From: Syntrophobacterales bacterium
GTDB taxonomy: Bacteria > Desulfobacterota > Syntrophorhabdia > Syntrophorhabdales > Syntrophorhabdaceae
Reading direction: 5' to 3'
Assembly (NCBI GenBank): GCA_031274925.1
Contig: JAISPL010000028.1
Coordinates: forward strand, 1-64,000
Length of the DNA stretch: 64,000 nucleotides
A program made the translations under genes and the position numbers. The notes under the pieces are model-generated. The model saw only the letters and a list, made by a program, of their open reading frames with translations, was not told the origin of the DNA and searched no databases. Position 1 is the first letter of the stretch; the number at the start of each line of letters is the position of its first letter. Shown piece after piece: positions 1 through 64,000 of this stretch.

Positions 1-11
1 GTTCTTGCATC

Positions 12-119
12 TCATTCAACAAAGTTGAAGCCGCATTCTTTACAACGAAACCGCTGCTTACCCCTTACTATTCCATTTTTTATAGTTCGTTCTGAGTCGT
101 AATTCTTACACTTCGGCAT
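12..119 (-). pseudogene. IS1-like transposase N-terminal zinc-finger fragment (InsA-type), nonsense-truncated
   Basis: A 35-codon frame begins with ATG after a GGAGGT ribosome site and reads like the start of InsA-type proteins of IS1-like elements, with the signature KNGIVRGKQRFRCKECG. The family normally carries two CxxC knuckles. Here the first knuckle has Cys4 but Tyr7 where the second Cys is expected, while Cys26 and Cys29 are kept. The frame stops at TGA, but the codons after the stop (Asp-Ala-Arg-Thr) continue the family pattern, so the TGA probably replaces a Gly codon by a single base change. The element runs off the left edge of the window, so the rest cannot be judged. Inactivation is inferred; family membership is by motif recognition. 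Confidence 0.65.
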
Positions 120-150
120 AATACACCTCCAATAAGAGGAGGTGTATTAT
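118..150. promoter_or_regulatory. Perfect 13-bp hairpin masking the ribosome site and start of the IS fragment
   Basis: Positions 118-130 and 138-150 are exact reverse complements separated by a 7-base loop. In the minus-strand transcript the 3' arm contains the GGAGGT ribosome site and the first two bases of the start codon of the transposase fragment. Such hairpins in insertion sequences block translation of transcripts reading in from outside; that role is inferred here. It could also be part of an inverted-repeat end of the element. Confidence 0.55.
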
Positions 151-466
151 AAATATATCGCTATGTAAATATTCTCGAAAATATTAGTATGGTTTCGTGT
201 AGCCACTGTTTGAAAAGCCACCCTCCCCCATCTACAAATTCTCTTTTCTCCCGGCTTAAGCAAACCTAAGAGGTCCTCCACCCACCCGCTTAGTGGCATC
301 TCCTGCAACGAGGAGACGATCGGCTTCTCAAGGACACACACAGGCTTCCACCCCCTGCAGGCAAGATTCCAGACTATGTTAAGACAACCCGCCAACGAAA
401 GTGGCCTTCCGTGCATCCGGTTGGATTTTATCAGCGCAATTCGCTATAGTTAGGGCGGAGGTCACA
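151..466. other. Gene-free stretch
   Basis: No convincing gene, RNA or repeat seen. The last bases (about 453-460, GGGCGGAG) are the ribosome site for the MATE gene. The open frame on the minus strand here has no recognisable protein features. Confidence 0.4.
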
Positions 467-1858
467 TTGGACAAAGAATCGGGGAAAGATTTGACGGTGG
501 GGAGTGTTCCTAGACATCTCCTCCTCTTTTCCGTGCCTATGCTGATAGGCAACGTGATGCAAATCGGATATAGCATGGTCAACACCATATGGGTCGGTCA
601 TTTGGTGGGAGAAGATGCCGTTGGGGCCTCTGGAGTCAGCTTATTTATCCTTTTCGTACTCATGGGGCTCGTAATGGGTATGTCAATGGGCTCCACCATA
701 CTCGTCGCTCAATATTACGGTGCAAAAGACTACTCCATGGTCGGGAAAGTGGTAAATACGTCGTTTGTCCTCGCCCTCATACTCGGTGGAATCCTTACCA
801 TAGCGGCCATACTGTCGGCCGACCCCCTGTTGAAAGCCATGGATACACCCCCTGAGAATTTCGCCATGGCATCAAGTTACCTCAAGATAAGCATGCCCGG
901 GTTTATTCTCATGTATTTGAGCTTTCTCATCAATTCCATTTTACGGGGGACAGGTGATACAGTGACCCCGCTCATATTCATGTCTGTGGGGATAGTGTTA
1001 AATGCGGTCCTTGACCCTTTCTTTATCGGCGGCTTCGGTCTTTTCCCGTTCCATGGCCTCGATGGGGCAGCTTATGCTACGCTTGTGTCGCAGACGGTAG
1101 CGTTGGGGATAAGTTTTCTGTATCTTAACCGGAGAAATCACCTGGTGGCGCTCCATCCCGGAAGACTAACCATGGACAGGCATGTTACATTTCTACTCTT
1201 CAAGATCGGTCTTCCCTCAATCATTCAGCAGTCCCTGGTTTCCATCAGCAGTCTTTTCATCACAACCTTCGTAAATGCCTTCGGCAGCGCTGCGACCAAT
1301 GCCTTCGGTGCAGTGGTACGCGTCGACATGCTAGCATTTATGCCTTCCATTTCCATGAGCATGGCCGTTTCCGCCCTTACAGGCCAGAATCTCGGCGCCC
1401 TCAAGCCCGAAAGGGTAAGGGAAGCGTTCAGATGGGGAATTGTCATGACATCGGCCATAACAATCCTCATATCGTTCGTCGTTGTCTTCCTCGCGAGACC
1501 GATACTGACCATCTTCGGCCTTGGTGGCGATCCAAAAGTGATGGATATAGGAGTTACATATCTCCGTATGGTAGGCTCATGCTACCTGTTTTTCGGTATA
1601 ATGTTCGTATCAACCGGTGTGATTAACGGGGCAGGTCATACTATGATTACCATGGTCTTTTCGCTTTTTTCCCTGTGGGTAGTACGGATACCCGTCTCAT
1701 GGCTTCTCACGAAAACCATCCTCGGAATAAAAGGGATCTGGATAGCCGTGATGCTCAGCTTCGTGGTAACCATGGCTATAAACCTTGCATATTACCGCTC
1801 CGGAAGATGGAAAAGGACAGTAATAACCACACCTGCCGCCATAACTTTTATGGATTGA
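467..1858 (+). CDS. MATE family efflux transporter
   Basis: Integral membrane antiporter of the MATE (multidrug and toxic compound extrusion) family, expected to export cationic compounds in exchange for Na+ or H+. The 463-residue product shows the usual two-lobe layout with about 12 hydrophobic segments. The first lobe begins near residue 15 with the pattern PMLIGNVMQIGYSMVNTIWVG, and the second lobe repeats it near residue 245 (GLPSIIQQSLVSISSLFITTF). The start chosen is TTG at 467, six bases after GGCGGAG; a longer frame from GTG at 401 would add 22 non-hydrophobic residues with no ribosome site. It stands alone between transposon remnants. The substrate cannot be told from sequence. Confidence 0.9.
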   Translation: MDKESGKDLTVGSVPRHLLLFSVPMLIGNVMQIGYSMVNTIWVGHLVGEDAVGASGVSLFILFVLMGLVMGMSMGSTILVAQYYGAKDYSMVGKVVNTSFVLALILGGILTIAAILSADPLLKAMDTPPENFAMASSYLKISMPGFILMYLSFLINSILRGTGDTVTPLIFMSVGIVLNAVLDPFFIGGFGLFPFHGLDGAAYATLVSQTVALGISFLYLNRRNHLVALHPGRLTMDRHVTFLLFKIGLPSIIQQSLVSISSLFITTFVNAFGSAATNAFGAVVRVDMLAFMPSISMSMAVSALTGQNLGALKPERVREAFRWGIVMTSAITILISFVVVFLARPILTIFGLGGDPKVMDIGVTYLRMVGSCYLFFGIMFVSTGVINGAGHTMITMVFSLFSLWVVRIPVSWLLTKTILGIKGIWIAVMLSFVVTMAINLAYYRSGRWKRTVITTPAAITFMD

Positions 1859-1972
1859 CAAACGCTCAGGAGACAGACGCTAAGTGCGTTCTCATAAATC
1901 TCTTTCTGGAGGGCGGGTGAGGAGGTTCTTCAGGCATCCGTTATTGAGGCAATCTTTCAAAGTACAGTATCT

Positions 1973-2239
1973 TTACACCAAGCCAAAGGTTCGGGTTTTA
2001 CAAGAGCCCTCTGGAGCACCCCCCGTCATCCCCCACCTTTCTAACTTATCTGCTGCTCTCCTATGTTCCCTCGGTGACTTCATCTTAAGCCCCTTGTGAG
2101 GATGATTCTCGTTGTAATCTTCAAACCAGGAAGAGAGTATTTCCATCACTCTTAAACGTCTTGGCTCGAGAAATACCTCCTTCTCTGCACTGACGTAATA
2201 ACTTCTAGGCTCATCTTTTTTCTCCTGGTTATAGTACAA
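1973..2239 (-). pseudogene. IS3-family OrfB transposase, C-terminal remnant
   Basis: The open frame carries the conserved tail of the IS3 OrfB integrase core, SWFEDYNENHPHKGL, followed by MKSPREHRR. The aspartates of the catalytic triad would lie upstream and are deleted; the residues before about position 33 are only the OrfA region read in another frame. The frame extends past the probable element end at 2012, so its last residues are probably flanking DNA. Not expected to be functional. Confidence 0.6.
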
Positions 2240-2315
2240 GTGCTAGGGCTATGACTACAACCTATTTTTGGATTTATGAGTGTCCTGTTAAAAAAAGGGG
2301 GGGGACTGCAGTACA
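2012..2315 (-). mobile_element. Internally deleted IS3-family element
   Basis: On the minus strand a left end TGTACTGCAGTCCCCCCC (2315 downward) resembles IS3-family termini. It is followed by a ribosome site AGGAG and an ATG at 2214 that opens an OrfA-like start (MSLEVITSVQRRRYFSSQD) and stops soon after. Directly downstream, in another frame, comes the C-terminal part of OrfB (SSWFEDYNENHPHKGLK, then KSPREHRRAADKLERWG). A C-rich sequence at about 2012-2026 (CTGGAGCACCCCCC) is a plausible opposite end. The central transposase with the DDE residues is missing, so the element is about 300 bp and cannot move by itself. No clear target duplication was found. Confidence 0.6.
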
Positions 2316-2502
2316 TGTCCCATAGTTTTTCCCTTCTTAAGTGAGGGTATGGTATACGCCATTACTCATAGGGGGGGGTAGACAGTCCGAGTAAAACAAG
2401 TATTTAAAATTACCTTTGGCATCCTTAATCGTAGCATTCCTTTGGATGAGCCTTCTTAAATCTGCGCCTACTCGCGTGCGGCCGGAGAGGAAACCTATTG
2501 AG

Positions 2503-3720
2503 TTACTGACGATATTCCTGTAAGAAATCAGCCATCCGTTTGGCTACGATACTTATTTCCTCTACAGTGGGCAGGAATACGATTCTGAAGTGGTCCGGCG
2601 CGTGCCAGTTGAACCCGGTTCCTTGGACCATAAGTACTTTCTTTTCGATAAGGAAATCAAGGAGGAATTTCTGGTCATCATGGATGGAATACATCTTGAC
2701 ATCAATTTTGGGAAATACATAAAGTGCGCCCATAGGTTTCACGCATGTGATCCCCGGAATGGAGGCGAAGCTGTTGCACGCTGCTTTCCTCTGCTCGTAC
2801 AGTCTGCCGCCAGGTGAAACTAGGCGGTGTAGGCTCTGATACCCGCCCAGGGCTGTTTGAATGACAAGCTGGGCTGCCATATTACCGCACATCCTCATGC
2901 TTGACAGTATATCCAGACCGTCGGTCATGTAGTCTTTTGCGGCTGCCTTTTTTCCACTCACAATCATCCAGCCCGCACGCAGGCCGGGAATGCGGTGAGA
3001 CTTGGACAGGCCGTTGAAAGTCACAAATACTATGTCTTTGGAAAGCGATGCGACCGGGACATGAGTCGCGCCGTCGTAGAGAATCTGATCATATATCTCA
3101 TCGGCAAATATGATCAGTTCATGCCTTTCGGCTATGTTTACTATATTAAGTAGAGTATCTCTTGAATATACCGCCCCCGTGGGGTTGTTTGGGTTGATGA
3201 GAACTATACCTCTCGTTCTGGGAGTGATTTTTGATTCCATATCTTTGAGGTCCGGGTTCCAATCGGATGCCTCATCGCATACGTAATAAACGGGTTTTCC
3301 GCCGGACAGAGTTATCGCGGCGGTCCAGAGCGGATAATCAGGCGATGGAACAAGCATTTCGTCGCCATCGTTCAAGAGTCCCTGCATAGCCATCATTATC
3401 ATCTCTGAAACTCCGTTGCCTACATAAATGTCCTCTATCTCGACCCCTTCGATTCCTTTAAGCTGACATTGTTGCATAATTGCCTTTCGTGCAGGGAAAA
3501 GGCCTTTCGAGTCGCCATATGCCTGGGCTGACTTTATATTTGCCGTTAAATCACGGATGATCTCGTCAGGAGCGCTTATTCCGAAAGCAGGTGGATTTCC
3601 GCTGTTCAATTTGATAATGGTGTACCCTTCTTCTTCAAGGCGTTTTGCCGCATTCAGAAGAGGGCCTCGAATTTCATAACATATGTTGTTCAATTTTGTG
3701 GATTTCGTGATCTTACGCAT
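2503..3720 (-). CDS. PLP-dependent class I aminotransferase, alanine aminotransferase-like (AlaA/YfbQ type)
   Basis: Cytosolic fold-type I aminotransferase, 405 residues from ATG at 3720. The sequence shows NPNNPTG at about 176-182, the cofactor-contacting FADEIYD near 205-211, the Schiff-base lysine K240 in NGLSKSHR, and GLRAGW immediately after. The N-terminal pattern (KLNSGNPPAFG, QAYGDSKGLFPAR) matches the AlaA/YfbQ group that makes alanine from pyruvate and glutamate, but related enzymes act on other amino acids, so the substrate is inferred. The frame can be extended 36 codons upstream; the ATG at 3720 is preferred because the family similarity begins there and AGGA/GGAGG lies 8-15 bases upstream. 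It appears to be a single-gene unit. Confidence 0.85.
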   Translation of the reverse strand: MRKITKSTKLNNICYEIRGPLLNAAKRLEEEGYTIIKLNSGNPPAFGISAPDEIIRDLTANIKSAQAYGDSKGLFPARKAIMQQCQLKGIEGVEIEDIYVGNGVSEMIMMAMQGLLNDGDEMLVPSPDYPLWTAAITLSGGKPVYYVCDEASDWNPDLKDMESKITPRTRGIVLINPNNPTGAVYSRDTLLNIVNIAERHELIIFADEIYDQILYDGATHVPVASLSKDIVFVTFNGLSKSHRIPGLRAGWMIVSGKKAAAKDYMTDGLDILSSMRMCGNMAAQLVIQTALGGYQSLHRLVSPGGRLYEQRKAACNSFASIPGITCVKPMGALYVFPKIDVKMYSIHDDQKFLLDFLIEKKVLMVQGTGFNWHAPDHFRIVFLPTVEEISIVAKRMADFLQEYRQ

Positions 3721-4163
3721 AGAATTATTCCTGTTTCCTCCAGCTTCTCTTATGTTCGTGAGACATCTCTGAATATTATTCAAGAAACAGTGCTCTTTGT
3801 CAATGGGTGCTTGGTCACCTTCAGACAAAAAGGAGCAAGTGTGTTGTTCAGTCTGTTTGTCTTTATAATTTTACAGACTTATTCTCAGGTTTTCTTGAGC
3901 AACGATTACACAACTCTTCCGCTTCTTCTCTGCTTGAGGTGTTTTTCTCGTACTACTGATACCGAAATTGGAAGTATTCACAAAAATTCGTGTAGTCACG
4001 CTTCTTTAGATAGTCCTCCTGCAGTTCACGGCAGCGATTCAATCTTCCCTTTGTCTCAAAACTCTAGAGTAGGCGCAGATATGAAGATCTTTTTTGCATG
4101 AAGGAGAATCGTTCTTGAAGGATACCTTGCAAGGATTGAGGAGAGTCGTGCGCTTGGGACATT
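3721..4163. other. Intergenic stretch without recognised gene
   Basis: About 440 bases, AT-rich, between two minus-strand genes. I looked for riboswitch, tRNA and terminator patterns and for coding similarity in six frames and found nothing convincing. It should contain the promoter of the aminotransferase and the end of the upstream transcript. Confidence 0.35.
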
Positions 4164-4796
4164 TCATCGTAGCCTCTCGAGAAGGACTCTAAGATTGGGG
4201 ATAACCCGGCTGTCGCCGTTGCCGTCGGCGCAGAGATGATAAGATTCAATGCCGAGCCGTGACGGTGCCTCAAAGTCAAAAATCCGGTGGTCGCCCACGT
4301 GGATGATCTCATGGGGGGAGACGCCAAGGTCATTGAGGAGTCTTGTATAGAACGAGTCCCCTTTTTTCACTATCTTGTAATCGCTCGTTGCCGACACGAT
4401 GGTACTGAAGTGGCGGCCTATATCGGTGTGCGAGACTTCTTTCTCCACGAATATACGAGCCGCGTTTGAGGCGATAACCAGGATGTAGTTCTCCTGAAGT
4501 GTCTCAAGAACCTCCCGGACAAACGGAAGAAGGCTGATGTACGGTTCATACCGGTTTAGCAACTCCCCGGAGGATACAGGCAGATCAAAGCGTTCAAGCC
4601 AGTAATCTATGTCATACCATTCGAGTTTCCCGTCCCCTACAGTCCCGTACTCCTTCTGGGTAAGAGTCTTAGCCTCTTCAAGGGAGATGTCGTACCTGCG
4701 GGCGAAAACTTCGGGAAGCCCGTGATTCCAGACCATATCTCCATAAATACCGTCCACGAGTGTCCCATCAAGATCGAAAGAGAATATTTTTTTCAT
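4164..4796 (-). CDS. HAD-superfamily hydrolase (phosphatase)
   Basis: A 210-residue HAD-fold hydrolase, probably a small-molecule phosphatase. Motif I is FDLDGTLVD at residues 7-15 (nucleophile D8, acid/base D10), motif II is the VIASNAAR stretch (Ser/Asn), motif III is likely the lysine pair in DYKIVKKGDSFY, and motif IV is HVGDHRIFDFEAP with two acidic residues. The insert between motifs I and II is helical as in the C1-cap subfamily. The start at 4796 places motif I at the very N-terminus, as usual. A longer frame overlaps the upstream rlmD and is unlikely. The physiological substrate is unknown. Confidence 0.8.
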   Translation of the reverse strand: MKKIFSFDLDGTLVDGIYGDMVWNHGLPEVFARRYDISLEEAKTLTQKEYGTVGDGKLEWYDIDYWLERFDLPVSSGELLNRYEPYISLLPFVREVLETLQENYILVIASNAARIFVEKEVSHTDIGRHFSTIVSATSDYKIVKKGDSFYTRLLNDLGVSPHEIIHVGDHRIFDFEAPSRLGIESYHLCADGNGDSRVIPNLRVLLERLR

Positions 4797-4839
4797 GGAG
4801 TCATTATACCACGACAGCAAATGGTTTTTAAAGAGGCTG

Positions 4840-6204
4840 CTATCGTTCAACAAGAGCAACGGTCTCCAGATGGCCGGTCTGGGGGAAGGCATCGAAAGGC
4901 ACAACTTTTCGAAGAACGTAACCGTATTTTGTGAGATTATTAAGGTCACGGGCAAGGGTAGATGGGTTGCACGATACATAGACTATTTTCCCGGGCTCTA
5001 TCCTAGCTATGAGATCACACCCCTTGTTGCTGATGCCGCCTCTCGGAGGGTCAATCACGAGAATCTCTGGTTTTGCGGGAAGACGACTGCCCACCCGTTC
5101 AACCATGCCTTCAATGAAAATGCAGTTTTCTATGCCGTTGATCCTCGCGTTCTCACGAGCATTGGCAATGTTGTCGGGATTAGAATCGACCCCGGTCACT
5201 TTGTTTGTTCTCCTTGAAAACATCATTTCGATCGGTCCCATCCCGCAATAGAGTCCCAGAACCCTATCCTGAGGACCGGGCTGGCCAAGTTCCATGGCGG
5301 CTTGATAAAGGGTCTCTGCAATCCTTGAATTTGGTTGGAAGAAAGATTGAGGATATATTCTGAACGTGAGACCGCCCAGCGATTCTTCGATGAAGCGCTT
5401 GCCAAAAAGGTGCTCCTTCTTTTCGTAGAGGCCTGCATCCGACCTGCGGGTGTTGATGGCCCGCCACAGACTTACAACCTCAGGGGCTTTATTACTCAAC
5501 ATACGCCACAGGTCTTGCATATTCGGCAATATACCTCGCGACGTTTCCAATATGACCATCACCTCATCCGTCGTTTTTGATTCTTTAAGTACCAGACGCC
5601 TGAGCAATCCCTTTTTTGTGGCCTGGTCATAAGAAAGAAAACGATGTCCATTGAAGAAGTCCAGAATCGGTGGAAGAATTTTCTCGACGCAATCACTGAA
5701 GGCGAGACATTTTCCAAGAGATATTACCTTGCCTTCGTAATCCATTTTCTGCCATGCCCCCTCTCGCAGTCCGGCAATGAGGCCGTATTCATCCTTTCCG
5801 AAAGCCATCTCCACTTTGTTTCGGCTGAAATAATGCTGTGGTGAGGGCACAATAGGGAGCATGGCAATTGACGCGGTGTCCATGTGGCCTATCCGGGCAA
5901 GTGTTTGTACAAGGTGGCGCTCTTTCACTTCCAGCTGTTTGCGATATGACATGTGCTGGAGAGTACAACCTCCGCAAAGGCCGAAATAAGGGCATGGTGG
6001 TTGCCGCCTGTCTGGAGAAGGTTCTTCAATCTCGAATATCTCGCCGTAAGAAAACCTTTTTTTCTGTCCGGTGACCTTGATTTTCAGCCTGTCGCCAGGA
6101 ACGGCCCCGGGAACGAAGAAAACGAAGCCGTCTTTCCTTCCCACACCGTAACCGTCAGGAAGGGCCATATCGACAATTTCCAATGAGAGTTCCGTGAATT
6201 TCAT
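4840..6204 (-). CDS. rlmD: 23S rRNA (uracil-5-)-methyltransferase, RlmD/RumA family
   Basis: SAM-dependent m5U methyltransferase of 454 residues. It has an N-terminal TRAM-like RNA-binding domain (about 1-60), a [4Fe-4S] site with C71, C77 and C80 in CPYFGLCGGC and a fourth Cys probably at 166, and a Rossmann methyltransferase domain with LGLYCGMGPIE (SAM binding). The catalytic cysteine lies in VYVSCNPSTLARD, near residue 412, with DPPRGG before it. Family members methylate U1939 or U747 of 23S rRNA; assignment among RlmC/RlmD/paralogues is not certain. It starts four bases after the stop of the unknown 143-residue gene, suggesting coupled translation. Confidence 0.88.
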   Translation of the reverse strand: MKFTELSLEIVDMALPDGYGVGRKDGFVFFVPGAVPGDRLKIKVTGQKKRFSYGEIFEIEEPSPDRRQPPCPYFGLCGGCTLQHMSYRKQLEVKERHLVQTLARIGHMDTASIAMLPIVPSPQHYFSRNKVEMAFGKDEYGLIAGLREGAWQKMDYEGKVISLGKCLAFSDCVEKILPPILDFFNGHRFLSYDQATKKGLLRRLVLKESKTTDEVMVILETSRGILPNMQDLWRMLSNKAPEVVSLWRAINTRRSDAGLYEKKEHLFGKRFIEESLGGLTFRIYPQSFFQPNSRIAETLYQAAMELGQPGPQDRVLGLYCGMGPIEMMFSRRTNKVTGVDSNPDNIANARENARINGIENCIFIEGMVERVGSRLPAKPEILVIDPPRGGISNKGCDLIARIEPGKIVYVSCNPSTLARDLNNLTKYGYVLRKVVPFDAFPQTGHLETVALVER

Positions 6205-6208
6205 CGGG

Positions 6209-6640
6209 TCAGGAACAACTACAATCGTCTGTCTTCGTCACTTCCAGACCGTATGTTCGGGCATTGTCATAGAAGGGCGAGATTTTTATATCAAACTCGC
6301 TTCCGGACCAGGTCTCAAAGGCCAGGAAGTCCTGATGTTTTTCAATGGGGACACCGTGTTCGTCGAAAATAACCACAGCAATATGGGCCAGTACCTCATA
6401 GGATCTGGTGTTGGAAATGTCACCCATAACTCTTGTCCAGAACGTGGAGGCGATCTGAGCGTGGTACGCAGGTAACAGTCTCGGAAAAGCGTGATTTCCC
6501 AGCTTCAGGTCTGGGACTGTTTTTACGAAAAAAAGTTCGGGCGGTCTCTGAATACCAGCCGGGCAGTTTTTATTCTTATCATACACTAAAGCGATTTCCT
6601 CTGCCAAATTTCTTTCCGAGGGGCAGATCTCGAAGTCCAA
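6209..6640 (-). CDS. Hypothetical protein, 143 residues
   Basis: I do not recognise this protein. It begins with TTG at 6640, nine bases after AAGGA, and ends four bases before rlmD, so it looks like the gene ahead of rlmD in one operon. It is soluble, with no signal peptide or membrane segment, and ends in an unusual DDCSCS tail with two cysteines near the C-terminus. The residue composition is mixed and protein-like. The position suggests, but does not show, a link with RNA modification or with the HNH protein encoded just upstream. Confidence 0.55.
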   Translation of the reverse strand: MDFEICPSERNLAEEIALVYDKNKNCPAGIQRPPELFFVKTVPDLKLGNHAFPRLLPAYHAQIASTFWTRVMGDISNTRSYEVLAHIAVVIFDEHGVPIEKHQDFLAFETWSGSEFDIKISPFYDNARTYGLEVTKTDDCSCS

Positions 6641-6688
6641 GGGTATGCTTCCTTATTTGTTTTGAGGGGAGGCATGGTTTATCTCAAA

Positions 6689-7027
6689 TTAACGATTATC
6701 TTCGCTGAGATAATCGCCGAGCATGCCCCTGGTGTGTTCCTCGTCGTGGCAATATACGCAGAGGTTCTCCCAGTTGGAACCGTCGGAAGGGTTGTAGTTA
6801 TGGTTCCCGTCTTTATGGTGGACAGTCAGGAGGTGCCTGTCTTTGTAATCAAACTCCCTCGCGCACTTCGCGCAGATGAGGCCATGAATTTTGAGAGACT
6901 GTTCCCTGTAATCATTTTTTGAAGCGCTCATGGCTTTAAGTTCTCGCACAATTTCGTCGACGGATTTACCGCCTTCCTTTCCAGGCTGCCCTGATTTGCA
7001 TCTCACTGTGTATCGTTTATTCCTCAT
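6689..7027 (-). CDS. HNH nuclease family protein (YajD-like)
   Basis: Small 112-residue protein with a complete HNH fold: a CAKC knuckle (in GLICAKCAREF), the core HHKDGNHNYNPSDG with the paired histidines, and NLCVYCHDEEH carrying the second CxxC and a final His. This layout matches the YajD group of stand-alone HNH proteins, whose cellular role is poorly known. The N-terminus is basic (RNKRYTVRCKSG), as in nucleic-acid binders. It lies upstream of the 143-residue unknown and rlmD on the same strand, with 48 bases between. It is divergent from hisS. Confidence 0.8.
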   Translation of the reverse strand: MRNKRYTVRCKSGQPGKEGGKSVDEIVRELKAMSASKNDYREQSLKIHGLICAKCAREFDYKDRHLLTVHHKDGNHNYNPSDGSNWENLCVYCHDEEHTRGMLGDYLSEDNR

Positions 7028-7188
7028 CTCTCAATCCCTTAAAGATCAGCCTTATTCCACAAGTATAACCCATAGCGAAGAAGATTGCCATACCGGGATA
7101 GAGGCATGGAAGGGCTTTTTTCCTTTAAAACAGTGGGTATTTATGTTAATAATGAGTTATCTTAGATTAGTTGTTACAGAGGAAGAAG

Positions 7189-8445
7189 ATGGCAAAGATA
7201 CAGACGTTAAGAGGGTTTAGGGATATATCGGGCGAAGAGATTGAGAGGTTTCGCATTATTGAACAGGTTTCGAGAAAATACTTTGATCTCCTGGGCTTGG
7301 CGGAAATAGAGGTTCCTGTCTTGGAGAGAACTGAACTCTTCGTTCGAAGCATAGGGGATACCACAGATATTGTGGAAAAAGAAATGTTCACCTTTACCGA
7401 CTTAGGTGGAGACTCAGTGACGCTGAGGCCTGAGGCCACTGCGGGGGTGGTGAGGGCTTATCTGCAAGCTGGTTTGTATGCAAAGGAACGGGTCAGCAAG
7501 CTATTCACCATGGGACCTATGTTCAGACATGAAAAGCCTCAGAAAGGGAGATTTAGACAGTTCCGTCAGATTGATGTTGAAGTCTTCGGCAGCAGCGATT
7601 CGCTGATTGATGCGGACCTTCTCTGGATGATTTCTCTCATACTGGGAGATTTGAAAATAGCCAACTACAGCATTGAGGTGAACAGTGTGGGATGTCCCCG
7701 GTGCAGAGAGGACTTCAGAGGAAAAGTTATAAGCTACTTTGAGACAAAGAAAGATGAGTTGTGCGGCGATTGTTTGAGGCGTCTCTATCGGAACCCGCTC
7801 AGGATTTTTGACTGCAAACATGAACATTGCATTGAGGTAAGCCGGCAGTCCCCGTTTCTTTTCGACAGTCTCTGCGATTCGTGTAAAGACCATTTCGATG
7901 CTTTTCTCACGCACCTCAATGAGTTCGGTGTTGTGGTTACAGTAAACAAACGTCTTGTGAGGGGACTTGATTACTACACGAAAACCGTGTTCGAGTTTAC
8001 TTCCGGTGATCTGGGCGCTCAGCGGGCTTTCATTGCAGGAGGCAGATACGACAATCTCGTTGAGGAAATGGGAGGGCCAAAGACGCCAGGTACAGGGTTT
8101 GCCATAGGAATGGAAAGACTGGCCATGCTTTCAGGGGCCACGATAGCGATGAGAGATCCTGTCTATTATTTTGCGTATGTCGGAGAGAAGGCGAAGAAGT
8201 TTGTGATCCCCGTACTCAGGGCCTTTGCGGACAATGGATTATCGCTCCGGTATGACTACGAGGGAAAATCACTTAAGTCTCAAATGAGATACGCAGACAG
8301 TCTGAAGGCTGATTTTGTTCTGATCCTCGGGGATGATGAGATTAACCGCGGAGTGGTGACACTGAGAAACATGAAGACTAAGGCCCAGCGGGAGATTCCT
8401 CTTGATCCTTCAAGAATGCCCGTCGAAGTTACGAAACTGGTTTGA
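7189..8445 (+). CDS. hisS: Histidine--tRNA ligase
   Basis: Class II aminoacyl-tRNA synthetase that charges tRNA-His, 418 residues. Motif 2 is seen as MFRHEKPQKGRFRQF, the histidine-binding signatures are LVRGLDYYTKTVFEF and AGGRYDNLV, and motif 3 is GTGFAIGMERL. An anticodon-binding alpha/beta domain occupies the last ~90 residues. The start chosen is ATG at 7189, six bases after GAGG; a TTG at 7171 in the same frame is less likely. A CxxC pair in the insertion region (GCPRCRED and CGDC) suggests a metal-binding knuckle in the insertion domain, as in some bacterial HisRS. Monocistronic by context. Confidence 0.95.
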   Translation: MAKIQTLRGFRDISGEEIERFRIIEQVSRKYFDLLGLAEIEVPVLERTELFVRSIGDTTDIVEKEMFTFTDLGGDSVTLRPEATAGVVRAYLQAGLYAKERVSKLFTMGPMFRHEKPQKGRFRQFRQIDVEVFGSSDSLIDADLLWMISLILGDLKIANYSIEVNSVGCPRCREDFRGKVISYFETKKDELCGDCLRRLYRNPLRIFDCKHEHCIEVSRQSPFLFDSLCDSCKDHFDAFLTHLNEFGVVVTVNKRLVRGLDYYTKTVFEFTSGDLGAQRAFIAGGRYDNLVEEMGGPKTPGTGFAIGMERLAMLSGATIAMRDPVYYFAYVGEKAKKFVIPVLRAFADNGLSLRYDYEGKSLKSQMRYADSLKADFVLILGDDEINRGVVTLRNMKTKAQREIPLDPSRMPVEVTKLV

Positions 8446-8754
8446 TCGTATACTTTGCCTCATGGAGTGTTCCGACCATCTTGTCCTACTTCTCCACCCA
8501 ATCTATCATTTCCCCTCATACACACAATGCTATAGAGGAGGAATGATATTCAAAACCTGTAAGGCGTTTGCGCCCCTGCGCTGGTCTTTCCGGATACTAT
8601 CCCCATAGGCAAGGAAAAGATAATCAGATACGAGAAGACGACGAAATTGTTGTAAATTATAACTCACATGCGACATTTTCTACACAAAGAAAAGATTTTG
8701 GTTAATTTTTGTGTAGCCATTTTACATTATATTTACTAAAATAATTCAGAACTC
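8446..8754. other. AT-rich intergenic stretch
   Basis: About 300 bases between hisS and a broken gene. No gene, hairpin or RNA recognised. The last 120 bases are strongly AT-rich. Confidence 0.35.
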
Positions 8755-9466
8755 ATGATATATACAAGTCCGTGCAATCCTTTGATTGATAACGCTATGT
8801 ATGTTGAGGAACTGATTTATGACGATGTGAACCGAATTGCGATGGAAAAGTCAGAGCGGGCGATAAAGGCATGGATTATTTCCCGGGGATAAAAAATCTC
8901 TGAGACAGAAGTATTGAGTTGGATTCATGCAGGCATTGATGGATTGGAACTGGAGGGTGAGTTGATTAATGAAGATATGGTATACGATTTCGTGCCTATT
9001 GATGATCCCACTAAGGATGAACCTCATTTTATATCAAAAAAGATTCTAGGCGCTATTCAGCACCTTGACCCCGGAGGTGCGCTTGAAATTATGGTCTTGC
9101 CCAAGAAGATGAAAGAGATTCCTGACAACAGTTTTGTGGTGATGAACGGTAGCGCACTTACGGGCGTAAAGGACAATTTCTATGTCAAAGTCATGACGAT
9201 CATGAAGGATAAGAGCGTGAAGGGCATGATCAACGCTGACGGGGACATGCCGAGAAATGAGTGTCGAGGCTGCCTGACTTTACCTAATAAAGCCCAACAT
9301 TTACGGATTTGACAGGCTTACGGAAAAGAGCGTGATTGGAATTGAGGAAATAATCGAATATGCGAAACCGTATCAGGCGTACATTGAGTGCATAATTATC
9401 AATGAATCCCAGAAGGACTGCTTGGTTTTCCTGGAGGGTGTTTTTCCCCAAAGTGAAAGTACGTAA
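8755..9466 (+). pseudogene. Broken gene of unknown family (in-frame stop plus frameshift)
   Basis: Three coding-like segments follow each other. The first reads 45 codons from ATG 8755 to a TAA at 8890-8892. The second continues in exactly the same frame from 8893 to the stop at 9310-9312. The third is one frame over, ends at a TAA at 9464-9466 and contains protein-like sequence such as IYGFDRLTEKSVIGIEEI. Together they would make roughly 235 residues. The segment between 9250 and 9300 is where the shift must lie. I do not recognise the family; the middle part has the pattern SWIHAGIDGLELEGELINED. The first segment has no clear ribosome site. Sequencing or assembly error is an alternative to decay. 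Confidence 0.5.
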
Positions 9467-9611
9467 GTGTCGTGGGCCGGGAAATGCCCTTCTCGCGGAT
9501 GCCATATCTAGATTGAGTTCCGACGGAGCTTCTTCTGGGGTGTCCTGTCTTGGCGTCACGTACGGATAGCATGAGTCGAGGTACCAGTTGTGTGTGCAGG
9601 AGGTGTAAAAT

Positions 9612-9644
9612 ATGAATAAAATTATGATTGTTAAAAAAATTTAA
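9612..9644 (+). other. Ten-codon ORF with a strong ribosome site
   Basis: GGAGGTG is followed seven bases later by ATG and a ten-codon frame (MNKIMIVKKI, stop TAA). It sits 60 bases upstream of the small lipoprotein gene. It may be a leader peptide or the stump of a lost gene; nothing in the sequence decides this. Confidence 0.3.
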
Positions 9645-9703
9645 TTTACTTATTTGAAATGATATATTATGTTTATCTAAATAAAGAAAGGAGGTGAAAG
9701 TAG

Positions 9704-9931
9704 ATGAAGAAATTAGTGGTGTTATTTATAGCAATTTCCTTTTTTGCAAGTTTTTCTTTGATCGGGTGCGGCCAGTCATCGGAGCCTGCGAAGCCAGCTC
9801 CGCAAGAAGAGGCGAAACCGGCAGAACCAGCGGCAGAACCAGCGAAAGAAGCAGCACCGGCAACTCCGGCCCAGGACACAACAGCAACACCTGCCCCGGA
9901 AAAAGCAGAACCAGAATCGGCGAAAAAATAG
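9704..9931 (+). CDS. Small Ala/Pro/Glu-rich lipoprotein
   Basis: 75 residues. Residues 1-21 form a lipoprotein signal peptide ending in the lipobox LIGC with the acylated Cys22. The mature part is almost entirely Ala, Pro, Glu and Lys with imperfect repeats (AEPAAEPAKEAAP), so it is probably an extended, unstructured linker anchored in a membrane. The ribosome site AAAGGAGGTGA lies in front of ATG 9704. It is encoded 62 bases ahead of the Pal-like gene, which has a similar Pro/Ala-rich linker after its own lipobox, suggesting common expression. It has no known catalytic feature. Confidence 0.8.
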   Translation: MKKLVVLFIAISFFASFSLIGCGQSSEPAKPAPQEEAKPAEPAAEPAKEAAPATPAQDTTATPAPEKAEPESAKK

Positions 9932-9993
9932 TTATCAAATATCAGGGTATATCCTTGAGGGTATACCCTGAATGATGAAAGAAGGGGAGGACC

Positions 9994-10521
9994 ATGAAAA
10001 TTAGATCGTTTGGCATTATTGTGTTAGCTCTTGTTCTTGGTACGGTCTTGACCGGCTGTGGTTGTTTTATGCAGGCCCAGAAAGGTGAGGAAGCGCCTCC
10101 ACCTCCTCCAGAGGTACAAGCGGTTGCGCCTGAGGAGGCAAAGGTGGAAACCCCGGTAGCATCAGAACCAGCCCCTGCACCGGAGGCTGTAATGTTGAAA
10201 AGTATAAATTTTGATTTCGATAGATATAATATCAGACCCGGTGACGAAGCAATACTAAAAGAAAACGAGGGTTGGTTTAAGGCAAATCCCGGGAAGAATG
10301 TGAAAATCGAAGGGCACTGCGATGAGCGGGGCACTGTAGAGTACAACTTGGTTCTCGGACAGAAGAGAGCCGATGCGACCAAGAATTACCTTGTGAATCT
10401 CGGTATAGACGATAAAATTCTTGAGACTGTGAGTTATGGCAAGGAAAGGCCCATTGATCCAAGACACAAAGAAGAAGCATGGGCAAAGAATAGAAGGGCC
10501 AATATCGTCCCAGTTCAGTAA
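9994..10521 (+). CDS. pal: Peptidoglycan-associated lipoprotein (Pal, OmpA-like domain)
   Basis: 175-residue outer-membrane lipoprotein that ties the membrane to peptidoglycan as part of the Tol-Pal system. The signal peptide ends in LTGC with Cys22 as the lipidated residue. A Pro/Ala/Glu-rich linker runs to about residue 65, then an OmpA-like domain follows: INFDFDRYNIRPGD, IEGHCDERGTVEYN (meso-diaminopimelate-binding loop) and GQKRADATKNYL, ending in KNRRANIV. It starts at ATG 9994 after GGGGAGG. No tolA/tolB/tolQR genes are nearby in this window, unlike the common arrangement. A 9-bp hairpin follows the stop. Confidence 0.92.
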   Translation: MKIRSFGIIVLALVLGTVLTGCGCFMQAQKGEEAPPPPPEVQAVAPEEAKVETPVASEPAPAPEAVMLKSINFDFDRYNIRPGDEAILKENEGWFKANPGKNVKIEGHCDERGTVEYNLVLGQKRADATKNYLVNLGIDDKILETVSYGKERPIDPRHKEEAWAKNRRANIVPVQ

Positions 10522-10522
10522 G

Positions 10523-11635
10523 TTGTCGAGAAATGAGGAGGGTAATTCCGTTACCCTCCCCTTTATCGATAGTGGTGAAAAATTATCGGAACATCTATCG
10601 TTAGACCAATCGGTTAAAGCCGATATCAGTAGAGTCTCCAAATTATACCCTTTTAGAATTTCTAGGCATTATTTATCGCTTATAAAGAAAGAAGCGCCCC
10701 TGTCGTGTCCGATCGGGCGTCAGGCTATACCCTGCGTTGACGAACTTACCGGGGAAGGGGAAGTGGATCCCCTTAACGAAAAAGGCAGTCTTATTACGCC
10801 GGTCTTTATAAAACGATATCCCGGGAGAGGAGTATTTCTGGTGAGCGCCGAATGTGCCATGTATTGCAGGTATTGCAACAGGCGGCGTCTGGTCGGGAAG
10901 GAATGGAACCCGGTACTGTTCCGTGAGGAGACTCTCGATTATCTTGAAAAGGACAAGGAGATCAGGGAGGTAATCCTTTCGGGAGGAGATCCTTTGATGC
11001 TGGCGTCTGAAGAGTTGTCTTATATCCTTTCTAGACTGAAACGGATGGGTAAGGCGATTATACGCGTAAGCACGCGCCTCCCGGTAGTATGCCCCGAAAG
11101 GGTAACCGAAGCATACTATGATCTAATCAGAGATAACTCACCTTTATGGGTAGTCATCCATATAAACCATCCGAACGAGATATCTCCAGAGTTTACGGCT
11201 GTAGTACGACGATTGTTGAGGTCAGGAGCGGTTCTCGTGAGTCAAACCGTGCTGTTAAGGGGGGTGAACGATTGTCCTCACATCCTTGCCCGGCTTTTTG
11301 AAGAGCTTGTGAGTAACGGGATCAAGCCATATTATCTCTTCCAACTGGATGAAGTTGCAGGTGCGTACCATTTCAAGGTGAGGCTGGATAGAGGGATGGA
11401 GATAATGAGGACGCTCAGGAAAAATATTTCAGGCCTTGCCATGCCGTATTATGCCCTTGACATATCCGGAGGCTTTGGAAAGGTCCCACTGGATCACCAA
11501 TATATAAAGGGAAAAAGACATGGTGTTGTCACAATAGAAAGTCCTTTGAGTGGATTTGGCATCTATGATGACAATGGAACGGAGAGCCATTGCATGAGTT
11601 GTCATATCTGTCGCCCTGTGGAACCGAAAATTTAG
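10523..11635 (+). CDS. KamA family radical SAM protein (lysine 2,3-aminomutase-like)
   Basis: Radical SAM/PLP enzyme of the lysine 2,3-aminomutase family, about 370 residues. The [4Fe-4S] motif is CAMYCRYC; LSGGDPL is the SAM-binding GGE-like motif, and ISGGFGKVPLD contains the probable PLP lysine. Near the C-terminus HCMSCHIC supplies three cysteines, resembling the zinc site of clostridial aminomutase. Members make beta-lysine or act on the elongation factor EF-P (EpmB); which applies is open. The start is uncertain: TTG 10523 is in frame two bases after the pal stop, while a start at 10436 would overlap pal. No ATG occurs between that point and the conserved core. Confidence 0.8.
   Translation: MSRNEEGNSVTLPFIDSGEKLSEHLSLDQSVKADISRVSKLYPFRISRHYLSLIKKEAPLSCPIGRQAIPCVDELTGEGEVDPLNEKGSLITPVFIKRYPGRGVFLVSAECAMYCRYCNRRRLVGKEWNPVLFREETLDYLEKDKEIREVILSGGDPLMLASEELSYILSRLKRMGKAIIRVSTRLPVVCPERVTEAYYDLIRDNSPLWVVIHINHPNEISPEFTAVVRRLLRSGAVLVSQTVLLRGVNDCPHILARLFEELVSNGIKPYYLFQLDEVAGAYHFKVRLDRGMEIMRTLRKNISGLAMPYYALDISGGFGKVPLDHQYIKGKRHGVVTIESPLSGFGIYDDNGTESHCMSCHICRPVEPKI
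10534..10557 (+). terminator. Hairpin after pal
   Basis: A perfect 9-bp stem (GGAGGGTAA / TTACCCTCC) with a short loop lies 13 bases after the pal stop. Only a short T-poor tail follows (CCCTTTATC), so it may be a weak terminator, or a structure controlling the next gene because the stem includes a GAGGAGGG ribosome-like site. Confidence 0.45.
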
Positions 11636-11701
11636 AAGAGAAAGCGTTCGACTACAGGAAGATATGCAGAAAGCATTGATGGAAACATCAATTTTTGGAC
11701 T

Positions 11702-12346
11702 TTATGTCCTGTCTTTCTTATTGTCATGCGGCAGAGGCTTGAAAATTGCTTTCGTGTAGTTCACTGCTGAAAGTATGCTGAAAAAGAGAGCGATGTATAT
11801 AATGATCAAACCTATTTGACGGATGGAACTGTTGAAGTCGACACATGAGATACCGATGTACTGGAGGTAGTCACACATGCTGTAATTGCTTTTTTCCGGA
11901 ACATTAAATAATATACACGAGATCCCGATGATCTGAAAGGTTGTTTTTAGTTTCCCGGAAAAAGACGGATAAATGGCGATGCCCTCCATGGCGTAAAACG
12001 ATCGGAGGCCGTTTATAAGGAATTCTCTACCAACGAGAATAATGGTGACCCACAGAGGTACGAGTCTGTAAAACGTCAAAGTAATAAGAACTGATGAGAC
12101 AAGGAGCTTATCGGCAATAGGATCAAGGTAAAGACCGAGTTTGGTAGTGAGCCTCATTTTCCGAGCCATAAACCCGTCAAGGCCGTCTGTTATTCCCGCT
12201 ACAATAAAGAGAAGGCATGCAGCGAAAAAAAATCTTTCATCCTCGGTAGAAATAAATACGATTATTACGGGGATGAAAAGGATTCGAACTACACTCAATC
12301 TGTTTGGCAGTGTCCAGACAGATGTCTTTTCATCCTTATCCTTCAT
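11702..12346 (-). CDS. pgsA: CDP-diacylglycerol--glycerol-3-phosphate 3-phosphatidyltransferase
   Basis: Membrane enzyme of phosphatidylglycerol synthesis, 214 residues. The CDP-alcohol phosphatidyltransferase signature is complete, DGLDGFMARKMRLTTKLG then LYLDPIADK, giving the metal-binding aspartates. About five or six hydrophobic segments follow. It begins at ATG 12346, overlapping the last 11 bases of the upstream lytic transglycosylase gene, so both are probably translated together. The C-terminal half carries two extra cysteines in loops (SMCDYLQ, ISCVDFN) between membrane segments. No other phospholipid genes are close. Confidence 0.9.
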   Translation of the reverse strand: MKDKDEKTSVWTLPNRLSVVRILFIPVIIVFISTEDERFFFAACLLFIVAGITDGLDGFMARKMRLTTKLGLYLDPIADKLLVSSVLITLTFYRLVPLWVTIILVGREFLINGLRSFYAMEGIAIYPSFSGKLKTTFQIIGISCILFNVPEKSNYSMCDYLQYIGISCVDFNSSIRQIGLIIIYIALFFSILSAVNYTKAIFKPLPHDNKKDRT

Positions 12347-12941
12347 ATGGGTTTTTCAGCTTGTTATAATAGTATTTTACTCGCTTGATGAAATTCCGTG
12401 TCTCTTCTATGGGCGGAATGTTCATCTTGTGCTCTATAACTTTTTGAGGGCCTGCATTATATGCTGCGAGTGTGAGCTCCAAGTCTCCGAAAGTATCTTC
12501 CAAGTATCGCAGGTAGCGGGCACCGCCCTTTATATTCTCGTCCGGATCGAAAGGGTTACCTACCTTCATCAGTTTCGCAGTATTGGGCATAAGCTGCATC
12601 AAGCCCTGAGCTCCTTTTTGTGAGATGGCGTTGGGATTAAAATTGGACTCCGCCTTTACTACCGCTTTTACGAGCGACGGATCGACGCCATGAGTCTCGG
12701 AATGCCGGGCGATAAGAGAGTCGTAAAGACTATTATTGATCTTGCCGCCCTTGAAGTCGCCGGTCGACACCATCACCCCTTTTTTATCTGAAATTACTGT
12801 ATGGTATTTTTTCCCGATCGGGGTTATATTGGTGAAATGAGAGACACCTTCTTCATCCACGTAACCATACACGGCACAATAGGCGGAGAAAGGGGAAAAA
12901 AGGATCATACCCAATATGAGCAGCTTCAATAACATCACCAT
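12336..12941 (-). CDS. Lytic transglycosylase with N-terminal DUF4124-like segment
   Basis: Periplasmic peptidoglycan-cleaving enzyme of 201 residues. Residues 1-22 are a signal peptide (cleavage near AYCA). YGYVDEEGVSHFTN at about 24-37 is a DUF4124-like motif. The SLT domain (about 75-190) has the catalytic glutamate in VVKAESNFNPNA, then QKGAQGLMQLMPNTA and ALAAYNAGP-like LTLAAYNAGPQKV. This matches family 1 lytic transglycosylases similar to Slt70/MltC catalytic domains. It overlaps pgsA by 11 bases. Start ATG 12941 is used, with a second ATG two codons later. Confidence 0.88.
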   Translation of the reverse strand: MVMLLKLLILGMILFSPFSAYCAVYGYVDEEGVSHFTNITPIGKKYHTVISDKKGVMVSTGDFKGGKINNSLYDSLIARHSETHGVDPSLVKAVVKAESNFNPNAISQKGAQGLMQLMPNTAKLMKVGNPFDPDENIKGGARYLRYLEDTFGDLELTLAAYNAGPQKVIEHKMNIPPIEETRNFIKRVKYYYNKLKNPYEG

Positions 12942-13113
12942 GTATTTTCATCATTTTTTACCTTTTTGTCAAGTTTTTTAGAGACATTTGATGAATCGAA
13001 ACAATAATTATGATGGGAGATCTGGTTGATAGTTCGCAATGAAGCCTTTGTAGTCTCGAAAGATGTGACAAGAGAGATAAAGATTAGGTCATCAAATTCA
13101 TAAGGAGCTGAGA

Positions 13114-13830
13114 TTGAGCGGAACGCTCTATGTAGTTGCCACACCGATAGGCAATCTGAAAGATATCACTCTGAGAGCCATTGAGGTTCTTGGGGCTGTG
13201 GATTTTATCGTAGCGGAAGATCGGGATCGCGCCCTTAAGCTTCTGAGTCATCTTGATATAAGAAAGCAGATTATTTCCATCAACAGTTACTCAGAAGAGA
13301 GAAAAGCAAAAGAAGTGTGTGAAAGGATCGAGGACGACAAATCGGCTGCACTCATAACAGCCGCCGGTACCCCATGCGTATCAGACCCTGGAAGGGCTGT
13401 GGTAAACCGGTGCCGCGAAGCAGGAATCGAAGTGACGGCTGTGCCCGGACCTTCAGCTGCAGTCGGGGCTCTCTCTATATCTGGCCTCTATACTGACAGA
13501 TTCTTGTTCTACGGATTTCTTCCTTTGAAGAAAGGGAAGAAGAAGAAGGTTCTTAGAGAGATGGCTCAATTGCCTTATGCGATTATTCTTTACGAATCTC
13601 CCCGGAGGGTGAGAGAGACTCTTCTGGTTGCTTACGAGGAAATGGGAGATCGGGAGGCGGCAGTCTTCAAAGAACTCACCAAAGTCCACGAGGAGGTTTG
13701 GAGAGGCACGTTGGGAAACCTCCTCGTGGACTTTGGTGAAGCCGAGCTGAAAGGGGAGTATGTTCTTATTGTCGGCGGAGCTGCTACTGGGAATGGGAGA
13801 TACAGTAAAGACGAGAATCGACATCCGTAA
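13114..13830 (+). CDS. rsmI: 16S rRNA (cytidine1402-2'-O)-methyltransferase, possibly frameshifted at the C-terminus
   Basis: Tetrapyrrole-methylase-fold enzyme that methylates C1402 of 16S rRNA. Conserved elements are LYVVATPIGNLKDITLRA at the start, VAEDRDRALKLL, ITAAGTPCVSDPGR, VPGPSAAVGALSISG, LYESPRRV and ELTKVHEEV. TTG 13114 follows AAGGAG by eight bases and the family start is at this point. The frame ends after 238 residues, about 35-50 short of the usual 270-290. A second frame that stays open to 13922 reads TSVKLAQDIKTVVASEG, a typical RsmI-like tail, so a frameshift near 13795-13818 is likely. A perfect 24-bp inverted repeat lies inside the gene at 13676-13739. Confidence 0.88.
   Translation: MSGTLYVVATPIGNLKDITLRAIEVLGAVDFIVAEDRDRALKLLSHLDIRKQIISINSYSEERKAKEVCERIEDDKSAALITAAGTPCVSDPGRAVVNRCREAGIEVTAVPGPSAAVGALSISGLYTDRFLFYGFLPLKKGKKKKVLREMAQLPYAIILYESPRRVRETLLVAYEEMGDREAAVFKELTKVHEEVWRGTLGNLLVDFGEAELKGEYVLIVGGAATGNGRYSKDENRHP
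13676..13739. repeat. Perfect 24-bp inverted repeat inside rsmI
   Basis: Positions 13676-13699 and 13716-13739 are exact reverse complements, separated by 16 bases. Both arms encode ordinary RsmI residues (TKVHEEV in the left arm, NLLVDFGE in the right). An exact 24-bp match in coding DNA is far beyond chance and points to template switching or a strong mRNA hairpin. Confidence 0.85.
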
Positions 13831-13943
13831 AGCTGGCCCAGGACATAAAGACGGTCGTTGCCTCTGAAGGAGAGGAAAAAGGCGGGGAAGATCGGGGCTT
13901 CCATCGCAATAAAATGGTGTAATCCAGGCAACTTTAAGTTAAG

Positions 13944-14912
13944 TTAAGTTTCCCGCACCAGCATGTGATTGGCAACGGTAAGAAGCGCTTTCTTGTAAGG
14001 GGAGTCTTCGAAAATTTTCAGGTGGTCTCTTGCGGTTGTAATATGTTTTATGATCATATCGGAGGTATATCCAATACCGCTGTGTTTCTCTATGATTCTG
14101 CGAACTACGTCGAAATCTCGTTGCGTCATGGTTGGTTTTTCGAGAACCTTCCTGGCATAGGCTTTGTCCTGGTCTCGTGCGGATTTCAAGGCATGAATGA
14201 GAGGGAGAGTGACCTTACCTTCTTTCAGGTCCGTGCCCACATTTTTCCCCAGTATGGCATCGTAAGAGGTATAATCAAGAATATCGTCCTTCAGTTGAAA
14301 GGCTATGCCCAGATTATAACCAAAACCTCTCAGGGCCGTCCTTTGAAGTTCCCCGGTACCGGCCAAGAGAGCCCCTATTTCACACGCCGCTGAAAACAGG
14401 ACGGCAGTCTTGTTGCCCACAACCTCGAAATACTCTTCTTCCGTGGTTTCCACATCTGATGTCTTCAGCAATTCAAGAATCTCACCTTCGGAAAGGGCAG
14501 TGGTAGCCTTCGAGATCGTTTTCAGGATATCGTGGTTGCCGTCTTCGGCCATAAGTTCAAAAGACTTGGAATAGAGAAAATCACCGACGAGCACGCTCGA
14601 CTCATTTCCCCATACGGTATTTACGGTTGAGTTGCCGCGCCTCGTCTTTGCATTGTCCACCACGTCGTCATGAAGGAGGGTAGCCGTATGGATGAATTCA
14701 ACGATGGCGGCGTATGGGATATGGCGATTGCCCTCGTAACCCGAGAGTCTTGATGACAGGATGAGGAGGATCGGACGGATCCTCTTGCCACCGGAGCTGA
14801 TTATATATGTCACGATCTGTTTGATAAAACTTACCCGTGTGGTTACCAGTTTCTGGATTGACTGCTCAAGTGTTTTGAGATCGCTTTCTATTAGTCTTGC
14901 AACGCTTTCCAT
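13944..14912 (-). CDS. Polyprenyl diphosphate synthase (all-trans, long chain)
   Basis: Prenyltransferase that extends farnesyl/geranyl diphosphate with isopentenyl diphosphate to make the side chain of menaquinone, 322 residues. The first aspartate-rich motif is LLHDDVVDNAKTRRG (around 80-94) and the second FQLKDDILDYT. GGKRIRP near the start is the substrate phosphate contact. Ala-Thr residues before the first motif rather than bulky aromatics favour a long product (hepta- or octaprenyl). It overlaps the upstream methyltransferase gene by 22 bases and appears to be last in the operon with the DUF1015 gene. Product length is inferred. Confidence 0.88.
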   Translation of the reverse strand: MESVARLIESDLKTLEQSIQKLVTTRVSFIKQIVTYIISSGGKRIRPILLILSSRLSGYEGNRHIPYAAIVEFIHTATLLHDDVVDNAKTRRGNSTVNTVWGNESSVLVGDFLYSKSFELMAEDGNHDILKTISKATTALSEGEILELLKTSDVETTEEEYFEVVGNKTAVLFSAACEIGALLAGTGELQRTALRGFGYNLGIAFQLKDDILDYTSYDAILGKNVGTDLKEGKVTLPLIHALKSARDQDKAYARKVLEKPTMTQRDFDVVRRIIEKHSGIGYTSDMIIKHITTARDHLKIFEDSPYKKALLTVANHMLVRET

Positions 14913-15652
14913 GCCGGGCCCTTTAAAGAATAATAGGATTTAACCTCTTCCGTATAATTGCCATTATCATATATGCATAAAGGTTTTTCAACAATTGTGC
15001 CTACTCCTCCTTCTTTAAGCAGCTCCGCAAGAAAGAGGTTTGGTTTTTCTCCGCGCCTCGGCTGAACGAACCTCACGCGCTTCAGCTCAAGTCTCTGCGA
15101 TTTTGCGCTGTATATTAGCTCGGCAAGCCTTTTCACGGGATATATTACGTAGAGTCTCCCCTTACGCTGAAGAAGCGACGAGGAGAACGAAAGGAGAAGG
15201 GGCAGATCAAGCTCGGTCTCATAGCGGGCAACATATCTTGAATCATCAGGGCTCTTTCTTCCGGAACCACGCTTTGTATACGGAGGGTTAGATACTATCA
15301 CGTCAATACGGGCATCCCGAAGCACCTGTGCTTCCGTTCTGATGTCTCCCTGCAGAAACTGAATATTTCCACAGTTATTTATTTCTCTATTCTTGACGGC
15401 CGCCTGAAACAGCCCGAGCTGCAATTCAATGCCGATCATGCTGTTTTGGAGACCCATCCTCGTCATATAGACAGGTATAATACCACAACCAGTACCAATA
15501 TCCAACAACCTTTCATTTTTTTTGAGAATAACGAAGTTTGCCAGAAGGATGGCATCAATGGAAAAACGGTACCCTCGTTTTTTTTGAACGATCCTCAGAT
15601 CCTCACCGCACAAAAAATCCAGTGTTTCATCGGCCCATGCGGTTTCAGGCAT
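14891..15652 (-). CDS. N6-adenine methyltransferase, TrmN6-like (tRNA1(Val))
   Basis: SAM-dependent methyltransferase of 253 residues. RLLDIGTGCGIIPVYM is the SAM-binding motif I, and VIVSNPPYTKRGSGRKSP has the NPPY catalytic motif of N6-adenine enzymes. YRFSIDAILLANFV upstream is typical of the TrmN6/YfiC group that modifies A37 of tRNA1(Val). The start overlaps the DUF1015 gene by eight bases, and its own end overlaps the polyprenyl synthase gene by 22. The target base is inferred from family. Confidence 0.85.
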   Translation of the reverse strand: MPETAWADETLDFLCGEDLRIVQKKRGYRFSIDAILLANFVILKKNERLLDIGTGCGIIPVYMTRMGLQNSMIGIELQLGLFQAAVKNREINNCGNIQFLQGDIRTEAQVLRDARIDVIVSNPPYTKRGSGRKSPDDSRYVARYETELDLPLLLSFSSSLLQRKGRLYVIYPVKRLAELIYSAKSQRLELKRVRFVQPRRGEKPNLFLAELLKEGGVGTIVEKPLCIYDNGNYTEEVKSYYSLKGPAWKALQD

Positions 15653-16850
15653 ATTTATAGTAGATCAGTCCTGTGGATATTTTGGGGTAAAAAAAGGTTG
15701 ACTTTGGCGGCATGTACAAGCCATTGTCAGCTACTTCTTTTACTTCTTTCGTGGTAGTGGGGGGGAGAAGGAAAGCCAGATCAACTTTCTTTTCCCGCAC
15801 GGACTGCAGTAATTCGTCAGCATCCTGCGTAAACGATATTTCTTCTTCCTTGAAACCGAGCACCCCCTTCAGCAAACCTGAATGAAGAATGTTGACTTTA
15901 AGGCGTTCGAGAGGACCTCCATCGCGTGGAAGTCTTGCGGAAAAAATATAGACATTGCCGGTATCCTCTGTCGAGTACAGTCCGAAAGCAGACTCGTAGG
16001 ACGAGGCGATGATATGCAGAACGCGCTTAGCCGATTGGGGACCATCAAGAGGAATTCTCTGCACCTCCACATGGGCCTGCAAGAGATTTAAGGTCTGCTC
16101 CAAGGCTCTCGGAGTTTCAAAAGTGATCATGCGGTGATAAGGGAGAATTACCACTCCCTCCGAATACATGTTAGTCAGATATACTGGAATATCGGGAATA
16201 TTGAGCCTGTAAGAGACATCCAGTCTGTGATGTCCATCGGCCACATAAATTTTTCTCTCATCCATCAGGGAGGTGAGCCGCCCGATTTCTTTCTGGTCCG
16301 ACATCCGATAAAATCGGTTTTTTATGTGTTGTTCATCAATAAAATCGTAAAGCGTCTCTTTCTTGGACTTTTGAAGTACCTCTTCAATCTCAAAATTTCT
16401 GTCTTCGTAGAGCCCAAAAACAAGGCTGGTGAAGGTTTTTAATGATGCAATGAGTTTCTCTCGATCCTCCTTCGCTTTGCTTCTTGTTTGCTCATGGGTC
16501 AGAATACGTTCTTTATCCAGTTTATTGAGAGCGATGAATCCCCTTCTTAGATGTGGAACCCCGCCGATTACAAATTCCTGTTCATATATGTAGATTGTCT
16601 CCGTTGGGTCCGTCAGCAGCACCTTGCTTTGAAGCCATTCATCGAACGTAAGACGTGCATTGATATACTTATCAATTCCAGCCTCTGGGTCGGGGAGTTC
16701 CAGTCTGATGGCATTAAAGAGGTTTCTCTTGTAATAGACTTGGCTATCGGATATGACATCGTAAGGCGGGCATACGCAAGAAGCTATATCGCCTATTTTT
16801 TCTTTATTATAGAATATTCCTTTGAACGGTTTTGTATATGAGGATGCCAT
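15645..16850 (-). CDS. DUF1015 family protein
   Basis: 401 residues, cytosolic, with the DUF1015 hallmarks VCPPYDVIS near residue 26, THEQTRSKAKEDR near 117, and ADGHHRLDVSYRL near 204. Members of this family are common in anaerobes. Some relatives are free-serine kinases, and the conserved E-x-T/DGHHR residues fit a ParB/Srx-like nucleotide-binding fold, but the activity of this protein is unproven. It is first in an operon with trmN6-like and polyprenyl synthase genes. The start ATG 16850 is at the family start. Confidence 0.82.
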   Translation of the reverse strand: MASSYTKPFKGIFYNKEKIGDIASCVCPPYDVISDSQVYYKRNLFNAIRLELPDPEAGIDKYINARLTFDEWLQSKVLLTDPTETIYIYEQEFVIGGVPHLRRGFIALNKLDKERILTHEQTRSKAKEDREKLIASLKTFTSLVFGLYEDRNFEIEEVLQKSKKETLYDFIDEQHIKNRFYRMSDQKEIGRLTSLMDERKIYVADGHHRLDVSYRLNIPDIPVYLTNMYSEGVVILPYHRMITFETPRALEQTLNLLQAHVEVQRIPLDGPQSAKRVLHIIASSYESAFGLYSTEDTGNVYIFSARLPRDGGPLERLKVNILHSGLLKGVLGFKEEEISFTQDADELLQSVREKKVDLAFLLPPTTTKEVKEVADNGLYMPPKSTFFYPKISTGLIYYKYA

Positions 16851-16956
16851 AATAGATACGTGTTAACATAGGAGGCTGCTTAATGTCAAAGTTTTTTGAA
16901 CGTATATTGTAGTAAGACGCGAGAACGCGAAATTTCGAAATGGAGCCATGAATATC

Positions 16957-16987
16957 TTGACATACCATGAGAACTTATGGTTAAAAT
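16957..16987 (+). promoter_or_regulatory. Putative sigma-70 promoter of tRNA-Phe
   Basis: TTGACA at 16957-16962, 18-19 bases spacer, then TTAAAA/TAAAAT at 16981-16987, ending about ten bases before the tRNA. The -35 is perfect and the -10 is weak. Confidence 0.5.
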
Positions 16988-16995
16988 AAAGCGTT

Positions 16996-17071
16996 GCCGA
17001 GGTAGCTCAGTCGGTAGAGCAGGGGACTGAAAATCCCCGTGTCAGTGGTTCAATTCCGCTCCTCGGCACCA
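16996..17071 (+). tRNA. tRNA-Phe (GAA)
   Basis: Complete cloverleaf of 76 bases with an encoded CCA end. Acceptor GCCGAGG pairs with CCTCGGC; the D arm is GCTC...GAGC; the anticodon arm GGGGA-CTGAAAA-TCCCC carries anticodon GAA; the T arm is GTGGTTCAATTCCGC. Confidence 0.97.
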
Positions 17072-17081
17072 TCTTCTTTTG

Positions 17082-17113
17082 AAGGGGTTTACAGAAAAAC
17101 TGTAACCCCCCTT
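17082..17113 (+). terminator. Rho-independent terminator after tRNA-Phe
   Basis: AAGGGGTTTACAG pairs with CTGTAACCCC (10-12 bp with one bulged T) around an AAAAA loop, followed by a short CCCTTTG tail. Confidence 0.55.
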
Positions 17114-17552
17114 TGCGTTGTGTAAGTTGCATGTATCTATGATTAAACTCGGAATTTTTATGCCCGTGGTCATCTGTAACGATGGCTGATGCGGTCGTGT
17201 GTCATGGCAATCCTCTGTCTGGCGGGATATTATTTTCTTAGTCTCGGATAGTGTAGATACTTTTTGCATGTACCCGTGGAATGCAGTGGTATCTACGCGA
17301 TTTTTGCTTGTCGGTCAAAGTTCTTTACGTTTCTCCCATATGAATGTCTGTCTCATTAAAACGTGAGATCACGCTTTGGTCAGGCCATCACCGATCTGGC
17401 AACGCTGGATATGAGGACCCGAACCTTGCCGGAGAAACGTTTGTCAAGCTCATATTATATATTAGAAGGGATATCGGTCCTGACGCAGAAGGATCGGACC
17501 GCATGGGAGATATATTCCGGAAGAGGTGACGAGAGGGATATGCGCTTTTCCC
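17114..17552. other. Intergenic stretch without recognised gene
   Basis: About 440 bases downstream of tRNA-Phe. No duplicated tRNA end (attachment site), integrase or coding similarity was seen. Open frames here have no recognisable features. Confidence 0.35.
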
Positions 17553-18017
17553 TTAATTTTTTGTATCAAGGTTTTGGAGGGCCTTCTCGGACAACATTTT
17601 AAGTATAGGAGAACCTTTCTTTGAAAGCCCCTGGTATACTTTTTTGGCATCGTCGGTTTGTCCTTTGACCGCATAAACGGTGCCGAGATATAATTGAGCC
17701 ACCATGTAGCTTTTTCCCTTTCCTTCCTTCGCGACTTTCCCAAAGGCGGACTCAGCTTTTTCAATATCTTCTTTTTTGCCGGTGACGTAATAAGACTCAA
17801 GACTCTTTACACCATTGGCGATGAATATCTGGGCTTCCTCGTTTCTCTTTTCTTCATGTACGTAATAGCCGTAAGCGACTAACCCGGCTGCGCAGAATAT
17901 GACGGCTGCTATGATAACGAGCCGGAGATTGACCTGAATAAACTCAAACGCTCTTTCAAACGCTATGATCAGCATATCAGGTTTCTTGATCGTCTCCTTG
18001 ATAGTCTTTTTTACCAT
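17553..18017 (-). CDS. Membrane-anchored TPR-like protein
   Basis: 154 residues. One membrane span lies at about 33-53 (LVIIAAVIFCAAGLVAYGYY) with a basic cytosolic N-terminus (KKTIKETIKKP), so the rest faces the periplasm. The periplasmic part has tetratricopeptide-like helices: KKEDIEKAESAFGKVAKEG and AQLYLGTVYAVKGQTDDAKKVYQ. This layout resembles YfgM/BamB-partner or YbgF-like accessory proteins, but no partner is encoded nearby. The start ATG 18017 is supported by the membrane anchor. Function is unassigned. Confidence 0.7.
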   Translation of the reverse strand: MVKKTIKETIKKPDMLIIAFERAFEFIQVNLRLVIIAAVIFCAAGLVAYGYYVHEEKRNEEAQIFIANGVKSLESYYVTGKKEDIEKAESAFGKVAKEGKGKSYMVAQLYLGTVYAVKGQTDDAKKVYQGLSKKGSPILKMLSEKALQNLDTKN

Positions 18018-18713
18018 AATGTATATTTAATCACACAAGGAGTCATACTGTCAACGATATAAAAATCGAATGGGAGTGCCGTGTACTGCTTATCAGATGA
18101 AAGGCGGCGAGAGGCAAAGTTGACAGGATGTAAAGTTGGTCTTGAAACCTCCAATTCCTTTCCAGAAACAGACGAAGGTCATCATTTCTGCACCAGGCTG
18201 GAACCCTGCATACCCTGGCAAGGGTATCTCAAAGAGCTTGATTCCCTGATTTATGCAGAAGACCTCATGCTGGTCCTTGTGTGGTGAAGCGGGTGCCCGT
18301 GAGGAGGGTTTGTCCATTATCTGCTCGCAATGAATGTTCTTCATGAAGTAGGGGCATACCTTATCAGTATAAACGATAAATGTAACTATCGAAATACCAG
18401 AGCGAGAAATATCCAGGTAAAAGAAAACATGAAGAGGAGAGAGAATTAAAGCGAGACGAACGAGTTTGTATAATATCGCAGAAGAGGGTACCAGTTCCTT
18501 TGAACTGCTGGTTTGTCCCGCCAGGTTTTGCTAACGGGGAAGGAGAACTACAAGAAGTTCGTTTGTAACCAGTGTAGCCGCATTTTACCCTTATAAAGGA
18601 GAGAGAGGACATTCCGTATACTTGAGCGAGTTCCGAGGAGGGATGGGCGAACGCCAGTCCTAAAGCTTTACATATTACAGGGAAAGCAGACCTATTTATA
18701 TTTACATATACGC
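18018..18713. other. Gene-poor stretch with a possible zinc-protein relic
   Basis: About 700 bases. On the plus strand 18490-18605, two adjoining frames read SSFELLVCPAR and LLTGKENYKKFVCNQCSR, together resembling the paired-Cys layout of Trm112-type or related zinc-binding small proteins, broken by a frameshift and stops. The rest shows no feature I can support. Confidence 0.3.
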
Positions 18714-19691
18714 TTAAGAGCTAAAGATATTGGTGAGTATCTCCCGGTCATTCATCGTTTCTGAATTTTCTTCGGGCGATTTTTTCACTCTCGTGGCACC
18801 GATATATGCTTTGTTATAGAAGTTGGTTTGGAGAGAGTCTATCTTTACCCCTATCCTAGCATGGCCCGAAGACGAGTGGATGAAATTTCCTTCACCGATG
18901 TAGATGCCGACATGAGTCGGGTATTTTACAAACCTTTTGGTTTTGAAGAATACCAGATCGCCTGGCGCCAGTTCATCCTGGGAAATCTTTGAACCAGTCT
19001 CGTACTGTTCTCGTGCACTCCTCGGAAGCTGAACATCAAATATATCGTAAATCTTTTTTACGAAAGCCGAACAATCAAGACCCCGCACGCTGTTACCGCC
19101 ATACCGGTATGGAGTTCCCATAAAGCTTTTTGCCACTTTGACAAGCATATATTTCTCTTCGTGCGTTTTCCACGGTTTTAAAGGTTTTAAAGTTTTCATC
19201 GAAAGATCTACAACCTCCTCTCCCGTTTCCAACTCTGTTGTTCTTGGGATGAGAAGGACTTTTCCGGGGGAAAGCCTACGGTCCAGGTTACTGTTCGACT
19301 CAACGATGTCATCCTTCTCTATGCCGAATTTTTGTGCGACTTTTTCGACGGTATCGCCCCTCTTAACCTTATATTCTATGAACTCCCCATCGTCCTCCGC
19401 TTCTTCGGAAATCACGGCTTGGGATGCACTTCGCTGCCCTCTATTTTTTGCGCTGCCCTTGGCCTTTTGCATATGATCCTGTTTTAGAACGAGTTTTTGT
19501 CCGAGCTTCAGATCGTGATTATTTAAACTGTTGATGGTTTTCAGTTTATCTACTGAGATGTGGTATTTTTTTGCTACGGTCCAGAGGTTATCTCCTGGTT
19601 TTACCCTGTATGTGACCGCAGAAAAGGCAGGAACTGATATAATGACGGCAAGCCATAGGCCTGATATTAATATAAACAGACTCTTCTTCAA
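18714..19691 (-). CDS. LysM and NlpC/P60 domain cell-wall hydrolase
   Basis: 325-residue secreted endopeptidase that cuts the stem peptide of peptidoglycan. Residues 1-25 are a signal peptide. Two LysM domains (about 27-70 and 105-149; YRVKPGDNLWTVAKKY, YKVKRGDTVEKVAQKF) bind the wall. The NlpC/P60 domain (about 185-305) has the catalytic Cys207 in LDCSAF, His260 in THVGIYIG and a third polar residue, His272, in FIHSSS. The linkers are charged and probably flexible. It is followed by no close partner. The C-terminal 20 residues are unique. Confidence 0.9.
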   Translation of the reverse strand: MKKSLFILISGLWLAVIISVPAFSAVTYRVKPGDNLWTVAKKYHISVDKLKTINSLNNHDLKLGQKLVLKQDHMQKAKGSAKNRGQRSASQAVISEEAEDDGEFIEYKVKRGDTVEKVAQKFGIEKDDIVESNSNLDRRLSPGKVLLIPRTTELETGEEVVDLSMKTLKPLKPWKTHEEKYMLVKVAKSFMGTPYRYGGNSVRGLDCSAFVKKIYDIFDVQLPRSAREQYETGSKISQDELAPGDLVFFKTKRFVKYPTHVGIYIGEGNFIHSSSGHARIGVKIDSLQTNFYNKAYIGATRVKKSPEENSETMNDREILTNIFSS

Positions 19692-20471
19692 CTGTTGTTT
19701 TCCTTAATTTTAAAAATACTTTTTTACAATTTTTTATATATTTAGAATATTTTTTATCAGAATAGACAAAATCATGTCAAGAAAAATTTTTGCCATAGCC
19801 ACGAAGCGCGTGAAATAATCACAATATGGATATGGTTCTTGAATGATGTGCATTGCGCATTTCTACCGCACCCCTTAATGCTACGCGTAATGCTACGCGC
19901 GTAATGCGCAGATATAGCGCCCCTTAAAGTTTTCTGTCTCGTGGTACGTGGTACAATACCTACATGAAATATCAGGAAACAAAGTAACTGTGTATACTCT
20001 ATGAATATCGCTTGGTATTTTCGACCAAATACCTTCGAAAAATCTTTAACGAAGGAATTTTTCAATACTTTAATATCAATATAGAAGAGCACTGCCTACA
20101 ATCGAAATATATTGAAGCAAACTACTTATAGTAGACCATGTCCATCTGCTCATACTCAATCCTACCAAAGCGGTACCCATAATAAAATGAAACATCAGTG
20201 CAAAACTTAAAGAAAAATTCCCTTTTCTTAAAAAAGTATACTGAGGTATTTGGTTAGGAAGGTTACTTTGTTTCCACTATTGGAATAAACGAAATAAATA
20301 ATATGTAACTATATCAAGTGTCAAAGGGCGGAATACTTAAGGGTAAGAGAGGCTTGAGCTGTGGGAATATCCTTAAGCGTGAACCAGGGGTTGTTTTATT
20401 TCTACAATAAACCTTTTGATCGAAATAGTTTTTGTGATAGTATATTATAAAATTACAGTTTAGGAGGCTGG
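19692..20471. other. AT-rich intergenic stretch with a short tandem repeat
   Basis: About 780 bases without a recognisable gene between divergent genes. It contains the tandem repeat at 19871-19926 and a run of AT-rich DNA. A poorly defined promoter for the oxidoreductase must lie at the right end; TTGTGA and TATTATAA near 20432-20450 are candidates but wrongly spaced. Confidence 0.4.
19871..19926. repeat. Short tandem repeat flanked by CCCCTTAA
   Basis: TAATGCTACGCG occurs at 19876-19887, again at 19888-19899, and partly at 19902 (TAATGCGC). The block is bordered by CCCCTTAA at 19871-19878 and 19919-19926. Confidence 0.6.
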
Positions 20472-22496
20472 ATGATGGAGATTGGCAGAGAAATCCTGTG
20501 GAATGCAGGGGGAGCTGCGCGATGGATAACGTATGCGCTTATGATCCTAACCTTTATCGTTCTGATCATGGGGATTAAGCAGCGCTATGCAATGTGGAAG
20601 ATCGGCAAGGCTGTCCCTATCAATTTCAAGGAGAAGTTAGGCGAGAGAATAGGGTATTTTATCAAAAGCGGTATATTTCATGCCACCATTCTGAGAGCAA
20701 GGGAAGGGTATCCCGGAACCATGCACTTGTTTATTTTCTGGGGGTTCCTGATTTTATCGATCGGAACGGCGCTGGTTGCACTTCAAGATGACGTGATCAA
20801 GCTTATCTTCGGCGTCGAATTCATCAAGGGGGACTTCTACATTGTCTTCTCGTTCCTCCTTGAAGTGGCAGGACTCATGGCAATTATCGGCATCATAATG
20901 GGCATATTGAGAAGGTATGGGACACAGCCATCGAGACTGGACAATAAGCCTGATGACGCGATTACGCTTGTATGGATTCTTGCGGTTCTCGTGACCGGTT
21001 TTCTGGTAGAGGGTGCTAGGATTGCAGCTACCCAGCAACCTTATGAGGTGTGGAGTTTTGTGGGCTGGGTTGTGTCATCGCTTTTCCCTGCTCCGGAGCA
21101 GGCCATTGATGTGGCTACTCATGAGATCGTCTACCTGCCTCACACGGTGCTTTGGTACATACACATGTTGCTGTCGTTCGGTCTTATTGCGTACATTGCA
21201 TACTCACGACGGCTTCTTCACATCATCACCTCCTCGCTCAACATGCTTTTCAGAGGCGTTGAGGATGCACCGAGGGGGGCGGTAGCCGCAATTGAAGATT
21301 TCGAGAATGCAGAGGAATTTGGAGTAAATGCAATAGAAGGATTTACTTGGAGACAAATCATGGACCTTGATGCCTGCACAAGGTGCGGCAGGTGTCAGGA
21401 TCGGTGCCCTGCTTTTAATACGGAGAAACCTCTCTCGCCGAAGAAATTTATTCAGGACCTCAAGGAGGAATGGGAAAAAACTGCGGTGGGTATAAAGAAC
21501 GAAGAGGGCATAGTGGACAATGTGATTCCGGAAGAGACTCTCTGGTCTTGTACAGCCTGTCTAGCGTGTCAGGTGAATTGTCCGGTCTCCATCCCTACCT
21601 TTGACAAAAATCTGGAGATGAGACGGTATCTTACCATGACTTTGAGTCAGGTTAGTTCCGAGATGAAGCTTCTCTATAAAAACCTTCAGCAGAGGTCTGA
21701 TCCGTACGGTATGGGTAAGAGCCAGAGACTTGAGTGGGTTGAAGGACTTGATGTCAAGAAAGCTACCGAGACAGAAGTTGAGTACCTTTACTGGGTCGGC
21801 TGCGTAGCATCCCTTGACGACAGAAACCGGAAGATAGCGAAGGCTGTTTCAACGATATTGGAGAAAGCTGGTGTCTCTTTTGGTGTCTTGGGTCCGGATG
21901 AAAAATGCTGTGGTGACCCGCTGAGAAGGACTGGAAATGAGTACCAGTATATGGAAATAGCGGAAGGCAATATCGGCCTCCTGAATGAGCTTGGAATCAA
22001 AAAGATAATAACCGCTTGCCCGCACTGTTATAACACGCTAAAGAACGATTATCCTCAACTGGGTGGCAATTTTGAGGTCTTCCATCATACGGAATTTATA
22101 GCCAAGCTGGCCCGGGAGGGAAAGATTTCTATTAGCCCGACTCTTGAGGGAATCACAACCTATCACGATCCATGCTACCTAGGAAGAGTGAATCAGATTT
22201 TTGACTCACCGAGAGATGTGGTAAACAAGGTCAACAAGGGGTCCTTTGTTGAATTGGACCGGAACCGAAATGAAGGGTTCTGCTGCGGCGGAGGCGGTGG
22301 AAGAATCTGGATGGAGGAACATCATAAACGGATAAATCACAATAGAATGGACGAAGCCATTGAAATTTCGGCTAATACGGTTATCACTGCGTGTCCTTAC
22401 TGCCTTATCATGATGACGGACGCGATTAAAGACAAGGAAAAGAGCGAGACCATGACGGCCCTGGATATCGCGGAAATAGTTGTGAAAGGCTTGTAA
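20472..22496 (+). CDS. Membrane-bound HdrD-like Fe-S oxidoreductase (ETF:menaquinone oxidoreductase type)
   Basis: 674 residues. The N-terminal ~250 residues are five or so membrane segments of the nitrate-reductase-gamma/HdrE type, expected to carry heme b and react with menaquinone. A soluble part follows: two [4Fe-4S] motifs (CTRCGRCQDRCP and CTACLACQVNCP) and two CCG domains (EKCCGDPLRRTG, then CPHCYNTL, YHDPCYLGR, GFCCGGGGGR, CPYC) that bind noncubane [4Fe-4S] clusters. Proteins of this architecture move electrons from electron-transfer flavoprotein to menaquinone in fatty-acid or benzoate degraders. No etfAB genes are close, so the donor is inferred. AGGAGG precedes ATG 20472; a terminator follows. 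Confidence 0.85.
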   Translation: MMEIGREILWNAGGAARWITYALMILTFIVLIMGIKQRYAMWKIGKAVPINFKEKLGERIGYFIKSGIFHATILRAREGYPGTMHLFIFWGFLILSIGTALVALQDDVIKLIFGVEFIKGDFYIVFSFLLEVAGLMAIIGIIMGILRRYGTQPSRLDNKPDDAITLVWILAVLVTGFLVEGARIAATQQPYEVWSFVGWVVSSLFPAPEQAIDVATHEIVYLPHTVLWYIHMLLSFGLIAYIAYSRRLLHIITSSLNMLFRGVEDAPRGAVAAIEDFENAEEFGVNAIEGFTWRQIMDLDACTRCGRCQDRCPAFNTEKPLSPKKFIQDLKEEWEKTAVGIKNEEGIVDNVIPEETLWSCTACLACQVNCPVSIPTFDKNLEMRRYLTMTLSQVSSEMKLLYKNLQQRSDPYGMGKSQRLEWVEGLDVKKATETEVEYLYWVGCVASLDDRNRKIAKAVSTILEKAGVSFGVLGPDEKCCGDPLRRTGNEYQYMEIAEGNIGLLNELGIKKIITACPHCYNTLKNDYPQLGGNFEVFHHTEFIAKLAREGKISISPTLEGITTYHDPCYLGRVNQIFDSPRDVVNKVNKGSFVELDRNRNEGFCCGGGGGRIWMEEHHKRINHNRMDEAIEISANTVITACPYCLIMMTDAIKDKEKSETMTALDIAEIVVKGL

Positions 22497-22523
22497 AGAG
22501 AAAATTAGAATCTAGAAGGATAT

Positions 22524-22553
22524 AAAAAGGATGGGCCAAGGCCCATCCTTTTT
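22524..22553. terminator. Bidirectional rho-independent terminator
   Basis: A perfect 14-bp stem (22524-22537 with 22540-22553) whose arms begin with AAAAA and end with TTTTT. It serves the oxidoreductase gene on the plus strand and the ferredoxin gene on the minus strand. Confidence 0.9.
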
Positions 22554-22571
22554 ATATTGTAAAAGGCATGC

Positions 22572-22745
22572 TTATTCTTCCAGAGTTATGGCCTCTACGG
22601 GACATTCTTCCACGCAGGCCCCACACTCAGTGCAGAGTTCGGAGTCAATTTTAGCCGTATCGTCTACGGTTATCGCATCGGCAGGACAAACCTCGGCGCA
22701 TGCTCCACATCCTGTACAACTCTCCACATCAATCTTGGTAGACAT
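22572..22745 (-). CDS. 2[4Fe-4S] ferredoxin
   Basis: 57-residue clostridial-type ferredoxin, too short to be found by long-frame searches. The motifs CTGCGACAEVCP and CTECGACVEECP provide eight cysteines for two [4Fe-4S] clusters. ATG 22745 follows AAAGGAGG by seven bases. It ends opposite the HdrD-like oxidoreductase, sharing its terminator. As a soluble low-potential electron carrier it could serve the ketoacid oxidoreductase further along, but no direct link is seen. Confidence 0.95.
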   Translation of the reverse strand: MSTKIDVESCTGCGACAEVCPADAITVDDTAKIDSELCTECGACVEECPVEAITLEE

Positions 22746-23306
22746 ATTTTTTACCTCCTTTCTTTTTAGGGAAATTCCTAAACGAATATGGCATGAAAGT
22801 CAATAGAAAAGTGCAACACTGTGAAGAGTCCGCTTCCCGGTATAGAACCCCGGCCCTTGATCGCTTGGGCGTAGGCGGGTGTGGATCTGTCTTTGTCGGG
22901 CAGTTCCAGATGTGATTCCGCCCAGACGCAAACGGCCGTTCTTATGATCAACCTTCCGGCGTCGCCGTAACTTTTGAGTGATGAGAAGGGGAATGGGCCT
23001 GCTTATTTCCTAAATCAGTGCCCATGCACAAAGTCCCTCTCTGTCGGTTGGGTGACATTTTTCCGCTGTGTCCCTATCTAGGGTATCCCCACCAAATGAA
23101 ATGGGGCAACGCGCATACTAGGCACACAGTGAGGATGTTCTATGATCGGCTCCACCGTCAGCGGGCAGCGCGGGTATCTCTTTAGAATTCATCGGAGCGA
23201 CATTTGCCGACGGTGATAGACGAAGTAGAGGGAAACAAAGGAAAGAGCGGCAGCGCGGAGAGATGCAATTGGACGAGAGATTAAGGAAATTCCAGCATAT
23301 TTTTGA
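22746..23306. other. Intergenic stretch without recognised gene
   Basis: About 560 bases. It contains the promoter of the ferredoxin gene (not defined) and ends with the promoter of the channel-like gene. I found no tRNA, hairpin or coding similarity. Confidence 0.35.
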
Positions 23307-23335
23307 TTGACATGAAGTGTGAGTTCGAATAAGAT
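23307..23335 (+). promoter_or_regulatory. Sigma-70 promoter, apparently leaderless
   Basis: TTGACA at 23307-23312, spacer of exactly 17, TAAGAT at 23330-23335. The predicted transcription start near 23342 would leave no leader before ATG 23343. Confidence 0.65.
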
Positions 23336-23342
23336 TTGACCC

Positions 23343-24017
23343 ATGAAAGAGTTTTTCGAAGACATGTTTATTGACCTGTACGAGAATTTTACGGAGATAT
23401 TTCAGAGCATTATCGTCATGATTATCGTCATGATACTTGGGTTTATCATAAGTTGGTTTATAAAGCGGGTTCTCGTGAAACTCCTGATGCTCTTTAGGCT
23501 TGACAAATGGGCTCGCGAAGCGGGAATTACAACTTTTCTGGAGAAGGGCGGGGTGACAATCCCCCCATCGGTCATTATAGGAAAAATTGCCTATTGGATA
23601 TTTATCGTAGCGTTTTTTTCATTCGGTCTCAATTTCATAGGCATTTCGCAGTTCGCCGAGTATACCTCAAAGATCTCAAGCACTCTCCCGAACATTGCGG
23701 TTTCGCTTGTGATTATTATTTTCGGATTCATATTCAGTAATTTTATAAACAAGGTCATATTCATGACTTGCGAGAACGCAAATATAAAATATGGCGATTT
23801 TATCGCAAAAGGGGTCCGTGTATTTCTCGTCATCATTACATTTGGAATTGTCTTTGAGTATATGGGGGTGGGAAATACGATCATCACGATAAGCTTTCTT
23901 ATAATCTTCGGGGGTATAGTCATGACTTTGTCTCTTGCCCTTGGCATCGGTTTGAGCCATATGGTGGGTGATATGATTAAAGAGAAGGTCAAAGAGAGGA
24001 GCGAGAAGAAAAAATAA
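23343..24017 (+). CDS. Mechanosensitive-channel-like membrane protein (conserved TM helix type)
   Basis: 224 residues with about five membrane segments and no MscS beta domain. The segments VMIIVMILGFIISWFIKRVL and the repeated AVSLVIIIFGFIFSNFINKV match the conserved TM-helix repeat found in small mechanosensitive-channel-family proteins. The C-terminal pattern LSLALGIGLSHMVGDMIKEKVKERSEKKK is basic and soluble. There is no Shine-Dalgarno site before ATG 23343, and the promoter ends only seven bases upstream, so a leaderless transcript is possible. An alternative start at ATG 23364 has none either. Whether it forms a channel is an inference. Confidence 0.7.
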   Translation: MKEFFEDMFIDLYENFTEIFQSIIVMIIVMILGFIISWFIKRVLVKLLMLFRLDKWAREAGITTFLEKGGVTIPPSVIIGKIAYWIFIVAFFSFGLNFIGISQFAEYTSKISSTLPNIAVSLVIIIFGFIFSNFINKVIFMTCENANIKYGDFIAKGVRVFLVIITFGIVFEYMGVGNTIITISFLIIFGGIVMTLSLALGIGLSHMVGDMIKEKVKERSEKKK

Positions 24018-24049
24018 GGCTCCAGCGGTACCTTCCCCCGTTGATTATA

Positions 24050-24757
24050 TCAGATGTATTTGCCAAACCATTTGAGGGCCATGCTGATTGCTTGTTCTCT
24101 GTGCGCCTGGTCTGAAAGAATGTGGTCTGCTCCTTTTATGATCTCCGACAGCTTGGGTTGCTGTAGATGTTCGTATATGGCTATGCCTTCGTGGCAGGGA
24201 ACTATGTCGTCGGCATCTCCGTGGATTACCAAGGCATGTGAGACCTTGGTAGCCTCAGAGAGAATGTCATATCGTGCAAAATCCGTGTAAAGCGAATCTT
24301 TGAACTTGATACCTTCAGCATCTTCGCTTTCGTCTTGTTTCAATAGATGGGGTGTTGCCCACGGGGATACACACTTTATTCCTGCGTCTCGTGCCGCCTT
24401 GATAATGCTGGTGACTCCACCGAAGCTGCTCCCCAGAAGGCCGATTCTTTTCGGATCAATCTCCTTCCGGTTGCGGACATATTCAACAATCCTGTCGAGG
24501 TTGTCAAGCCTGATGGTAAGCGTTGTCTCTTGGATGTTTCCGCTGCTCTCTCCGCATCCATGGTAGTCGAACCTGCACGACGCTATGCCCATATCGGCGA
24601 AGCGCTGCGAAAGGACGACGTATTTAGAGCTCGTTTTTGAGCTGATCAATCCGTGGGAGAGTACGACGCAAGGATGTGGTCCACTCCCGGAACCAGGGGT
24701 TACCATGATGGCGCTTATCCGGCCTTGCACCGAATCGATAATAAATGGATGCATCAT
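24050..24757 (-). CDS. Alpha/beta hydrolase
   Basis: Serine hydrolase of 235 residues. LSHGLISSK holds the oxyanion region, LLGSSFGGVTS contains the nucleophile Ser (G-x-S-x-G), HGDADDIVP carries the acid Asp, and the catalytic His is in GADHILSDQAHRE. It resembles small dienelactone-hydrolase-like or prolyl-oligopeptidase-family esterases. Its start overlaps the stop of the upstream exonuclease gene by four bases. The substrate is unknown. Confidence 0.85.
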   Translation of the reverse strand: MMHPFIIDSVQGRISAIMVTPGSGSGPHPCVVLSHGLISSKTSSKYVVLSQRFADMGIASCRFDYHGCGESSGNIQETTLTIRLDNLDRIVEYVRNRKEIDPKRIGLLGSSFGGVTSIIKAARDAGIKCVSPWATPHLLKQDESEDAEGIKFKDSLYTDFARYDILSEATKVSHALVIHGDADDIVPCHEGIAIYEHLQQPKLSEIIKGADHILSDQAHREQAISMALKWFGKYI

Positions 24758-25233
24758 AACATCTCTCCTTTCAGTTCATCTAGTTTTTCCTCAAGGGGGA
24801 TGAGATTCAGCACATCTTCCTTGTTATATTCGAGAAGAAGACTGAGGTCGGAGGGTTTTTTTCGTCGTATGTAGCGCTCCCAGAGTAACACGGCCTTATA
24901 TCCGTTTATTCCTTCCGTTTTTCGCTTGATCCCAAACATTTTTTCTAATTCCTTGAGACCTCCTTTGATGCCCAGCCGTTTTTTCACTTTAAAAAGATCG
25001 CGGGAACTGCACATCTCTTTCAGGTCTATGTTCAGGTACTTCTTTATAGTTGGGAGGTCGAAACTATCCCCGTTGAAGGTCACTATGGTGCTGGCCATCT
25101 GCAGTTCTTTTTCGATATCGCCGGTATTAATATTCTCTCCGTGCCATTGCACGAATCCACTTGGTTCTGTATGGATACCTATGACGCATATGTTGCCGTT
25201 TCTGTCTGTTTCGATATCGAGATACGCTTTCAC
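24754..25233 (-). CDS. RNase H-like 3'-5' exonuclease domain protein (YprB type)
   Basis: 159 residues, a stand-alone exonuclease-like fold. The DEDD-type metal ligands can be placed in AYLDIETDRNG (first Asp and Glu), TFNGDSFDLP (second Asp) and YNKEDVLNL (last Asp). This is the layout of the YprB_like RNase H family. It is preceded closely by lptG on the same strand and is followed by the hydrolase with an ATG overlap. The biological substrate, DNA or RNA, is not known. Confidence 0.75.
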   Translation of the reverse strand: MKAYLDIETDRNGNICVIGIHTEPSGFVQWHGENINTGDIEKELQMASTIVTFNGDSFDLPTIKKYLNIDLKEMCSSRDLFKVKKRLGIKGGLKELEKMFGIKRKTEGINGYKAVLLWERYIRRKKPSDLSLLLEYNKEDVLNLIPLEEKLDELKGEML

Positions 25234-25275
25234 TTTAAAACACCTTTTTGACCTTTCTTTGCAGCGTTAGTTTAT

Positions 25276-26355
25276 TTATGTCCTAAGCGTGACTATGCCA
25301 ATAACACCGAAGGAAAAAAACATAAGATTGGAAAACCATGCAGCGAACAGCGGAGGAAAAATTTCCGAATACCCTAGAGATAGAGAAACGGAGTGAAGGA
25401 ACCAATAAAAAATACCAATGGACATGCCCGCAAATATTCCCTTCGAGATATGTTTTGTCTTTGTATATCTCAGGCCGACCGAAAAGGCCGCAAGGACCAT
25501 AATAAGATTGATAAAGGGAAAGGAGAGTTTGTTGTAAAGGTCTACAAGATATCTTTTCACGTCATGTCCATCAAGCCTGAGCCTTTTTATATACCTTGAT
25601 AGCTCGCTGTAACCCATTTCCTCGGGATTTTTTTCCACGACTTTAAATACGGATGGTGGTTCCTGAATCAGATTGTTCAACTGCCGGTAGGTTTTCTTGG
25701 AAATGATGCTGTTTTCATCAAAAATTCTCTCGGATACATCGGAAAAGACCCAAGAGCCGTCTTTCCATATTCCCTCTTTCGCGTCGAATCTTTTCTTTAT
25801 GGTGTAGTCCGGTGACAGTTCGATAACTGTAAGCCCCCGGATCATATCCTTCTTATTGTCGAAAAAACCTATGTTATTGATCATATTATTTCTTTTAAAC
25901 CATATTTTATTATTCTTGAAAACGACATAGGATTCATCTTTCTTTATTTTGATCCTGTAAAGGTATTCGGAGGCGTTTGAGGACACAGGAATAACCCATT
26001 CTGAGAGGATAAAAGAAAAAACCGTCATTACAATGGAAAATGCTGCGAGAGGCTTCATTAGGGAAATTGTACTTATGCCCGATGTTCGGACGACTATCAT
26101 TTCGTTGCTCCTGATCATGACCATGAGCAGTATGAGCATTGATATGAGAAATGCCAAGGGGAGTATAAGGTTGAAATAGAACGGCATTCTTAGAGCTAGA
26201 TAGCCTATGCTGAGCAGGAAATTATTGAGAGAGTTGGTAAAGATGTCCATGTGTTCAAAGAACTCGATATTCATGAACATAATCATCCCGCCGAATTCCG
26301 TGATGGAGAGTATCTTTATTACATTCCAGACAAGATACTTATTTAGTCTTTTCAA
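25276..26355 (-). CDS. lptG: LPS export ABC transporter permease LptG
   Basis: 359-residue inner-membrane half of the LptB2FG lipopolysaccharide extractor. The architecture is three N-terminal and three C-terminal membrane segments around a periplasmic beta-jellyroll domain (about 120-270). The pattern RMPFYFNLILPLAFLISMLI near the start and YSELSRYIKRL before the last segments match the LptF/LptG (YjgP/YjgQ) family. It overlaps the upstream lptF by 17 bases. It is assigned G rather than F by gene order and size. Confidence 0.85.
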   Translation of the reverse strand: MKRLNKYLVWNVIKILSITEFGGMIMFMNIEFFEHMDIFTNSLNNFLLSIGYLALRMPFYFNLILPLAFLISMLILLMVMIRSNEMIVVRTSGISTISLMKPLAAFSIVMTVFSFILSEWVIPVSSNASEYLYRIKIKKDESYVVFKNNKIWFKRNNMINNIGFFDNKKDMIRGLTVIELSPDYTIKKRFDAKEGIWKDGSWVFSDVSERIFDENSIISKKTYRQLNNLIQEPPSVFKVVEKNPEEMGYSELSRYIKRLRLDGHDVKRYLVDLYNKLSFPFINLIMVLAAFSVGLRYTKTKHISKGIFAGMSIGIFYWFLHSVSLSLGYSEIFPPLFAAWFSNLMFFSFGVIGIVTLRT

Positions 26356-27526
26356 AACAATGAATCCATAGTTGCCTCAGTCTCAGTGCAGCGCCAGTAT
26401 GGCTTTCACGGTTAATGTCCCTCATGAGGTAAAGTCCTATAAGCATAATAGCGATGTTCGGTATGAAAGTTGTTATAAGGACAGGCATTTGGATGGACTT
26501 CCCCACATTCTCCGCAACGGCCATCAGGAGATAATAGAAGAGAAACAGGAGAAGACTGTAAAGGATGCCCGAGAATTTTCCTTCCACTCTCCGCTTGATA
26601 CCCAGAGGGACTGTAAGAAACACAAAAGCGAGAGATGACACCGGTATGGAGACTTTTTTGTAAATCTCGAGAAGGAGGTCGTACTTGAGGCTTTCGGTTT
26701 TTGCCACTGCTATGTGCGCCCGCAATTCGTCATTGGTCATTTCAAAATGTCTCTTCCTTACAAAGGTATTTGAGGGTAGTACATTCGCGAGGTTCATTAT
26801 GAAGGTATAATTCTTGAACGATACGTTCTTATAAGTATCTTCTTTTTTTTCCCATCGGTGCAAATTTCCGTTCTCCAGAAGGAACGTAAGATTGAGGGTT
26901 ACGGGATCAAGGCTGATTATTCCCCTACTCGCGGAGATAGTCTGTTTGACGTCTTGGTCCCGGTCGTCTGCCACGAGAATGCCGGTGAGATGTTTGTCTT
27001 TGGTGTTCACTTTGTCTATGTACACGACGATATCTGGAAGCGTATCGTTGAACGCACCTTCCTTGTCGTCAAGGCTTATTCCCTTCTTGACTATATTGAG
27101 AAGTGTATCACGAAACAGATTGCCGGCCCTGGGGAGCAATGTTCCGGCGTTAAGAAAGCCGAAGACGGTGATGGCTACACCGACGGAAATGAGAGGTGTA
27201 AAAAGGTGCATGAGGTTCACCCCGCTTGTCTTTAGCGCGAGTATCTCGTTTTCCGTCGAGAGTCTTCCTAGGATGACAATTGTGGAAAGCAAAAAGGCCA
27301 TCGGGAGCGTAAAAGTGAGATAGGGAGGCGATGAATAGACGATAAGCAGAACAATATCTTTGACCTCAACTCCCCGGTTGATAACCAGATCCGCCAGCTT
27401 TCCGATCCTGCTCAGAACGAGAATAAAGGTGAGTATTCCCAATGAGAGCAAAAAGACGTAGATCAGTTCTTTTAGAAGGTAGATGTAGAATCTTCTATGT
27501 AACGTCCTGATAAATTTCACGCGCAA
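26339..27526 (-). CDS. lptF: LPS export ABC transporter permease LptF
   Basis: Partner permease of LptG, about 395 residues, with the same six-segment plus periplasmic-domain layout. Characteristic stretches are YSSPPYLTFTLPMAFLLSTI, GRLSTENEILALKTSG and, late, KKVSIPVSSLAFVFLTVPLG. The start is chosen as TTG 27526, ten bases after GGAGG. An ATG at 27535 lies one base after that site, too close to be used, and a GTG at 27520 is the other option. It is first in an lptF-lptG-exonuclease-hydrolase run. Confidence 0.87.
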   Translation of the reverse strand: MRVKFIRTLHRRFYIYLLKELIYVFLLSLGILTFILVLSRIGKLADLVINRGVEVKDIVLLIVYSSPPYLTFTLPMAFLLSTIVILGRLSTENEILALKTSGVNLMHLFTPLISVGVAITVFGFLNAGTLLPRAGNLFRDTLLNIVKKGISLDDKEGAFNDTLPDIVVYIDKVNTKDKHLTGILVADDRDQDVKQTISASRGIISLDPVTLNLTFLLENGNLHRWEKKEDTYKNVSFKNYTFIMNLANVLPSNTFVRKRHFEMTNDELRAHIAVAKTESLKYDLLLEIYKKVSIPVSSLAFVFLTVPLGIKRRVEGKFSGILYSLLLFLFYYLLMAVAENVGKSIQMPVLITTFIPNIAIMLIGLYLMRDINRESHTGAALRLRQLWIHCFEKTK

Positions 27527-27601
27527 GTTTACCATTCCTCCGCTGGCCCTGTCAATTTAACTCATTGACATGCAAAGTCATATTGAATAAAGTAATATAT
27601 T

Positions 27602-28102
27602 GTGATTCGGATCGGCATTCTCTCGGATACTCATATTACTTCCATAAACGATGATTTCAAAAGAATACTGAAGAACATATTCCGTGACGTAGACATGATA
27701 TTTCATGCGGGAGATATGACCTCAATGGTTGTGTATGATTATCTGTCAACATGGGATCTCAAGGCGGTGAGAGGGAATATGGACGATTTTACGCTCAGAA
27801 CTATCTTGCCCGACAAGCGGATCGAAGAGATTGAAGGAATTAAAATTGGGATTATACATGGGAGGGGTGGGCCTGATGGAATCGAAGAGCTGGTTTTGTC
27901 CGAATTTCAAGATGTAGACGCAGTGGTGTTCGGTCATTCTCATGTTCCACTGAACATTGTAAAAAAAGGTATCCACCTTTTCAATCCAGGATCATTGAAA
28001 GGCAGATATTCGTACCCTGGAAGCGCGGGTATTCTGGAGTTAGATGGCGAGGTACGTTTTAAGCATCTTAGCGTTCATAACCCAACCTACCCACAAACCT
28101 GA
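27602..28102 (+). CDS. YfcE-type metallophosphoesterase
   Basis: 166-residue calcineurin-like phosphodiesterase. Metal ligands appear in GILSDTHI (D, H), HAGDMT (D), RGNMD (N), IIHGRGG (H) and VFGHSHVP (H, H). Members of this group are Mn-dependent phosphodiesterases. The start is GTG 27602, following weak AT-rich DNA. A terminator follows about 45 bases after the stop. It is divergent from lptF. Confidence 0.85.
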   Translation: MIRIGILSDTHITSINDDFKRILKNIFRDVDMIFHAGDMTSMVVYDYLSTWDLKAVRGNMDDFTLRTILPDKRIEEIEGIKIGIIHGRGGPDGIEELVLSEFQDVDAVVFGHSHVPLNIVKKGIHLFNPGSLKGRYSYPGSAGILELDGEVRFKHLSVHNPTYPQT

Positions 28103-28145
28103 TCTGACCCCGATACGCACAATGTGACAGAGACAGAGAAGGAAT

Positions 28146-28177
28146 AAAGAATCCCTAGCGTGAGCTAGGGATTCTTT
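28146..28177. terminator. Rho-independent terminator
   Basis: A perfect 14-bp stem (28146-28159 with 28164-28177) with a GTGA loop and a following ATTT run, 43 bases after the phosphoesterase stop. Confidence 0.88.
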
Positions 28178-28420
28178 ATTTGGGTGCTGAGATAAATACC
28201 CGGTGAAGGTTGAGTTTGCGGACAATAACACCACACCTTTCTTACACATAACGCCAACCGCCGGAACAAGATCCGTAACCAATCGGCCATAAAAACCGGG
28301 AGGACTTTCAGTTACACGTGTGAGGTAACGGATCAGAGAGGCTGATTTGAACCTTGAATATAAGGCCTCATCTACGAGTTGGGTGATTTTGAAGATAAAT
28401 TTTAGCGACTTGAAAATCAA
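28178..28420. other. Intergenic stretch downstream of tRNA-Thr
   Basis: Nothing recognised. This is probably the 3' region of the minus-strand tRNA-Thr transcript. Confidence 0.35.
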
Positions 28421-28492
28421 AGCCGACGATGGGAATTGAACCCGCGACCTGCTCATTACGAGTGAGCTGCTCTGCCTCTGAGCTACGTCGGC
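28421..28492 (-). tRNA. tRNA-Thr (CGT)
   Basis: Cloverleaf of 72 bases plus no encoded CCA. Acceptor GCCGACG pairs with CGTCGGC; the anticodon arm GCTCA-CTCGTAA-TGAGC carries anticodon CGT for Thr. The T stem GCGGG/CCCAT has one C-A mismatch and one G-T pair around loop TTCAATT, unusual for a tRNA. Confidence 0.9.
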
Positions 28493-28894
28493 GTATAAAC
28501 CGTTGTCAGTGCTTGAATTCTTAAGCAGTACGGACCTGACAGTGTGCGCATTTACCACCACATGCCACATACGATAATTTTCTATCATTTTCGAACAGCG
28601 GTTGTCAACGTAATGAATGGAGAAAAATAGATGAGTATGATCATCCAATCGACCGATCAATGGCAAAAGATGGAGGACTTGAGATGAATGAAAAAACAAA
28701 TAAGGGCTATCAGGTACAAGGGCAGACGCAAGCATTTATCCTCCTTGTGATTTTCTGACCGCCATTGGACGCAGAAACTGGTCACACGAGTGTACGAATA
28801 TTCAACTTACGATAAAAACTCTTGCGTAAGGGGTAGACACCGTATAAAGTTATGTAGCGTAGCGTGAACTTCCTTTTGTCGAAGAGGTGTAATA
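28493..28894. other. Intergenic stretch between divergent tRNA-Thr and FBPase genes
   Basis: About 400 bases with no gene recognised. It should hold the tRNA promoter and the promoter of the fructose-bisphosphatase gene. Confidence 0.35.
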
Positions 28895-29875
28895 ATGCAG
28901 ATTGAACAAACCTTCATGAATTTTCTGCTCCACCATCAGGAGCGGCATAACCGGACGTATCACTTTCTTGTTCTGATGGATGCCCTGATCAGCGCCGCGA
29001 AACACATAGAACATTACTATCTTACAGGAGCCCTGAAGGGGCGTCTCGGCCTTGCCAATACAGTCAATGTACAGGGAGAAAAAGTAATGCGGATGGACGA
29101 GATTGCCCATGAGATTGTCATCCATTATCTCAGGACTACCGAGAGGGTTATTCATGCCGTGAGCGAGGAAGCCGAAGGGATAATAGTTCTCAATGAAAAT
29201 GGCGGTCGGTATTTTGTTTACTTCGACCCGCTGGATGGTTCCTCGAATGTGTCGCATGGTCTCCCCGTGGGGTTTATGTTTGCCATATCGAAAAGGAACC
29301 TTGAGGGCGCCGAGGACTGTCACCTGAGAGCGGGTACGGAATATATAGCCGCCGGGATGTTTGTTATCCCTACCGGTATGCTCACCATTGCATTCCGAGA
29401 TGCCGGGACTTGGAGGTTTCATATGGATGAGACCATGAACTATGTTAAACCTGTCAGGATGATGCTTCCCGAGGAAGACAAAAGCTGGGAACTTTCATTC
29501 AATTCGGCAAATCGTGCAACCTATTCGCACAAGGTACGGGAATGGATTTCCAAAAACGAAAACAAGTATTCGTTTAGGTACTTGGGGGCCCTTGCGGGAG
29601 ACTTTCATCGAATACTCTCCAACGGGGGAATGTTTATGTATCCGGCCATCGTGAACCATCCAAACCCTGCCAAGAACAGGCCTGAAGGAAAACTTCGCCT
29701 TCTGTACGAGGCTTCTGTTGTTTCGTTTATGTGCAGGGAAGCAGGGGGTTCTGCAATAGATGAAACCGGCACGCCGATTCTTGGCATTGAGCCGAAGACA
29801 CATCACCAGCGCACCGCCCTGTACGTGGGGACTAAGCGTCTCATTGACGACATAGGACAAGCTCTGAAGCAGTAA
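28895..29875 (+). CDS. fbp: Class I fructose-1,6-bisphosphatase
   Basis: Gluconeogenic phosphatase, 326 residues. Metal-binding residues are in VSEEAEG (E91, E92) and YFDPLDGSSNV (from D111). Other conserved stretches are RYLGALAGDFHRIL and the C-terminal YEASVVSFMCREAGGSAID. ATG 28895 follows GAGGTG by seven bases. The protein length is the family norm. A class I enzyme in this setting fits a gluconeogenic anaerobe growing on small acids. Sedoheptulose bisphosphate as an additional substrate cannot be excluded. Confidence 0.93.
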   Translation: MQIEQTFMNFLLHHQERHNRTYHFLVLMDALISAAKHIEHYYLTGALKGRLGLANTVNVQGEKVMRMDEIAHEIVIHYLRTTERVIHAVSEEAEGIIVLNENGGRYFVYFDPLDGSSNVSHGLPVGFMFAISKRNLEGAEDCHLRAGTEYIAAGMFVIPTGMLTIAFRDAGTWRFHMDETMNYVKPVRMMLPEEDKSWELSFNSANRATYSHKVREWISKNENKYSFRYLGALAGDFHRILSNGGMFMYPAIVNHPNPAKNRPEGKLRLLYEASVVSFMCREAGGSAIDETGTPILGIEPKTHHQRTALYVGTKRLIDDIGQALKQ

Positions 29876-29987
29876 TAATACCCGGCTGTGTTACGGGGAC
29901 AGAGAGTTTTTCTTGATAAAAGTAGACGTATCATTAATAAAGTTCCCCAATGGATCACGTCGGTCCGGTAATACAAAGGAGAGTCCC

Positions 29988-30782
29988 ATGAAGAGAATCT
30001 GTGCGATCCTTACCCTTGTCGTTGTCTTGACGGTTGCCACCTCGGCCTTTGCAGGCCCGGCCTTAGATAAAATTATGAAAAAAGGTGAGCTTGTAGTTGG
30101 TACCTCCGGTGATTATCCTCCTTTCAGCGCGAAATCCAAAGACGGTAAGCTGATGGGATTTGATGTTGATCTCGCTGGAATGATAGCAGATGCCATGAAT
30201 TTGAAGGTGAAGGTGATCCAGATTCCTTTTGTCGATCTTCTCACGAGTCTCGAAACGGGAAAGATCGACATGGTTGTTTCAGCTATGACCATAACCACGA
30301 AGCGAAACCTGAAATTCGCTTTTGTGGGTCCTTATTTTGTCTCAGGGCAGGCGCTTCTCACCACGGAGGAGACGGCCATTAGGGTCGGCAACATCAAAGA
30401 GATTAATAAAGCTGATTTTGTTCTCGCAGTTCCGGCGGGTACTACGAGCGAACTTATCGCCAAGAAATATCTTAAGAGCACTCAACTTATAGTTACAAAC
30501 GATATGGACAGCGCTGCTAAGCTCTTGCTGGATGGGAAGGTGAATGCTGTGTTGACCGACAACGCAACAGCGACTGTGGTAAGTTTTAGGTTTAACTCCA
30601 AGGGGATAATTTCGACCGGGCCCATTACCTTTGAGCTCATAGGCATTGCGATACCAGGGGATGATTCACTTTTCATAAACTTTCTCGAAAATCTGATCGG
30701 TACCCTGAAAGCCGGAGGTGAGCTTGACGAACTTACGGAAAAGTGGTTCAAGAACTCTTCGTGGGTAAGAGATCTGCCCTAA
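29988..30782 (+). CDS. Amino-acid ABC transporter periplasmic binding protein
   Basis: 264 residues. The first 22 are a signal peptide (AFA cleavage). The mature part is a family 3 solute-binding protein: LVVGTSGDYPPFSAKSKDG, FDVDLAGMIADAM, VVSAMTITTKRNLKFAF and DAVLTDN-like VNAVLTDNATATV. Ligand is probably a polar amino acid. No permease or ATPase gene follows; the next 450 bases are empty, so it may work with a transporter elsewhere. AAAGGAGAG precedes ATG 29988; an in-frame GTG/ATA further upstream is not needed. Confidence 0.88.
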   Translation: MKRICAILTLVVVLTVATSAFAGPALDKIMKKGELVVGTSGDYPPFSAKSKDGKLMGFDVDLAGMIADAMNLKVKVIQIPFVDLLTSLETGKIDMVVSAMTITTKRNLKFAFVGPYFVSGQALLTTEETAIRVGNIKEINKADFVLAVPAGTTSELIAKKYLKSTQLIVTNDMDSAAKLLLDGKVNAVLTDNATATVVSFRFNSKGIISTGPITFELIGIAIPGDDSLFINFLENLIGTLKAGGELDELTEKWFKNSSWVRDLP

Positions 30783-31235
30783 ACGCCTAAATTACCCCCG
30801 GTCGCCTGTTAGGATGAGACCCTTCCTGGTTCCAGTGATTTGGATTTTTTGGGGCTAGGATGACGGTTTGCTATCATCAAAGAGTCGGGGGGAGATTTTT
30901 ATCGCGAGAAAAAGTAGTGCTTTCATGAGATACCTAATGAGAGTTGCCCGGCGTAAGTTTGGAGGACGAGACGCTCTTAAAAGGTCGCTGAAAGCGGGAT
31001 GGGTATAGAGTAGAAGCCGGCCTCAAGCTTTGGCGGTTACGTAATGAACTGTGAGATCTCCTTATAAGTCTTAATTATATGATATGCGTTGTTTCGGCTG
31101 TCATAGCACTTCATGTTAAAAATTCACAAAAAAGCGCGGTAGGCGGTTGTATAAGGAGCTCAAACGGCATGGCTTTTCGGAGCCGGACTGTTGTAACACG
31201 ATTCCCCATGAGGAAGATGACCACGAGATCTCCTG
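30783..31235. other. Intergenic stretch without recognised gene
   Basis: About 450 bases between convergent genes. No hairpin terminator or coding similarity was found. Confidence 0.35.
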
Positions 31236-31853
31236 CTACATATAATAAGTAAAATTAATGAGTTTCACCACCGTACTACCGTCTTCATAGACATCAAGGA
31301 TGCTAATTCCACCGTAATCCTGCGCTAGCCTGAACAGATGGGAAAACTTCAGGCCAAGTTTTGAGCACAGGACCAGCCTCAGTACACCTCCGTGCGCCAC
31401 GACAGCTATGGTCTGACTGCGGTGTTCGGCCAGTATCCCATCAATCGCAAGGTTTATTCTCTTTTCCGCATCTCTTAGGGTCTCGCCTCCAGGGGGAGAG
31501 TGGGTTTCAGGATCGGCAAGCCATAATCGAAAATGGTCAGTATATGCCTTGGCGATTTCCTCGAAACTCAGACCCTCCCATGCCCCGAAGCTGATCTCAT
31601 TGAGGCCCGTCAAGGCCCTTAGGCTAATACTGTGAGGTCTAGAGATGATGGACCCGCTTTCGGTGCAGCGGGAAAGAGCTGAACTGTATATGTGGTCAAG
31701 GTGAAAGCGTGAAAGGAAAGCGCTCGCCATCTTCATACGTGATCGCCCCTTTTCGGACAAGGGAATATCCAGAGCGCCTTTATATATCTTCTTTGTTTCT
31801 TCATCCGCCGTGTCGCCATGACGAATGAGGAAAAGCCTGGTCACACCGCTCAT
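31236..31853 (-). CDS. cobC: Histidine phosphatase, alpha-ribazole phosphatase-like
   Basis: 205-residue phosphoglycerate-mutase-fold phosphatase: LIRHGDTADEE (catalytic His and Arg), LSEKGRSRMKMAS, YSSALSRCTES, FGAWEGLSFEEI (acid) and VVAHGGVLRL (second His). Its place after cobU and cobS on the same strand suggests it removes the 5'-phosphate of alpha-ribazole phosphate or adenosylcobalamin phosphate in nucleotide-loop assembly. ATG 31853 is preferred since GGAGGT lies seven bases upstream; GTG 31868 is the longer option. The symbol rests on context. Confidence 0.72.
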   Translation of the reverse strand: MSGVTRLFLIRHGDTADEETKKIYKGALDIPLSEKGRSRMKMASAFLSRFHLDHIYSSALSRCTESGSIISRPHSISLRALTGLNEISFGAWEGLSFEEIAKAYTDHFRLWLADPETHSPPGGETLRDAEKRINLAIDGILAEHRSQTIAVVAHGGVLRLVLCSKLGLKFSHLFRLAQDYGGISILDVYEDGSTVVKLINFTYYM

Positions 31854-31878
31854 GAGTTTTACCTCCACTTTGTCGGTC

Positions 31879-32676
31879 TTAGAGCCATAGAAAACCTATG
31901 GCAGGGAGGAGTACCTCCGCTAATTCACTAACAGCGCCTATTGTATCCCCCGTTAAACCTCCGAACTTCTTTTTGCAAAAGGCTACCCAAAGAAGACCTA
32001 ATATATAAAGGGATACCGAGAAGAGAAAGAAAAGCATGGTTATATTGCGCCACGTCACCTCCGGGAGGGAACAAGATGTGATAAAGTAGATAACCGCCAG
32101 TAATAATGTCGATTCAACAAGAACAGCGGAATTGACGTGACGGATGAATATATTGCCCAGCCCGGTATCTCTGACAGACCTGCCGTGGTATATTATGGGT
32201 ACCATAATCCATTTCGAAAAGACAGGCATGAGGAATAATACATATAACACATCCCAGGTCAGTCCTTTCTGAAGTAATCCGCTCACAAAGAGGTACTTGA
32301 GCAAAAGCACCGATATTATCGCCACGACCCCGATCGCCCCAATCGTGCTGTCTTTCATCACCGAAAGCCTTTGTTCTGTATCTCGCATGGGGTCTCCGGT
32401 TGTTTTCACGGATACTGCATCCGCCGTATCGGCAAGACCGTCAATATGGAATCCCCAGTTTGTGATAAGAAGAATGATGATGACGAGTCCGCTTGCTATG
32501 TCCGCTGAGAACATCAGGCTGAAGAAAAAGGCCGCACATACTGCGGATAATCCTTGAAGAACGCCTACGGCAGGAAAAAAGACCGCCGACTGGCCTATCT
32601 CCTTTTCGGAGAGATTGCCTTTGATCTTGACCGGGATTCGGGTGAGGAACTGAAGAGCGACAAGGAACTCTTTCAC
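31879..32676 (-). CDS. cobS: Adenosylcobinamide-GDP ribazoletransferase
   Basis: Integral membrane enzyme, 265 residues, that joins adenosylcobinamide-GDP with alpha-ribazole to give adenosylcobalamin. Conserved are the N-terminal LQFLTRIPVK, the Asp-rich NWGFHIDGLADTADAVS, the DSTIGAIGV stretch, and GLTGDTIGAVSELAEV at the C-terminus. About six hydrophobic segments follow the first motif. Its start lies ten bases after the cobU stop. There is no cobT in this window to make the activated lower ligand. Confidence 0.92.
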   Translation of the reverse strand: MKEFLVALQFLTRIPVKIKGNLSEKEIGQSAVFFPAVGVLQGLSAVCAAFFFSLMFSADIASGLVIIILLITNWGFHIDGLADTADAVSVKTTGDPMRDTEQRLSVMKDSTIGAIGVVAIISVLLLKYLFVSGLLQKGLTWDVLYVLFLMPVFSKWIMVPIIYHGRSVRDTGLGNIFIRHVNSAVLVESTLLLAVIYFITSCSLPEVTWRNITMLFFLFSVSLYILGLLWVAFCKKKFGGLTGDTIGAVSELAEVLLPAIGFLWL

Positions 32677-32685
32677 CTGCCGTCC

Positions 32686-33261
32686 TTATCTTTCCGGTCC
32701 ATCTCCACCGGAGAGACCTGTGTCCGGGGAGATTTTCAAGCCTGTTTCACCCTTTATTGTGACAGGGATACCCGCGGTCATCAGGATGACTCTGTCAGCC
32801 ACGGAGGCAATCATTTTATTTAGGAGTCCAAGCTGGTCCCTGTAGACTCTTCCAAGAGGATATTCAGGCACAACGCCCATCCCAACTTCGTTGGAGACAA
32901 GGTATACGTCTGCGTCAGAACATCTGAGAAGTGCTTTCACTAGCGACTCAAACTCCTCTTTTAGGCTTAGCTCCTTGTGAAGAAGGTTAGAAACCCACAG
33001 GGTAATACAGTCGATCAGTATAACAGGATATTTGTTGCCTATACCCTTGAGCACGCTCTTAATATCAATCGGCTCCTCGAATGTATCCCACTCTGGCCCC
33101 CGTTCCGCTTTGTGACGGGCTATCCGTCTTTCCATTTCCCGGTCAAGGGCTTCTGCTGTGGCGATAAAAGCTTTCCTTCCCTTGAGTAAGTTTGCTTCGC
33201 CGAGCGCATAGGTACTCTTTCCGCTTCTTGCGCCGCCAAGAATGAAAGTGATCTTCCCCAT
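32686..33261 (-). CDS. cobU: Adenosylcobinamide kinase / adenosylcobinamide-phosphate guanylyltransferase
   Basis: Cytosolic P-loop enzyme of about 191 residues. The nucleotide-binding motif GGARSGKS is at residues 9-16. Other conserved elements are FIATAEALDREMERRIARHKAE (with the guanylylated His) and LIDCITLWVSNLL; VSNEVGMGVVPEYPLGR follows. It phosphorylates adenosylcobinamide, then adds GMP. ATG 33261 follows CGGAGG by six bases; the longer open frame upstream is noncoding. It opens the cobUSC-type operon, and its leader carries a B12-box-like stretch. Confidence 0.93.
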   Translation of the reverse strand: MGKITFILGGARSGKSTYALGEANLLKGRKAFIATAEALDREMERRIARHKAERGPEWDTFEEPIDIKSVLKGIGNKYPVILIDCITLWVSNLLHKELSLKEEFESLVKALLRCSDADVYLVSNEVGMGVVPEYPLGRVYRDQLGLLNKMIASVADRVILMTAGIPVTIKGETGLKISPDTGLSGGDGPER

Positions 33262-33652
33262 CTGATCCTCCGAGTTATATCGCATATACTCGTTCCATTT
33301 CAACTGTTTTGCCGCCAATGACCTACTACAGCGAGAAAAACGAAAAGCCGACGCAGTTGCGGCACAGTTGAGATTTTTCCATGCACTTTCATTGAAAACT
33401 GACTCATGATAATTTGTGTAACATGGTAGCGGTAAGAATGCAATGTAAGGCGGTTCGGTTGTGCTCAATTTAATTTCCCATACCACGAGGGACCATGTTG
33501 CGACAGAAACTGGTGGGTCTGAAAGAGGGGATAGCAGGTGCAGGAGAATGGCCGAATAGAAAGAGCTGCATGACAGTAAGACGGAAAAGGGATAGTGATC
33601 TCTGTGTAGCAAAATGATATTTGCAATACGGGTTGAGGCGAGTTACTTTCTA
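33262..33652 (-). promoter_or_regulatory. Leader of the cob operon, with possible degenerate cobalamin riboswitch
   Basis: The 390-base leader contains, on the minus strand, GTGCCGCAACTGCGTCGGC (33347-33367 complement), close to the conserved B12 box CCCGCxACTG. GGAAAAATC precedes it. Further upstream GGGAA and AGTCAG occur but not in the normal order, and the closing ACCTGCC element is not found. I rate a true riboswitch as possible but unproven. Confidence 0.25.
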
Positions 33653-34342
33653 GGCACTGTTAACCCTAATTGAGCCAAACAACTGCAAAGCAAAAATACA
33701 CAAAGCCCAAATAGATAACATCCAGTTTGTCATAGCGTGTATATATCCTGCGAAACTCCTTTATACGTCGAAACTAATCGCTCGACAACATTTCTGCGTT
33801 ATCATATTGCCATGGCTTTTTGCGGTTTCTCTTTGACGGAACAACGGGCAGGTAACCCAAGGATTTAGCCTGATACCGCATTTCGCCACCTTCATACGCC
33901 CGATCCATCAAGGATTAGCTATTTTCCCTTTGGTCAACAAGAGCTTGCGCCTTGAGAGCATCACTGCCGTGACGATCTTATCATCTGCGGATACCACATG
34001 AAGCTTGGTGTTCCAACCCCCTCGAGTCTTTCCAATTGCTTTTTAATGCGCCACAGCCGTTCTACATTGATAAGGGCAATTTGCTCTTTTTGGAGTGCTA
34101 AAAATAAGCGTTCTGCGGTTAACACGTTTATATACCGTATACCACTTCCCGTAGGATTCCGGCAATGCCCTCCACTTGCAGCCATTTTCCGCGATATACA
34201 GTATGGCATTGATTAATCTTTGATTTTCAATGCTCACATTGCCCCGCTGTGTTGGCAAATACTGTTCTATACACTTGTATTGCTTTTCAGTTATAATCAT
34301 TCTTTGATTCTATCGCTATAATTATTTAGTGGTAGCAGTTCC
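33653..34342 (-). mobile_element. Decayed IS5-family (IS427-like) insertion sequence with both ends
   Basis: Imperfect terminal inverted repeats bound the element: GGCACTGTTAACCCTAATT at 33653 and, reading inward on the other strand from 34342, GGAACTGCTACCACTAAAT. They match at about 14 of 19 positions. A TA dinucleotide flanks each end, the expected target duplication. The length, about 690 bp, is shorter than the 820-880 bp typical of the group, so an internal deletion is likely. The transposase is broken. Confidence 0.75.
33680..34300 (-). pseudogene. IS5-family transposase, several frameshifts
   Basis: On the minus strand ATG 34300 opens MIITEKQYKCIEQYLP, then WRALPESYGKWYTVYKRVNR, typical of IS5/IS427 transposase N-termini. 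The next part continues in another frame (ERLFLALQKEQIALINVERL), then GGWNTKLHVVSADDK in a third place, and finally fragments ending TRYDKLDVIYLGFVYFCF near 33690. Stops and shifts interrupt it at least three times, and the catalytic DDE core is not intact. Not functional. Confidence 0.75.
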
Positions 34343-34547
34343 TACAACAAAAAAGCATGTCCCGGCGTCGGATGTGCCACGTCAGCAGGAAAGGTGAGCC
34401 TTCTGGATCCGGAATCCGGTAAGGAAAACTCCTTGACCTATGGTGAAAGACGAGATACTTAGAGGCGAAAAGGAAGCACCGTCGGGGTAATAACTGGCGA
34501 ATGCAAAAGGATTGACTTGCAATGGAAAAGATGCGCAAATATGTGCC

Positions 34548-35321
34548 ATGAATAGTCTGCATGCGGTCATTTTCGGTATAGTAGAAGGTATTACCGAGTT
34601 TTTGCCTATATCATCCACAGGTCATCTCATGCTTACGGCACACGCGATGGGACTCGCCCAGACACCATTCCTCAAATCGTTCGAAATCGTGATACAGTTC
34701 GGGGCCATTCTGTCGGTGGTGGTACTATATCGGCGGCCTCTTCTCGTCGACTTTGAGGTAATGAAAAGAGTGGCCGTGGCTTTCATCCCCACAGGAGTTC
34801 TTGGCCTCACAGTCTATAAGCTTATCAAGAAGTATCTCCTTTCGAGCAACACCGTGGTCCTCTGGGCTTTATTGCTTGGAGGGGTTTTTCTCATCGTTTT
34901 TGAGCTTCTGCACAAGGAAGATGAGGATGGGATAGAAGACCTCTCCAGGATCCCATATGGTACTTCCATTCTTATCGGACTTTTTCAGTCGATTGCCATG
35001 ATACCGGGGGTTTCGAGGTCAGCTGCCACAATTGTGGGGGGGCTGGTACTCGGCCTCAAGAGAAGAACGATAGTGGAATTCTCCTTTCTCCTTGCCGTAC
35101 CTACCATGCTGGCCGCCACCGGTCTCGATCTTGTCAAGAATGTGGGACAATTCGATGTCGGACAGATCCATTTTCTCTCGATCGGGTTTGTGATCTCTTT
35201 TTTTGCTGCTCTGGCGGGAGTGAAGTATCTGCTGAGCTTCATAAAAAATCATACCTTTATCCCGTTCGGTGTTTACAGGATTGCGCTTGTAGCTGTATTC
35301 TGGTACATCATGTACAGGTGA
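34548..35321 (+). CDS. uppP: Undecaprenyl-diphosphatase
   Basis: Integral membrane phosphatase (BacA family), 257 residues, that recycles undecaprenyl diphosphate for cell-wall and O-antigen synthesis. The conserved motifs are GITEFLPISSTGHL near the start and IPGVSRSAATIVGGL in the second half, each with catalytic Glu/Ser/Arg residues. Eight hydrophobic segments are visible. ATG 34548 is at the family start; a weak purine-rich site precedes it. It also confers bacitracin tolerance in other species. Neighbours do not explain its placement. Confidence 0.92.
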   Translation: MNSLHAVIFGIVEGITEFLPISSTGHLMLTAHAMGLAQTPFLKSFEIVIQFGAILSVVVLYRRPLLVDFEVMKRVAVAFIPTGVLGLTVYKLIKKYLLSSNTVVLWALLLGGVFLIVFELLHKEDEDGIEDLSRIPYGTSILIGLFQSIAMIPGVSRSAATIVGGLVLGLKRRTIVEFSFLLAVPTMLAATGLDLVKNVGQFDVGQIHFLSIGFVISFFAALAGVKYLLSFIKNHTFIPFGVYRIALVAVFWYIMYR

Positions 35322-35375
35322 CGGGAGATTTCAGGTTCGAATCAATCTATGCGGCCGGCAGGTAAGGAGGGTCAG

Positions 35376-35798
35376 ATGCGAGAAGACCTTATAAAAGATA
35401 TGTTTAACGAATGCGGTGTGGCGGCACTCTTGGGCATAGAGGTGACGGAGGCGACCGACGGGATTGCCCGGGGCAGGCTTTCTATAAGAAAGGAGTATCT
35501 CAATGTGTTCGGTGATCTGCATGGAGGTATTACCTTTGCTTTTGCAGACCATATCGGCGGTGCATGCTCGAACACGCTCCCCCACAAAACGGTTTTGCTG
35601 GAATCCTCCATACATTATACGAGAGGGACAAGAGGAAGGGAGGTTTTTGCCGAGGCCGTCCTTACGCACTGCGGAAAGAAAATAGGCAGGGTGGATACGA
35701 AGGTATATGATGATAGCGGAGCGATTGTGGCCTTTATTCACCAGATTTTCTACATAATGAAAGATGAGCACGCAGGAACGGCTTCTCAAAATATTTAG
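35376..35798 (+). CDS. PaaI-type hotdog-fold thioesterase
   Basis: 140 residues. The hotdog signature is NVFGDLHGGITFAFADHIGG, with the catalytic Asp/Gly-Gly and N/H contacts, followed by LESSIHYTRGTRG. Family members hydrolyse aryl- or acyl-CoA esters in tetramers. In an anaerobe that uses aromatic CoA esters this could be a housekeeping hydrolase; substrate not known. ATG 35376 follows AAGGAGGG. It overlaps the DNA-glycosylase gene by 35 bases. Confidence 0.85.
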   Translation: MREDLIKDMFNECGVAALLGIEVTEATDGIARGRLSIRKEYLNVFGDLHGGITFAFADHIGGACSNTLPHKTVLLESSIHYTRGTRGREVFAEAVLTHCGKKIGRVDTKVYDDSGAIVAFIHQIFYIMKDEHAGTASQNI

Positions 35799-36438
35799 CA
35801 TCCTCCTCGGTGCCTTCGGGGAACGGCATTGGTGGCCCGGAGATACACCTCTTGAGATTATAGTGGGAGCTGTGCTTACCCAGAATACATCTTGGAAGAA
35901 CGTGGCAAAGGCCATAGGAAACATGAAAGCAAATGGCATCATGGACATCACGAAGCTTTACGAAATTGACCCGAGAGACCTTGCGGATACCATAAGGCCC
36001 TCAGGTTTTTTCAATATAAAATCAAAGAGATTGAAGAATGTTATTAATTTTATATATGATCAATTTGATGGAACTATAGAGAATTTAAGAACTATTGATA
36101 CGGAAAGGCTGAGAAAACTATTGCTCGGTATTAATGGAATGGGTCCAGAAACAGTGGACAGCATTCTTCTTTATGCCTTGGACCGGCCGATATTCGTGAT
36201 TGATGCATACACGAAGAGGTTTCTCAAGAACCACAGGTTGTATGCGGACAGGGAAAGTTATAATGACCTGCAGGACTACTTTCAGGGGAACCTTCCGTGT
36301 GATACGTATCTTTATAACGAATACCATGCACTCATTGTCGTGCTATGCCAGACATATTGCAAAAAAGACCCGCTATGTGGAGACTGTCCCCTGAAGGACG
36401 ACCTTGACCTGCATGATAATTTGGTGATCAATAGCTGA
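35764..36438 (+). CDS. Endonuclease III-like DNA glycosylase (MpgII/MagIII-type)
   Basis: 224-residue HhH-GPD base-excision enzyme. The helix-hairpin-helix is LLGINGMGPETVDSIL, in which the Lys of true endonuclease III (GVGRKTA) is replaced by Glu, as in monofunctional glycosylases. The catalytic Asp is in VIDAYTKRFLKNH. The C-terminal Fe-S cluster has cysteines in CQTYCKKDPLCGDC, an order different from endonuclease III. These traits point to a 3-methyladenine/related alkylbase glycosylase of the COG2231 group. It converges on purM, overlapping its end by 11 bases. Confidence 0.82.
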   Translation: MSTQERLLKIFSILLGAFGERHWWPGDTPLEIIVGAVLTQNTSWKNVAKAIGNMKANGIMDITKLYEIDPRDLADTIRPSGFFNIKSKRLKNVINFIYDQFDGTIENLRTIDTERLRKLLLGINGMGPETVDSILLYALDRPIFVIDAYTKRFLKNHRLYADRESYNDLQDYFQGNLPCDTYLYNEYHALIVVLCQTYCKKDPLCGDCPLKDDLDLHDNLVINS

Positions 36439-37465
36439 CGAGAACTTTCTGTTTGTTCTTGGATTTCTGGACGCGGCCTATGATTGAAGCGTTTTCACCT
36501 GATCTGGAGAGGGCGTCGAGGATACGGCTCTCGCTATCCTTCCCTGCAATCAATACATAGCCGATTCCCATGTTGAAAGTGGAATACATCTCCTCAAAGG
36601 GTACGTTACCTAGGTCCATAATGTGGTTGAATATGGGGGGAACCTTTTCTTTGGAAAGGCAGATATGGACGGCAAGACCGTCGGGGATTATCCTCTCAAT
36701 GTTGCCAGGAAGACCGCCTCCGGTAATGTGAGCCATTCCATGAACCGTAAAATTTTCGAGGATACCAAGCATTGGCCTTACATAAATCCTCGTCGGTTTC
36801 AGTAACTCTTCCCCAAGTGTGCTTTCGATGCCATCAAGGTGATCCTTGACCGTCAACCGGCCTACTTCAAAAAGGACCTTTCTTGCCAGGGAAAACCCGT
36901 TACTATGCAGGCCGCTGGATGCAAGGCCGATTACAATGTCATCCTCGCGTATCTCTGAACCGTTGATGATGCCGTCTTTTTCCACAAACCCCATAGCAAA
37001 TCCGGCAAGGTCATACTCTCCGTCCTTGTAAAAGGAAGGCATTTCGGCGGTTTCCCCGCCGATAAGCGCACACCCTGATGTTTCGCAGCCGCTGCAAACA
37101 CCGGCAATGACATCTTTATAGACGGCATCTTCTATCCGCCCACATGCAAAATAGTCAAGGAAAAAGTATGGTTTTGCGCCCATCGTGAGGACATCGTTTA
37201 CACTCATGGCAACGAGGTCAATTCCCACTGTATCGTGTTTCCCGGCGTCGAAAGCGACTTTGAGCTTTGTCCCTACACCGTCCGTCGAGCTCACCAGAAC
37301 AGGTTTGTCATACCCTGAAGGGACCTCCGTAAGGGCCGCAAAGCCCCCGATGGAATTCATGACGAAAGGATTGAAGGTACCCTGTATCCTGCTTCGTATG
37401 TCGCTAAGGAGATTGTCAGCTTTTTTTATGTCAACGCCTGCGTCCTTATAAGTGATACCGGGCAT
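36428..37465 (-). CDS. purM: Phosphoribosylformylglycinamidine cyclo-ligase (AIR synthetase)
   Basis: 345-residue ATP-dependent enzyme of purine synthesis, step five. Conserved features are YKDAGVDIKKADNLL at the start, VSSTDGVGTKLKVAFD, GIDLVAMSVNDVLTMGA, LIGGETAEMPSFY and the GLASSGLHSNGFSL loop. Full length for the family. Start is ATG 37465. Downstream, its end overlaps the convergent glycosylase gene by 11 bases. No other pur genes are near. Confidence 0.95.
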   Translation of the reverse strand: MPGITYKDAGVDIKKADNLLSDIRSRIQGTFNPFVMNSIGGFAALTEVPSGYDKPVLVSSTDGVGTKLKVAFDAGKHDTVGIDLVAMSVNDVLTMGAKPYFFLDYFACGRIEDAVYKDVIAGVCSGCETSGCALIGGETAEMPSFYKDGEYDLAGFAMGFVEKDGIINGSEIREDDIVIGLASSGLHSNGFSLARKVLFEVGRLTVKDHLDGIESTLGEELLKPTRIYVRPMLGILENFTVHGMAHITGGGLPGNIERIIPDGLAVHICLSKEKVPPIFNHIMDLGNVPFEEMYSTFNMGIGYVLIAGKDSESRILDALSRSGENASIIGRVQKSKNKQKVLVSY

Positions 37466-37609
37466 GGATGTAATCTAAAATGAATGAAGGTGGGATGTCA
37501 ACGATTTATTCATCCCCAAGTCAAGGTGGAGAAGGGCCGCCTTCAAGGGATATGATGCGAAGACAGAGTAAGGTAGGGGCTTTGCGCCCCTCCTATTTAT
37601 GCCGTGTTT

Positions 37610-37894
37610 TTATGTCATTTTCCCTATAAATTCCTCAATCGTAATGGCAGGGAGCGTCATAATTTCTACGGTACCCCTGGAGCCGAACTCAATAGAAACT
37701 TTTGCGATGGCTTCGTTGTTCGGAGCTTCCAGAATATTAAGGAAGTCGTAAGGGCCGAGAAGTGCATATTGAGCCAGGACTTTTGCACCCATCTTCTCCA
37801 TCTCCACATCAACTTCTTCTATGCGTTCCGGGTGTTTCTTGATCGTCTTTCTGCCCTCGTGAGTCAGTTTGCTTAGCATTATGTATATTGGCAT
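37610..37894 (-). CDS. GYD domain protein
   Basis: 94 residues with the GYD-family pattern: MPIYIMLSKLTHEGRKTI at the start, VLAQYALLGPYDFLNILEAP in the middle and TVEIMTLPAITIEEF at the end. The fold is a ferredoxin-like alpha/beta dimer of unknown function. ATG 37894 follows AGGAGGT by seven bases; the longer frame is not real. Several environmental anaerobes carry several copies. No operon partner. Confidence 0.8.
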   Translation of the reverse strand: MPIYIMLSKLTHEGRKTIKKHPERIEEVDVEMEKMGAKVLAQYALLGPYDFLNILEAPNNEAIAKVSIEFGSRGTVEIMTLPAITIEEFIGKMT

Positions 37895-38031
37895 CTGGTG
37901 ACCTCCTATCGTTGATCTTAGTCTAATTGTATTACAGTTGGCGAAGTTGTCAATATTTATTTTTGGTGTACGCCAAAAAATCCATGAAACAAATCCAAGC
38001 AAGATCAAGGGAATTATCCGCAAAACAATTT

Positions 38032-38130
38032 AATCTCTACGGGTCTAATTCCCAGCCCCTTAGGACGCGCTTCCTAATAGTCAGTCGTAAACCACGGGAT
38101 ACCCCGCCGTTTGCGGCGGGGAGGTTCATT
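38032..38130. repeat. Dispersed repeat, copy A, ending in a GC hairpin (relic IS200/IS605-like end)
   Basis: 99 bases sharing AATCTCTACGGGTCTAATTC at the left, CCTAATAGTC in the middle, CGGGATACCCCGCC and GCGGCGGGG, and TTCATT at the right with copy B at 59072-59166. The right part forms a strong 8-bp hairpin (CCCCGCCG, TTTG, CGGCGGGG). Such sequences flank IS200/IS605-type elements. No tnpA or tnpB is next to it. Confidence 0.65.
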
Positions 38131-38369
38131 GAAACGCGTTGGCGTGTATAAGGTGCGGATTTTGTTTGTAGAAGATTTCAACGAGCTTGTCAAATTACTA
38201 TTTATTTTGGGACTCAAATTATTTATACTACGGAACAATTAATGGCGAAGTAAAGTGTTTGCCAGAAAGAGGTTGAATTCAATATTTCACATGGTACGGA
38301 TTTGATAGTATATGGAAAGATTTAATATATATATTTTGTGCTACGAAATTCTATTCAGGGAGACATCGC
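38131..38369. other. Intergenic stretch upstream of the por genes
   Basis: About 240 AT-rich bases, probably holding the promoter of the por-nuo cluster; no clear -35/-10 pair could be chosen. The ribosome site AGGGAGA lies just before ATG 38370. Confidence 0.4.
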
Positions 38370-38663
38370 ATGGCGAAACCGATGGACAAATATAAATGGC
38401 ATGAACTGAACGTAGGTTGTGTCATAGAAGAAGTAGGCAACGCATCCGAGTACAAGACCGGAGACTGGCGGTCCCAGAAGCCTGTCTGGAGCGATTCAAA
38501 ATGTATAAAGTGCGGTGTTTGCTGGCTGTTCTGTCCTGATGCGGCCATATATCGGACAGAGGACGAGCTTTATAGGACGAATCTCAACTATTGCAAAGGT
38601 TGTGGCATTTGTGCCCGGGAATGCAAGCCGGCGGCGATCACGATGGTGGAGGATGAGAGATGA
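38370..38663 (+). CDS. 2-oxoacid:ferredoxin oxidoreductase, delta subunit (ferredoxin-like)
   Basis: 97 residues. Two [4Fe-4S] motifs (CIKCGVCWLFCP and CKGCGICARECK) carry electrons from the thiamine diphosphate site to the external acceptor. The N-terminal extension KYKWHELNVGCVIEEVGNAS is typical of PorD-like subunits. It is the first gene of the cluster, and its stop overlaps the alpha ATG (ATGA). Also present elsewhere in the window: two independent ferredoxins. Confidence 0.9.
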   Translation: MAKPMDKYKWHELNVGCVIEEVGNASEYKTGDWRSQKPVWSDSKCIKCGVCWLFCPDAAIYRTEDELYRTNLNYCKGCGICARECKPAAITMVEDER

Positions 38664-39841
38664 AAGCCATAAAGGGTGTTGAAGTATCTATCGCGGCATC
38701 AGTGGCGGCAAAACTGGCGAAGGTTGAGGTGATTGCCGCATATCCGATTACGCCCCAGACTCACATTGTCGAGCATCTTGCCGATCTGGTTGCAGATGGT
38801 GAGCTTGACGCGGTTTACATAAATGTGGAGTCGGAACACTCGGCCATGTCAGCGTGCTGTGGTTCTTCCGCTGCGGGTGCTCGGACTTTCACATCAACAA
38901 GTGCCCAGGGAATGGAACTTATGCACGAAATCCTCTTCATTGCATCGGGCATGAGACTGCCCATAGTGATGGCGTCAGTCAACCGGGCCCTATCGGCTCC
39001 TCTTTCTATCTGGGGTGACCACTCCGATGTGATGGCGGCGAGAGATACCGGGTGGATCATGCTTTTTTGCGAAAACGGTCAGGAAGTAGTTGATGCTATT
39101 ATTATGGCCTTCAAGATAGCCGAAGACAAGCGGGTGTTCCTTCCCCTGATGGTCAACCTGGATGGATTTTCTTTGAGCCATGTTATAGAACCCATTGATT
39201 TTCCCTCACAGGAAGAGGTCGACGCCTTTTTACCCCCCTATGATCCTATTTACACGCTACATCCTGATAAGCCCGTGACAATGGGAGCCTATGCCATGCC
39301 GGAGCTTTATACGGAGGCCAAATACGCCCAGGAGATGGCCATAAGGAATTCTAAGGTGGTGGTCAAAGAGGTGATGGAGGAATACGGCAAGAAGTTTGGC
39401 AGGCATTACAACATCGTGGAGACATATAATATTGACAAGGCCGATGTGATCTTTGTAGCTCTAGGTTCAGTGGGTGAGAACATCAAAACAGCCATAGACT
39501 CTCTGAAAGACCAGGGGAAAGAAGCCGGTCTTGTCCAATTGAGACTGTTTAGGCCTTTTCCCGCGGAAGAGATCCTCGCAGCTGTCAAAGGAGTGAAGAA
39601 TATCGCAGTAATTGAGCGGGTCATGCCGGCAGGTGCGCCGAACGGTCCGTTGTTTCAGGAGATATCTACTGTTGTTCACATGAGCGGAGCAGAGGTAAGC
39701 ATGACGAATTATATAGTCGGCCTCGGGGGAAGAGATGTGCTTCCCGAGGACTTTGAGGACATCTATAACGACATTGTCAGCGGAAAAAACTCCGAGCTTC
39801 AGGACGAGAAGAATTTTACGGTTATAGGAGTAAGGGCATGA
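38660..39841 (+). CDS. 2-oxoacid:ferredoxin oxidoreductase, alpha subunit
   Basis: 393 residues, pyrimidine-binding half of the thiamine diphosphate site. AAYPITPQTHIVEHL near residue 27 is the signature, followed by VESEHSAMSACCGSSAAG and TSAQGMELMHEILF. ALSAPLSIWGDHSDVMAARDTGW resembles pyruvate-type enzymes. It starts at ATG 38660 overlapping the delta stop and ends in ATGA overlap with the beta start. Substrate is not fixed by sequence: pyruvate is likely, but 2-oxoisovalerate, phenylglyoxylate or 2-oxoglutarate cannot be excluded. The gamma subunit normally needed is not encoded in this window. Confidence 0.9.
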   Translation: MKAIKGVEVSIAASVAAKLAKVEVIAAYPITPQTHIVEHLADLVADGELDAVYINVESEHSAMSACCGSSAAGARTFTSTSAQGMELMHEILFIASGMRLPIVMASVNRALSAPLSIWGDHSDVMAARDTGWIMLFCENGQEVVDAIIMAFKIAEDKRVFLPLMVNLDGFSLSHVIEPIDFPSQEEVDAFLPPYDPIYTLHPDKPVTMGAYAMPELYTEAKYAQEMAIRNSKVVVKEVMEEYGKKFGRHYNIVETYNIDKADVIFVALGSVGENIKTAIDSLKDQGKEAGLVQLRLFRPFPAEEILAAVKGVKNIAVIERVMPAGAPNGPLFQEISTVVHMSGAEVSMTNYIVGLGGRDVLPEDFEDIYNDIVSGKNSELQDEKNFTVIGVRA

Positions 39842-40764
39842 GATTAAAAAGTCTTCAACTGTACACGGATAACCCCGAAGAGGAGTTTGCGGTAAGCGGA
39901 CACAGGGCATGTCAGGGATGTGCTGAAATCCTTGCATTGAGACTGGCTCTTAAGATTTTCGGAAAAGATACGATACTTTGCATGGCAACAGGGTGTATGG
40001 AGATTATTTCTACGCCGTTGCCCACCACTTCCTGGAAATTACCTTGGATACACGTTGCCTTTGAAAACGCCGCGTCCGTAGCGGCAGGCGTGGAAGCAGG
40101 AGTCAAAATATTGATGGACAAAGGCAAGATCGCACGTAAAGATATTCATGTCGTGGCAATCGCAGGTGATGGCGGAACGAGCGATATTGGATTTCAGGCT
40201 TTGTCTGGGGCTATGGAGCGGGGGCACAAATTTACCTATATTTGTGTAGACAATGAAGCGTATATGAACACTGGGATTCAACGTTCGTCCTCTACCCCTT
40301 ATGGAGCTATGACCACGACGAGCCCTCCAGGCAAGAAAGGTATAGGGCAGAGCACATGGAAGAAGAATATGCCCGAAATCATAGCCGCTCACAACGTTCC
40401 TTACGTGGCCACAGCGTGCCCGTCTTATCCTTTTGACCTTTTTGCAAAGGTGAAGAAGGCAAGGTTAACACAGGGCCCTTCGTATTTGCATATTCTTTCG
40501 GTCTGCCCTACCGGCTGGAGAATACCTTCAAGTGAGGCTGTGGCATACGGAAGACTTGCCGTGAGGACGGGGATGTTTCCTCTGTATGAGATCGAAGATG
40601 GAAGATGGAGAGTCACATACAGCCCTGAACCTTTGAGGCCTGTCAAGGATTATCTGAAAGGACAGGGCAGGTACAGGCACCTTTCGGAGGAATCGGTTGC
40701 AATTATCCAAGAGCGGATTACATCAGAATGGGAGCTGCTCAAATACCAGTGCACCATTAAATAA
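39838..40764 (+). CDS. 2-oxoacid:ferredoxin oxidoreductase, beta subunit (copy 1)
   Basis: 308 residues, diphosphate-binding half. Shows GHRACQGCAEILALRL (cluster cysteines CQGC), MATGCMEIISTPLPTTSWK, GDGGTSDIGFQALSGAMERG (Mg/TPP motif) and DNEAYMNTGIQRS. A further conserved Cys is at SVCPTGW. It overlaps the alpha stop at ATGA. The protein is about 70-75% identical by eye to copy 2 (41362-42294), differing most at the C-terminus and in the N-terminal ten residues. Confidence 0.92.
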   Translation: MRLKSLQLYTDNPEEEFAVSGHRACQGCAEILALRLALKIFGKDTILCMATGCMEIISTPLPTTSWKLPWIHVAFENAASVAAGVEAGVKILMDKGKIARKDIHVVAIAGDGGTSDIGFQALSGAMERGHKFTYICVDNEAYMNTGIQRSSSTPYGAMTTTSPPGKKGIGQSTWKKNMPEIIAAHNVPYVATACPSYPFDLFAKVKKARLTQGPSYLHILSVCPTGWRIPSSEAVAYGRLAVRTGMFPLYEIEDGRWRVTYSPEPLRPVKDYLKGQGRYRHLSEESVAIIQERITSEWELLKYQCTIK

Positions 40765-41361
40765 AGGTAATAGGCATTCTTAACCTCATAGTGCCCCGCT
40801 TTTCTGAAACGAGAAGATGCGGTGGCACCACAGAACCCCACCGATTTTACGACTGGGAGGGCTTCAGTGTTGAAGTGTATTACTGGCTCGCTGTACTGTA
40901 GTCCACGACGTCGTATTTCGTAATAATTTTCATGGCAATCGCATAAGTAGCAATACGTTGAAGCTGGACGATGATGGGCGGGTTCCGTCTGTTTGGTTTT
41001 AAGAGAACTGTCGTGGATTCCCGTTTTTTCGGGGTTGCTGAAATTCTATCAGACCCAACGGATAAAAAAATTCGGAAGATCGGCGTCCGGTGAGAGTCTT
41101 GAGTTTCAACCAAGGTACGATTATTACGTAATTCATATGTGAGCGTAATAGTAAAAGTGAAAAAATATTCCTTGTATACAATTAAGAGTATTGGCTTTTT
41201 TTGTCTGATGGAGTAGACTAAATAATGTTATATTGTCGGTTGTCGAAACTCCTACGGATCGGCGCGGAAAGATGGTCGTTTGCGAACTGGAAGATTGTGT
41301 GCAATATCGCGAAGGAATGTCGGGAATAGCAGTGACGAGAATTTAACGCGGGAGGAGGTCC
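40765..41361. other. 600-base gap between the two beta genes
   Basis: No gene found; frames on either strand lack recognisable features. A short hairpin-like run occurs soon after the copy-1 stop, and AT-rich DNA around 41140-41240 may include a promoter for the second beta gene, which has its own strong ribosome site GGGAGGAGG. Its presence suggests the two betas can be expressed separately. Confidence 0.4.
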
Positions 41362-42294
41362 ATGATAATCCCCGAGATTGATATATATGCGGCAAATATA
41401 ATTCCAAGGGAGGAATTTGCTGTTCCTGGTCACAGGGCATGTCAGGGTTGTGCTGAAATTCTTGCTCTAAGAATGGCCCTCAAAGTGTTTGGTAAGAACA
41501 CGATCGTGGCAATGGCAACGGGATGTATGGAGATAATCTCCACGCCTTTGCCGTTCACGGATTGGAAACTTCCGTGGATACATGTGGCGTTCGAAAATGC
41601 GGCCGCAGTGGCTTCAGGTATTGAGGCTGGCCTTACGATTTTGGCAAAGAAGGAAAAGATCTCGCGAAAACATATACAGATAGTGGCAATAGGAGGCGAC
41701 GGTGGTACGAGCGATATCGGTATTCAGGCCCTTTCCGGAGCCTTGGAAAGAGGGACTAATTTTACCTATATCTGTGTTGATAATGAAGCTTATATGAATA
41801 CGGGCATACAAAGGTCGTCATCCACGCCTTTTGGCGCTACAACGACGACAAGCCCTGCGGGCAAAAGAAGTATCGGGCAGGCCACATGGAAAAAGAATAT
41901 GCCCAAGATTGCCGCCGCCCATAACATCCCGTATGTGGCTACCGCATGTCCTTCTTATCCTTTTGACCTTTTCGAGAAAGTGAAGAAGGCGAAGATGGCA
42001 GAGGGGCCGTCGTATCTTCATATCCTTTCCGTCTGCCCCACGGGATGGCTAATACCTTCTGATCTTGCGATACGGTACGGAAGACTGGCGGTTGAGACAG
42101 GGATCTTCCCACTCTATGAGATTGAAAAAGGCCGTTACAGGCTCTCGTACAACCAAGAACCGTTGAAGCATGTAGTGGACTACATGAACGGCCAGGGCCG
42201 ATACAAACATCTTACTGTCGAAGATGTGTCGGGTATTCAGAAAAGGGTTACGGAAGACTGGGAAAGACTTAAGTTCATGTGCGGACTAAAATGA
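41362..42294 (+). CDS. 2-oxoacid:ferredoxin oxidoreductase, beta subunit (copy 2)
   Basis: 310 residues, a paralogue of copy 1 with all key motifs: GHRACQGCAEILALRM, GCMEIISTPLP, GDGGTSDIGIQALSGALERG, DNEAYMNTGIQRSSSTP, SVCPTGW. ATG 41362 follows GGGAGGAGG. It lies directly ahead of NuoEF-like genes (30 bases), while copy 1 is next to alpha. The two might combine with the same alpha to change specificity or acceptor, or one could be a backup; nothing in the sequence decides this. Confidence 0.92.
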   Translation: MIIPEIDIYAANIIPREEFAVPGHRACQGCAEILALRMALKVFGKNTIVAMATGCMEIISTPLPFTDWKLPWIHVAFENAAAVASGIEAGLTILAKKEKISRKHIQIVAIGGDGGTSDIGIQALSGALERGTNFTYICVDNEAYMNTGIQRSSSTPFGATTTTSPAGKRSIGQATWKKNMPKIAAAHNIPYVATACPSYPFDLFEKVKKAKMAEGPSYLHILSVCPTGWLIPSDLAIRYGRLAVETGIFPLYEIEKGRYRLSYNQEPLKHVVDYMNGQGRYKHLTVEDVSGIQKRVTEDWERLKFMCGLK

Positions 42295-42323
42295 CCTATA
42301 ATCCATAATCAGGCGAGGGTTTT

Positions 42324-42797
42324 ATGGAGGCAGATGAAGGGAAACTTAGTGTAATAATTGACAAGTATGATGGCGACAGATCGTATCTGCTTGCCATGCT
42401 TCAGGATATCCAAAGGGAATACAGGTATGTGCCTGAAGAAGCTGTGAGATACCTTTGCGGGCAACTGCGTATCCCTCTTGCAAAAGCGTATGAAGTTGTC
42501 ACATTTTACAAGACCTTATCGCTGAAACCGAGAGGCAGGCATACGATACATGTCTGTCTCGGTACTGCGTGCCATCTGAGAGGAGGCCCCGGGATTCTGG
42601 AGACTTTTGAACGGGAATTGAACGTACAAACGGGTGATACTACGGAAAACGGACTTTTTACATTAGAGACCGTCAATTGCCTTGGCGCATGTGCGCTCGC
42701 ACCCCTTGTGAGGGTAGAAGAGAAGGACTTCGGCAAGACAACCCCGGCGAATGCGAAGAAAATAATCCGTGAATTTCATGATGGAGAAGAACTATGA
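42324..42797 (+). CDS. NuoE/HndA-like [2Fe-2S] subunit
   Basis: 157-residue thioredoxin-like subunit that passes electrons between NADH dehydrogenase flavin and Fe-S clusters. The helical start has YLLAMLQDIQREYRYVPEEAV and IPLAKAYEVVTFYKTLS. The [2Fe-2S] ligands are C-x4-C (CLGTACHLRGG) and C-x3-C (NCLGACALAPL). ATG 42324 is close behind the copy-2 beta. Its stop overlaps the NuoF start (ATGA). Confidence 0.93.
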   Translation: MEADEGKLSVIIDKYDGDRSYLLAMLQDIQREYRYVPEEAVRYLCGQLRIPLAKAYEVVTFYKTLSLKPRGRHTIHVCLGTACHLRGGPGILETFERELNVQTGDTTENGLFTLETVNCLGACALAPLVRVEEKDFGKTTPANAKKIIREFHDGEEL

Positions 42798-44650
42798 TGG
42801 CCTCTCGTGAGCGCCTCTATGCCATAGGAGCAGATTATAGGAAAGCAATCTCGGGCTATGACAAAATAGTAAAGATCTGTTGCGGAACCGGTTGCATTTC
42901 CTCGGGAGCCCTCACCGTATATGATGAACTGCAGAGAGTGCTGTCAAAAAGAGGCCTTTCGTCAAAACAAATACTTGTCAAAAAAACAGGATGCCACGGA
43001 CTTTGCGAGAGAGGACCGATTGTGGTTTTCGGTGATGATGAGATACTGTACCAGAACGTGGGGAAAAGAAATATCGAGAGGGACATCGCCGCTCTGCTAG
43101 CCACAATCAATGAAGATAAAATCGAGGATGAGTTGCTTTACAAAGGTGATGACAAAACAAAGAGGTACATGTCGTCCTTTGACATCCCGTTCTATTCCGG
43201 TCAGACAAGAATTGTCCTGAGTCTTAATGGGGTAATTGATCCAGAAAACATTGAAGAGTATGTGGGATATGGCGGCTACAAGTCGCTTCATAAAGCGCTT
43301 CAGATGAATCCCATGGAGATTGTGGACTTGATTGAAAAATCAGGTTTGCGGGGAAGAGGAGGAGGCGGTTTTTTGACAGGCTTTAAATGGCGTTCCTGCA
43401 GGCAGGCTCAGGGATTGCCCAAATACGTGGTTGCCAATGGTGATGAGGGTGATCCTGGGGCTTTTATGGATAGGTCTCTCATGGAAGGAAATCCCCATGG
43501 AATCCTTGAAGGGATGATCATAGGCGGTTTCGCGATAGGCTCCAACCATGGCTTCATCTATGTGAGGGATGAATATCCTCTCGCAGTCTACAGGTTGTCA
43601 AAAGCAATTGATGAGGCGAGGCACCACGGTTTTTTGGGAAGAAGTATTATGAATTCTGGATTTGATTTCGATATCAGCATATTCAGAGGCGGCGGAGCGT
43701 TTGTCTGCGGCGAATCGACGGCCCTTATATCTTCGATTGAAGGGAAATCAGGGGAACCGCGTGCAAAATATATCCATACGACCGAGAAAGGGCTGTGGGG
43801 TAAACCGACAAACATCAACAACGTGGAAACATGGTCGAATGTACCTTACATAATTGATAGAGGATGGGAATGGTTTCAATCCATAGGCTCTGATAGAAGC
43901 AAGGGAACAAAAGTGTTCTCCCTCGTGGGCAAGGTGAAAAATACCGGCCTCATAGAAGTTCCCATGGGGGTAAGTCTCCGAGAGATCATTTTTAATCTGG
44001 GAGGGGGGATACAAGGGGACAAGAAGTTCAAGGCTGTCCAGACAGGGGGACCGTCCGGAGGGTGCATCCCCGAGGAATTTCTCGAAATACCGGTGGACTT
44101 TGATTCGCTTACGAAACTGGGTTCCATGATGGGGTCCGGTGGAATGATCGTCATGGATGAGAGGAATTGTATGGTAGATGTGGCTCGCTACTTTCTGAAA
44201 TTCCTTATTGAGGAGTCATGCGGGAAATGTACGCCTTGCCGGGAGGGGGTCAGAAGGATGCATGAAATTGTGGACCGTATCTGTCGCGGTGATGGTTCTA
44301 TGGGTGATATTGAGCACCTTGAAGAGCTGGGAAAGGCGATTCAGCTCAGCTCTCTATGTGGTCTTGGGCAGAGCGCTCCTAATCCTGTCCTTTCCACCAT
44401 CAAATTTTTCCGAGAGGAATACAGGACCCACGTACAGGAAAAGAAATGTCCGGCCGGTGTATGTAAGAATCTCATAACCGTGAGTATTCTCCCTGAAAGA
44501 TGTACGGGTTGTATGAGATGTGCAGTCGAATGTCCTGTGGATTGTATTTCCAGCGAAAAAAAAGAGATACACGGTATTGATCAGTCACTATGTACAAAAT
44601 GCGGCACCTGTTTTGATGTGTGCCGTTTTGGTGCTGTAAAAATTTCATAA
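42794..44650 (+). CDS. NuoF/HndC-like NADH-binding subunit with extra ferredoxin domains
   Basis: 618 residues, soluble. The N-terminal thioredoxin-like [2Fe-2S] domain (about 20-110) has CCGTGC and KKTGCHGLCERGP. The NuoF core (about 150-540) has GLRGRGGGGFLTGFKW (NADH/FMN), PNGDEG-like VANGDEGDPGAFMDRS and the [4Fe-4S] motif ESCGKCTPCREGVRRM. Two more [4Fe-4S] sites are at the end: CTGCMRCAVECP and CTKCGTCFDVCR. This composition equals HndC of NADP/NAD-linked hydrogenases and the diaphorase of bifurcating systems. No hydrogenase large subunit is next to it. ATG ATG start overlaps nuoE. Confidence 0.93.
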   Translation: MMASRERLYAIGADYRKAISGYDKIVKICCGTGCISSGALTVYDELQRVLSKRGLSSKQILVKKTGCHGLCERGPIVVFGDDEILYQNVGKRNIERDIAALLATINEDKIEDELLYKGDDKTKRYMSSFDIPFYSGQTRIVLSLNGVIDPENIEEYVGYGGYKSLHKALQMNPMEIVDLIEKSGLRGRGGGGFLTGFKWRSCRQAQGLPKYVVANGDEGDPGAFMDRSLMEGNPHGILEGMIIGGFAIGSNHGFIYVRDEYPLAVYRLSKAIDEARHHGFLGRSIMNSGFDFDISIFRGGGAFVCGESTALISSIEGKSGEPRAKYIHTTEKGLWGKPTNINNVETWSNVPYIIDRGWEWFQSIGSDRSKGTKVFSLVGKVKNTGLIEVPMGVSLREIIFNLGGGIQGDKKFKAVQTGGPSGGCIPEEFLEIPVDFDSLTKLGSMMGSGGMIVMDERNCMVDVARYFLKFLIEESCGKCTPCREGVRRMHEIVDRICRGDGSMGDIEHLEELGKAIQLSSLCGLGQSAPNPVLSTIKFFREEYRTHVQEKKCPAGVCKNLITVSILPERCTGCMRCAVECPVDCISSEKKEIHGIDQSLCTKCGTCFDVCRFGAVKIS

Positions 44651-44660
44651 GGGTGGTCCA

Positions 44661-45371
44661 GTGATTGAATTTAAAATAAACGGCCGTCATACAAGGGCAA
44701 ACGATGGAGAGACTATCCTTGACGTGGCGCGGCGGGAAGGTTTTGTTATTCCGACCTTATGCCACCATGAGATCCTTGGCTCAGACGGTAGGTGCAGGCT
44801 TTGCATGGTTGAAGTAAAAAAGAGGAAACGGAAGAGAATTATCGCTTCGTGCCTCTATATGGCTGAAAGCGGTATTGAAGTGTCGACGGAGACGCCTGAG
44901 ATTCAACTCATACGACGAACCGTGCTTGAACTTTTTCTCGCTAGGAACCCCGCATCGGAGGTGATCCGCTATTTCGCGCGGGAATACGGAGTAATCGATA
45001 CGCGGTATACGAGGGACAATGATAAAGGGAAATGTATATTGTGCAATTCCTGTGTGAAAACGTGTGAAACAGTGGTGGGAGTAACCGCGATCAGTCTCAG
45101 TGGAAAGGGACCGCATAAAAAAGTGACGACACCTTTTGATGGGCCGTCCAATGTATGCATCGGATGCGGGGCATGCATGGCCGTGTGTCCCACGGGCCAT
45201 ATCTATATGGAGGACCGAAACGGAATAAGGACAATATGGAACAGACGGTTTGAACTGACCAAGTGCCCGAGATGCGGAAGATATCATGCGCCACTGGCGC
45301 AACTGGAGTTTATTGCGCAAAAATCCGGGACGGCTCTGGATCGTCTCACGGTTTGTCAGGACTGCAGGTAG
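44661..45371 (+). CDS. NuoG/HoxU-like small Fe-S subunit with zinc-ribbon-like tail
   Basis: 236 residues. The N-terminal [2Fe-2S] plant-ferredoxin-like domain has TLCHHEILGSDGRCRLCMVEV and SC at position 63. A linker RTVLELFLARNPASEVIRYF aligns with the region that in NuoG/HndD holds the His-Cys3 [4Fe-4S] site, but that site's Cys and His are absent. Two [4Fe-4S] motifs follow: CILCNSCVKTCE and CIGCGACMAVCP. The tail adds KCPRCGRYHAP and CQDC, a possible zinc ribbon. The molybdopterin or H-cluster part is absent. GTG 44661 follows GGGTGG; it ends the cluster. Confidence 0.85.
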   Translation: MIEFKINGRHTRANDGETILDVARREGFVIPTLCHHEILGSDGRCRLCMVEVKKRKRKRIIASCLYMAESGIEVSTETPEIQLIRRTVLELFLARNPASEVIRYFAREYGVIDTRYTRDNDKGKCILCNSCVKTCETVVGVTAISLSGKGPHKKVTTPFDGPSNVCIGCGACMAVCPTGHIYMEDRNGIRTIWNRRFELTKCPRCGRYHAPLAQLEFIAQKSGTALDRLTVCQDCR

Positions 45372-45385
45372 GTGTCGGGTTTTTA

Positions 45386-45414
45386 TTGAAAAGGTTTTTT
45401 ATGAGGGGTAAAAT
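45386..45414 (+). promoter_or_regulatory. Putative sigma-70 promoter of the RodZ-like gene
   Basis: TTGAAA at 45386-45391, a spacer of exactly 17, TAAAAT at 45409-45414. The gene starts 180 bases downstream. Confidence 0.45.
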
Positions 45415-45594
45415 ATATTTCGGAATAGATGATGAACATCACGGACTGGTCATATAGCTTTGTAATTATATATATTGTGTGTGGCGCATTCTTTCAGCGC
45501 GAATGTCAATTTAAGACAATAGACGGTTGGCAGTTGATGAAGGACGGAACAAACACGCGAGTGACTGCCGTCTGCCGTAAAACGGAGGGACATT

Positions 45595-46371
45595 ATGAGT
45601 ATTGACCTTGCAAAGATCGGAGGGATTCTACGGACACGAAGAGAGGAGAAAGGTCTTTCCGTGGCGCAGATTTCCGATATTCTCTGCCTCAGGAGGACTC
45701 TCATAAAGGCTATTGAAACCGGTGATTGGGGACCGCTCCCTCACGAAGTCTACGTAAGAGGATTTATAAAAAAGTATGGGAGTATTCTCAATACATACGA
45801 CGACATAGCGTTCCTTCTCGAAGATCCAGTGGAAGAAGAGAAGGTCATTGATATCGTAGAGCTGTCTGCCAGGAGCCAGAAAACCAGTCCTCTTTCCAAG
45901 AGGTCAAGAGTGAAGACCGCCTGTCTTATCTCCTTGGCCATTGTTGTGCTCTGTTTCTTTGTATACGGTAGGCTGGAAAAAGAAAAGACCGTTGTCTCAA
46001 AAACCGAGGTAGTCGAGCAGATTACTGAAACTGTCCATACCCAAAAAGAAATGTCTACGGTCCGCCCCGTATCCGAAGTGAGCACTGTTTCGGAAAAAGG
46101 GAACTTGGAAGAGAATAGCAGTTTGTCTGCCATGTCGGAGGCAAAGAGGCTCATGATAACCTGCCATGAAAGAACATGGATAAGTGCAGTGATTGACAGA
46201 GCCGAGAAGAAGGAGTTTATGCTCAGCCCTCACGAGATTGTTGTGTTGAATGCCAAGGAGCAGTTCGGTTTGCTTATTGGCAATGCGGGAGGGGTAAGAC
46301 TTATTCTTAATGGTAAAGATGTAGAATTTACAGGAAAAAGCGGTGAAGTCAAGAGAATAGATCTTTCCTGA
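45595..46371 (+). CDS. RodZ-like helix-turn-helix membrane protein
   Basis: 258 residues. A cytosolic HTH domain (about 7-65, GGILRTRREEKGLSVAQISD, LCLRRTLIKAIETGDW) is followed by a basic stretch and one membrane span (about 107-123, TACLISLAIVVLCFFVYG). The periplasmic tail holds a DUF4115-like domain: RTWISAVIDRAEKKEFMLSPH and NAGGVRLILNGKDV. RodZ links MreB to the wall elongation machinery. No rod-shape genes are near. ATG 45595 after GGAGG. Confidence 0.8.
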   Translation: MSIDLAKIGGILRTRREEKGLSVAQISDILCLRRTLIKAIETGDWGPLPHEVYVRGFIKKYGSILNTYDDIAFLLEDPVEEEKVIDIVELSARSQKTSPLSKRSRVKTACLISLAIVVLCFFVYGRLEKEKTVVSKTEVVEQITETVHTQKEMSTVRPVSEVSTVSEKGNLEENSSLSAMSEAKRLMITCHERTWISAVIDRAEKKEFMLSPHEIVVLNAKEQFGLLIGNAGGVRLILNGKDVEFTGKSGEVKRIDLS

Positions 46372-46407
46372 ATGATGATCACTTCACGTTTGTTTGATAG
46401 TATTATA

Positions 46408-46452
46408 GGAGCGAGGTGAGCCGTCCGTCGGTTGCCTCGCTCCTTCCTTTTT
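46408..46452. terminator. Bidirectional terminator between rodZ-like and transaldolase genes
   Basis: GGAGCGAGG pairs with CCTCGCTCC over an 18-base loop that itself can fold; TTCCTTTTT follows on the plus strand. The opposite strand ends with TAATA, serving the convergent gene weakly. Confidence 0.75.
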
Positions 46453-46458
46453 ATCGGC

Positions 46459-47103
46459 TTACTTTTTTATGTTATCCCAGTCCTTCAAAAACCTCTCAAG
46501 CCCTATGTCCGTCAGAGGGTGATTAATGAGCTGCTTCATGACATTGAATGGTATTGTTGCCACATCTGCGCCTATCGTGGCAGCCTGCAACACGTGGAGA
46601 GGGCTTCTGACGCTCGCCACGATAATTTCCGTTTCGAATCCGTAGTTTGAAAATATATTGAGAGTGTCTTCCACGATCTCCATTCCTCGGGACGATATAT
46701 CGTCTAGCCTCCCAATAAAAGGACTTACGTAGTCCGCACCGGCCTTTGCCGCAATCAGCGACTGAACCGGCTGAAATATGAGGGTTACGTTCGTCCTGAT
46801 GCCTTCATGAGAGAGAACATGGACCGCTTTAATTCCCTCCTGAGTCATGGGAATCTTTATGACCACGTTTTGTCCAAGCTGGGCGAGCCGCCGCGCCTCC
46901 TCACACATTCCTTGCGAATCCGTTGATATTACCTCAAGACTCACCGGACCCTGTACCAGGGACAATATCTCCTTGATGGTCTCTTCCGGGCTCTGCTTCT
47001 CCTTAGAGAGCAGAGACGGATTGGTTGTGACGCCATTCACAAGGCCCATCTCTATCCCTTTTTTAATCTCTTCCGTGCTAGCAGTGTCAATAAAGAATTT
47101 CAT
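46459..47103 (-). CDS. Fructose-6-phosphate aldolase / transaldolase (TalC/Fsa type)
   Basis: 214-residue decameric-type class I aldolase. [16 protein letters not shown] at the start, the Schiff-base lysine in [31 protein letters not shown] and [24 protein letters not shown] are family signatures. This size class includes bacterial transaldolases of the TalC group; which activity dominates cannot be read from sequence. In the absence of oxidative pentose-phosphate genes here, it may make pentose phosphates from fructose 6-phosphate. ATG 47103 follows GGAGG. Confidence 0.9.
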
Positions 47104-47742
47104 GTATTCCTCCTAATGTTTTTCGTATTTGTCAGTGTGCCTTCTATCTTTTTCCTTTCCCCAGCGTGGCACAGATAGATATACCTCAAATATGTCACCA
47201 TGAGTGAGGTTGCTGTGACCCCTCATAAGGACGATCTTAATAATCCATCATGTGCTCACTTCGCCGTCCGTGCTGCCTCTCCTCCGAGTCGATGGTTCTT
47301 TCAAGGCCTAACCATGGATACCTTTTGAAAAGATACAACCTTGGCCCCCTGGAATCCATGGGTATAGGCTTTTTTGATGTCCATATTGATTATGTCCGTC
47401 CGTTCAAGCCGTCCAGAACGGAAGCCTTTCTAGTTAAACATTCTGTCGCTCTGTCTTCATGCTCATGTTTTCGAAGTAGAGAGCTTATGAGGCCTCGCAA
47501 AATACATCCCGGTCATATTAATGAACGACAGAACGGCTGATTCTTCGAACAGTGACACCATTCGAACCCGTTTGTTATTATGCAGACCCCAATTTGTTCA
47601 GTCTTTTAGGCTTCGGTTCCTGACTCATCTAAGTCCTCAACAGGGCAATACCCGGCGAGGAGGTCGCTGAAGATGATTTCAGTAAAACAGCCTCGGGAGT
47701 CTGTCTTTTTTCGGCCCTTTTCCCAGATTCGCTTATCCATAG
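47104..47742. other. Gene-poor stretch
   Basis: About 640 bases with no gene I can support. A perfect palindrome overlaps its right end. Some frames are open, but codon use is patternless. Confidence 0.35.
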
Positions 47743-47754
47743 CTATGGATAAGC
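47731..47754. repeat. 24-bp perfect palindrome
   Basis: Positions 47731-47742 and 47743-47754 are exact reverse complements with no spacer (GCTTATCCATAG joined to its complement). It overlaps the end of the unknown gene on the minus strand. It could be a dimeric protein-binding site or a recombination site. Confidence 0.7.
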
Positions 47755-48357
47755 GCACCCAGTATCTCGTTCCCAAAAAATAGCCCTTATGCATGTAATC
47801 GCCTCTGTTTGATGTTGCATAGCCGAGGGCATTTCCATATACATATGTCTCTGTAGGAGGTCATACACCGGATGCTCCAAGTTTTTTATCTGTGCGGTAA
47901 CGTCCGCTGAATTGAACATCTCGTCGAATCCATTAGTGTCGATGGAAAGCACAGATGTTTCTCTGTCTAGGGCCAGTGCTCTGCCTTTTTCGTTTGCTGT
48001 AGCAGCTTTTATGAATTTAGTTCCTGTTACTGCGCCAAAGCCGTCTCTTCCAGGATAGTGCCCGTCATTCTCAATGTTGGCGAAAGGCGTACTTGTTTCC
48101 CTTGTTTTGCCAATAAGAGGCATGGAATAGGTGCTTCCATATCTAGCCCTGAGATATTCCTCCGTGTATATCTTTCTTTTGCCTAAACATTCTCCCGCTT
48201 TTGGGTCAAACCACAGCATGGCAATTACATCCGGCGGCGTTACTTTCATCTCTTTATCGTCAGGATCCGGGTTGTTTATATTTTTTGTTAAAATTATATT
48301 TATCGTCAGGATCGGTCTGCCTGGAGTCAAGCTCGGAGCAAACATGAATAGCATCAT
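47743..48357 (-). CDS. Hypothetical protein, 204 residues
   Basis: I do not recognise the family. The protein lacks a signal peptide; an N-terminal hydrophobic part (MMLFMFAPSLTPGRPILTIN) is probably an artefact, and an internal ATG at the MKVTPPDVIAMLW stretch (about 48243) is an alternative start. The body reads like a folded protein (GRDGFGAVTGTKFIKAATA, LDRETSVLSIDTNGFDEM). It follows folK by 65 bases on the same strand. Its end overlaps the 24-bp palindrome. The function is not known. Confidence 0.45.
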   Translation of the reverse strand: MMLFMFAPSLTPGRPILTINIILTKNINNPDPDDKEMKVTPPDVIAMLWFDPKAGECLGKRKIYTEEYLRARYGSTYSMPLIGKTRETSTPFANIENDGHYPGRDGFGAVTGTKFIKAATANEKGRALALDRETSVLSIDTNGFDEMFNSADVTAQIKNLEHPVYDLLQRHMYMEMPSAMQHQTEAITCIRAIFWERDTGCAYP

Positions 48358-48422
48358 CTTCGATCATATATTTTTCTTCCATTTTTCGAAAATCCTGGGA
48401 CCTATATACGCTTGCAGTGCAA

Positions 48423-49142
48423 CTATAATGGTTTTCCATCGATCCTCCGGCGATTGGAATACTGTGTGATCAGTCTGTTTACCTGCACCGCCGGCAGGTA
48501 AGGGGATATCTTCTGAGTTTTGTCGATCTCTTTCAGAAAAGAGGAAAGAGGTTTTTTGTATAGCGGGTGCACTAGTGATGGATTTATCTCAAGGCACGGC
48601 AGAAGGGCAAACTTTCTCTTCAGGAGTTGAGGATGAGGTATAGTCAGTGCAGGGGTTGAAAAGACCAGATCCCCGAACAGGAGAATATCAAGGTCTATCA
48701 CCCTCGGACCCTTTGCGACCAGTCGGACTCTTCCCATGTCATGCTCTATGCCGTTCAGGAATGAAAGAAGACCCTTAGGCGAACCGTTCCATCCAAGCTC
48801 AAGGGCACAATTGACGAAGTCTTCTTGCGGTACCGGAGATACCGGCGATGTGACGTACAAAGATGAGACGGCGAGGAACTTGGTTCTTCCGTCATCCTGG
48901 ATCCGCCTGATGCTTTCCGCGCAATACTGAACCCGATTGTCCATGTTGGATCCGATCCCTATAAATACACCGTTTATTTTTATGTTGTTTGACACGCTAT
49001 CGCGTATTTCTTTTTCTAACTTAATTTTGTCGTTATCCACGGTACTTAAGGAGGGTTGTTCTTTGTTTTTGCCGATATTTTTCGGTGGAAAGATATCTTT
49101 TTCTTCCGGCTCCCGCGTGATTTTCCTGAAGCCTTTGATCAT
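48423..49142 (-). CDS. folK: 2-amino-4-hydroxy-6-hydroxymethyldihydropteridine pyrophosphokinase
   Basis: 239 residues. FolK transfers pyrophosphate from ATP to 6-hydroxymethyl-dihydropterin in folate synthesis. The core has FIGIGSNMDNRVQY, YVTSPVSPVPQEDFVNCAL, GRVRLVAKGPRVIDLDILLFGD and PHPQLLKRKFALLPCLEINP. About 55 residues precede the core, charged and low in hydrophobics, unlike the usual ~160-residue enzymes. The true start may be further in, but no good ribosome site separates the options. It stands before the unknown 204-residue gene. Confidence 0.88.
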   Translation of the reverse strand: MIKGFRKITREPEEKDIFPPKNIGKNKEQPSLSTVDNDKIKLEKEIRDSVSNNIKINGVFIGIGSNMDNRVQYCAESIRRIQDDGRTKFLAVSSLYVTSPVSPVPQEDFVNCALELGWNGSPKGLLSFLNGIEHDMGRVRLVAKGPRVIDLDILLFGDLVFSTPALTIPHPQLLKRKFALLPCLEINPSLVHPLYKKPLSSFLKEIDKTQKISPYLPAVQVNRLITQYSNRRRIDGKPL

Positions 49143-49360
49143 CTTGCCGGGAGTCTCTCATATCTCCTAGACTTTATCGGCATCGAATATAAGGGAAACA
49201 TTGACAAATATCATGACAAACTTATAGAATTCAAGGCCTGACATAAGTATAAAGTATCATGTACAAATTGAAATAGTCAATCACTAAAACATCTGAAAAT
49301 TCGCGTGATTACTATCTCTTGATAAGGTATATTTTTTTAACTTAATCCCCCATTGATCGG

Positions 49361-49389
49361 TTGACGGGAAGTGGAATTTCTTTTAAAAT
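49361..49389 (+). promoter_or_regulatory. Sigma-70 promoter of def-fmt, near-leaderless
   Basis: TTGACG at 49361-49366, 17-base spacer, TAAAAT at 49384-49389. The predicted start near 49396 is only a few bases ahead of the def ATG (49399), although AGGA lies just before the ATG. Confidence 0.6.
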
Positions 49390-49398
49390 ATAGGAAGT

Positions 49399-49896
49399 AT
49401 GGCGCTGAAAGAAATCAAAATCTATCCTGATCCGGCTCTTAGGGAGGTTGCGGTCCTGGTAGATGGAATTACCGATGAGATCGTCCGGTTGTCCGAGGAC
49501 ATGATAGAGACAATGCAACTGGCCAACGGGATTGGCCTTGCGGCCAACCAAGTGGGTGTGAGCATGAGAATGATCACAGTAGATCGAATCATGAATAAAA
49601 AGCACGACCCTATCGCATTAATTAATCCGGAAATCCTTCTCACAGAGTCGGAGGATGCTGTTGAAGAGGGATGCCTCAGTCTGCCCAAATTCTACGAATT
49701 TGTAAAAAGAGCAAAAAAAGTCCGGGTCAGGGCCCTCAATGTTAAAGGCAAAATGATTGAGATTGACTGCGAAGATCAACTGGCAAGAGCCCTGCAGCAC
49801 GAAATTGATCATTTAAATGGAATCCTGTTTATCGATCATTTGAGCCCATTAAAGAAGGAGTTCTTCAAAAAAAAGTACATGAGAATCAAGAAGTGA
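49399..49896 (+). CDS. def: Peptide deformylase
   Basis: 165-residue metalloprotease that removes the formyl group from nascent proteins. All three motifs are present: GIGLAANQVG (motif 1), EEGCLSLP (motif 2, metal Cys) and QHEIDHLNG (motif 3, HEXXH). KEIKIYPDPALR is the normal start. Its stop overlaps the fmt GTG start (GTGA), so translation is coupled with the enzyme that puts the formyl group on. Confidence 0.96.
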   Translation: MALKEIKIYPDPALREVAVLVDGITDEIVRLSEDMIETMQLANGIGLAANQVGVSMRMITVDRIMNKKHDPIALINPEILLTESEDAVEEGCLSLPKFYEFVKRAKKVRVRALNVKGKMIEIDCEDQLARALQHEIDHLNGILFIDHLSPLKKEFFKKKYMRIKK

Positions 49897-50813
49897 AAAT
49901 AATCTACTTCGGTTCATCTGCTTTCTCCGTGCCTCCGCTCAAATCAATTCTTCCTGTTGTCTCTTGTATAGTGACCCGTAAGGCAAAACCAAAGGGAAGA
50001 GGATACCGGATCGAAGGTAACGAAGTGAAGGCGGTAGCCGCAGAAATGGATATTCCCGTCATAGAACTTGATTCCTTCAGGGATGAGGCGGCTCACCAAC
50101 TCGAACGGTATAGACCAGATTTTTTGGTGGTCGCATCATTTGGTCTTATTATACCGAGATGGGCGCTAAAAATACCTTCTATAGGTCCGGTGAATATTCA
50201 TCCATCCTTGCTTCCCAAATACCGTGGTCCTTCTCCGATCCAGTGGGTGCTATGGAACGGAGAAGGAGAGACGGGGATTACCTTCATCCGGATGAACGAA
50301 AAGATGGACCAGGGCGACCTACTGTATCAGGAACCCATGACTATCCATGCAGAGGATAACATGGTTACGCTCTCAGAAAGACTCGCTTCAAGGTCTGGCG
50401 AGATACTGCCTCGTTTCATAGAAAATCTGAGCGAGGACAAAATCGGAAAAGGTACAGCACAGGATGAACGGGAGGCCACCTATACACCCATTATCACAAA
50501 GGAGATGGGGAAGATAGACTGGAGCATCGGAGCGCTTGAAGTAAGCAGGCAGGTAAAGGCTCTCGTGTTTTGGCCAACGGCATACACCTATCTCGACGAG
50601 GTAGTGCTCAAAGTATTCAGCTCAACGGTATGCGACCAGGAAAAAAGCGGGGAGGCGGGTCTCATTTCAGGGGTCACAAAAGAGGGTATCGTGGTGGATA
50701 CACCCAATGGGACCTTGTTGATCACCGAGGTTCAGCTTGAAAGCAGAAAGCGGATCAAGGCGTACCAGTTTGCGCAAGGCTATAGGTCGCTTGTCGGAAA
50801 AAGACTGGGATAG
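49893..50813 (+). CDS. fmt: Methionyl-tRNA formyltransferase
   Basis: 306 residues. Transfers formyl from 10-formyl-tetrahydrofolate to Met-tRNA. The start KIIYFGSSAFSVPPLK is the nucleotide-fold beginning, NIHPSLLPKYRGPSPIQW carries the catalytic residues and ITFIRMNEKMDQGDLLYQ the folate contacts. The C-terminal OB-like domain (from about 205) binds tRNA. The start codon is GTG 49893. The product is slightly shorter than the usual 310-320. Confidence 0.95.
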   Translation: MKIIYFGSSAFSVPPLKSILPVVSCIVTRKAKPKGRGYRIEGNEVKAVAAEMDIPVIELDSFRDEAAHQLERYRPDFLVVASFGLIIPRWALKIPSIGPVNIHPSLLPKYRGPSPIQWVLWNGEGETGITFIRMNEKMDQGDLLYQEPMTIHAEDNMVTLSERLASRSGEILPRFIENLSEDKIGKGTAQDEREATYTPIITKEMGKIDWSIGALEVSRQVKALVFWPTAYTYLDEVVLKVFSSTVCDQEKSGEAGLISGVTKEGIVVDTPNGTLLITEVQLESRKRIKAYQFAQGYRSLVGKRLG

Positions 50814-50834
50814 GAACAATGTCTGTTGTTTTTA

Positions 50835-50863
50835 TTGACAATGCAAGAGATTAGCTTTATTAT
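50835..50863 (+). promoter_or_regulatory. Consensus sigma-70 promoter upstream of the MltD-like gene
   Basis: TTGACA at 50835-50840, exactly 17 bases, TATTAT at 50858-50863. The gene starts 42 bases further on with AAAAGG ahead of the ATG. Confidence 0.75.
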
Positions 50864-50904
50864 CAATTCAAGATGGTACAATTTTTGCTATAATAAAAGG
50901 AAAA

Positions 50905-52605
50905 ATGAAAACAATCGCAGCGGCTTTCACGATCCTATTTATTCTTATTTCATGTTCCAGTACCGATAAGGTAGGCCATGGTGCGAGGTCTCTCTCTGTG
51001 CCGAGCCACGAAGCTTATCAACCTAAAGATAAGAAGAATCCTGCAAATACAGAAGCGGCGCCATCGCCAGTAGTTCCGGAGGTAAATAAAGAAGAGAAGA
51101 TAGAAGCCGGGATTACCGATGACGACGATATCGTTTCCCTTCTCGAAAATGATGGTTTTAAGGATTTTGACTTGCCCATCGTGTTTAATGATGCAGTCAG
51201 GTATTATGTAGGCTATTTTACTACGGAAAAAAAGAAAGTTTTTGCGAACTGGCTTAGAAGATCGCGCCGTTATGTCCCGATGATTAAAATGATATTAAAA
51301 GAGCATGGGTTGCCGGAAGATCTAGTGTATCTTGCCATGATAGAAAGCGGTTTTAACCCTAAAGCGTATTCTTCCGCAAAGGCTTGTGGACCTTGGCAGT
51401 TCATATATGAGACTGGCGGGAGATATGGCCTCAAGGCGAACTTCTGGATAGATGAAAGAAGAGACCCAGAGAAATCGACCATCGCCGCCGCCAAATATTT
51501 GACGGACCTCTTTAATCAATTCGGCTGCTGGTATCTTGCCGCCGCAGGCTACAATGCAGGTGAAAAAAGAGTTGAGAGGGCCATAGAAAAACACAACACC
51601 AGCGATTTCTGGGAACTGGCAAAATATAACGCCCTCCCGAGAGAAACACGAGAGTACATCCCTAAACTGATAGCAGCTTCGATTATTGCTAAAGACCCTG
51701 AGCGATTCGGTTTTGGAGGAATTACTTACGAGGAACCCGTGAGATTCGTGGAGATAAAGGTCCCTAGGGCTACGCCTCTCAGTATGATTGCCAAGGCAAG
51801 CTCTATGGAACTGACGGAACTGAAATCGTTGAACCCCGAGATATTGAGAGGAATAACCCCTCCTTATACCGATGATTATACGATCAAACTGCGAGCGTCG
51901 GCAAATGTTGCCTTGGTTTCCAAAGCCGTTGAGGACAGATCAGACAGAGAGAGGAAGATAAGGGATGTAGTTGTATACAAAGTCAAGAAAAAAGATACCA
52001 TTGCAAAGATAATGAAGAGATATGGTGTACAGGAAGATGAGATATGTATGGTCAATAACTGTGACGGCAAGCCAATGGTGAAAACAGGGATGGCCTTGAA
52101 TATTCCGAAATTTTTGGACTCCGCGAGCACTCATAATGTTATGGTTGCATCTACAACGATAGCTAAGGAACGCTCCGAGACCGAGATGGTAAAGGTTTTG
52201 AAAGCAACCGTCCGACTCAAGAAAAACGCCAAGCCGGAAAAGACAAGGAATCGCGGCGAGCTGGTTCAGGCAAAAACAAAAATATATCACATCGTCAAGA
52301 AAGGGGAGACCCTCTCCGGGATCTCATCCAAATACGGGGTTGAGATGGCCAGCTTGAAATCGGTTAACAAGCTAAGAGACGAGACAGTCTATCCCAATAT
52401 GAAGCTCATGCTTGCAGGCCACCAAAGTTATAAAAAAATCGAAGCGCCGAGGTCGGTAAGGGTTCATACCGTCAAGAAAGGAGAAACTCTTGCCCAAATC
52501 GCCAATAAGTATCGGGTTAGTGTGGCCACCCTTAGGTCCACGAATAACCTCAAGACCAGCAAAGTCCATCCGAAAATGCGCCTCAGGATCGTTGCCGAAG
52601 GGTAA
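50905..52605 (+). CDS. MltD-like membrane-bound lytic transglycosylase with three LysM domains
   Basis: 566-residue lipoprotein. The signal peptide ends in LISC (Cys17). The linker is charged to about residue 80. The SLT domain (about 125-260) has the catalytic Glu in YLAMIESGFNPKAYS, then KACGPWQFIYETGGRYGL and YLAAAGYNAGEKRVERA. LysM-like domains occupy about 354-398 (VYKVKKKDTIAKIMKRYGV), 453-496 (YHIVKKGETLSGISSKYGV) and 515-560 (VHTVKKGETLAQIANKYRV). It cleaves glycan strands at the outer membrane inner face. ATG 50905. Confidence 0.93.
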   Translation: MKTIAAAFTILFILISCSSTDKVGHGARSLSVPSHEAYQPKDKKNPANTEAAPSPVVPEVNKEEKIEAGITDDDDIVSLLENDGFKDFDLPIVFNDAVRYYVGYFTTEKKKVFANWLRRSRRYVPMIKMILKEHGLPEDLVYLAMIESGFNPKAYSSAKACGPWQFIYETGGRYGLKANFWIDERRDPEKSTIAAAKYLTDLFNQFGCWYLAAAGYNAGEKRVERAIEKHNTSDFWELAKYNALPRETREYIPKLIAASIIAKDPERFGFGGITYEEPVRFVEIKVPRATPLSMIAKASSMELTELKSLNPEILRGITPPYTDDYTIKLRASANVALVSKAVEDRSDRERKIRDVVVYKVKKKDTIAKIMKRYGVQEDEICMVNNCDGKPMVKTGMALNIPKFLDSASTHNVMVASTTIAKERSETEMVKVLKATVRLKKNAKPEKTRNRGELVQAKTKIYHIVKKGETLSGISSKYGVEMASLKSVNKLRDETVYPNMKLMLAGHQSYKKIEAPRSVRVHTVKKGETLAQIANKYRVSVATLRSTNNLKTSKVHPKMRLRIVAEG

Positions 52606-53004
52606 TCTCCCCTGCCTGTGTCCGATTTGTTTTTGGTTAGACACACTTTGTCATATTTCAACTGAAGTTCGGTCAGACCGCTACCCGCGGGTAACGGACA
52701 GTCGTAGTCTATCTGTCGCAAGGAATGCCACAACCATCCTCCCCGAACGGTATTGCTCGCCGTATAGAGAATGGGAAAGAATCTGAGGCATCGGCGTCAT
52801 TCGGTCCTGTCCGGAATCAAGTATTTGCGAAATCTTACAAGAAATCGGGCTCGTGGTGTCCGGCTTGGAAAGAACATTTTTCTTGGATTCGCCGGGGTAG
52901 CGAAAAAGATCCAATTTATCCAAATACGAGAATGTCGGCGCAGACCAAGTATCGGTAGACTTACGAGTGTCTGTCTGGGAAAATAGAAAGAGGATGAGGG
53001 TGTA
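52606..53004. other. Intergenic stretch without recognised gene
   Basis: About 400 bases between convergent genes. A 12-bp palindrome (TACCCGCGGGTA) lies at 52682-52693. Open frames on both strands lack recognisable features. Confidence 0.35.
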
Positions 53005-53457
53005 TTAAACCTTCAGCACCAAGTTGATCATGTCGCCCCTGGAGAATCCCATGGCATGGAAAAATTGGAGCAGGTCCCAGTCGTTCCAGTTAACAAGTGT
53101 GTAAAGTGTATCCACACCGTAGCTCTTGATATTGGTTATCAGCAAGTTCGCAAGTACTTTTGCGATGCCTCTGTTCTGGTAGTCCGGGTCGATACCTATG
53201 GTATCAATCCATCCGATATTATTGGGGACTTTAAATTCCCAGCCGCTTACTTCCCCAAGTATGAAGCCGACTACTTTCCCGTCAATCTCAGAGACAAGAG
53301 ATGCGTCGTAGGGTCTTGACTCTGCCTGTTGGATAATCTTCGTGATCCAGTAATCGCGACGAGTCTCCCCAAGGACTTTGGTATCTAACTCGACAATGGC
53401 GTCGAGGTCATCTTTTGTCATATAACGTACACTAAATTTTTCAGAAAAACTGCTCAT
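53005..53457 (-). CDS. GNAT family N-acetyltransferase
   Basis: About 150 residues. SVRYMTKDDLDAIVELD begins the fold; the acetyl-CoA motif is IGIDPDYQNRGIAKVLANLL (Q/R-x-x-G-x-G/A type), preceded by GKVVGFILGEVSGW. The last part, VNWNDWDLLQFFHAMGFSRGD, matches small GNATs such as RimI-like enzymes. The start ATG 53457 is used because GGTGG lies about eight bases ahead; ATG 53463 is directly next to that site. The target molecule is unknown. Confidence 0.8.
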   Translation of the reverse strand: MSSFSEKFSVRYMTKDDLDAIVELDTKVLGETRRDYWITKIIQQAESRPYDASLVSEIDGKVVGFILGEVSGWEFKVPNNIGWIDTIGIDPDYQNRGIAKVLANLLITNIKSYGVDTLYTLVNWNDWDLLQFFHAMGFSRGDMINLVLKV

Positions 53458-53663
53458 ATCCATCCCACCTCAATTGTTCTTTTTAACATACTATACGGCA
53501 TGCAGCAAGTCAAAGCGTTGAAAGCTAAAGAAATTTTTCAATAACGCTCTGATTTTAAACGGAAACTATCCTCGATAAATCACGATAATTAACGAACTCG
53601 CGTCAAAAGACGACGCCCCCGGACTTACCTCGCCACGCTCATTGATGTGTGCTCCCCCACAGT

Positions 53664-54953
53664 CTATCTTCTAAACTCATTATCTTTGTACACAACTGCA
53701 CCGTCCACGATAGTTAGGAGATTTTTCCCCTTCAGTTTCCAGCCGCCAAAGGGAGTATTCTTCCCTTTAGAAATAAAGCTGGCAGGGTCGACGGTCCATT
53801 CTTTGTCCGGGTCAAAGACAATCAGGTCCGCGTGCTTACCAGGGGAAATTTCGCCGTAGGGGAGGCGGAGCATCTTTGCAGGGTTTACCGTGAGCTTGCA
53901 GAGAAGCTCTTTCATTGAAAGGATACCCTCATGGACAAGCGACAGGGACAAAGAAAATGCGGTCTCCAGGCCAGATATACCCGAAGAGGCGAGATTATAC
54001 TCCACATCCTTTGAGGTCAGCTCATGGGGTGCGTGGTCTGTAGCGATGATATCAATGCTTCCGTTTCTCAGCCCTTCTTTAATAGCTTCCATATCAGCAC
54101 GGGACCTCAGAGGAGGATTAACTTTCGTGTTTGTGTCAAAAGTAAGAGTCGCCTCATCGGTGAGCGAAAAGTAATGAGGACAGGTATCACATGTGATCTT
54201 CCCGTACAACTTTTTGAAGTGGCTGATCGCCTTCACGCTCCCTGCAGTCGATATGTGGGTCAGGTGAATATGTGAACCGGTGTACGCACCTATGGCTATA
54301 TCTCTCTGAACGATAATTTCTTCGGCGATTGACGGCACCGCATCAATTCCCGACAAAAGAGATGCGATTCCTTCGTGTACAAACCCTCTGGAGAGGTCTT
54401 CATCTTCACAGTGAGATATTACTGGTATGCCGAAGAGCTTTATATACTCCATTGCCTTCCTGAGTAATGCCGCATTCCTGACGGATCTGCCGTCATCCGA
54501 TATGGCGACAATACCTGCGGCGTACATGTCTCCGATCTCGGAAAGCTCTTCCCCCTTGAGGTCTTTGGTAATAGACCCGCACGAGAAGACCCTGCAGACG
54601 CCCTCAGATTTTGCTTTTTCCACTATCGCTTCGGTAACGCTTCTGTTGTCGTTCACCGGGTTTGTATTTGCCATGCACACTATGGTGGTGTAGCCGCCCT
54701 TTATTGCCGCTGCAGTACCGGTTTTTATTGTCTCTTTGTACTCATAACCTGGTTCCCTAAGATGGGCATGGACATCAATAAGCCCAGGAGCAACAATGTA
54801 ATTGCTTGCGTCTATGACCTGAATATCATCCTTGGCTGCGGAAATCTTGCGGTCGATCTTTTCGATTACATTTCCGTTAATGAAGACATCCATTACTGAA
54901 TCCAGGTCCTGAGCCGGATCAATAACTCTGCCTTGCTTTAGGAGGATTTTCAT
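53664..54953 (-). CDS. pyrC: Dihydroorotase
   Basis: 429-residue amidohydrolase of pyrimidine synthesis (type I, pyrC-like). Metal ligands include [11 protein letters not shown] (His-x-His), [23 protein letters not shown] (two His) and ATDHAPHE (Asp). [15 protein letters not shown] and [13 protein letters not shown] are conserved too. It overlaps the upstream pyrB by four bases (ATGA) and is the last gene of the fdx-pyrR-pyrB-pyrC operon. Confidence 0.95.
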
Positions 54954-55873
54954 GTTTCGCCTCCCGTAAGAAGATAGAGGATTGCCATCCTTACGGCTAC
55001 GCCGTTCTCGACCTGCTCAAAGATCACAGAGTAAGGACCGTCGGCCACTTCATCGGTAATTTCCACTCCTCTATTCATGGGACCGGGGTGCATAATAATT
55101 ACATCTTTTTTTGCCTTTTTGAGATAGGACTGCTTAAGACCGAAGAGGGTGGAATATTCCTTGATGGACGGAATATAAGAGATGCCGCCTCGTTCTTTTT
55201 GTATACGCAACATCATGATTACATCTGCATTCTTTACGGCTTTTTCCAAATCGTATTCAACGTTGACGCCCAAGGTCTCAATATGGGGCGGAATCATTGT
55301 GGGTGGACCCGAGCAGGTAATATTTGTGTCGAAATACTTTAAGGCAAATATGTTGGAGCGCGCCACCCTGCTGTGGGCTATGTCTCCGACAATTGTTACA
55401 TTGAGCCCGTCCAGCCGACGTTTTTTCTCCCTAATAGTGAAAAGATCAAGGAGGGCCTGAGTGGGGTGTTCATGGGAGCCGTCGCCCCCATTTATCACCG
55501 AAGACTCGACTATTCTTGACAGCATATGAGGTGCGCCGGGCATATTGTGCCGGATAATGATCACATCCGGCTTCATGGACTCCAGATTTTTAGCCGTATC
55601 CTTAAGAGTCTCACCCTTGACGTAGCTGCTGGTGCTGGCCGTAATATTGATTGTATCCGCGCTGAGTCTCTTTGCTGCGATCTCAAAGGAAGTGCGGGTT
55701 CTCGTGCTTGCCTCATAGAAAAGTGTTATGACCGTCTTGCCGCGAAGGGTAGGCACTTTCTTTATCTCTCTTCTCGATACGTCCTTGAACGACTCGGCTG
55801 TGTCGAGAATAGCCATGATCTCATCTTTTGTGAGGCTATTAATTCCTAGGAGATCTTTTTTCCTCAAATTCAC
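54950..55873 (-). CDS. pyrB: Aspartate carbamoyltransferase catalytic subunit
   Basis: 307 residues. The carbamoyl-phosphate site is [13 protein letters not shown] and the aspartate loop is [20 protein letters not shown] is also seen. The start GTG 55873 overlaps the pyrR stop (TAGTG). It encodes the catalytic chain only; no pyrI regulatory gene is near. It makes carbamoyl-aspartate from carbamoyl phosphate and aspartate. Confidence 0.96.
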
Positions 55874-56403
55874 TACGACCTCACCAGCACTACTTCATCT
55901 TTGCTGTCCACCTCACGAAGCCTGACGAGGACCTCTTCGCCGGGGCCAACGGCGTAAAAGACCCCCACGTAATCAGGGTGAATGGGGAGCTCTCTTTGAC
56001 CCCGGTCCACAAGAACAGCGAGATGGATCTTATTGGGTCTCCCAAGGTCCATAATGGCGTCTATGGCCGCTCTTATAGTTCGCCCGGTATGAATAACGTC
56101 GTCCACCAAGACGAGTGTCATGTCGTTCACGTTGAAAGGTATCTCGGTCTTCTTCAGGATTGGCGTCTTAAGCTTGAAGATGTCGTCCCTGTACATGGTT
56201 ATATCAAGCACACCGACTGGAAGGGATGTCTTTTCCACTTCAAGCACTTTATCTCTGATCCTGCTCGCCAGATGAACCCCCCTTGTCCGTATTCCTATAA
56301 GGCTCAGCGATCCGCATCCCTGGTTCTTTTCAATTATTTCATGAGTAATCCTGTTGATGGTTCTTTCAAGAGCTTTCTTGTCAAGCAGGGCTTTGGTCTT
56401 CAT
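55873..56403 (-). CDS. pyrR: PyrR: bifunctional uracil phosphoribosyltransferase / pyr operon regulator
   Basis: 176 residues. The PRPP motif is [19 protein letters not shown], with [14 protein letters not shown] and [14 protein letters not shown]. In many bacteria it binds pyr mRNA to attenuate transcription or conveys uracil salvage. I looked for the PyrR-binding loop in the 200 bases ahead of this operon and did not see it, so regulation is unproven. It starts at ATG 56403, overlapping the upstream ferredoxin stop (TGATG). Confidence 0.93.
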
Positions 56404-56582
56404 CAGTCATCCATCCTGATTGCATTATCAGGACACATATCCACACATGACGCACACTCTATACAGTCCTCGGAGTTTGCCGCCACGACATCTTCATCCT
56501 GGAAAACAAATACTTCGTAAGGACAAATTTCAACACATTCCAGACATTTTTTACATAACTCTTGGGAAATGTAGGGTCTCAT
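56403..56582 (-). CDS. 4Fe-4S dicluster ferredoxin at the head of the pyr operon
   Basis: 59 residues, too short to appear in long-frame searches. Motifs CKKCLECVEICP and CIECASCVDMCP bind two [4Fe-4S] clusters. Its TGA overlaps the pyrR ATG, so the two are translationally coupled. A ferredoxin gene at the head of pyrRBC is unusual and suggests an electron-carrying role near dihydroorotate oxidation, though no pyrD/pyrK is visible. ATG 56582 with AAGG close upstream. Confidence 0.92.
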   Translation of the reverse strand: MRPYISQELCKKCLECVEICPYEVFVFQDEDVVAANSEDCIECASCVDMCPDNAIRMDD

Positions 56583-56777
56583 TTACCTTGTTACTATAAT
56601 AATGGGTACAAGAAAAAAAATCAATCAAGAAAAATGGAAGAGCCATGCTGTATCACGATTTACACGAGGTTCTTTGTAGTTTACAAGGAGCGGCTATTCC
56701 TGATATGATGATGAATAAAATTCGGGCAAGATAGTGAGCGAAACAAACAAACCGAATATGATTTATGGACCGTTGCC

Positions 56778-57263
56778 ATGGTGATACTTGGCATTGATCC
56801 TGGGCTAGCCAGTACGGGTTTTGGCGCGATTGCCTGCAATGGTCCGGAACCGCGTCTTTTGAGGTGTGGCTACATAAAGACATCAACCGCGGATGCCATG
56901 TCGCAGAGGCTGTTCAGTATCTATTCCGATCTCAATCACTTGGTGAAAGCGGTGCGGCCTGATCTTGTAGCGGTTGAAAATGTATTCTCCTTGGTGAAGT
57001 ATCCGAGGGCGGGCATTGTGCTGGGTGGTGTTGTTGGTATCATATATCTTTGCGTGGTTCAGAACAACCTGACAATGAAAGAGATAACGCCGAAAGAGAT
57101 AAAAAATGCCCTCGTAGGATGCGGCAGTGCCGATAAAAGCCAGGTAAAAAGGACGGTCCAAGCTGCGCTTAAAGTGGATGGCATCAAGTCCTTTCATGCT
57201 GCGGATGCCTTGGCTGTGGCTCTTACCGCGTTGTACAGGACTTCTCCAGAGCGTGTCGGATGA
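56778..57263 (+). CDS. ruvC: Holliday junction resolvase RuvC
   Basis: 161 residues. Acidic triad or tetrad: VILGIDPGLASTGFG (first Asp), VAVENVFSL (Glu), and FHAADALAVALTAL (two Asp near the end). Makes symmetrical nicks at Holliday junctions. Overlaps ruvA by ATGA. Gene order ruvC-ruvA-ruvB is the common bacterial arrangement. Confidence 0.95.
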   Translation: MVILGIDPGLASTGFGAIACNGPEPRLLRCGYIKTSTADAMSQRLFSIYSDLNHLVKAVRPDLVAVENVFSLVKYPRAGIVLGGVVGIIYLCVVQNNLTMKEITPKEIKNALVGCGSADKSQVKRTVQAALKVDGIKSFHAADALAVALTALYRTSPERVG

Positions 57264-57874
57264 TAGCGTATCTCGAAGGAAAACTTAAAAATATTTACGA
57301 AGACAGGCTCATACTGCTCGTGAACGGGATAGGTTACGATGTGCTGGTTCCGGCTTATGTCATGCTTGAGGTGAGGAGGACCGCTAAACTTGACAGTCCC
57401 ATTAGCCTTCATATTTCGTTCAATCAAACGGAGCGTCAACCAAAACCTGTTCTTGTTGGCTTCAAGAACGAGTTAGACAAGGAGTTCTTTGAGCTGTTTA
57501 TTTCGGTGGAGGACATAGGGCCTTCCGCCGCTATAAGAGCTCTCGCGAGGTCGGTTAGGGAAATAGCGCACTGGATAGAAGAGAAGGATATAAAAGCCCT
57601 GAGGCAGCTGAAAGGTATAGGCGAAAGGAAAGCCGAGAAAATTGTAGCGACTTTACGTGGGAAAGTTGCAAAATATGCAATGATACCAGAGGTCGAGATT
57701 CCTCCGGGAGAGACGGAGGATTTCAGAAAGGAAGTGGAATACGTATTAATCACTCAGTTGGGCCACAAAGTACTGGAAGCAAGAAAGATGATCGACGAGG
57801 CAATGAAAAGGAGTCCAGATATTTCATCTTCAGAAGGATTGTTTGAAGAGGTTTATCGGGGTCAGAGAAAATGA
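57260..57874 (+). CDS. ruvA: Holliday junction branch-migration protein RuvA
   Basis: 204 residues. N-terminal OB-fold ([18 protein letters not shown]), the HhH pair ([34 protein letters not shown]), and a C-terminal domain that binds RuvB. It holds the four-way junction in the planar form. Overlaps ruvB by ATGA. Confidence 0.95.
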
Positions 57875-58923
57875 TAAACGAAGAGACCGACGTTAATGCC
57901 TTGTTAAAGCAGACAGAGGAGAGCCGCACATTAGATGATGAGAACAGCGTTTCTTTGAGGCCATCCATACTCTCCGAATATGTAGGACAGGACAAGGTAG
58001 TCGAGACCCTCAAGATAGCAGTCGAGGCGGCGAAACAACGAAAAGAGCCGTTGGAACACATTCTTTTTAACGGGCCGCCTGGATTAGGAAAGACCACGCT
58101 TGCTCACATCATCGCCAATGAGATGGGTACGAGGATCATAATGTCTTCCGGGCCTGCGCTTGAGAAGGGCGGCGATCTGATGGGGTTGCTCACTCATATG
58201 GAGAGAGGCGATGTGTTCTTTATTGATGAGATTCACAGGATGCCGAAGGTAGTGGAAGAATTCCTATATCCTGCCATGGAAGACTTTGCGGTCGATTTTA
58301 TCTTCGATAAGGGTGTTCACGCGAGGACTCACAGGTACAGACTCGAACATTTTACTCTCATCGGCGCGACAACAAGATCTGGGCTTCTCTCATCTCCCCT
58401 CAGAGAGCGGTTCGGCATTACAAGAGACCTTGATTTTTATACCGAAGCCGATCTTATAAAGATTATAAAGCGATCTGCCGTGATACTTAATGTGCCTATA
58501 AATGAGGATGGGGCTTATGAAACGGCGAGAAGGGCGAGGGGTACTCCGCGGGTGGCCAACAAGCTGCTCAAGCGGGTACGTGATTACGCTCAGGTAAGGG
58601 CGGACGGGAAGATCACGGGAAAGATCGCAGTGGAAGCGCTGTTCCTTGAAGGGATTGATGGATATGGCCTCGGAGAAATCGACCGAAGACTGCTTACTAC
58701 CATCATAGTCAATTACAATGGAGGGCCTGTGGGTATTGAGGCGCTGGCGGCTACACTGCAGCTTGAGTCAGACGTGCTTCTTGAGGTGGTGGAGCCCTAT
58801 TTGCTAAAAACAGGCTTTGTTATCAGAACGTCCCAAGGGAGAAGGGCTTCTCCAATGGCTTTCTCTCATCTTGGAATCCCTTATAAGAGCTCCCATGTTT
58901 CGTCAGGACTGTTCGATAAATAA
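57871..58923 (+). CDS. ruvB: Holliday junction branch-migration helicase RuvB
   Basis: 350-residue AAA+ motor. Walker A is [16 protein letters not shown], Walker B is FIDEIHRM, sensor 1 is [20 protein letters not shown], which also holds the arginine finger. A winged helix at the C-terminus touches [24 protein letters not shown] is the usual N-terminal start. It ends the ruvCAB operon. Confidence 0.97.
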
Positions 58924-59071
58924 GCCCGCCTGAAGTCGATAGCGAGGGTGATTTTAAGCCGTCAATCGAAAAACTGGCCGGTGGGCTATCTTAATCGGCC
59001 TTTCCCATTTAACCTGACGCCCTCTTTATTTGTTATGTCGTCTTCTAGTATCAAATTATATTCCCTTTTTG

Positions 59072-59166
59072 AATCTCTACGGGTCTAATTCCCCGCCTCT
59101 TGGGACGCTGCCTAATAGTCTATTGTAAACCTCGGGATACCCCGCCTTGCGGCGGGGAAGTTCATT
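59072..59166. repeat. Dispersed repeat, copy B, ending in a GC hairpin (relic IS200/IS605-like end)
   Basis: 95 bases matching copy A at 38032-38130 over most of its length, including the left AATCTCTACGGGTCTAATTC, the middle CCTAATAGTC and the terminal GGATACCCCGCC...GCGGCGGGGAAGTTCATT hairpin. It lies downstream of ruvB, with no transposase gene. Orientation is the same as copy A. Confidence 0.65.
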
Positions 59167-59283
59167 TCCTGATCATCGTTTCTGCGTGGCATTTATTGAT
59201 TCCCTCTCTGTAATATTTTGTATATTATGGGGAATATCAGATCATGATCAGGTTTGGAGCAGGGCGAATAAGGATTGCGAGAG

Positions 59284-59320
59284 AAAAGAAAGGAGAGGGA
59301 TAGCCCGATTCCTTTCTTTT
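59284..59320 (-). terminator. Terminator of the cold-shock gene
   Basis: An 11-bp stem (AAAAGAAAGGA with TCCTTTCTTTT) with a 15-base loop; on the minus strand the second arm ends in a T-rich run. It overlaps the csp stop codon. Confidence 0.7.
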
Positions 59321-59522
59321 ATTCCGACTTCACCACATTTGCGGCCTGTGGGCCTTTCGGACCTTTGACTACTTCAAAGTCAACGCGTTCCCCGGTTTTT
59401 AACGTCTTAAATCCATCCTGTTTAATTGCAGAAAAATGCACAAAGACGTCCTCTCCGTTGTCTTGTTCAATAAAGCCATACCCCTTCGAATCGTTGAACC
59501 ATTTAACTTTACCTACTGGCAT
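59319..59522 (-). CDS. Cold-shock-domain protein (CspA family)
   Basis: 67-residue OB-fold RNA chaperone. [20 protein letters not shown] holds RNP1-like residues, DVFVHFSAI is RNP2-like, and [17 protein letters not shown] ends it. ATG 59522 is preferred, with AAGGGG nine bases upstream, over ATG 59540. It is a single-gene unit with its own terminator. Expected to melt RNA structure at low temperature or on growth arrest. Confidence 0.94.
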
Positions 59523-59757
59523 ACCACGAACCCCTTTCATTGTGTAATATTAAAACAGTTATACTTTGATTTAATATTTATTCTCATTGAAAAAGATGTG
59601 TCAAGTGAAATCTTGAGAAATAAAAAATTATTTCAAACATTTTCTGAACACGCCAAAGAGGCGTATATCAACAGTTTTTCGGCTTAGAAATGTATACATG
59701 ATCGGAGAATCAGCGTCTATTCGACTTTGCTGAATATTGTTCTGGTTCAATTATTAT
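59523..59757. other. Intergenic stretch between divergent csp and cobA-hemD genes
   Basis: About 235 bases. It contains the csp leader on the minus strand, which may be a thermosensitive 5' UTR, and the start of the cobA-hemD promoter region. Confidence 0.35.
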
Positions 59758-59786
59758 TTGAGTGAAAGATCTTTTCCACGTATAAT
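59758..59786 (+). promoter_or_regulatory. Sigma-70 promoter of cobA-hemD
   Basis: TTGAGT at 59758-59763, exactly 17 bases, perfect TATAAT at 59781-59786. The gene begins 53 bases downstream. Confidence 0.7.
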
Positions 59787-59838
59787 GTGGAGGATGCTGA
59801 CTATCCTTAAGTTAAAGGCATAACAGAAACAGGCGATT

Positions 59839-61341
59839 ATGGGAAAAATATTTTTAGTTGGGGCCGGCCCTGGTGATCCGAAACTTATTACCGTCAAAGG
59901 AATGGAACTGATACGTCGTGCTGATTCCATCATATATGACTACTTGGCGAATGATAGCCTCCTTGGGTTTGCAGGAAAGGGCGTGGAGCTTATCTATGTG
60001 GGGAAGCAGGCTTCCAGGCACGCGATGTCACAAGGTGAGATTAATGATTTGCTTGCGAGGAAAGCTCGCGAAAAAGAGATTGTAGTGCGGCTTAAGGGGG
60101 GGGACCCCTATGTGTTCGGCAGGGGAGGAGAAGAAGCAGTTTATTTAGCCGACCTGGGAATTGAATTTGAAATTGTCCCTGGTGTTACGTCAGCGATATC
60201 CGTACCTTCCTATGCTGGTGTACCTTTGACTCACAGAGAATATGCCTCCACGGTTGCCTTCGTGACAGGGCATGAGGACGAAACAAAGGCAGGCTCAACT
60301 ATCAAATGGCATGAGCTTGCGCTCGGGGTTGATACTATCGTATTCCTCATGGGAATAAAGCATCTGAAAGAGATAAAAGAGAGGTTGATTGAAGAAGGCA
60401 GGGCTGCCGATACCCCCGCCTGCGTCATACAGTGGGGCACCATGCCACAGCAACGGGTAGTGACGGGGCCATTGAAAGACATTGATGCGCTGGCGAGCAA
60501 GGCCAACATTAAACCCCCGGGCATCATCGTGGTGGGAGATGTGGTGACTCTCAGGGAAAAACTTAAATGGTTCGAGAAAAAACCTCTTTTTGGAAAGAAG
60601 ATCGCCGTTACCCGGGCGCCTCATCAGTCGATGAAGCTCGGCGAATTACTTACTGAAAGGGGAGCTGAAGCACTTTATATTGCCACCATAAACATAGTTC
60701 CTATCAAACCTAACGACCGGCTCAGGGAGGCGATAGACAGGATCAGTAAATACTTTTGTATAATCTTTACGAGTGTGAACGGCGCATCCATATTTTTTGA
60801 CGCACTATTCGCTCAAGGGATGGACGCTAGGTCTTTGGCTGGAGTAAAAGTGCTGCCAATAGGGACGGCTACAGCTGAATTTTTAGAATCAAAGGGATTA
60901 ATGCCGGATTTTATCCCGAAAAAGTTTACTTCAGAAGGGATTATCGAAGTATTAGAAGGAAAAGTAAAAGGGCGACGATTCTTGTTGCCGAGGGCGGAAC
61001 AGGCCCGCAACGTGATAGCAAAATTTATAAGTGATCATGGCGGTCTATGCGATGTAATCCCCGTTTACAGGACGACACTTCCGGACAACACCGAGTTGCC
61101 TGCCGAGAAGCCTGACATTGTGACGTTTACAAGCGCCTCAACGGTGGAAAATTTTATCACCCTCTTCGGTAAGGAGATGTTTGAAACGACATCCGTTGCC
61201 TCCATAGGGCCCATCACTACGGAAACACTGACGAAGCATCAGGTGAGGGTGGATATTGAGGCTTCCCGATATGATATCAAGGGTCTTGTCGACGCTATTG
61301 TAGAAACAGTGAGCCGACAAATGGCCGAAAAAAGCACATAA
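59839..61341 (+). CDS. cobA-hemD: Uroporphyrinogen-III C-methyltransferase / uroporphyrinogen-III synthase fusion
   Basis: 500 residues with two enzymes. Residues 1 to about 245 form the SAM uroporphyrinogen methyltransferase (IFLVGAGPGDPKLITVKG, VRLKGGDPYVFGRGGEEA, EIVPGVTSAISVPSYAGVPLT). The second part, about 260-500, is HemD (GKKIAVTRAPHQSMKLGELL, FTSVNGASIFFDAL, FTSASTVENFITLFG). Together they turn hydroxymethylbilane into precorrin-2, the start of cobalamin and siroheme synthesis. It stands alone, separate from the cobUSC genes. Confidence 0.93.
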   Translation: MGKIFLVGAGPGDPKLITVKGMELIRRADSIIYDYLANDSLLGFAGKGVELIYVGKQASRHAMSQGEINDLLARKAREKEIVVRLKGGDPYVFGRGGEEAVYLADLGIEFEIVPGVTSAISVPSYAGVPLTHREYASTVAFVTGHEDETKAGSTIKWHELALGVDTIVFLMGIKHLKEIKERLIEEGRAADTPACVIQWGTMPQQRVVTGPLKDIDALASKANIKPPGIIVVGDVVTLREKLKWFEKKPLFGKKIAVTRAPHQSMKLGELLTERGAEALYIATINIVPIKPNDRLREAIDRISKYFCIIFTSVNGASIFFDALFAQGMDARSLAGVKVLPIGTATAEFLESKGLMPDFIPKKFTSEGIIEVLEGKVKGRRFLLPRAEQARNVIAKFISDHGGLCDVIPVYRTTLPDNTELPAEKPDIVTFTSASTVENFITLFGKEMFETTSVASIGPITTETLTKHQVRVDIEASRYDIKGLVDAIVETVSRQMAEKST

Positions 61342-61473
61342 GACAACCTTAAAGATCGTTTAGGTGTGTTCCCGTCACAAAGCAACGGTCTGGACCTTGC
61401 GGTCATCAGAGCACCTAAGCGACATCATTCTCGACACCTGCAGTCCCAAGAGGAAATTGGTTGCTGGAAAATT

Positions 61474-61629
61474 TTACGCCTTTACGTCCTTTATTTTTCT
61501 CTTGATTGTCTTCTCTTTGTCGTTAGGGAAGTCTGCCTTGATATAGACAGTTTTTGAAAATACGCTCTGAACGGTCCCTTCCATTTCTTTTTTTGCAAAA
61601 GAGAATTTTACTTTGTCTCCTGACTTCAT
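61474..61629 (-). CDS. Small 51-residue protein after the FmdB-like gene
   Basis: A short frame absent from long-frame searches. ATG 61629 lies four bases after the stop of the FmdB-like gene, with GGGGG seven or so bases upstream. The product starts MKSGDKVKFSFAKKEMEGTV and is basic, rich in Lys and Val, with no Cys or membrane segment; GDKVKFSFAKKEMEGTVQS suggests a small beta-barrel, such as a KOW- or SH3-like fold, but I do not recognise a family. Confidence 0.6.
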   Translation of the reverse strand: MKSGDKVKFSFAKKEMEGTVQSVFSKTVYIKADFPNDKEKTIKRKIKDVKA

Positions 61630-61633
61630 TTAA

Positions 61634-61972
61634 TTAACCCCCAGCCTGACCGGCACTTTTAGTCTCGGTTGTTGCCTCTGACTTCGTCTCTGTTTTTGTC
61701 TCAACTGGCGCCTCTGACTTCGTCTCTGTTTTTGTCTCAGAGGTCACATCTTCCTTTGTTTCCTTGTATTTTGCGCCCCCCACCGTGTCTATCGGCTTCT
61801 TGTAATCTGTTACGTACCATCCGGTACCCTTTAAATGAAACGAACATTGGGAAACTAATTTGTTGAGCACCGCCCCGCACTCTCGGCACTCTGTCAAAGG
61901 ATCGTCTCCTATTTTCTGGAATATTTCAAAGGTCTTACCACAACCAGTGCATTCATATTCGTAAATTGGCAT
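61634..61972 (-). CDS. FmdB-like zinc-ribbon protein with a charged repeat tail
   Basis: 112 residues. MPIYEYECTGCGKTFEIFQ and LTECRECGAVLNKLVSQ carry the two CxxC knuckles of a zinc ribbon, as in FmdB-family regulatory proteins. After residue 65 the tail is made of near repeats of ETKTETKSEA, encoded by a 36-base tandem repeat (61675 and 61711). The tail is likely disordered. It is followed in four bases by the 51-residue gene. Zinc-ribbon function is not known. Confidence 0.8.
   Translation of the reverse strand: MPIYEYECTGCGKTFEIFQKIGDDPLTECRECGAVLNKLVSQCSFHLKGTGWYVTDYKKPIDTVGGAKYKETKEDVTSETKTETKSEAPVETKTETKSEATTETKSAGQAGG
61675..61739. repeat. 36-base tandem repeat within the FmdB-like gene
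   Basis: CCTCTGACTTCGTCTCTG and the following TTTTTGTCTCA occur at 61675 and again at 61711, in phase with the codons. They give the repeated acidic/basic tail. Confidence 0.7.
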
Positions 61973-62507
61973 ACTACTACCTCCAAGAAATCGCTTCGCT
62001 AATAGTATAGCCCTATCAAATGGGTTTCGTCAAGTTTAGCTTGTAGGGATTTTGGTTTTGGCAGCGAAGCATGCTTCCAGGCCAAGAAATGACCGGCATT
62101 TCTTTGAATGGATTTTGCGATATGGGAGCGATAAGCTTCATAAACATGAAGTGAACCGCAATCCATCAACTAGCAAATCCCTCCACCGTTTGCTCCTCTG
62201 ATAGAGATGAGGGGTTCTGCCTTGCCAAGATAAGTCTGTCGCTATGGCGAGAGATAGACACTGAAGAGAGGAAGATCACCCTCTAGTTTCCACGTCATAT
62301 GTGCCTCTTGAGATAGAAACGGCAAAGAGTCGCACCCTTCACAGAGGCGTATGACACACGCCGTAATAGACGAAACGAGAGAGGTTCTCCCTGATCTCTG
62401 ATCTGATAAGGGATCAGGGAGGATATTGGGATAGATGGCCAAAAAAAGGGGGTGATGACGAAAGACTTGACAAGCATCAAGATTCATGATTTTTATGAGG
62501 AGTTTAG
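61973..62507. other. Intergenic stretch between divergent genes
   Basis: About 535 bases. A 10-bp stem (CTCCCTGATC with GATCAGGGAG) occurs near 62387-62421, without a T-run. No gene was recognised; promoters of both flanking genes are expected. Confidence 0.35.
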
Positions 62508-63341
62508 GTGAATACCGTGGTGAATATTCTTCAGATAGATGTGGAAGACTGGTATTGCGATCTTGATCCTGTGGAATGGAGAAAACATGAGCCTAGGGTC
62601 GAAACTGCGACGAAAAAAGTATTGTCCATTCTCAGAGAGACAGAGAACCAGGCCACTTTTTTTGTGCTCGGACATGTGGCGGAGAAGTTTCCTGGCCTTA
62701 TCGCAAAGATAGACAGCGAAGGGCACGAAGTCGCATCTCACGGATACAGTCACCGGAGAGTCTCTGACCAGACCCCGGGGGAATTCGAAGAAGATGTGAA
62801 AAAATCGATTGCGATTCTTGAAGGAATCACGGGGAAAAAGGTAAAAGGTTATCGGGCGCCGCAATTCACCGTCATGAAGGAGACGCTGTGGGCTTTGGAT
62901 ATCCTCAAGAAGCAAAAGATGGAATATGATTCCAGTATTTTTCCAGTGAAAACACCCCTTTACGGCATCCCGGACGCCCCGTTATTTCCGTACGTGATCA
63001 ATTCCCAGGAAAATGGCTATGGCCATGGGCTTACAGAAGTCCCCTTATCTGTTTATAAATTACCGATATTAGGGAAAAATATCCCTGTTGCCGGCGGTTT
63101 TTATTTTCGGTTTTTCCCATATTTTTTCCTATCCTATGCGTTAAGGAAGCTTAACAGGAAAGGGAATATAGCTGTCTGTTATATGCATCCATGGGAATTG
63201 GACCCCGGGAAACCCAGAGTTGAGGGCCTGAAGTGGTATCACTACTACAGGTTGTCGGCGATGGAAGAAAAGTTCCGTAAACTGACCAGGGATTTCAGAT
63301 TTATATCAACACGGGAATGGATAAAAAATGAACGAGGATAA
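62508..63341 (+). CDS. Polysaccharide deacetylase, XrtA/DUF3473-type
   Basis: 277-residue NodB-homology deacetylase. Motifs are ILQIDVEDWY (Asp-Asp metal site), ATFFVLGHVAEKFP, VASHGYSHRRV (HxxxH metal site), YRAPQFTV (Arg) and PWELD near the end. Sequence and length fit the family tied to exosortase/PEP-CTERM exopolysaccharide clusters, which often has a C-terminal DUF3473. It starts at GTG 62508 after AGGAG and overlaps the next methyltransferase gene by 14 bases. Likely acts on a lipid-linked sugar polymer. Confidence 0.85.
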   Translation: MNTVVNILQIDVEDWYCDLDPVEWRKHEPRVETATKKVLSILRETENQATFFVLGHVAEKFPGLIAKIDSEGHEVASHGYSHRRVSDQTPGEFEEDVKKSIAILEGITGKKVKGYRAPQFTVMKETLWALDILKKQKMEYDSSIFPVKTPLYGIPDAPLFPYVINSQENGYGHGLTEVPLSVYKLPILGKNIPVAGGFYFRFFPYFFLSYALRKLNRKGNIAVCYMHPWELDPGKPRVEGLKWYHYYRLSAMEEKFRKLTRDFRFISTREWIKNERG

Positions 63342-63981
63342 GAAAGTAAAAGACTATTTTACCAGGGCTGCAAAAGATTTCGACGACATATATGACAATA
63401 AGGGAGGGCTCATTACGAGGATCGCAAATGTGGTCTTCAGGAGAGGTATGCGAGAGCGTTTTGACCTTGCATTGGATCTTTGCGGTACGGGCGACCGAAC
63501 CGTTTTTGACATAGGGTGCGGAGCAGGGAGGTTTACCATCCCCCTTGCGGAACGGGGGATGAAGGTTACCGGGATTGACTATTCTCCGGAAATGATCCGC
63601 ATGGCTAATAACTATGTAAAAATGAAGAAGCAAGACGGGAAGCTTCTTCGGATCATCCATATCTGTGGCGATTTTATGAGCGGGTTCAATAAAAAGGAGA
63701 AGTTTGACGTAACCCTTGCCATGGGTGTTGTCGATTATATCAGGGACCCTGTCCCGTTCCTCAAGAAGATGAAAAATATCACCGCCGGCAGGATGATTGT
63801 TTCTTTCCCCTCAAAGTTTACCCCCCAAATGCCGATCAGAAGAATATGGCTTACGACAAAAGATTGTCCGGTCTTCTTCTATACCCGGTCACGAATCGTC
63901 GAGTTGTGCGCTGTCGCCAGGATCAATGAGTATGAAATAATTCCCATCAAGGCAGGTTATCTTGTCAAAGCGGAAGTATAG
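63328..63981 (+). CDS. Class I SAM-dependent methyltransferase
   Basis: 217 residues. TVFDIGCGAGRFTIPLAERG is motif I, GIDYSPEMIRMA the acidic loop, and FDVTLAMGVVDYIRDP the post-motif. The last part has IRRIWLTTKDCPVFFYTR. The fold is a generic small-molecule or lipid methyltransferase. It overlaps the deacetylase gene by 14 bases, suggesting a role with the same polysaccharide or lipid. The substrate cannot be told. Its stop lies 19 bases before the window end. Confidence 0.85.
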   Translation: MNEDKKVKDYFTRAAKDFDDIYDNKGGLITRIANVVFRRGMRERFDLALDLCGTGDRTVFDIGCGAGRFTIPLAERGMKVTGIDYSPEMIRMANNYVKMKKQDGKLLRIIHICGDFMSGFNKKEKFDVTLAMGVVDYIRDPVPFLKKMKNITAGRMIVSFPSKFTPQMPIRRIWLTTKDCPVFFYTRSRIVELCAVARINEYEIIPIKAGYLVKAEV

Positions 63982-64000
63982 TCACATTTTTAGGCACGGA

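What the first reader, a model, noticed from the sequence alone, without database searches (positions are those of the whole stretch)
13676..13922. Perfect 24-bp inverted repeat and probable frameshift in rsmI
Two exact 24-base complementary arms lie in the coding sequence 16 bases apart. Shortly after, the frame stops early while another frame encodes a normal RsmI-type tail (TSVKLAQDIKTVV). A quasi-palindrome template-switch event could produce the perfect repeat, and frameshifts are frequent near such structures.
Basis: partly seen in the sequence, partly recalled or inferred. Interest (0 to 1): 0.55.

Follow-up and report, generated by a model that had tools for sequence, protein, structure and literature searches.

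The report
Perfect hairpin inside intact rsmI gene
A bacterial housekeeping gene carries a perfect 24-letter mirror-image hairpin, probably written by a replication slip onto a nearby template; the gene itself looks normal and is not broken.

Summary
The inverted repeat is real: 24 of 24 complementary bases, 16-nt loop, wholly inside rsmI (13114-13830), unique in its genome and far beyond chance. It is specific to this lineage: 34 aligned relatives of the same order pair at only 5-13 of the same 24 positions. No length change separates the genes, so the repeat was completed in frame, by substitution. The best explanation is quasipalindrome correction by replication template switching, a known process. 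Protein conservation suggests that arm 2 was the one rewritten; a parsimony count does not settle this.

The frameshift is not supported. All 34 order relatives also end 2-20 residues after the same point. The out-of-frame "tail" matches no RsmI C-terminal model, and the protein scores as well as its congeners' (206 against 206 and 200 bits). The early end is a trait of the clade.

Noticed in passing, and more surprising: a ybgF (cpoB) gene of the same genome has a coding hairpin whose two arms change together across the order. This includes codons AGC with GAG and AGT with GAA in 36 of 36 comparable sequences. It points to repeated template switching or to a selected RNA hairpin in coding sequence.

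The parts
13114..13830 (+). rsmI, 16S rRNA (cytidine1402-2'-O)-methyltransferase, 238 aa, TTG start as listed, stop TAA 13828-13830
   Evidence: TIGR00096 206.2 bits over the 167.9 cut-off; PF00590
13676..13699 (+). arm 1 of the inverted repeat; lies in codons of the conserved motif E-L-T-K-V-H-E-E-V-W
13700..13715 (+). 16-nt loop, codes within R-G-T-L-G
13716..13739 (+). arm 2, exact reverse complement of arm 1; codes within N-L-L-V-D-F-G-E, a variable stretch in relatives

Best explanation
The repeat is a mutational product in an intact gene. An imperfect inverted repeat already lay in this part of rsmI. During replication a stalled strand switched template and copied one arm as the reverse complement of the other, turning an imperfect pair into a perfect 24-bp pair without changing the length (quasipalindrome correction). 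Arm 1 encodes residues that the whole family keeps and arm 2 a variable stretch, so arm 2 was most likely the arm that received the copy, at the cost of a few amino-acid changes. The short C-terminus is ordinary for this order. Shown: the repeat, its absence in relatives, equal gene length, intact protein family match. Inferred: the template switch, its direction, its age.
For: 24/24 pairing, 16-nt loop; chance expectation 0. At the same aligned 24 positions, 34 order relatives pair at 5-13, mean of 1122 mixed arm pairs 9.2 (sd 2.1, maximum 17), and 94 more distant genes at up to 13. No gap between window and congeners across both arms. Arm 1 residues fit the family profile (sum 23.1) while arm 2 residues are the fourth least typical of 35 (sum -1.6; V205 and G201 unseen in 34 relatives). 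Perfect stems of 15 bp or more are in excess in this genome (9 seen, 0.05 simulated, in 241.8 kb) and in congeners (4 seen, 0.05 simulated, in 200 kb), as a general process predicts. Published precedent for arm homogenisation in coding DNA: PMC8604942 (abstract and introduction read).
Against: A parsimony count on a tree puts 5 changes in arm 1 and 6 in arm 2 on the window's own branch; 95 of 649 windows of 24 nt in the gene have as many as arm 2. So there is no burst of change, and the direction is not proved. Reading the printed lines of that call, 4 of the 5 arm-1 changes meet an older base in arm 2, which fits copying in both directions or several steps. The nearest relatives are about 33% different in DNA, too far to date or localise the event. 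Raw reads were not available.
Confidence: 0.76

Rival explanations
1. Sequencing or assembly artefact: a fold-back chimera wrote the second arm into the contig.
For: The genome is a draft in 57 contigs and no reads could be checked; such chimeras make inverted repeats (general knowledge).
Against: The gene keeps its length and frame and a full family score. A fold-back chimera normally inserts or truncates (general knowledge). The repeat sits well inside an 82-kb contig.
Confidence: 0.09
2. A functional hairpin in the rsmI mRNA, kept by selection.
For: RNA fold -49.4 kcal/mol, z -5.3, no shuffle of 200 as good.
Against: Absent in all 34 order relatives compared, with 5-13 of 24 pairs, so it is not a conserved element. 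No T-run typical of a terminator follows.
Confidence: 0.07
3. A frameshift broke rsmI after the repeat and removed a normal C-terminal domain.
For: Another frame holds SVKLAQDIKTVV near the stop, and many RsmI proteins outside the order do carry a 48-70 residue C-terminal extension.
Against: All 34 order relatives end 2-20 residues after aligned residue 222, the window 16. The peptide has no Pfam match at E 10, although the same library finds RsmI_C in a long relative. An RsmI C-tail model built from 79 tails reports no match to it.
Confidence: 0.03

Closest known systems
Quasipalindrome correction by replication template switching (Ripley model; van Noort 2003, known here only as cited in PMC6649704)
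   Same: A nearly complementary pair becomes perfectly complementary by local copying, without net length change
   Different: The intermediate is not observed here, the stem (24 bp) is long for a coding region, and the direction is unresolved
Arm homogenisation in yeast coding genes (PMC8604942)
   Same: Template switching between short inverted repeats changes amino acids in a gene that stays in frame
   Different: That work used closely related strains and located each event on a branch; here the nearest relatives are other species
Coding palindromes of Nematomorpha mitochondrial genes (PMC6649704)
   Same: Perfect inverted repeats inside coding sequence, both arms translated
   Different: Those are many and up to 284 bp; here one of 24 bp in a bacterial gene

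Membership tests
RsmI (TIGR00096) | score above the curated equivalog cut-off | tested here: met
   206.2 bits against 167.9; congeners 206 and 200.2
RsmI (TIGR00096) | C-terminal HTH domain (PF23016 RsmI_C), common outside the order but not needed for the cut-off, so not a defining feature of the family | tested here: not met
   absent in the window protein and in the out-of-frame peptide; present in L038; no order relative has a C-terminus as long as the long form
RsmI (TIGR00096) | 2'-O-methylation of C1402 | not testable with these tools
   needs rRNA modification mapping
Quasipalindrome correction by template switching | perfect pairing where relatives have an imperfect pair | tested here: met
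   24/24 here, 5-13 of 24 in 34 relatives
Quasipalindrome correction by template switching | clustered changes confined to one arm on one branch | tested here: inconclusive
   5 changes in arm 1, 6 in arm 2, near the gene average of 3.9 per 24 nt
Quasipalindrome correction by template switching | no net length change, frame kept | tested here: met
   codon alignment without gaps against both congeners

The most novel reading that the evidence does not exclude
In this order of bacteria, coding quasi-palindromes are repeatedly rewritten by template switching and so shape proteins. rsmI shows a recent completion, and ybgF (cpoB) shows an old one whose two arms have been re-homogenised many times, giving linked synonymous and amino-acid changes that ordinary codon models would misread as selection.
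Probability: 0.4. Interest if true: 0.62.

Novelty: new member of a known kind. Interest (0 to 1): 0.36.

Why it matters
It is a clean natural case of a long perfect hairpin completed inside a housekeeping gene without breaking it, and it corrects a tempting but wrong reading (frameshifted rsmI). With the ybgF case it suggests a set of bacterial genes in which template switching, not point mutation, sets pairs of codons.

Tried and rejected
Frameshift: rejected, see the rival. Repeated element or mobile repeat: rejected, since the arms occur only here in the genome. Chance: rejected. Transcription terminator: the stem is inside the gene and no T-run follows. Homology of the DNA after the stop to congeners: in L002 and L003 only chance-level hits of 11-19 bases at E 7.2; the best hit in another locus, L025 at E 0.004, was taken as chance and not followed. 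A maximum-likelihood ancestor of the arms was wanted to settle the direction; it was not available. The extra genome sample for stem frequency flags ORFs only from stop to stop, so its 'inside an ORF' label is loose. Paper PMC5941160 (inverted repeats in proteobacteria) is not held; I know it only as a citation in PMC8794818. A search for RsmI gene loss found no paper with three of its four terms.

Full report
What is there. The window holds rsmI at 13114-13830 on the + strand: 238 codons, TIGR00096 at 206.2 bits over a cut-off of 167.9. Inside it lie two arms, 13676-13699 and 13716-13739, that are exact reverse complements with 16 nt between them. No match is expected by chance in shuffles of the window, and the arm occurs nowhere else in the genome at up to 3 mismatches. 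The RNA folds at -49.4 kcal/mol with z -5.3, and the single DNA strand at -28.9 with z -6.8.

Is it conserved? The protein was searched in 60 genomes; 53 have a match. Codon alignment gives arms for 34 order relatives (L002-L035, of 129 complete genes aligned, window included; L137 was dropped because its end is cut). These pair at 5-13 of the 24 positions. The 94 genes outside this group pair at 13 at most. Mixing arm 1 of one relative with arm 2 of another gives a mean of 9.2 (sd 2.1, maximum 17, n 1122). The repeat is therefore specific to the window's lineage. In the first 30 genes (L001-L030) the longest perfect stem of any gene other than the window's, at any place and with loops up to 150 nt, is 11 bp.

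How it arose. There is no gap between the window and its two congeners across both arms and the loop, so the repeat was completed by substitution, in frame. Arm 1 encodes the family motif ELTKVHEEVW; arm 2 encodes NLLVDFGE, in a stretch where relatives vary. Profile sums are 23.1 for arm 1 and -1.6 for arm 2, fourth lowest of 35. Arm 1 is 17 of 24 identical to each congener; arm 2 is 14 and 10. This favours arm 2 as the rewritten arm. Against it, parsimony puts 5 changes in arm 1 and 6 in arm 2 on the window branch, against a gene mean of 3.9 per 24 nt, and gives a parent that already paired at 14 of 24. I therefore hold the process (completion of a quasi-palindrome) as likely and the direction as open.

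General rate. In 241.8 kb of this genome 9 perfect stems of at least 15 bp with loops up to 100 nt were seen, against 0.05 simulated by a first-order Markov model. In 200 kb of two congeners there were 4, against 0.05. Some of these are terminators or leader hairpins, so the excess is not all template switching. The rsmI stem is the longest.

The frameshift. All 34 order relatives end 2-20 residues after aligned residue 222; the window has 16. Of 15 phylum relatives outside the order, 4 are equally short (3-8), 1 has 33 and 10 have 56 or more; of 79 complete genes from the named collection, 8 are short (1-5), 1 has 36 and 70 have 48 or more. The long form carries Pfam RsmI_C (PF23016), as tested on one member, L038. 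The window's out-of-frame peptide has no Pfam match at E 10. Searched without filters, a C-tail model built from 79 long tails reports nothing for it, although it reports 947 of 1000 shuffles of the same letters; held-out real tails score a median of 41.2 bits and a minimum of 10.4. Congener proteins of the same short form score like the window's (206.0 and 200.2 against 206.2). The gene is not shifted; a short RsmI is the rule in this order.

A second, conserved coding hairpin (in passing). The same genome has a 17-bp perfect stem with an 11-nt loop near the 3' end of a ybgF/cpoB gene (L055 11841-11885; TIGR02795 at 107.8 bits, cut-off 90.1). In the 44 of 46 order genomes with the gene the pairing is 5-17 of 17. 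Where one codon is AGY and its partner GAR, AGC goes with GAG (30) and AGT with GAA (6), with no exception; the other 8 of 44 have different codons. L186 has different letters in both arms and still pairs at 15 of 17. Third-position covariation, measured above column composition, puts this hairpin at the top of 24,042 antiparallel runs of six codons; the only run that scores higher is the same hairpin shifted by one codon. Not every pair contributes: two of the six third-position pairs rank only 3218th and 12077th of 28,571. On a tree, 16 double changes keep Watson-Crick pairing; only one of 41,730 placements ties, a shifted copy, and the best elsewhere is 8. Outside the order 26 genes pair at 2-7 of 17, and within it the f3 genomes and genera g2 and g12 pair at only 5-10. 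This is concerted change in coding DNA, by recurrent template switching or by selection on an RNA hairpin; I cannot tell which.

Known work. Template switching between inverted-repeat arms that changes proteins is described in yeast (PMC8604942: abstract and introduction read), perfect coding palindromes in mitochondria of hairworms (PMC6649704: passages), and creation of perfect RNA stems by template switching (PMC8794818: passages). The RsmI structure paper (PMC5053481: passages) used a construct ending at residue 258, so the last residues are not part of that solved fold. A survey of bacterial inverted repeats (PMC10434271: passages) reports them in all species. Full-text searches for the combination with ybgF/cpoB returned one unrelated paper, and for concerted evolution of inverted repeats with template switching and synonymous sites in bacteria three papers, none on bacterial coding hairpins by title and abstract start.

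Verdict. A real, striking but explicable feature: a new instance of a known mutational process in an intact gene. The claim of a broken rsmI is not supported.

Noticed in passing
L055 11841-11885 (G000 contig C4, ybgF/cpoB gene); order-wide set L151-L160 and L164-L197: A coding hairpin (17 of 17 pairs, 11-nt loop) whose two arms change together across the order: AGC/GAG 30, AGT/GAA 6, no mixed pair in 36; top of 24,042 antiparallel runs for third-position covariation apart from its own one-codon shift. Recurrent template switching or a selected RNA hairpin.
   Followed up: partly
genomes G004, G005, G009, G016, G018, G023 (genera g3, g4, g8 of the same family): rsmI appears lost in three whole genera as sampled (6 of 37 family genomes examined, own included): no match to the window protein and none over the TIGR00096 cut-off; five of the six are 92-100% complete.
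   Followed up: partly
window 9942-9971: A hairpin (TCAGGGTATATCCT / AGGGTATACCCTGA) just before the pal-like lipoprotein gene at 9994, conserved in position and nearly in sequence in both congeners: a possible leader element.
   Followed up: partly
window 22520-22557: 18-bp perfect stem with 2-nt loop and flanking A/T runs after the gene ending at 22496; likely a two-way terminator; congener G001 has a similar stretch (73% over 242 bases) with a 16-bp stem.
   Followed up: partly
window 28143-28180: 17-bp perfect stem with 4-nt loop about 240 bases from a tRNA-Thr gene; probably intergenic.
   Followed up: no
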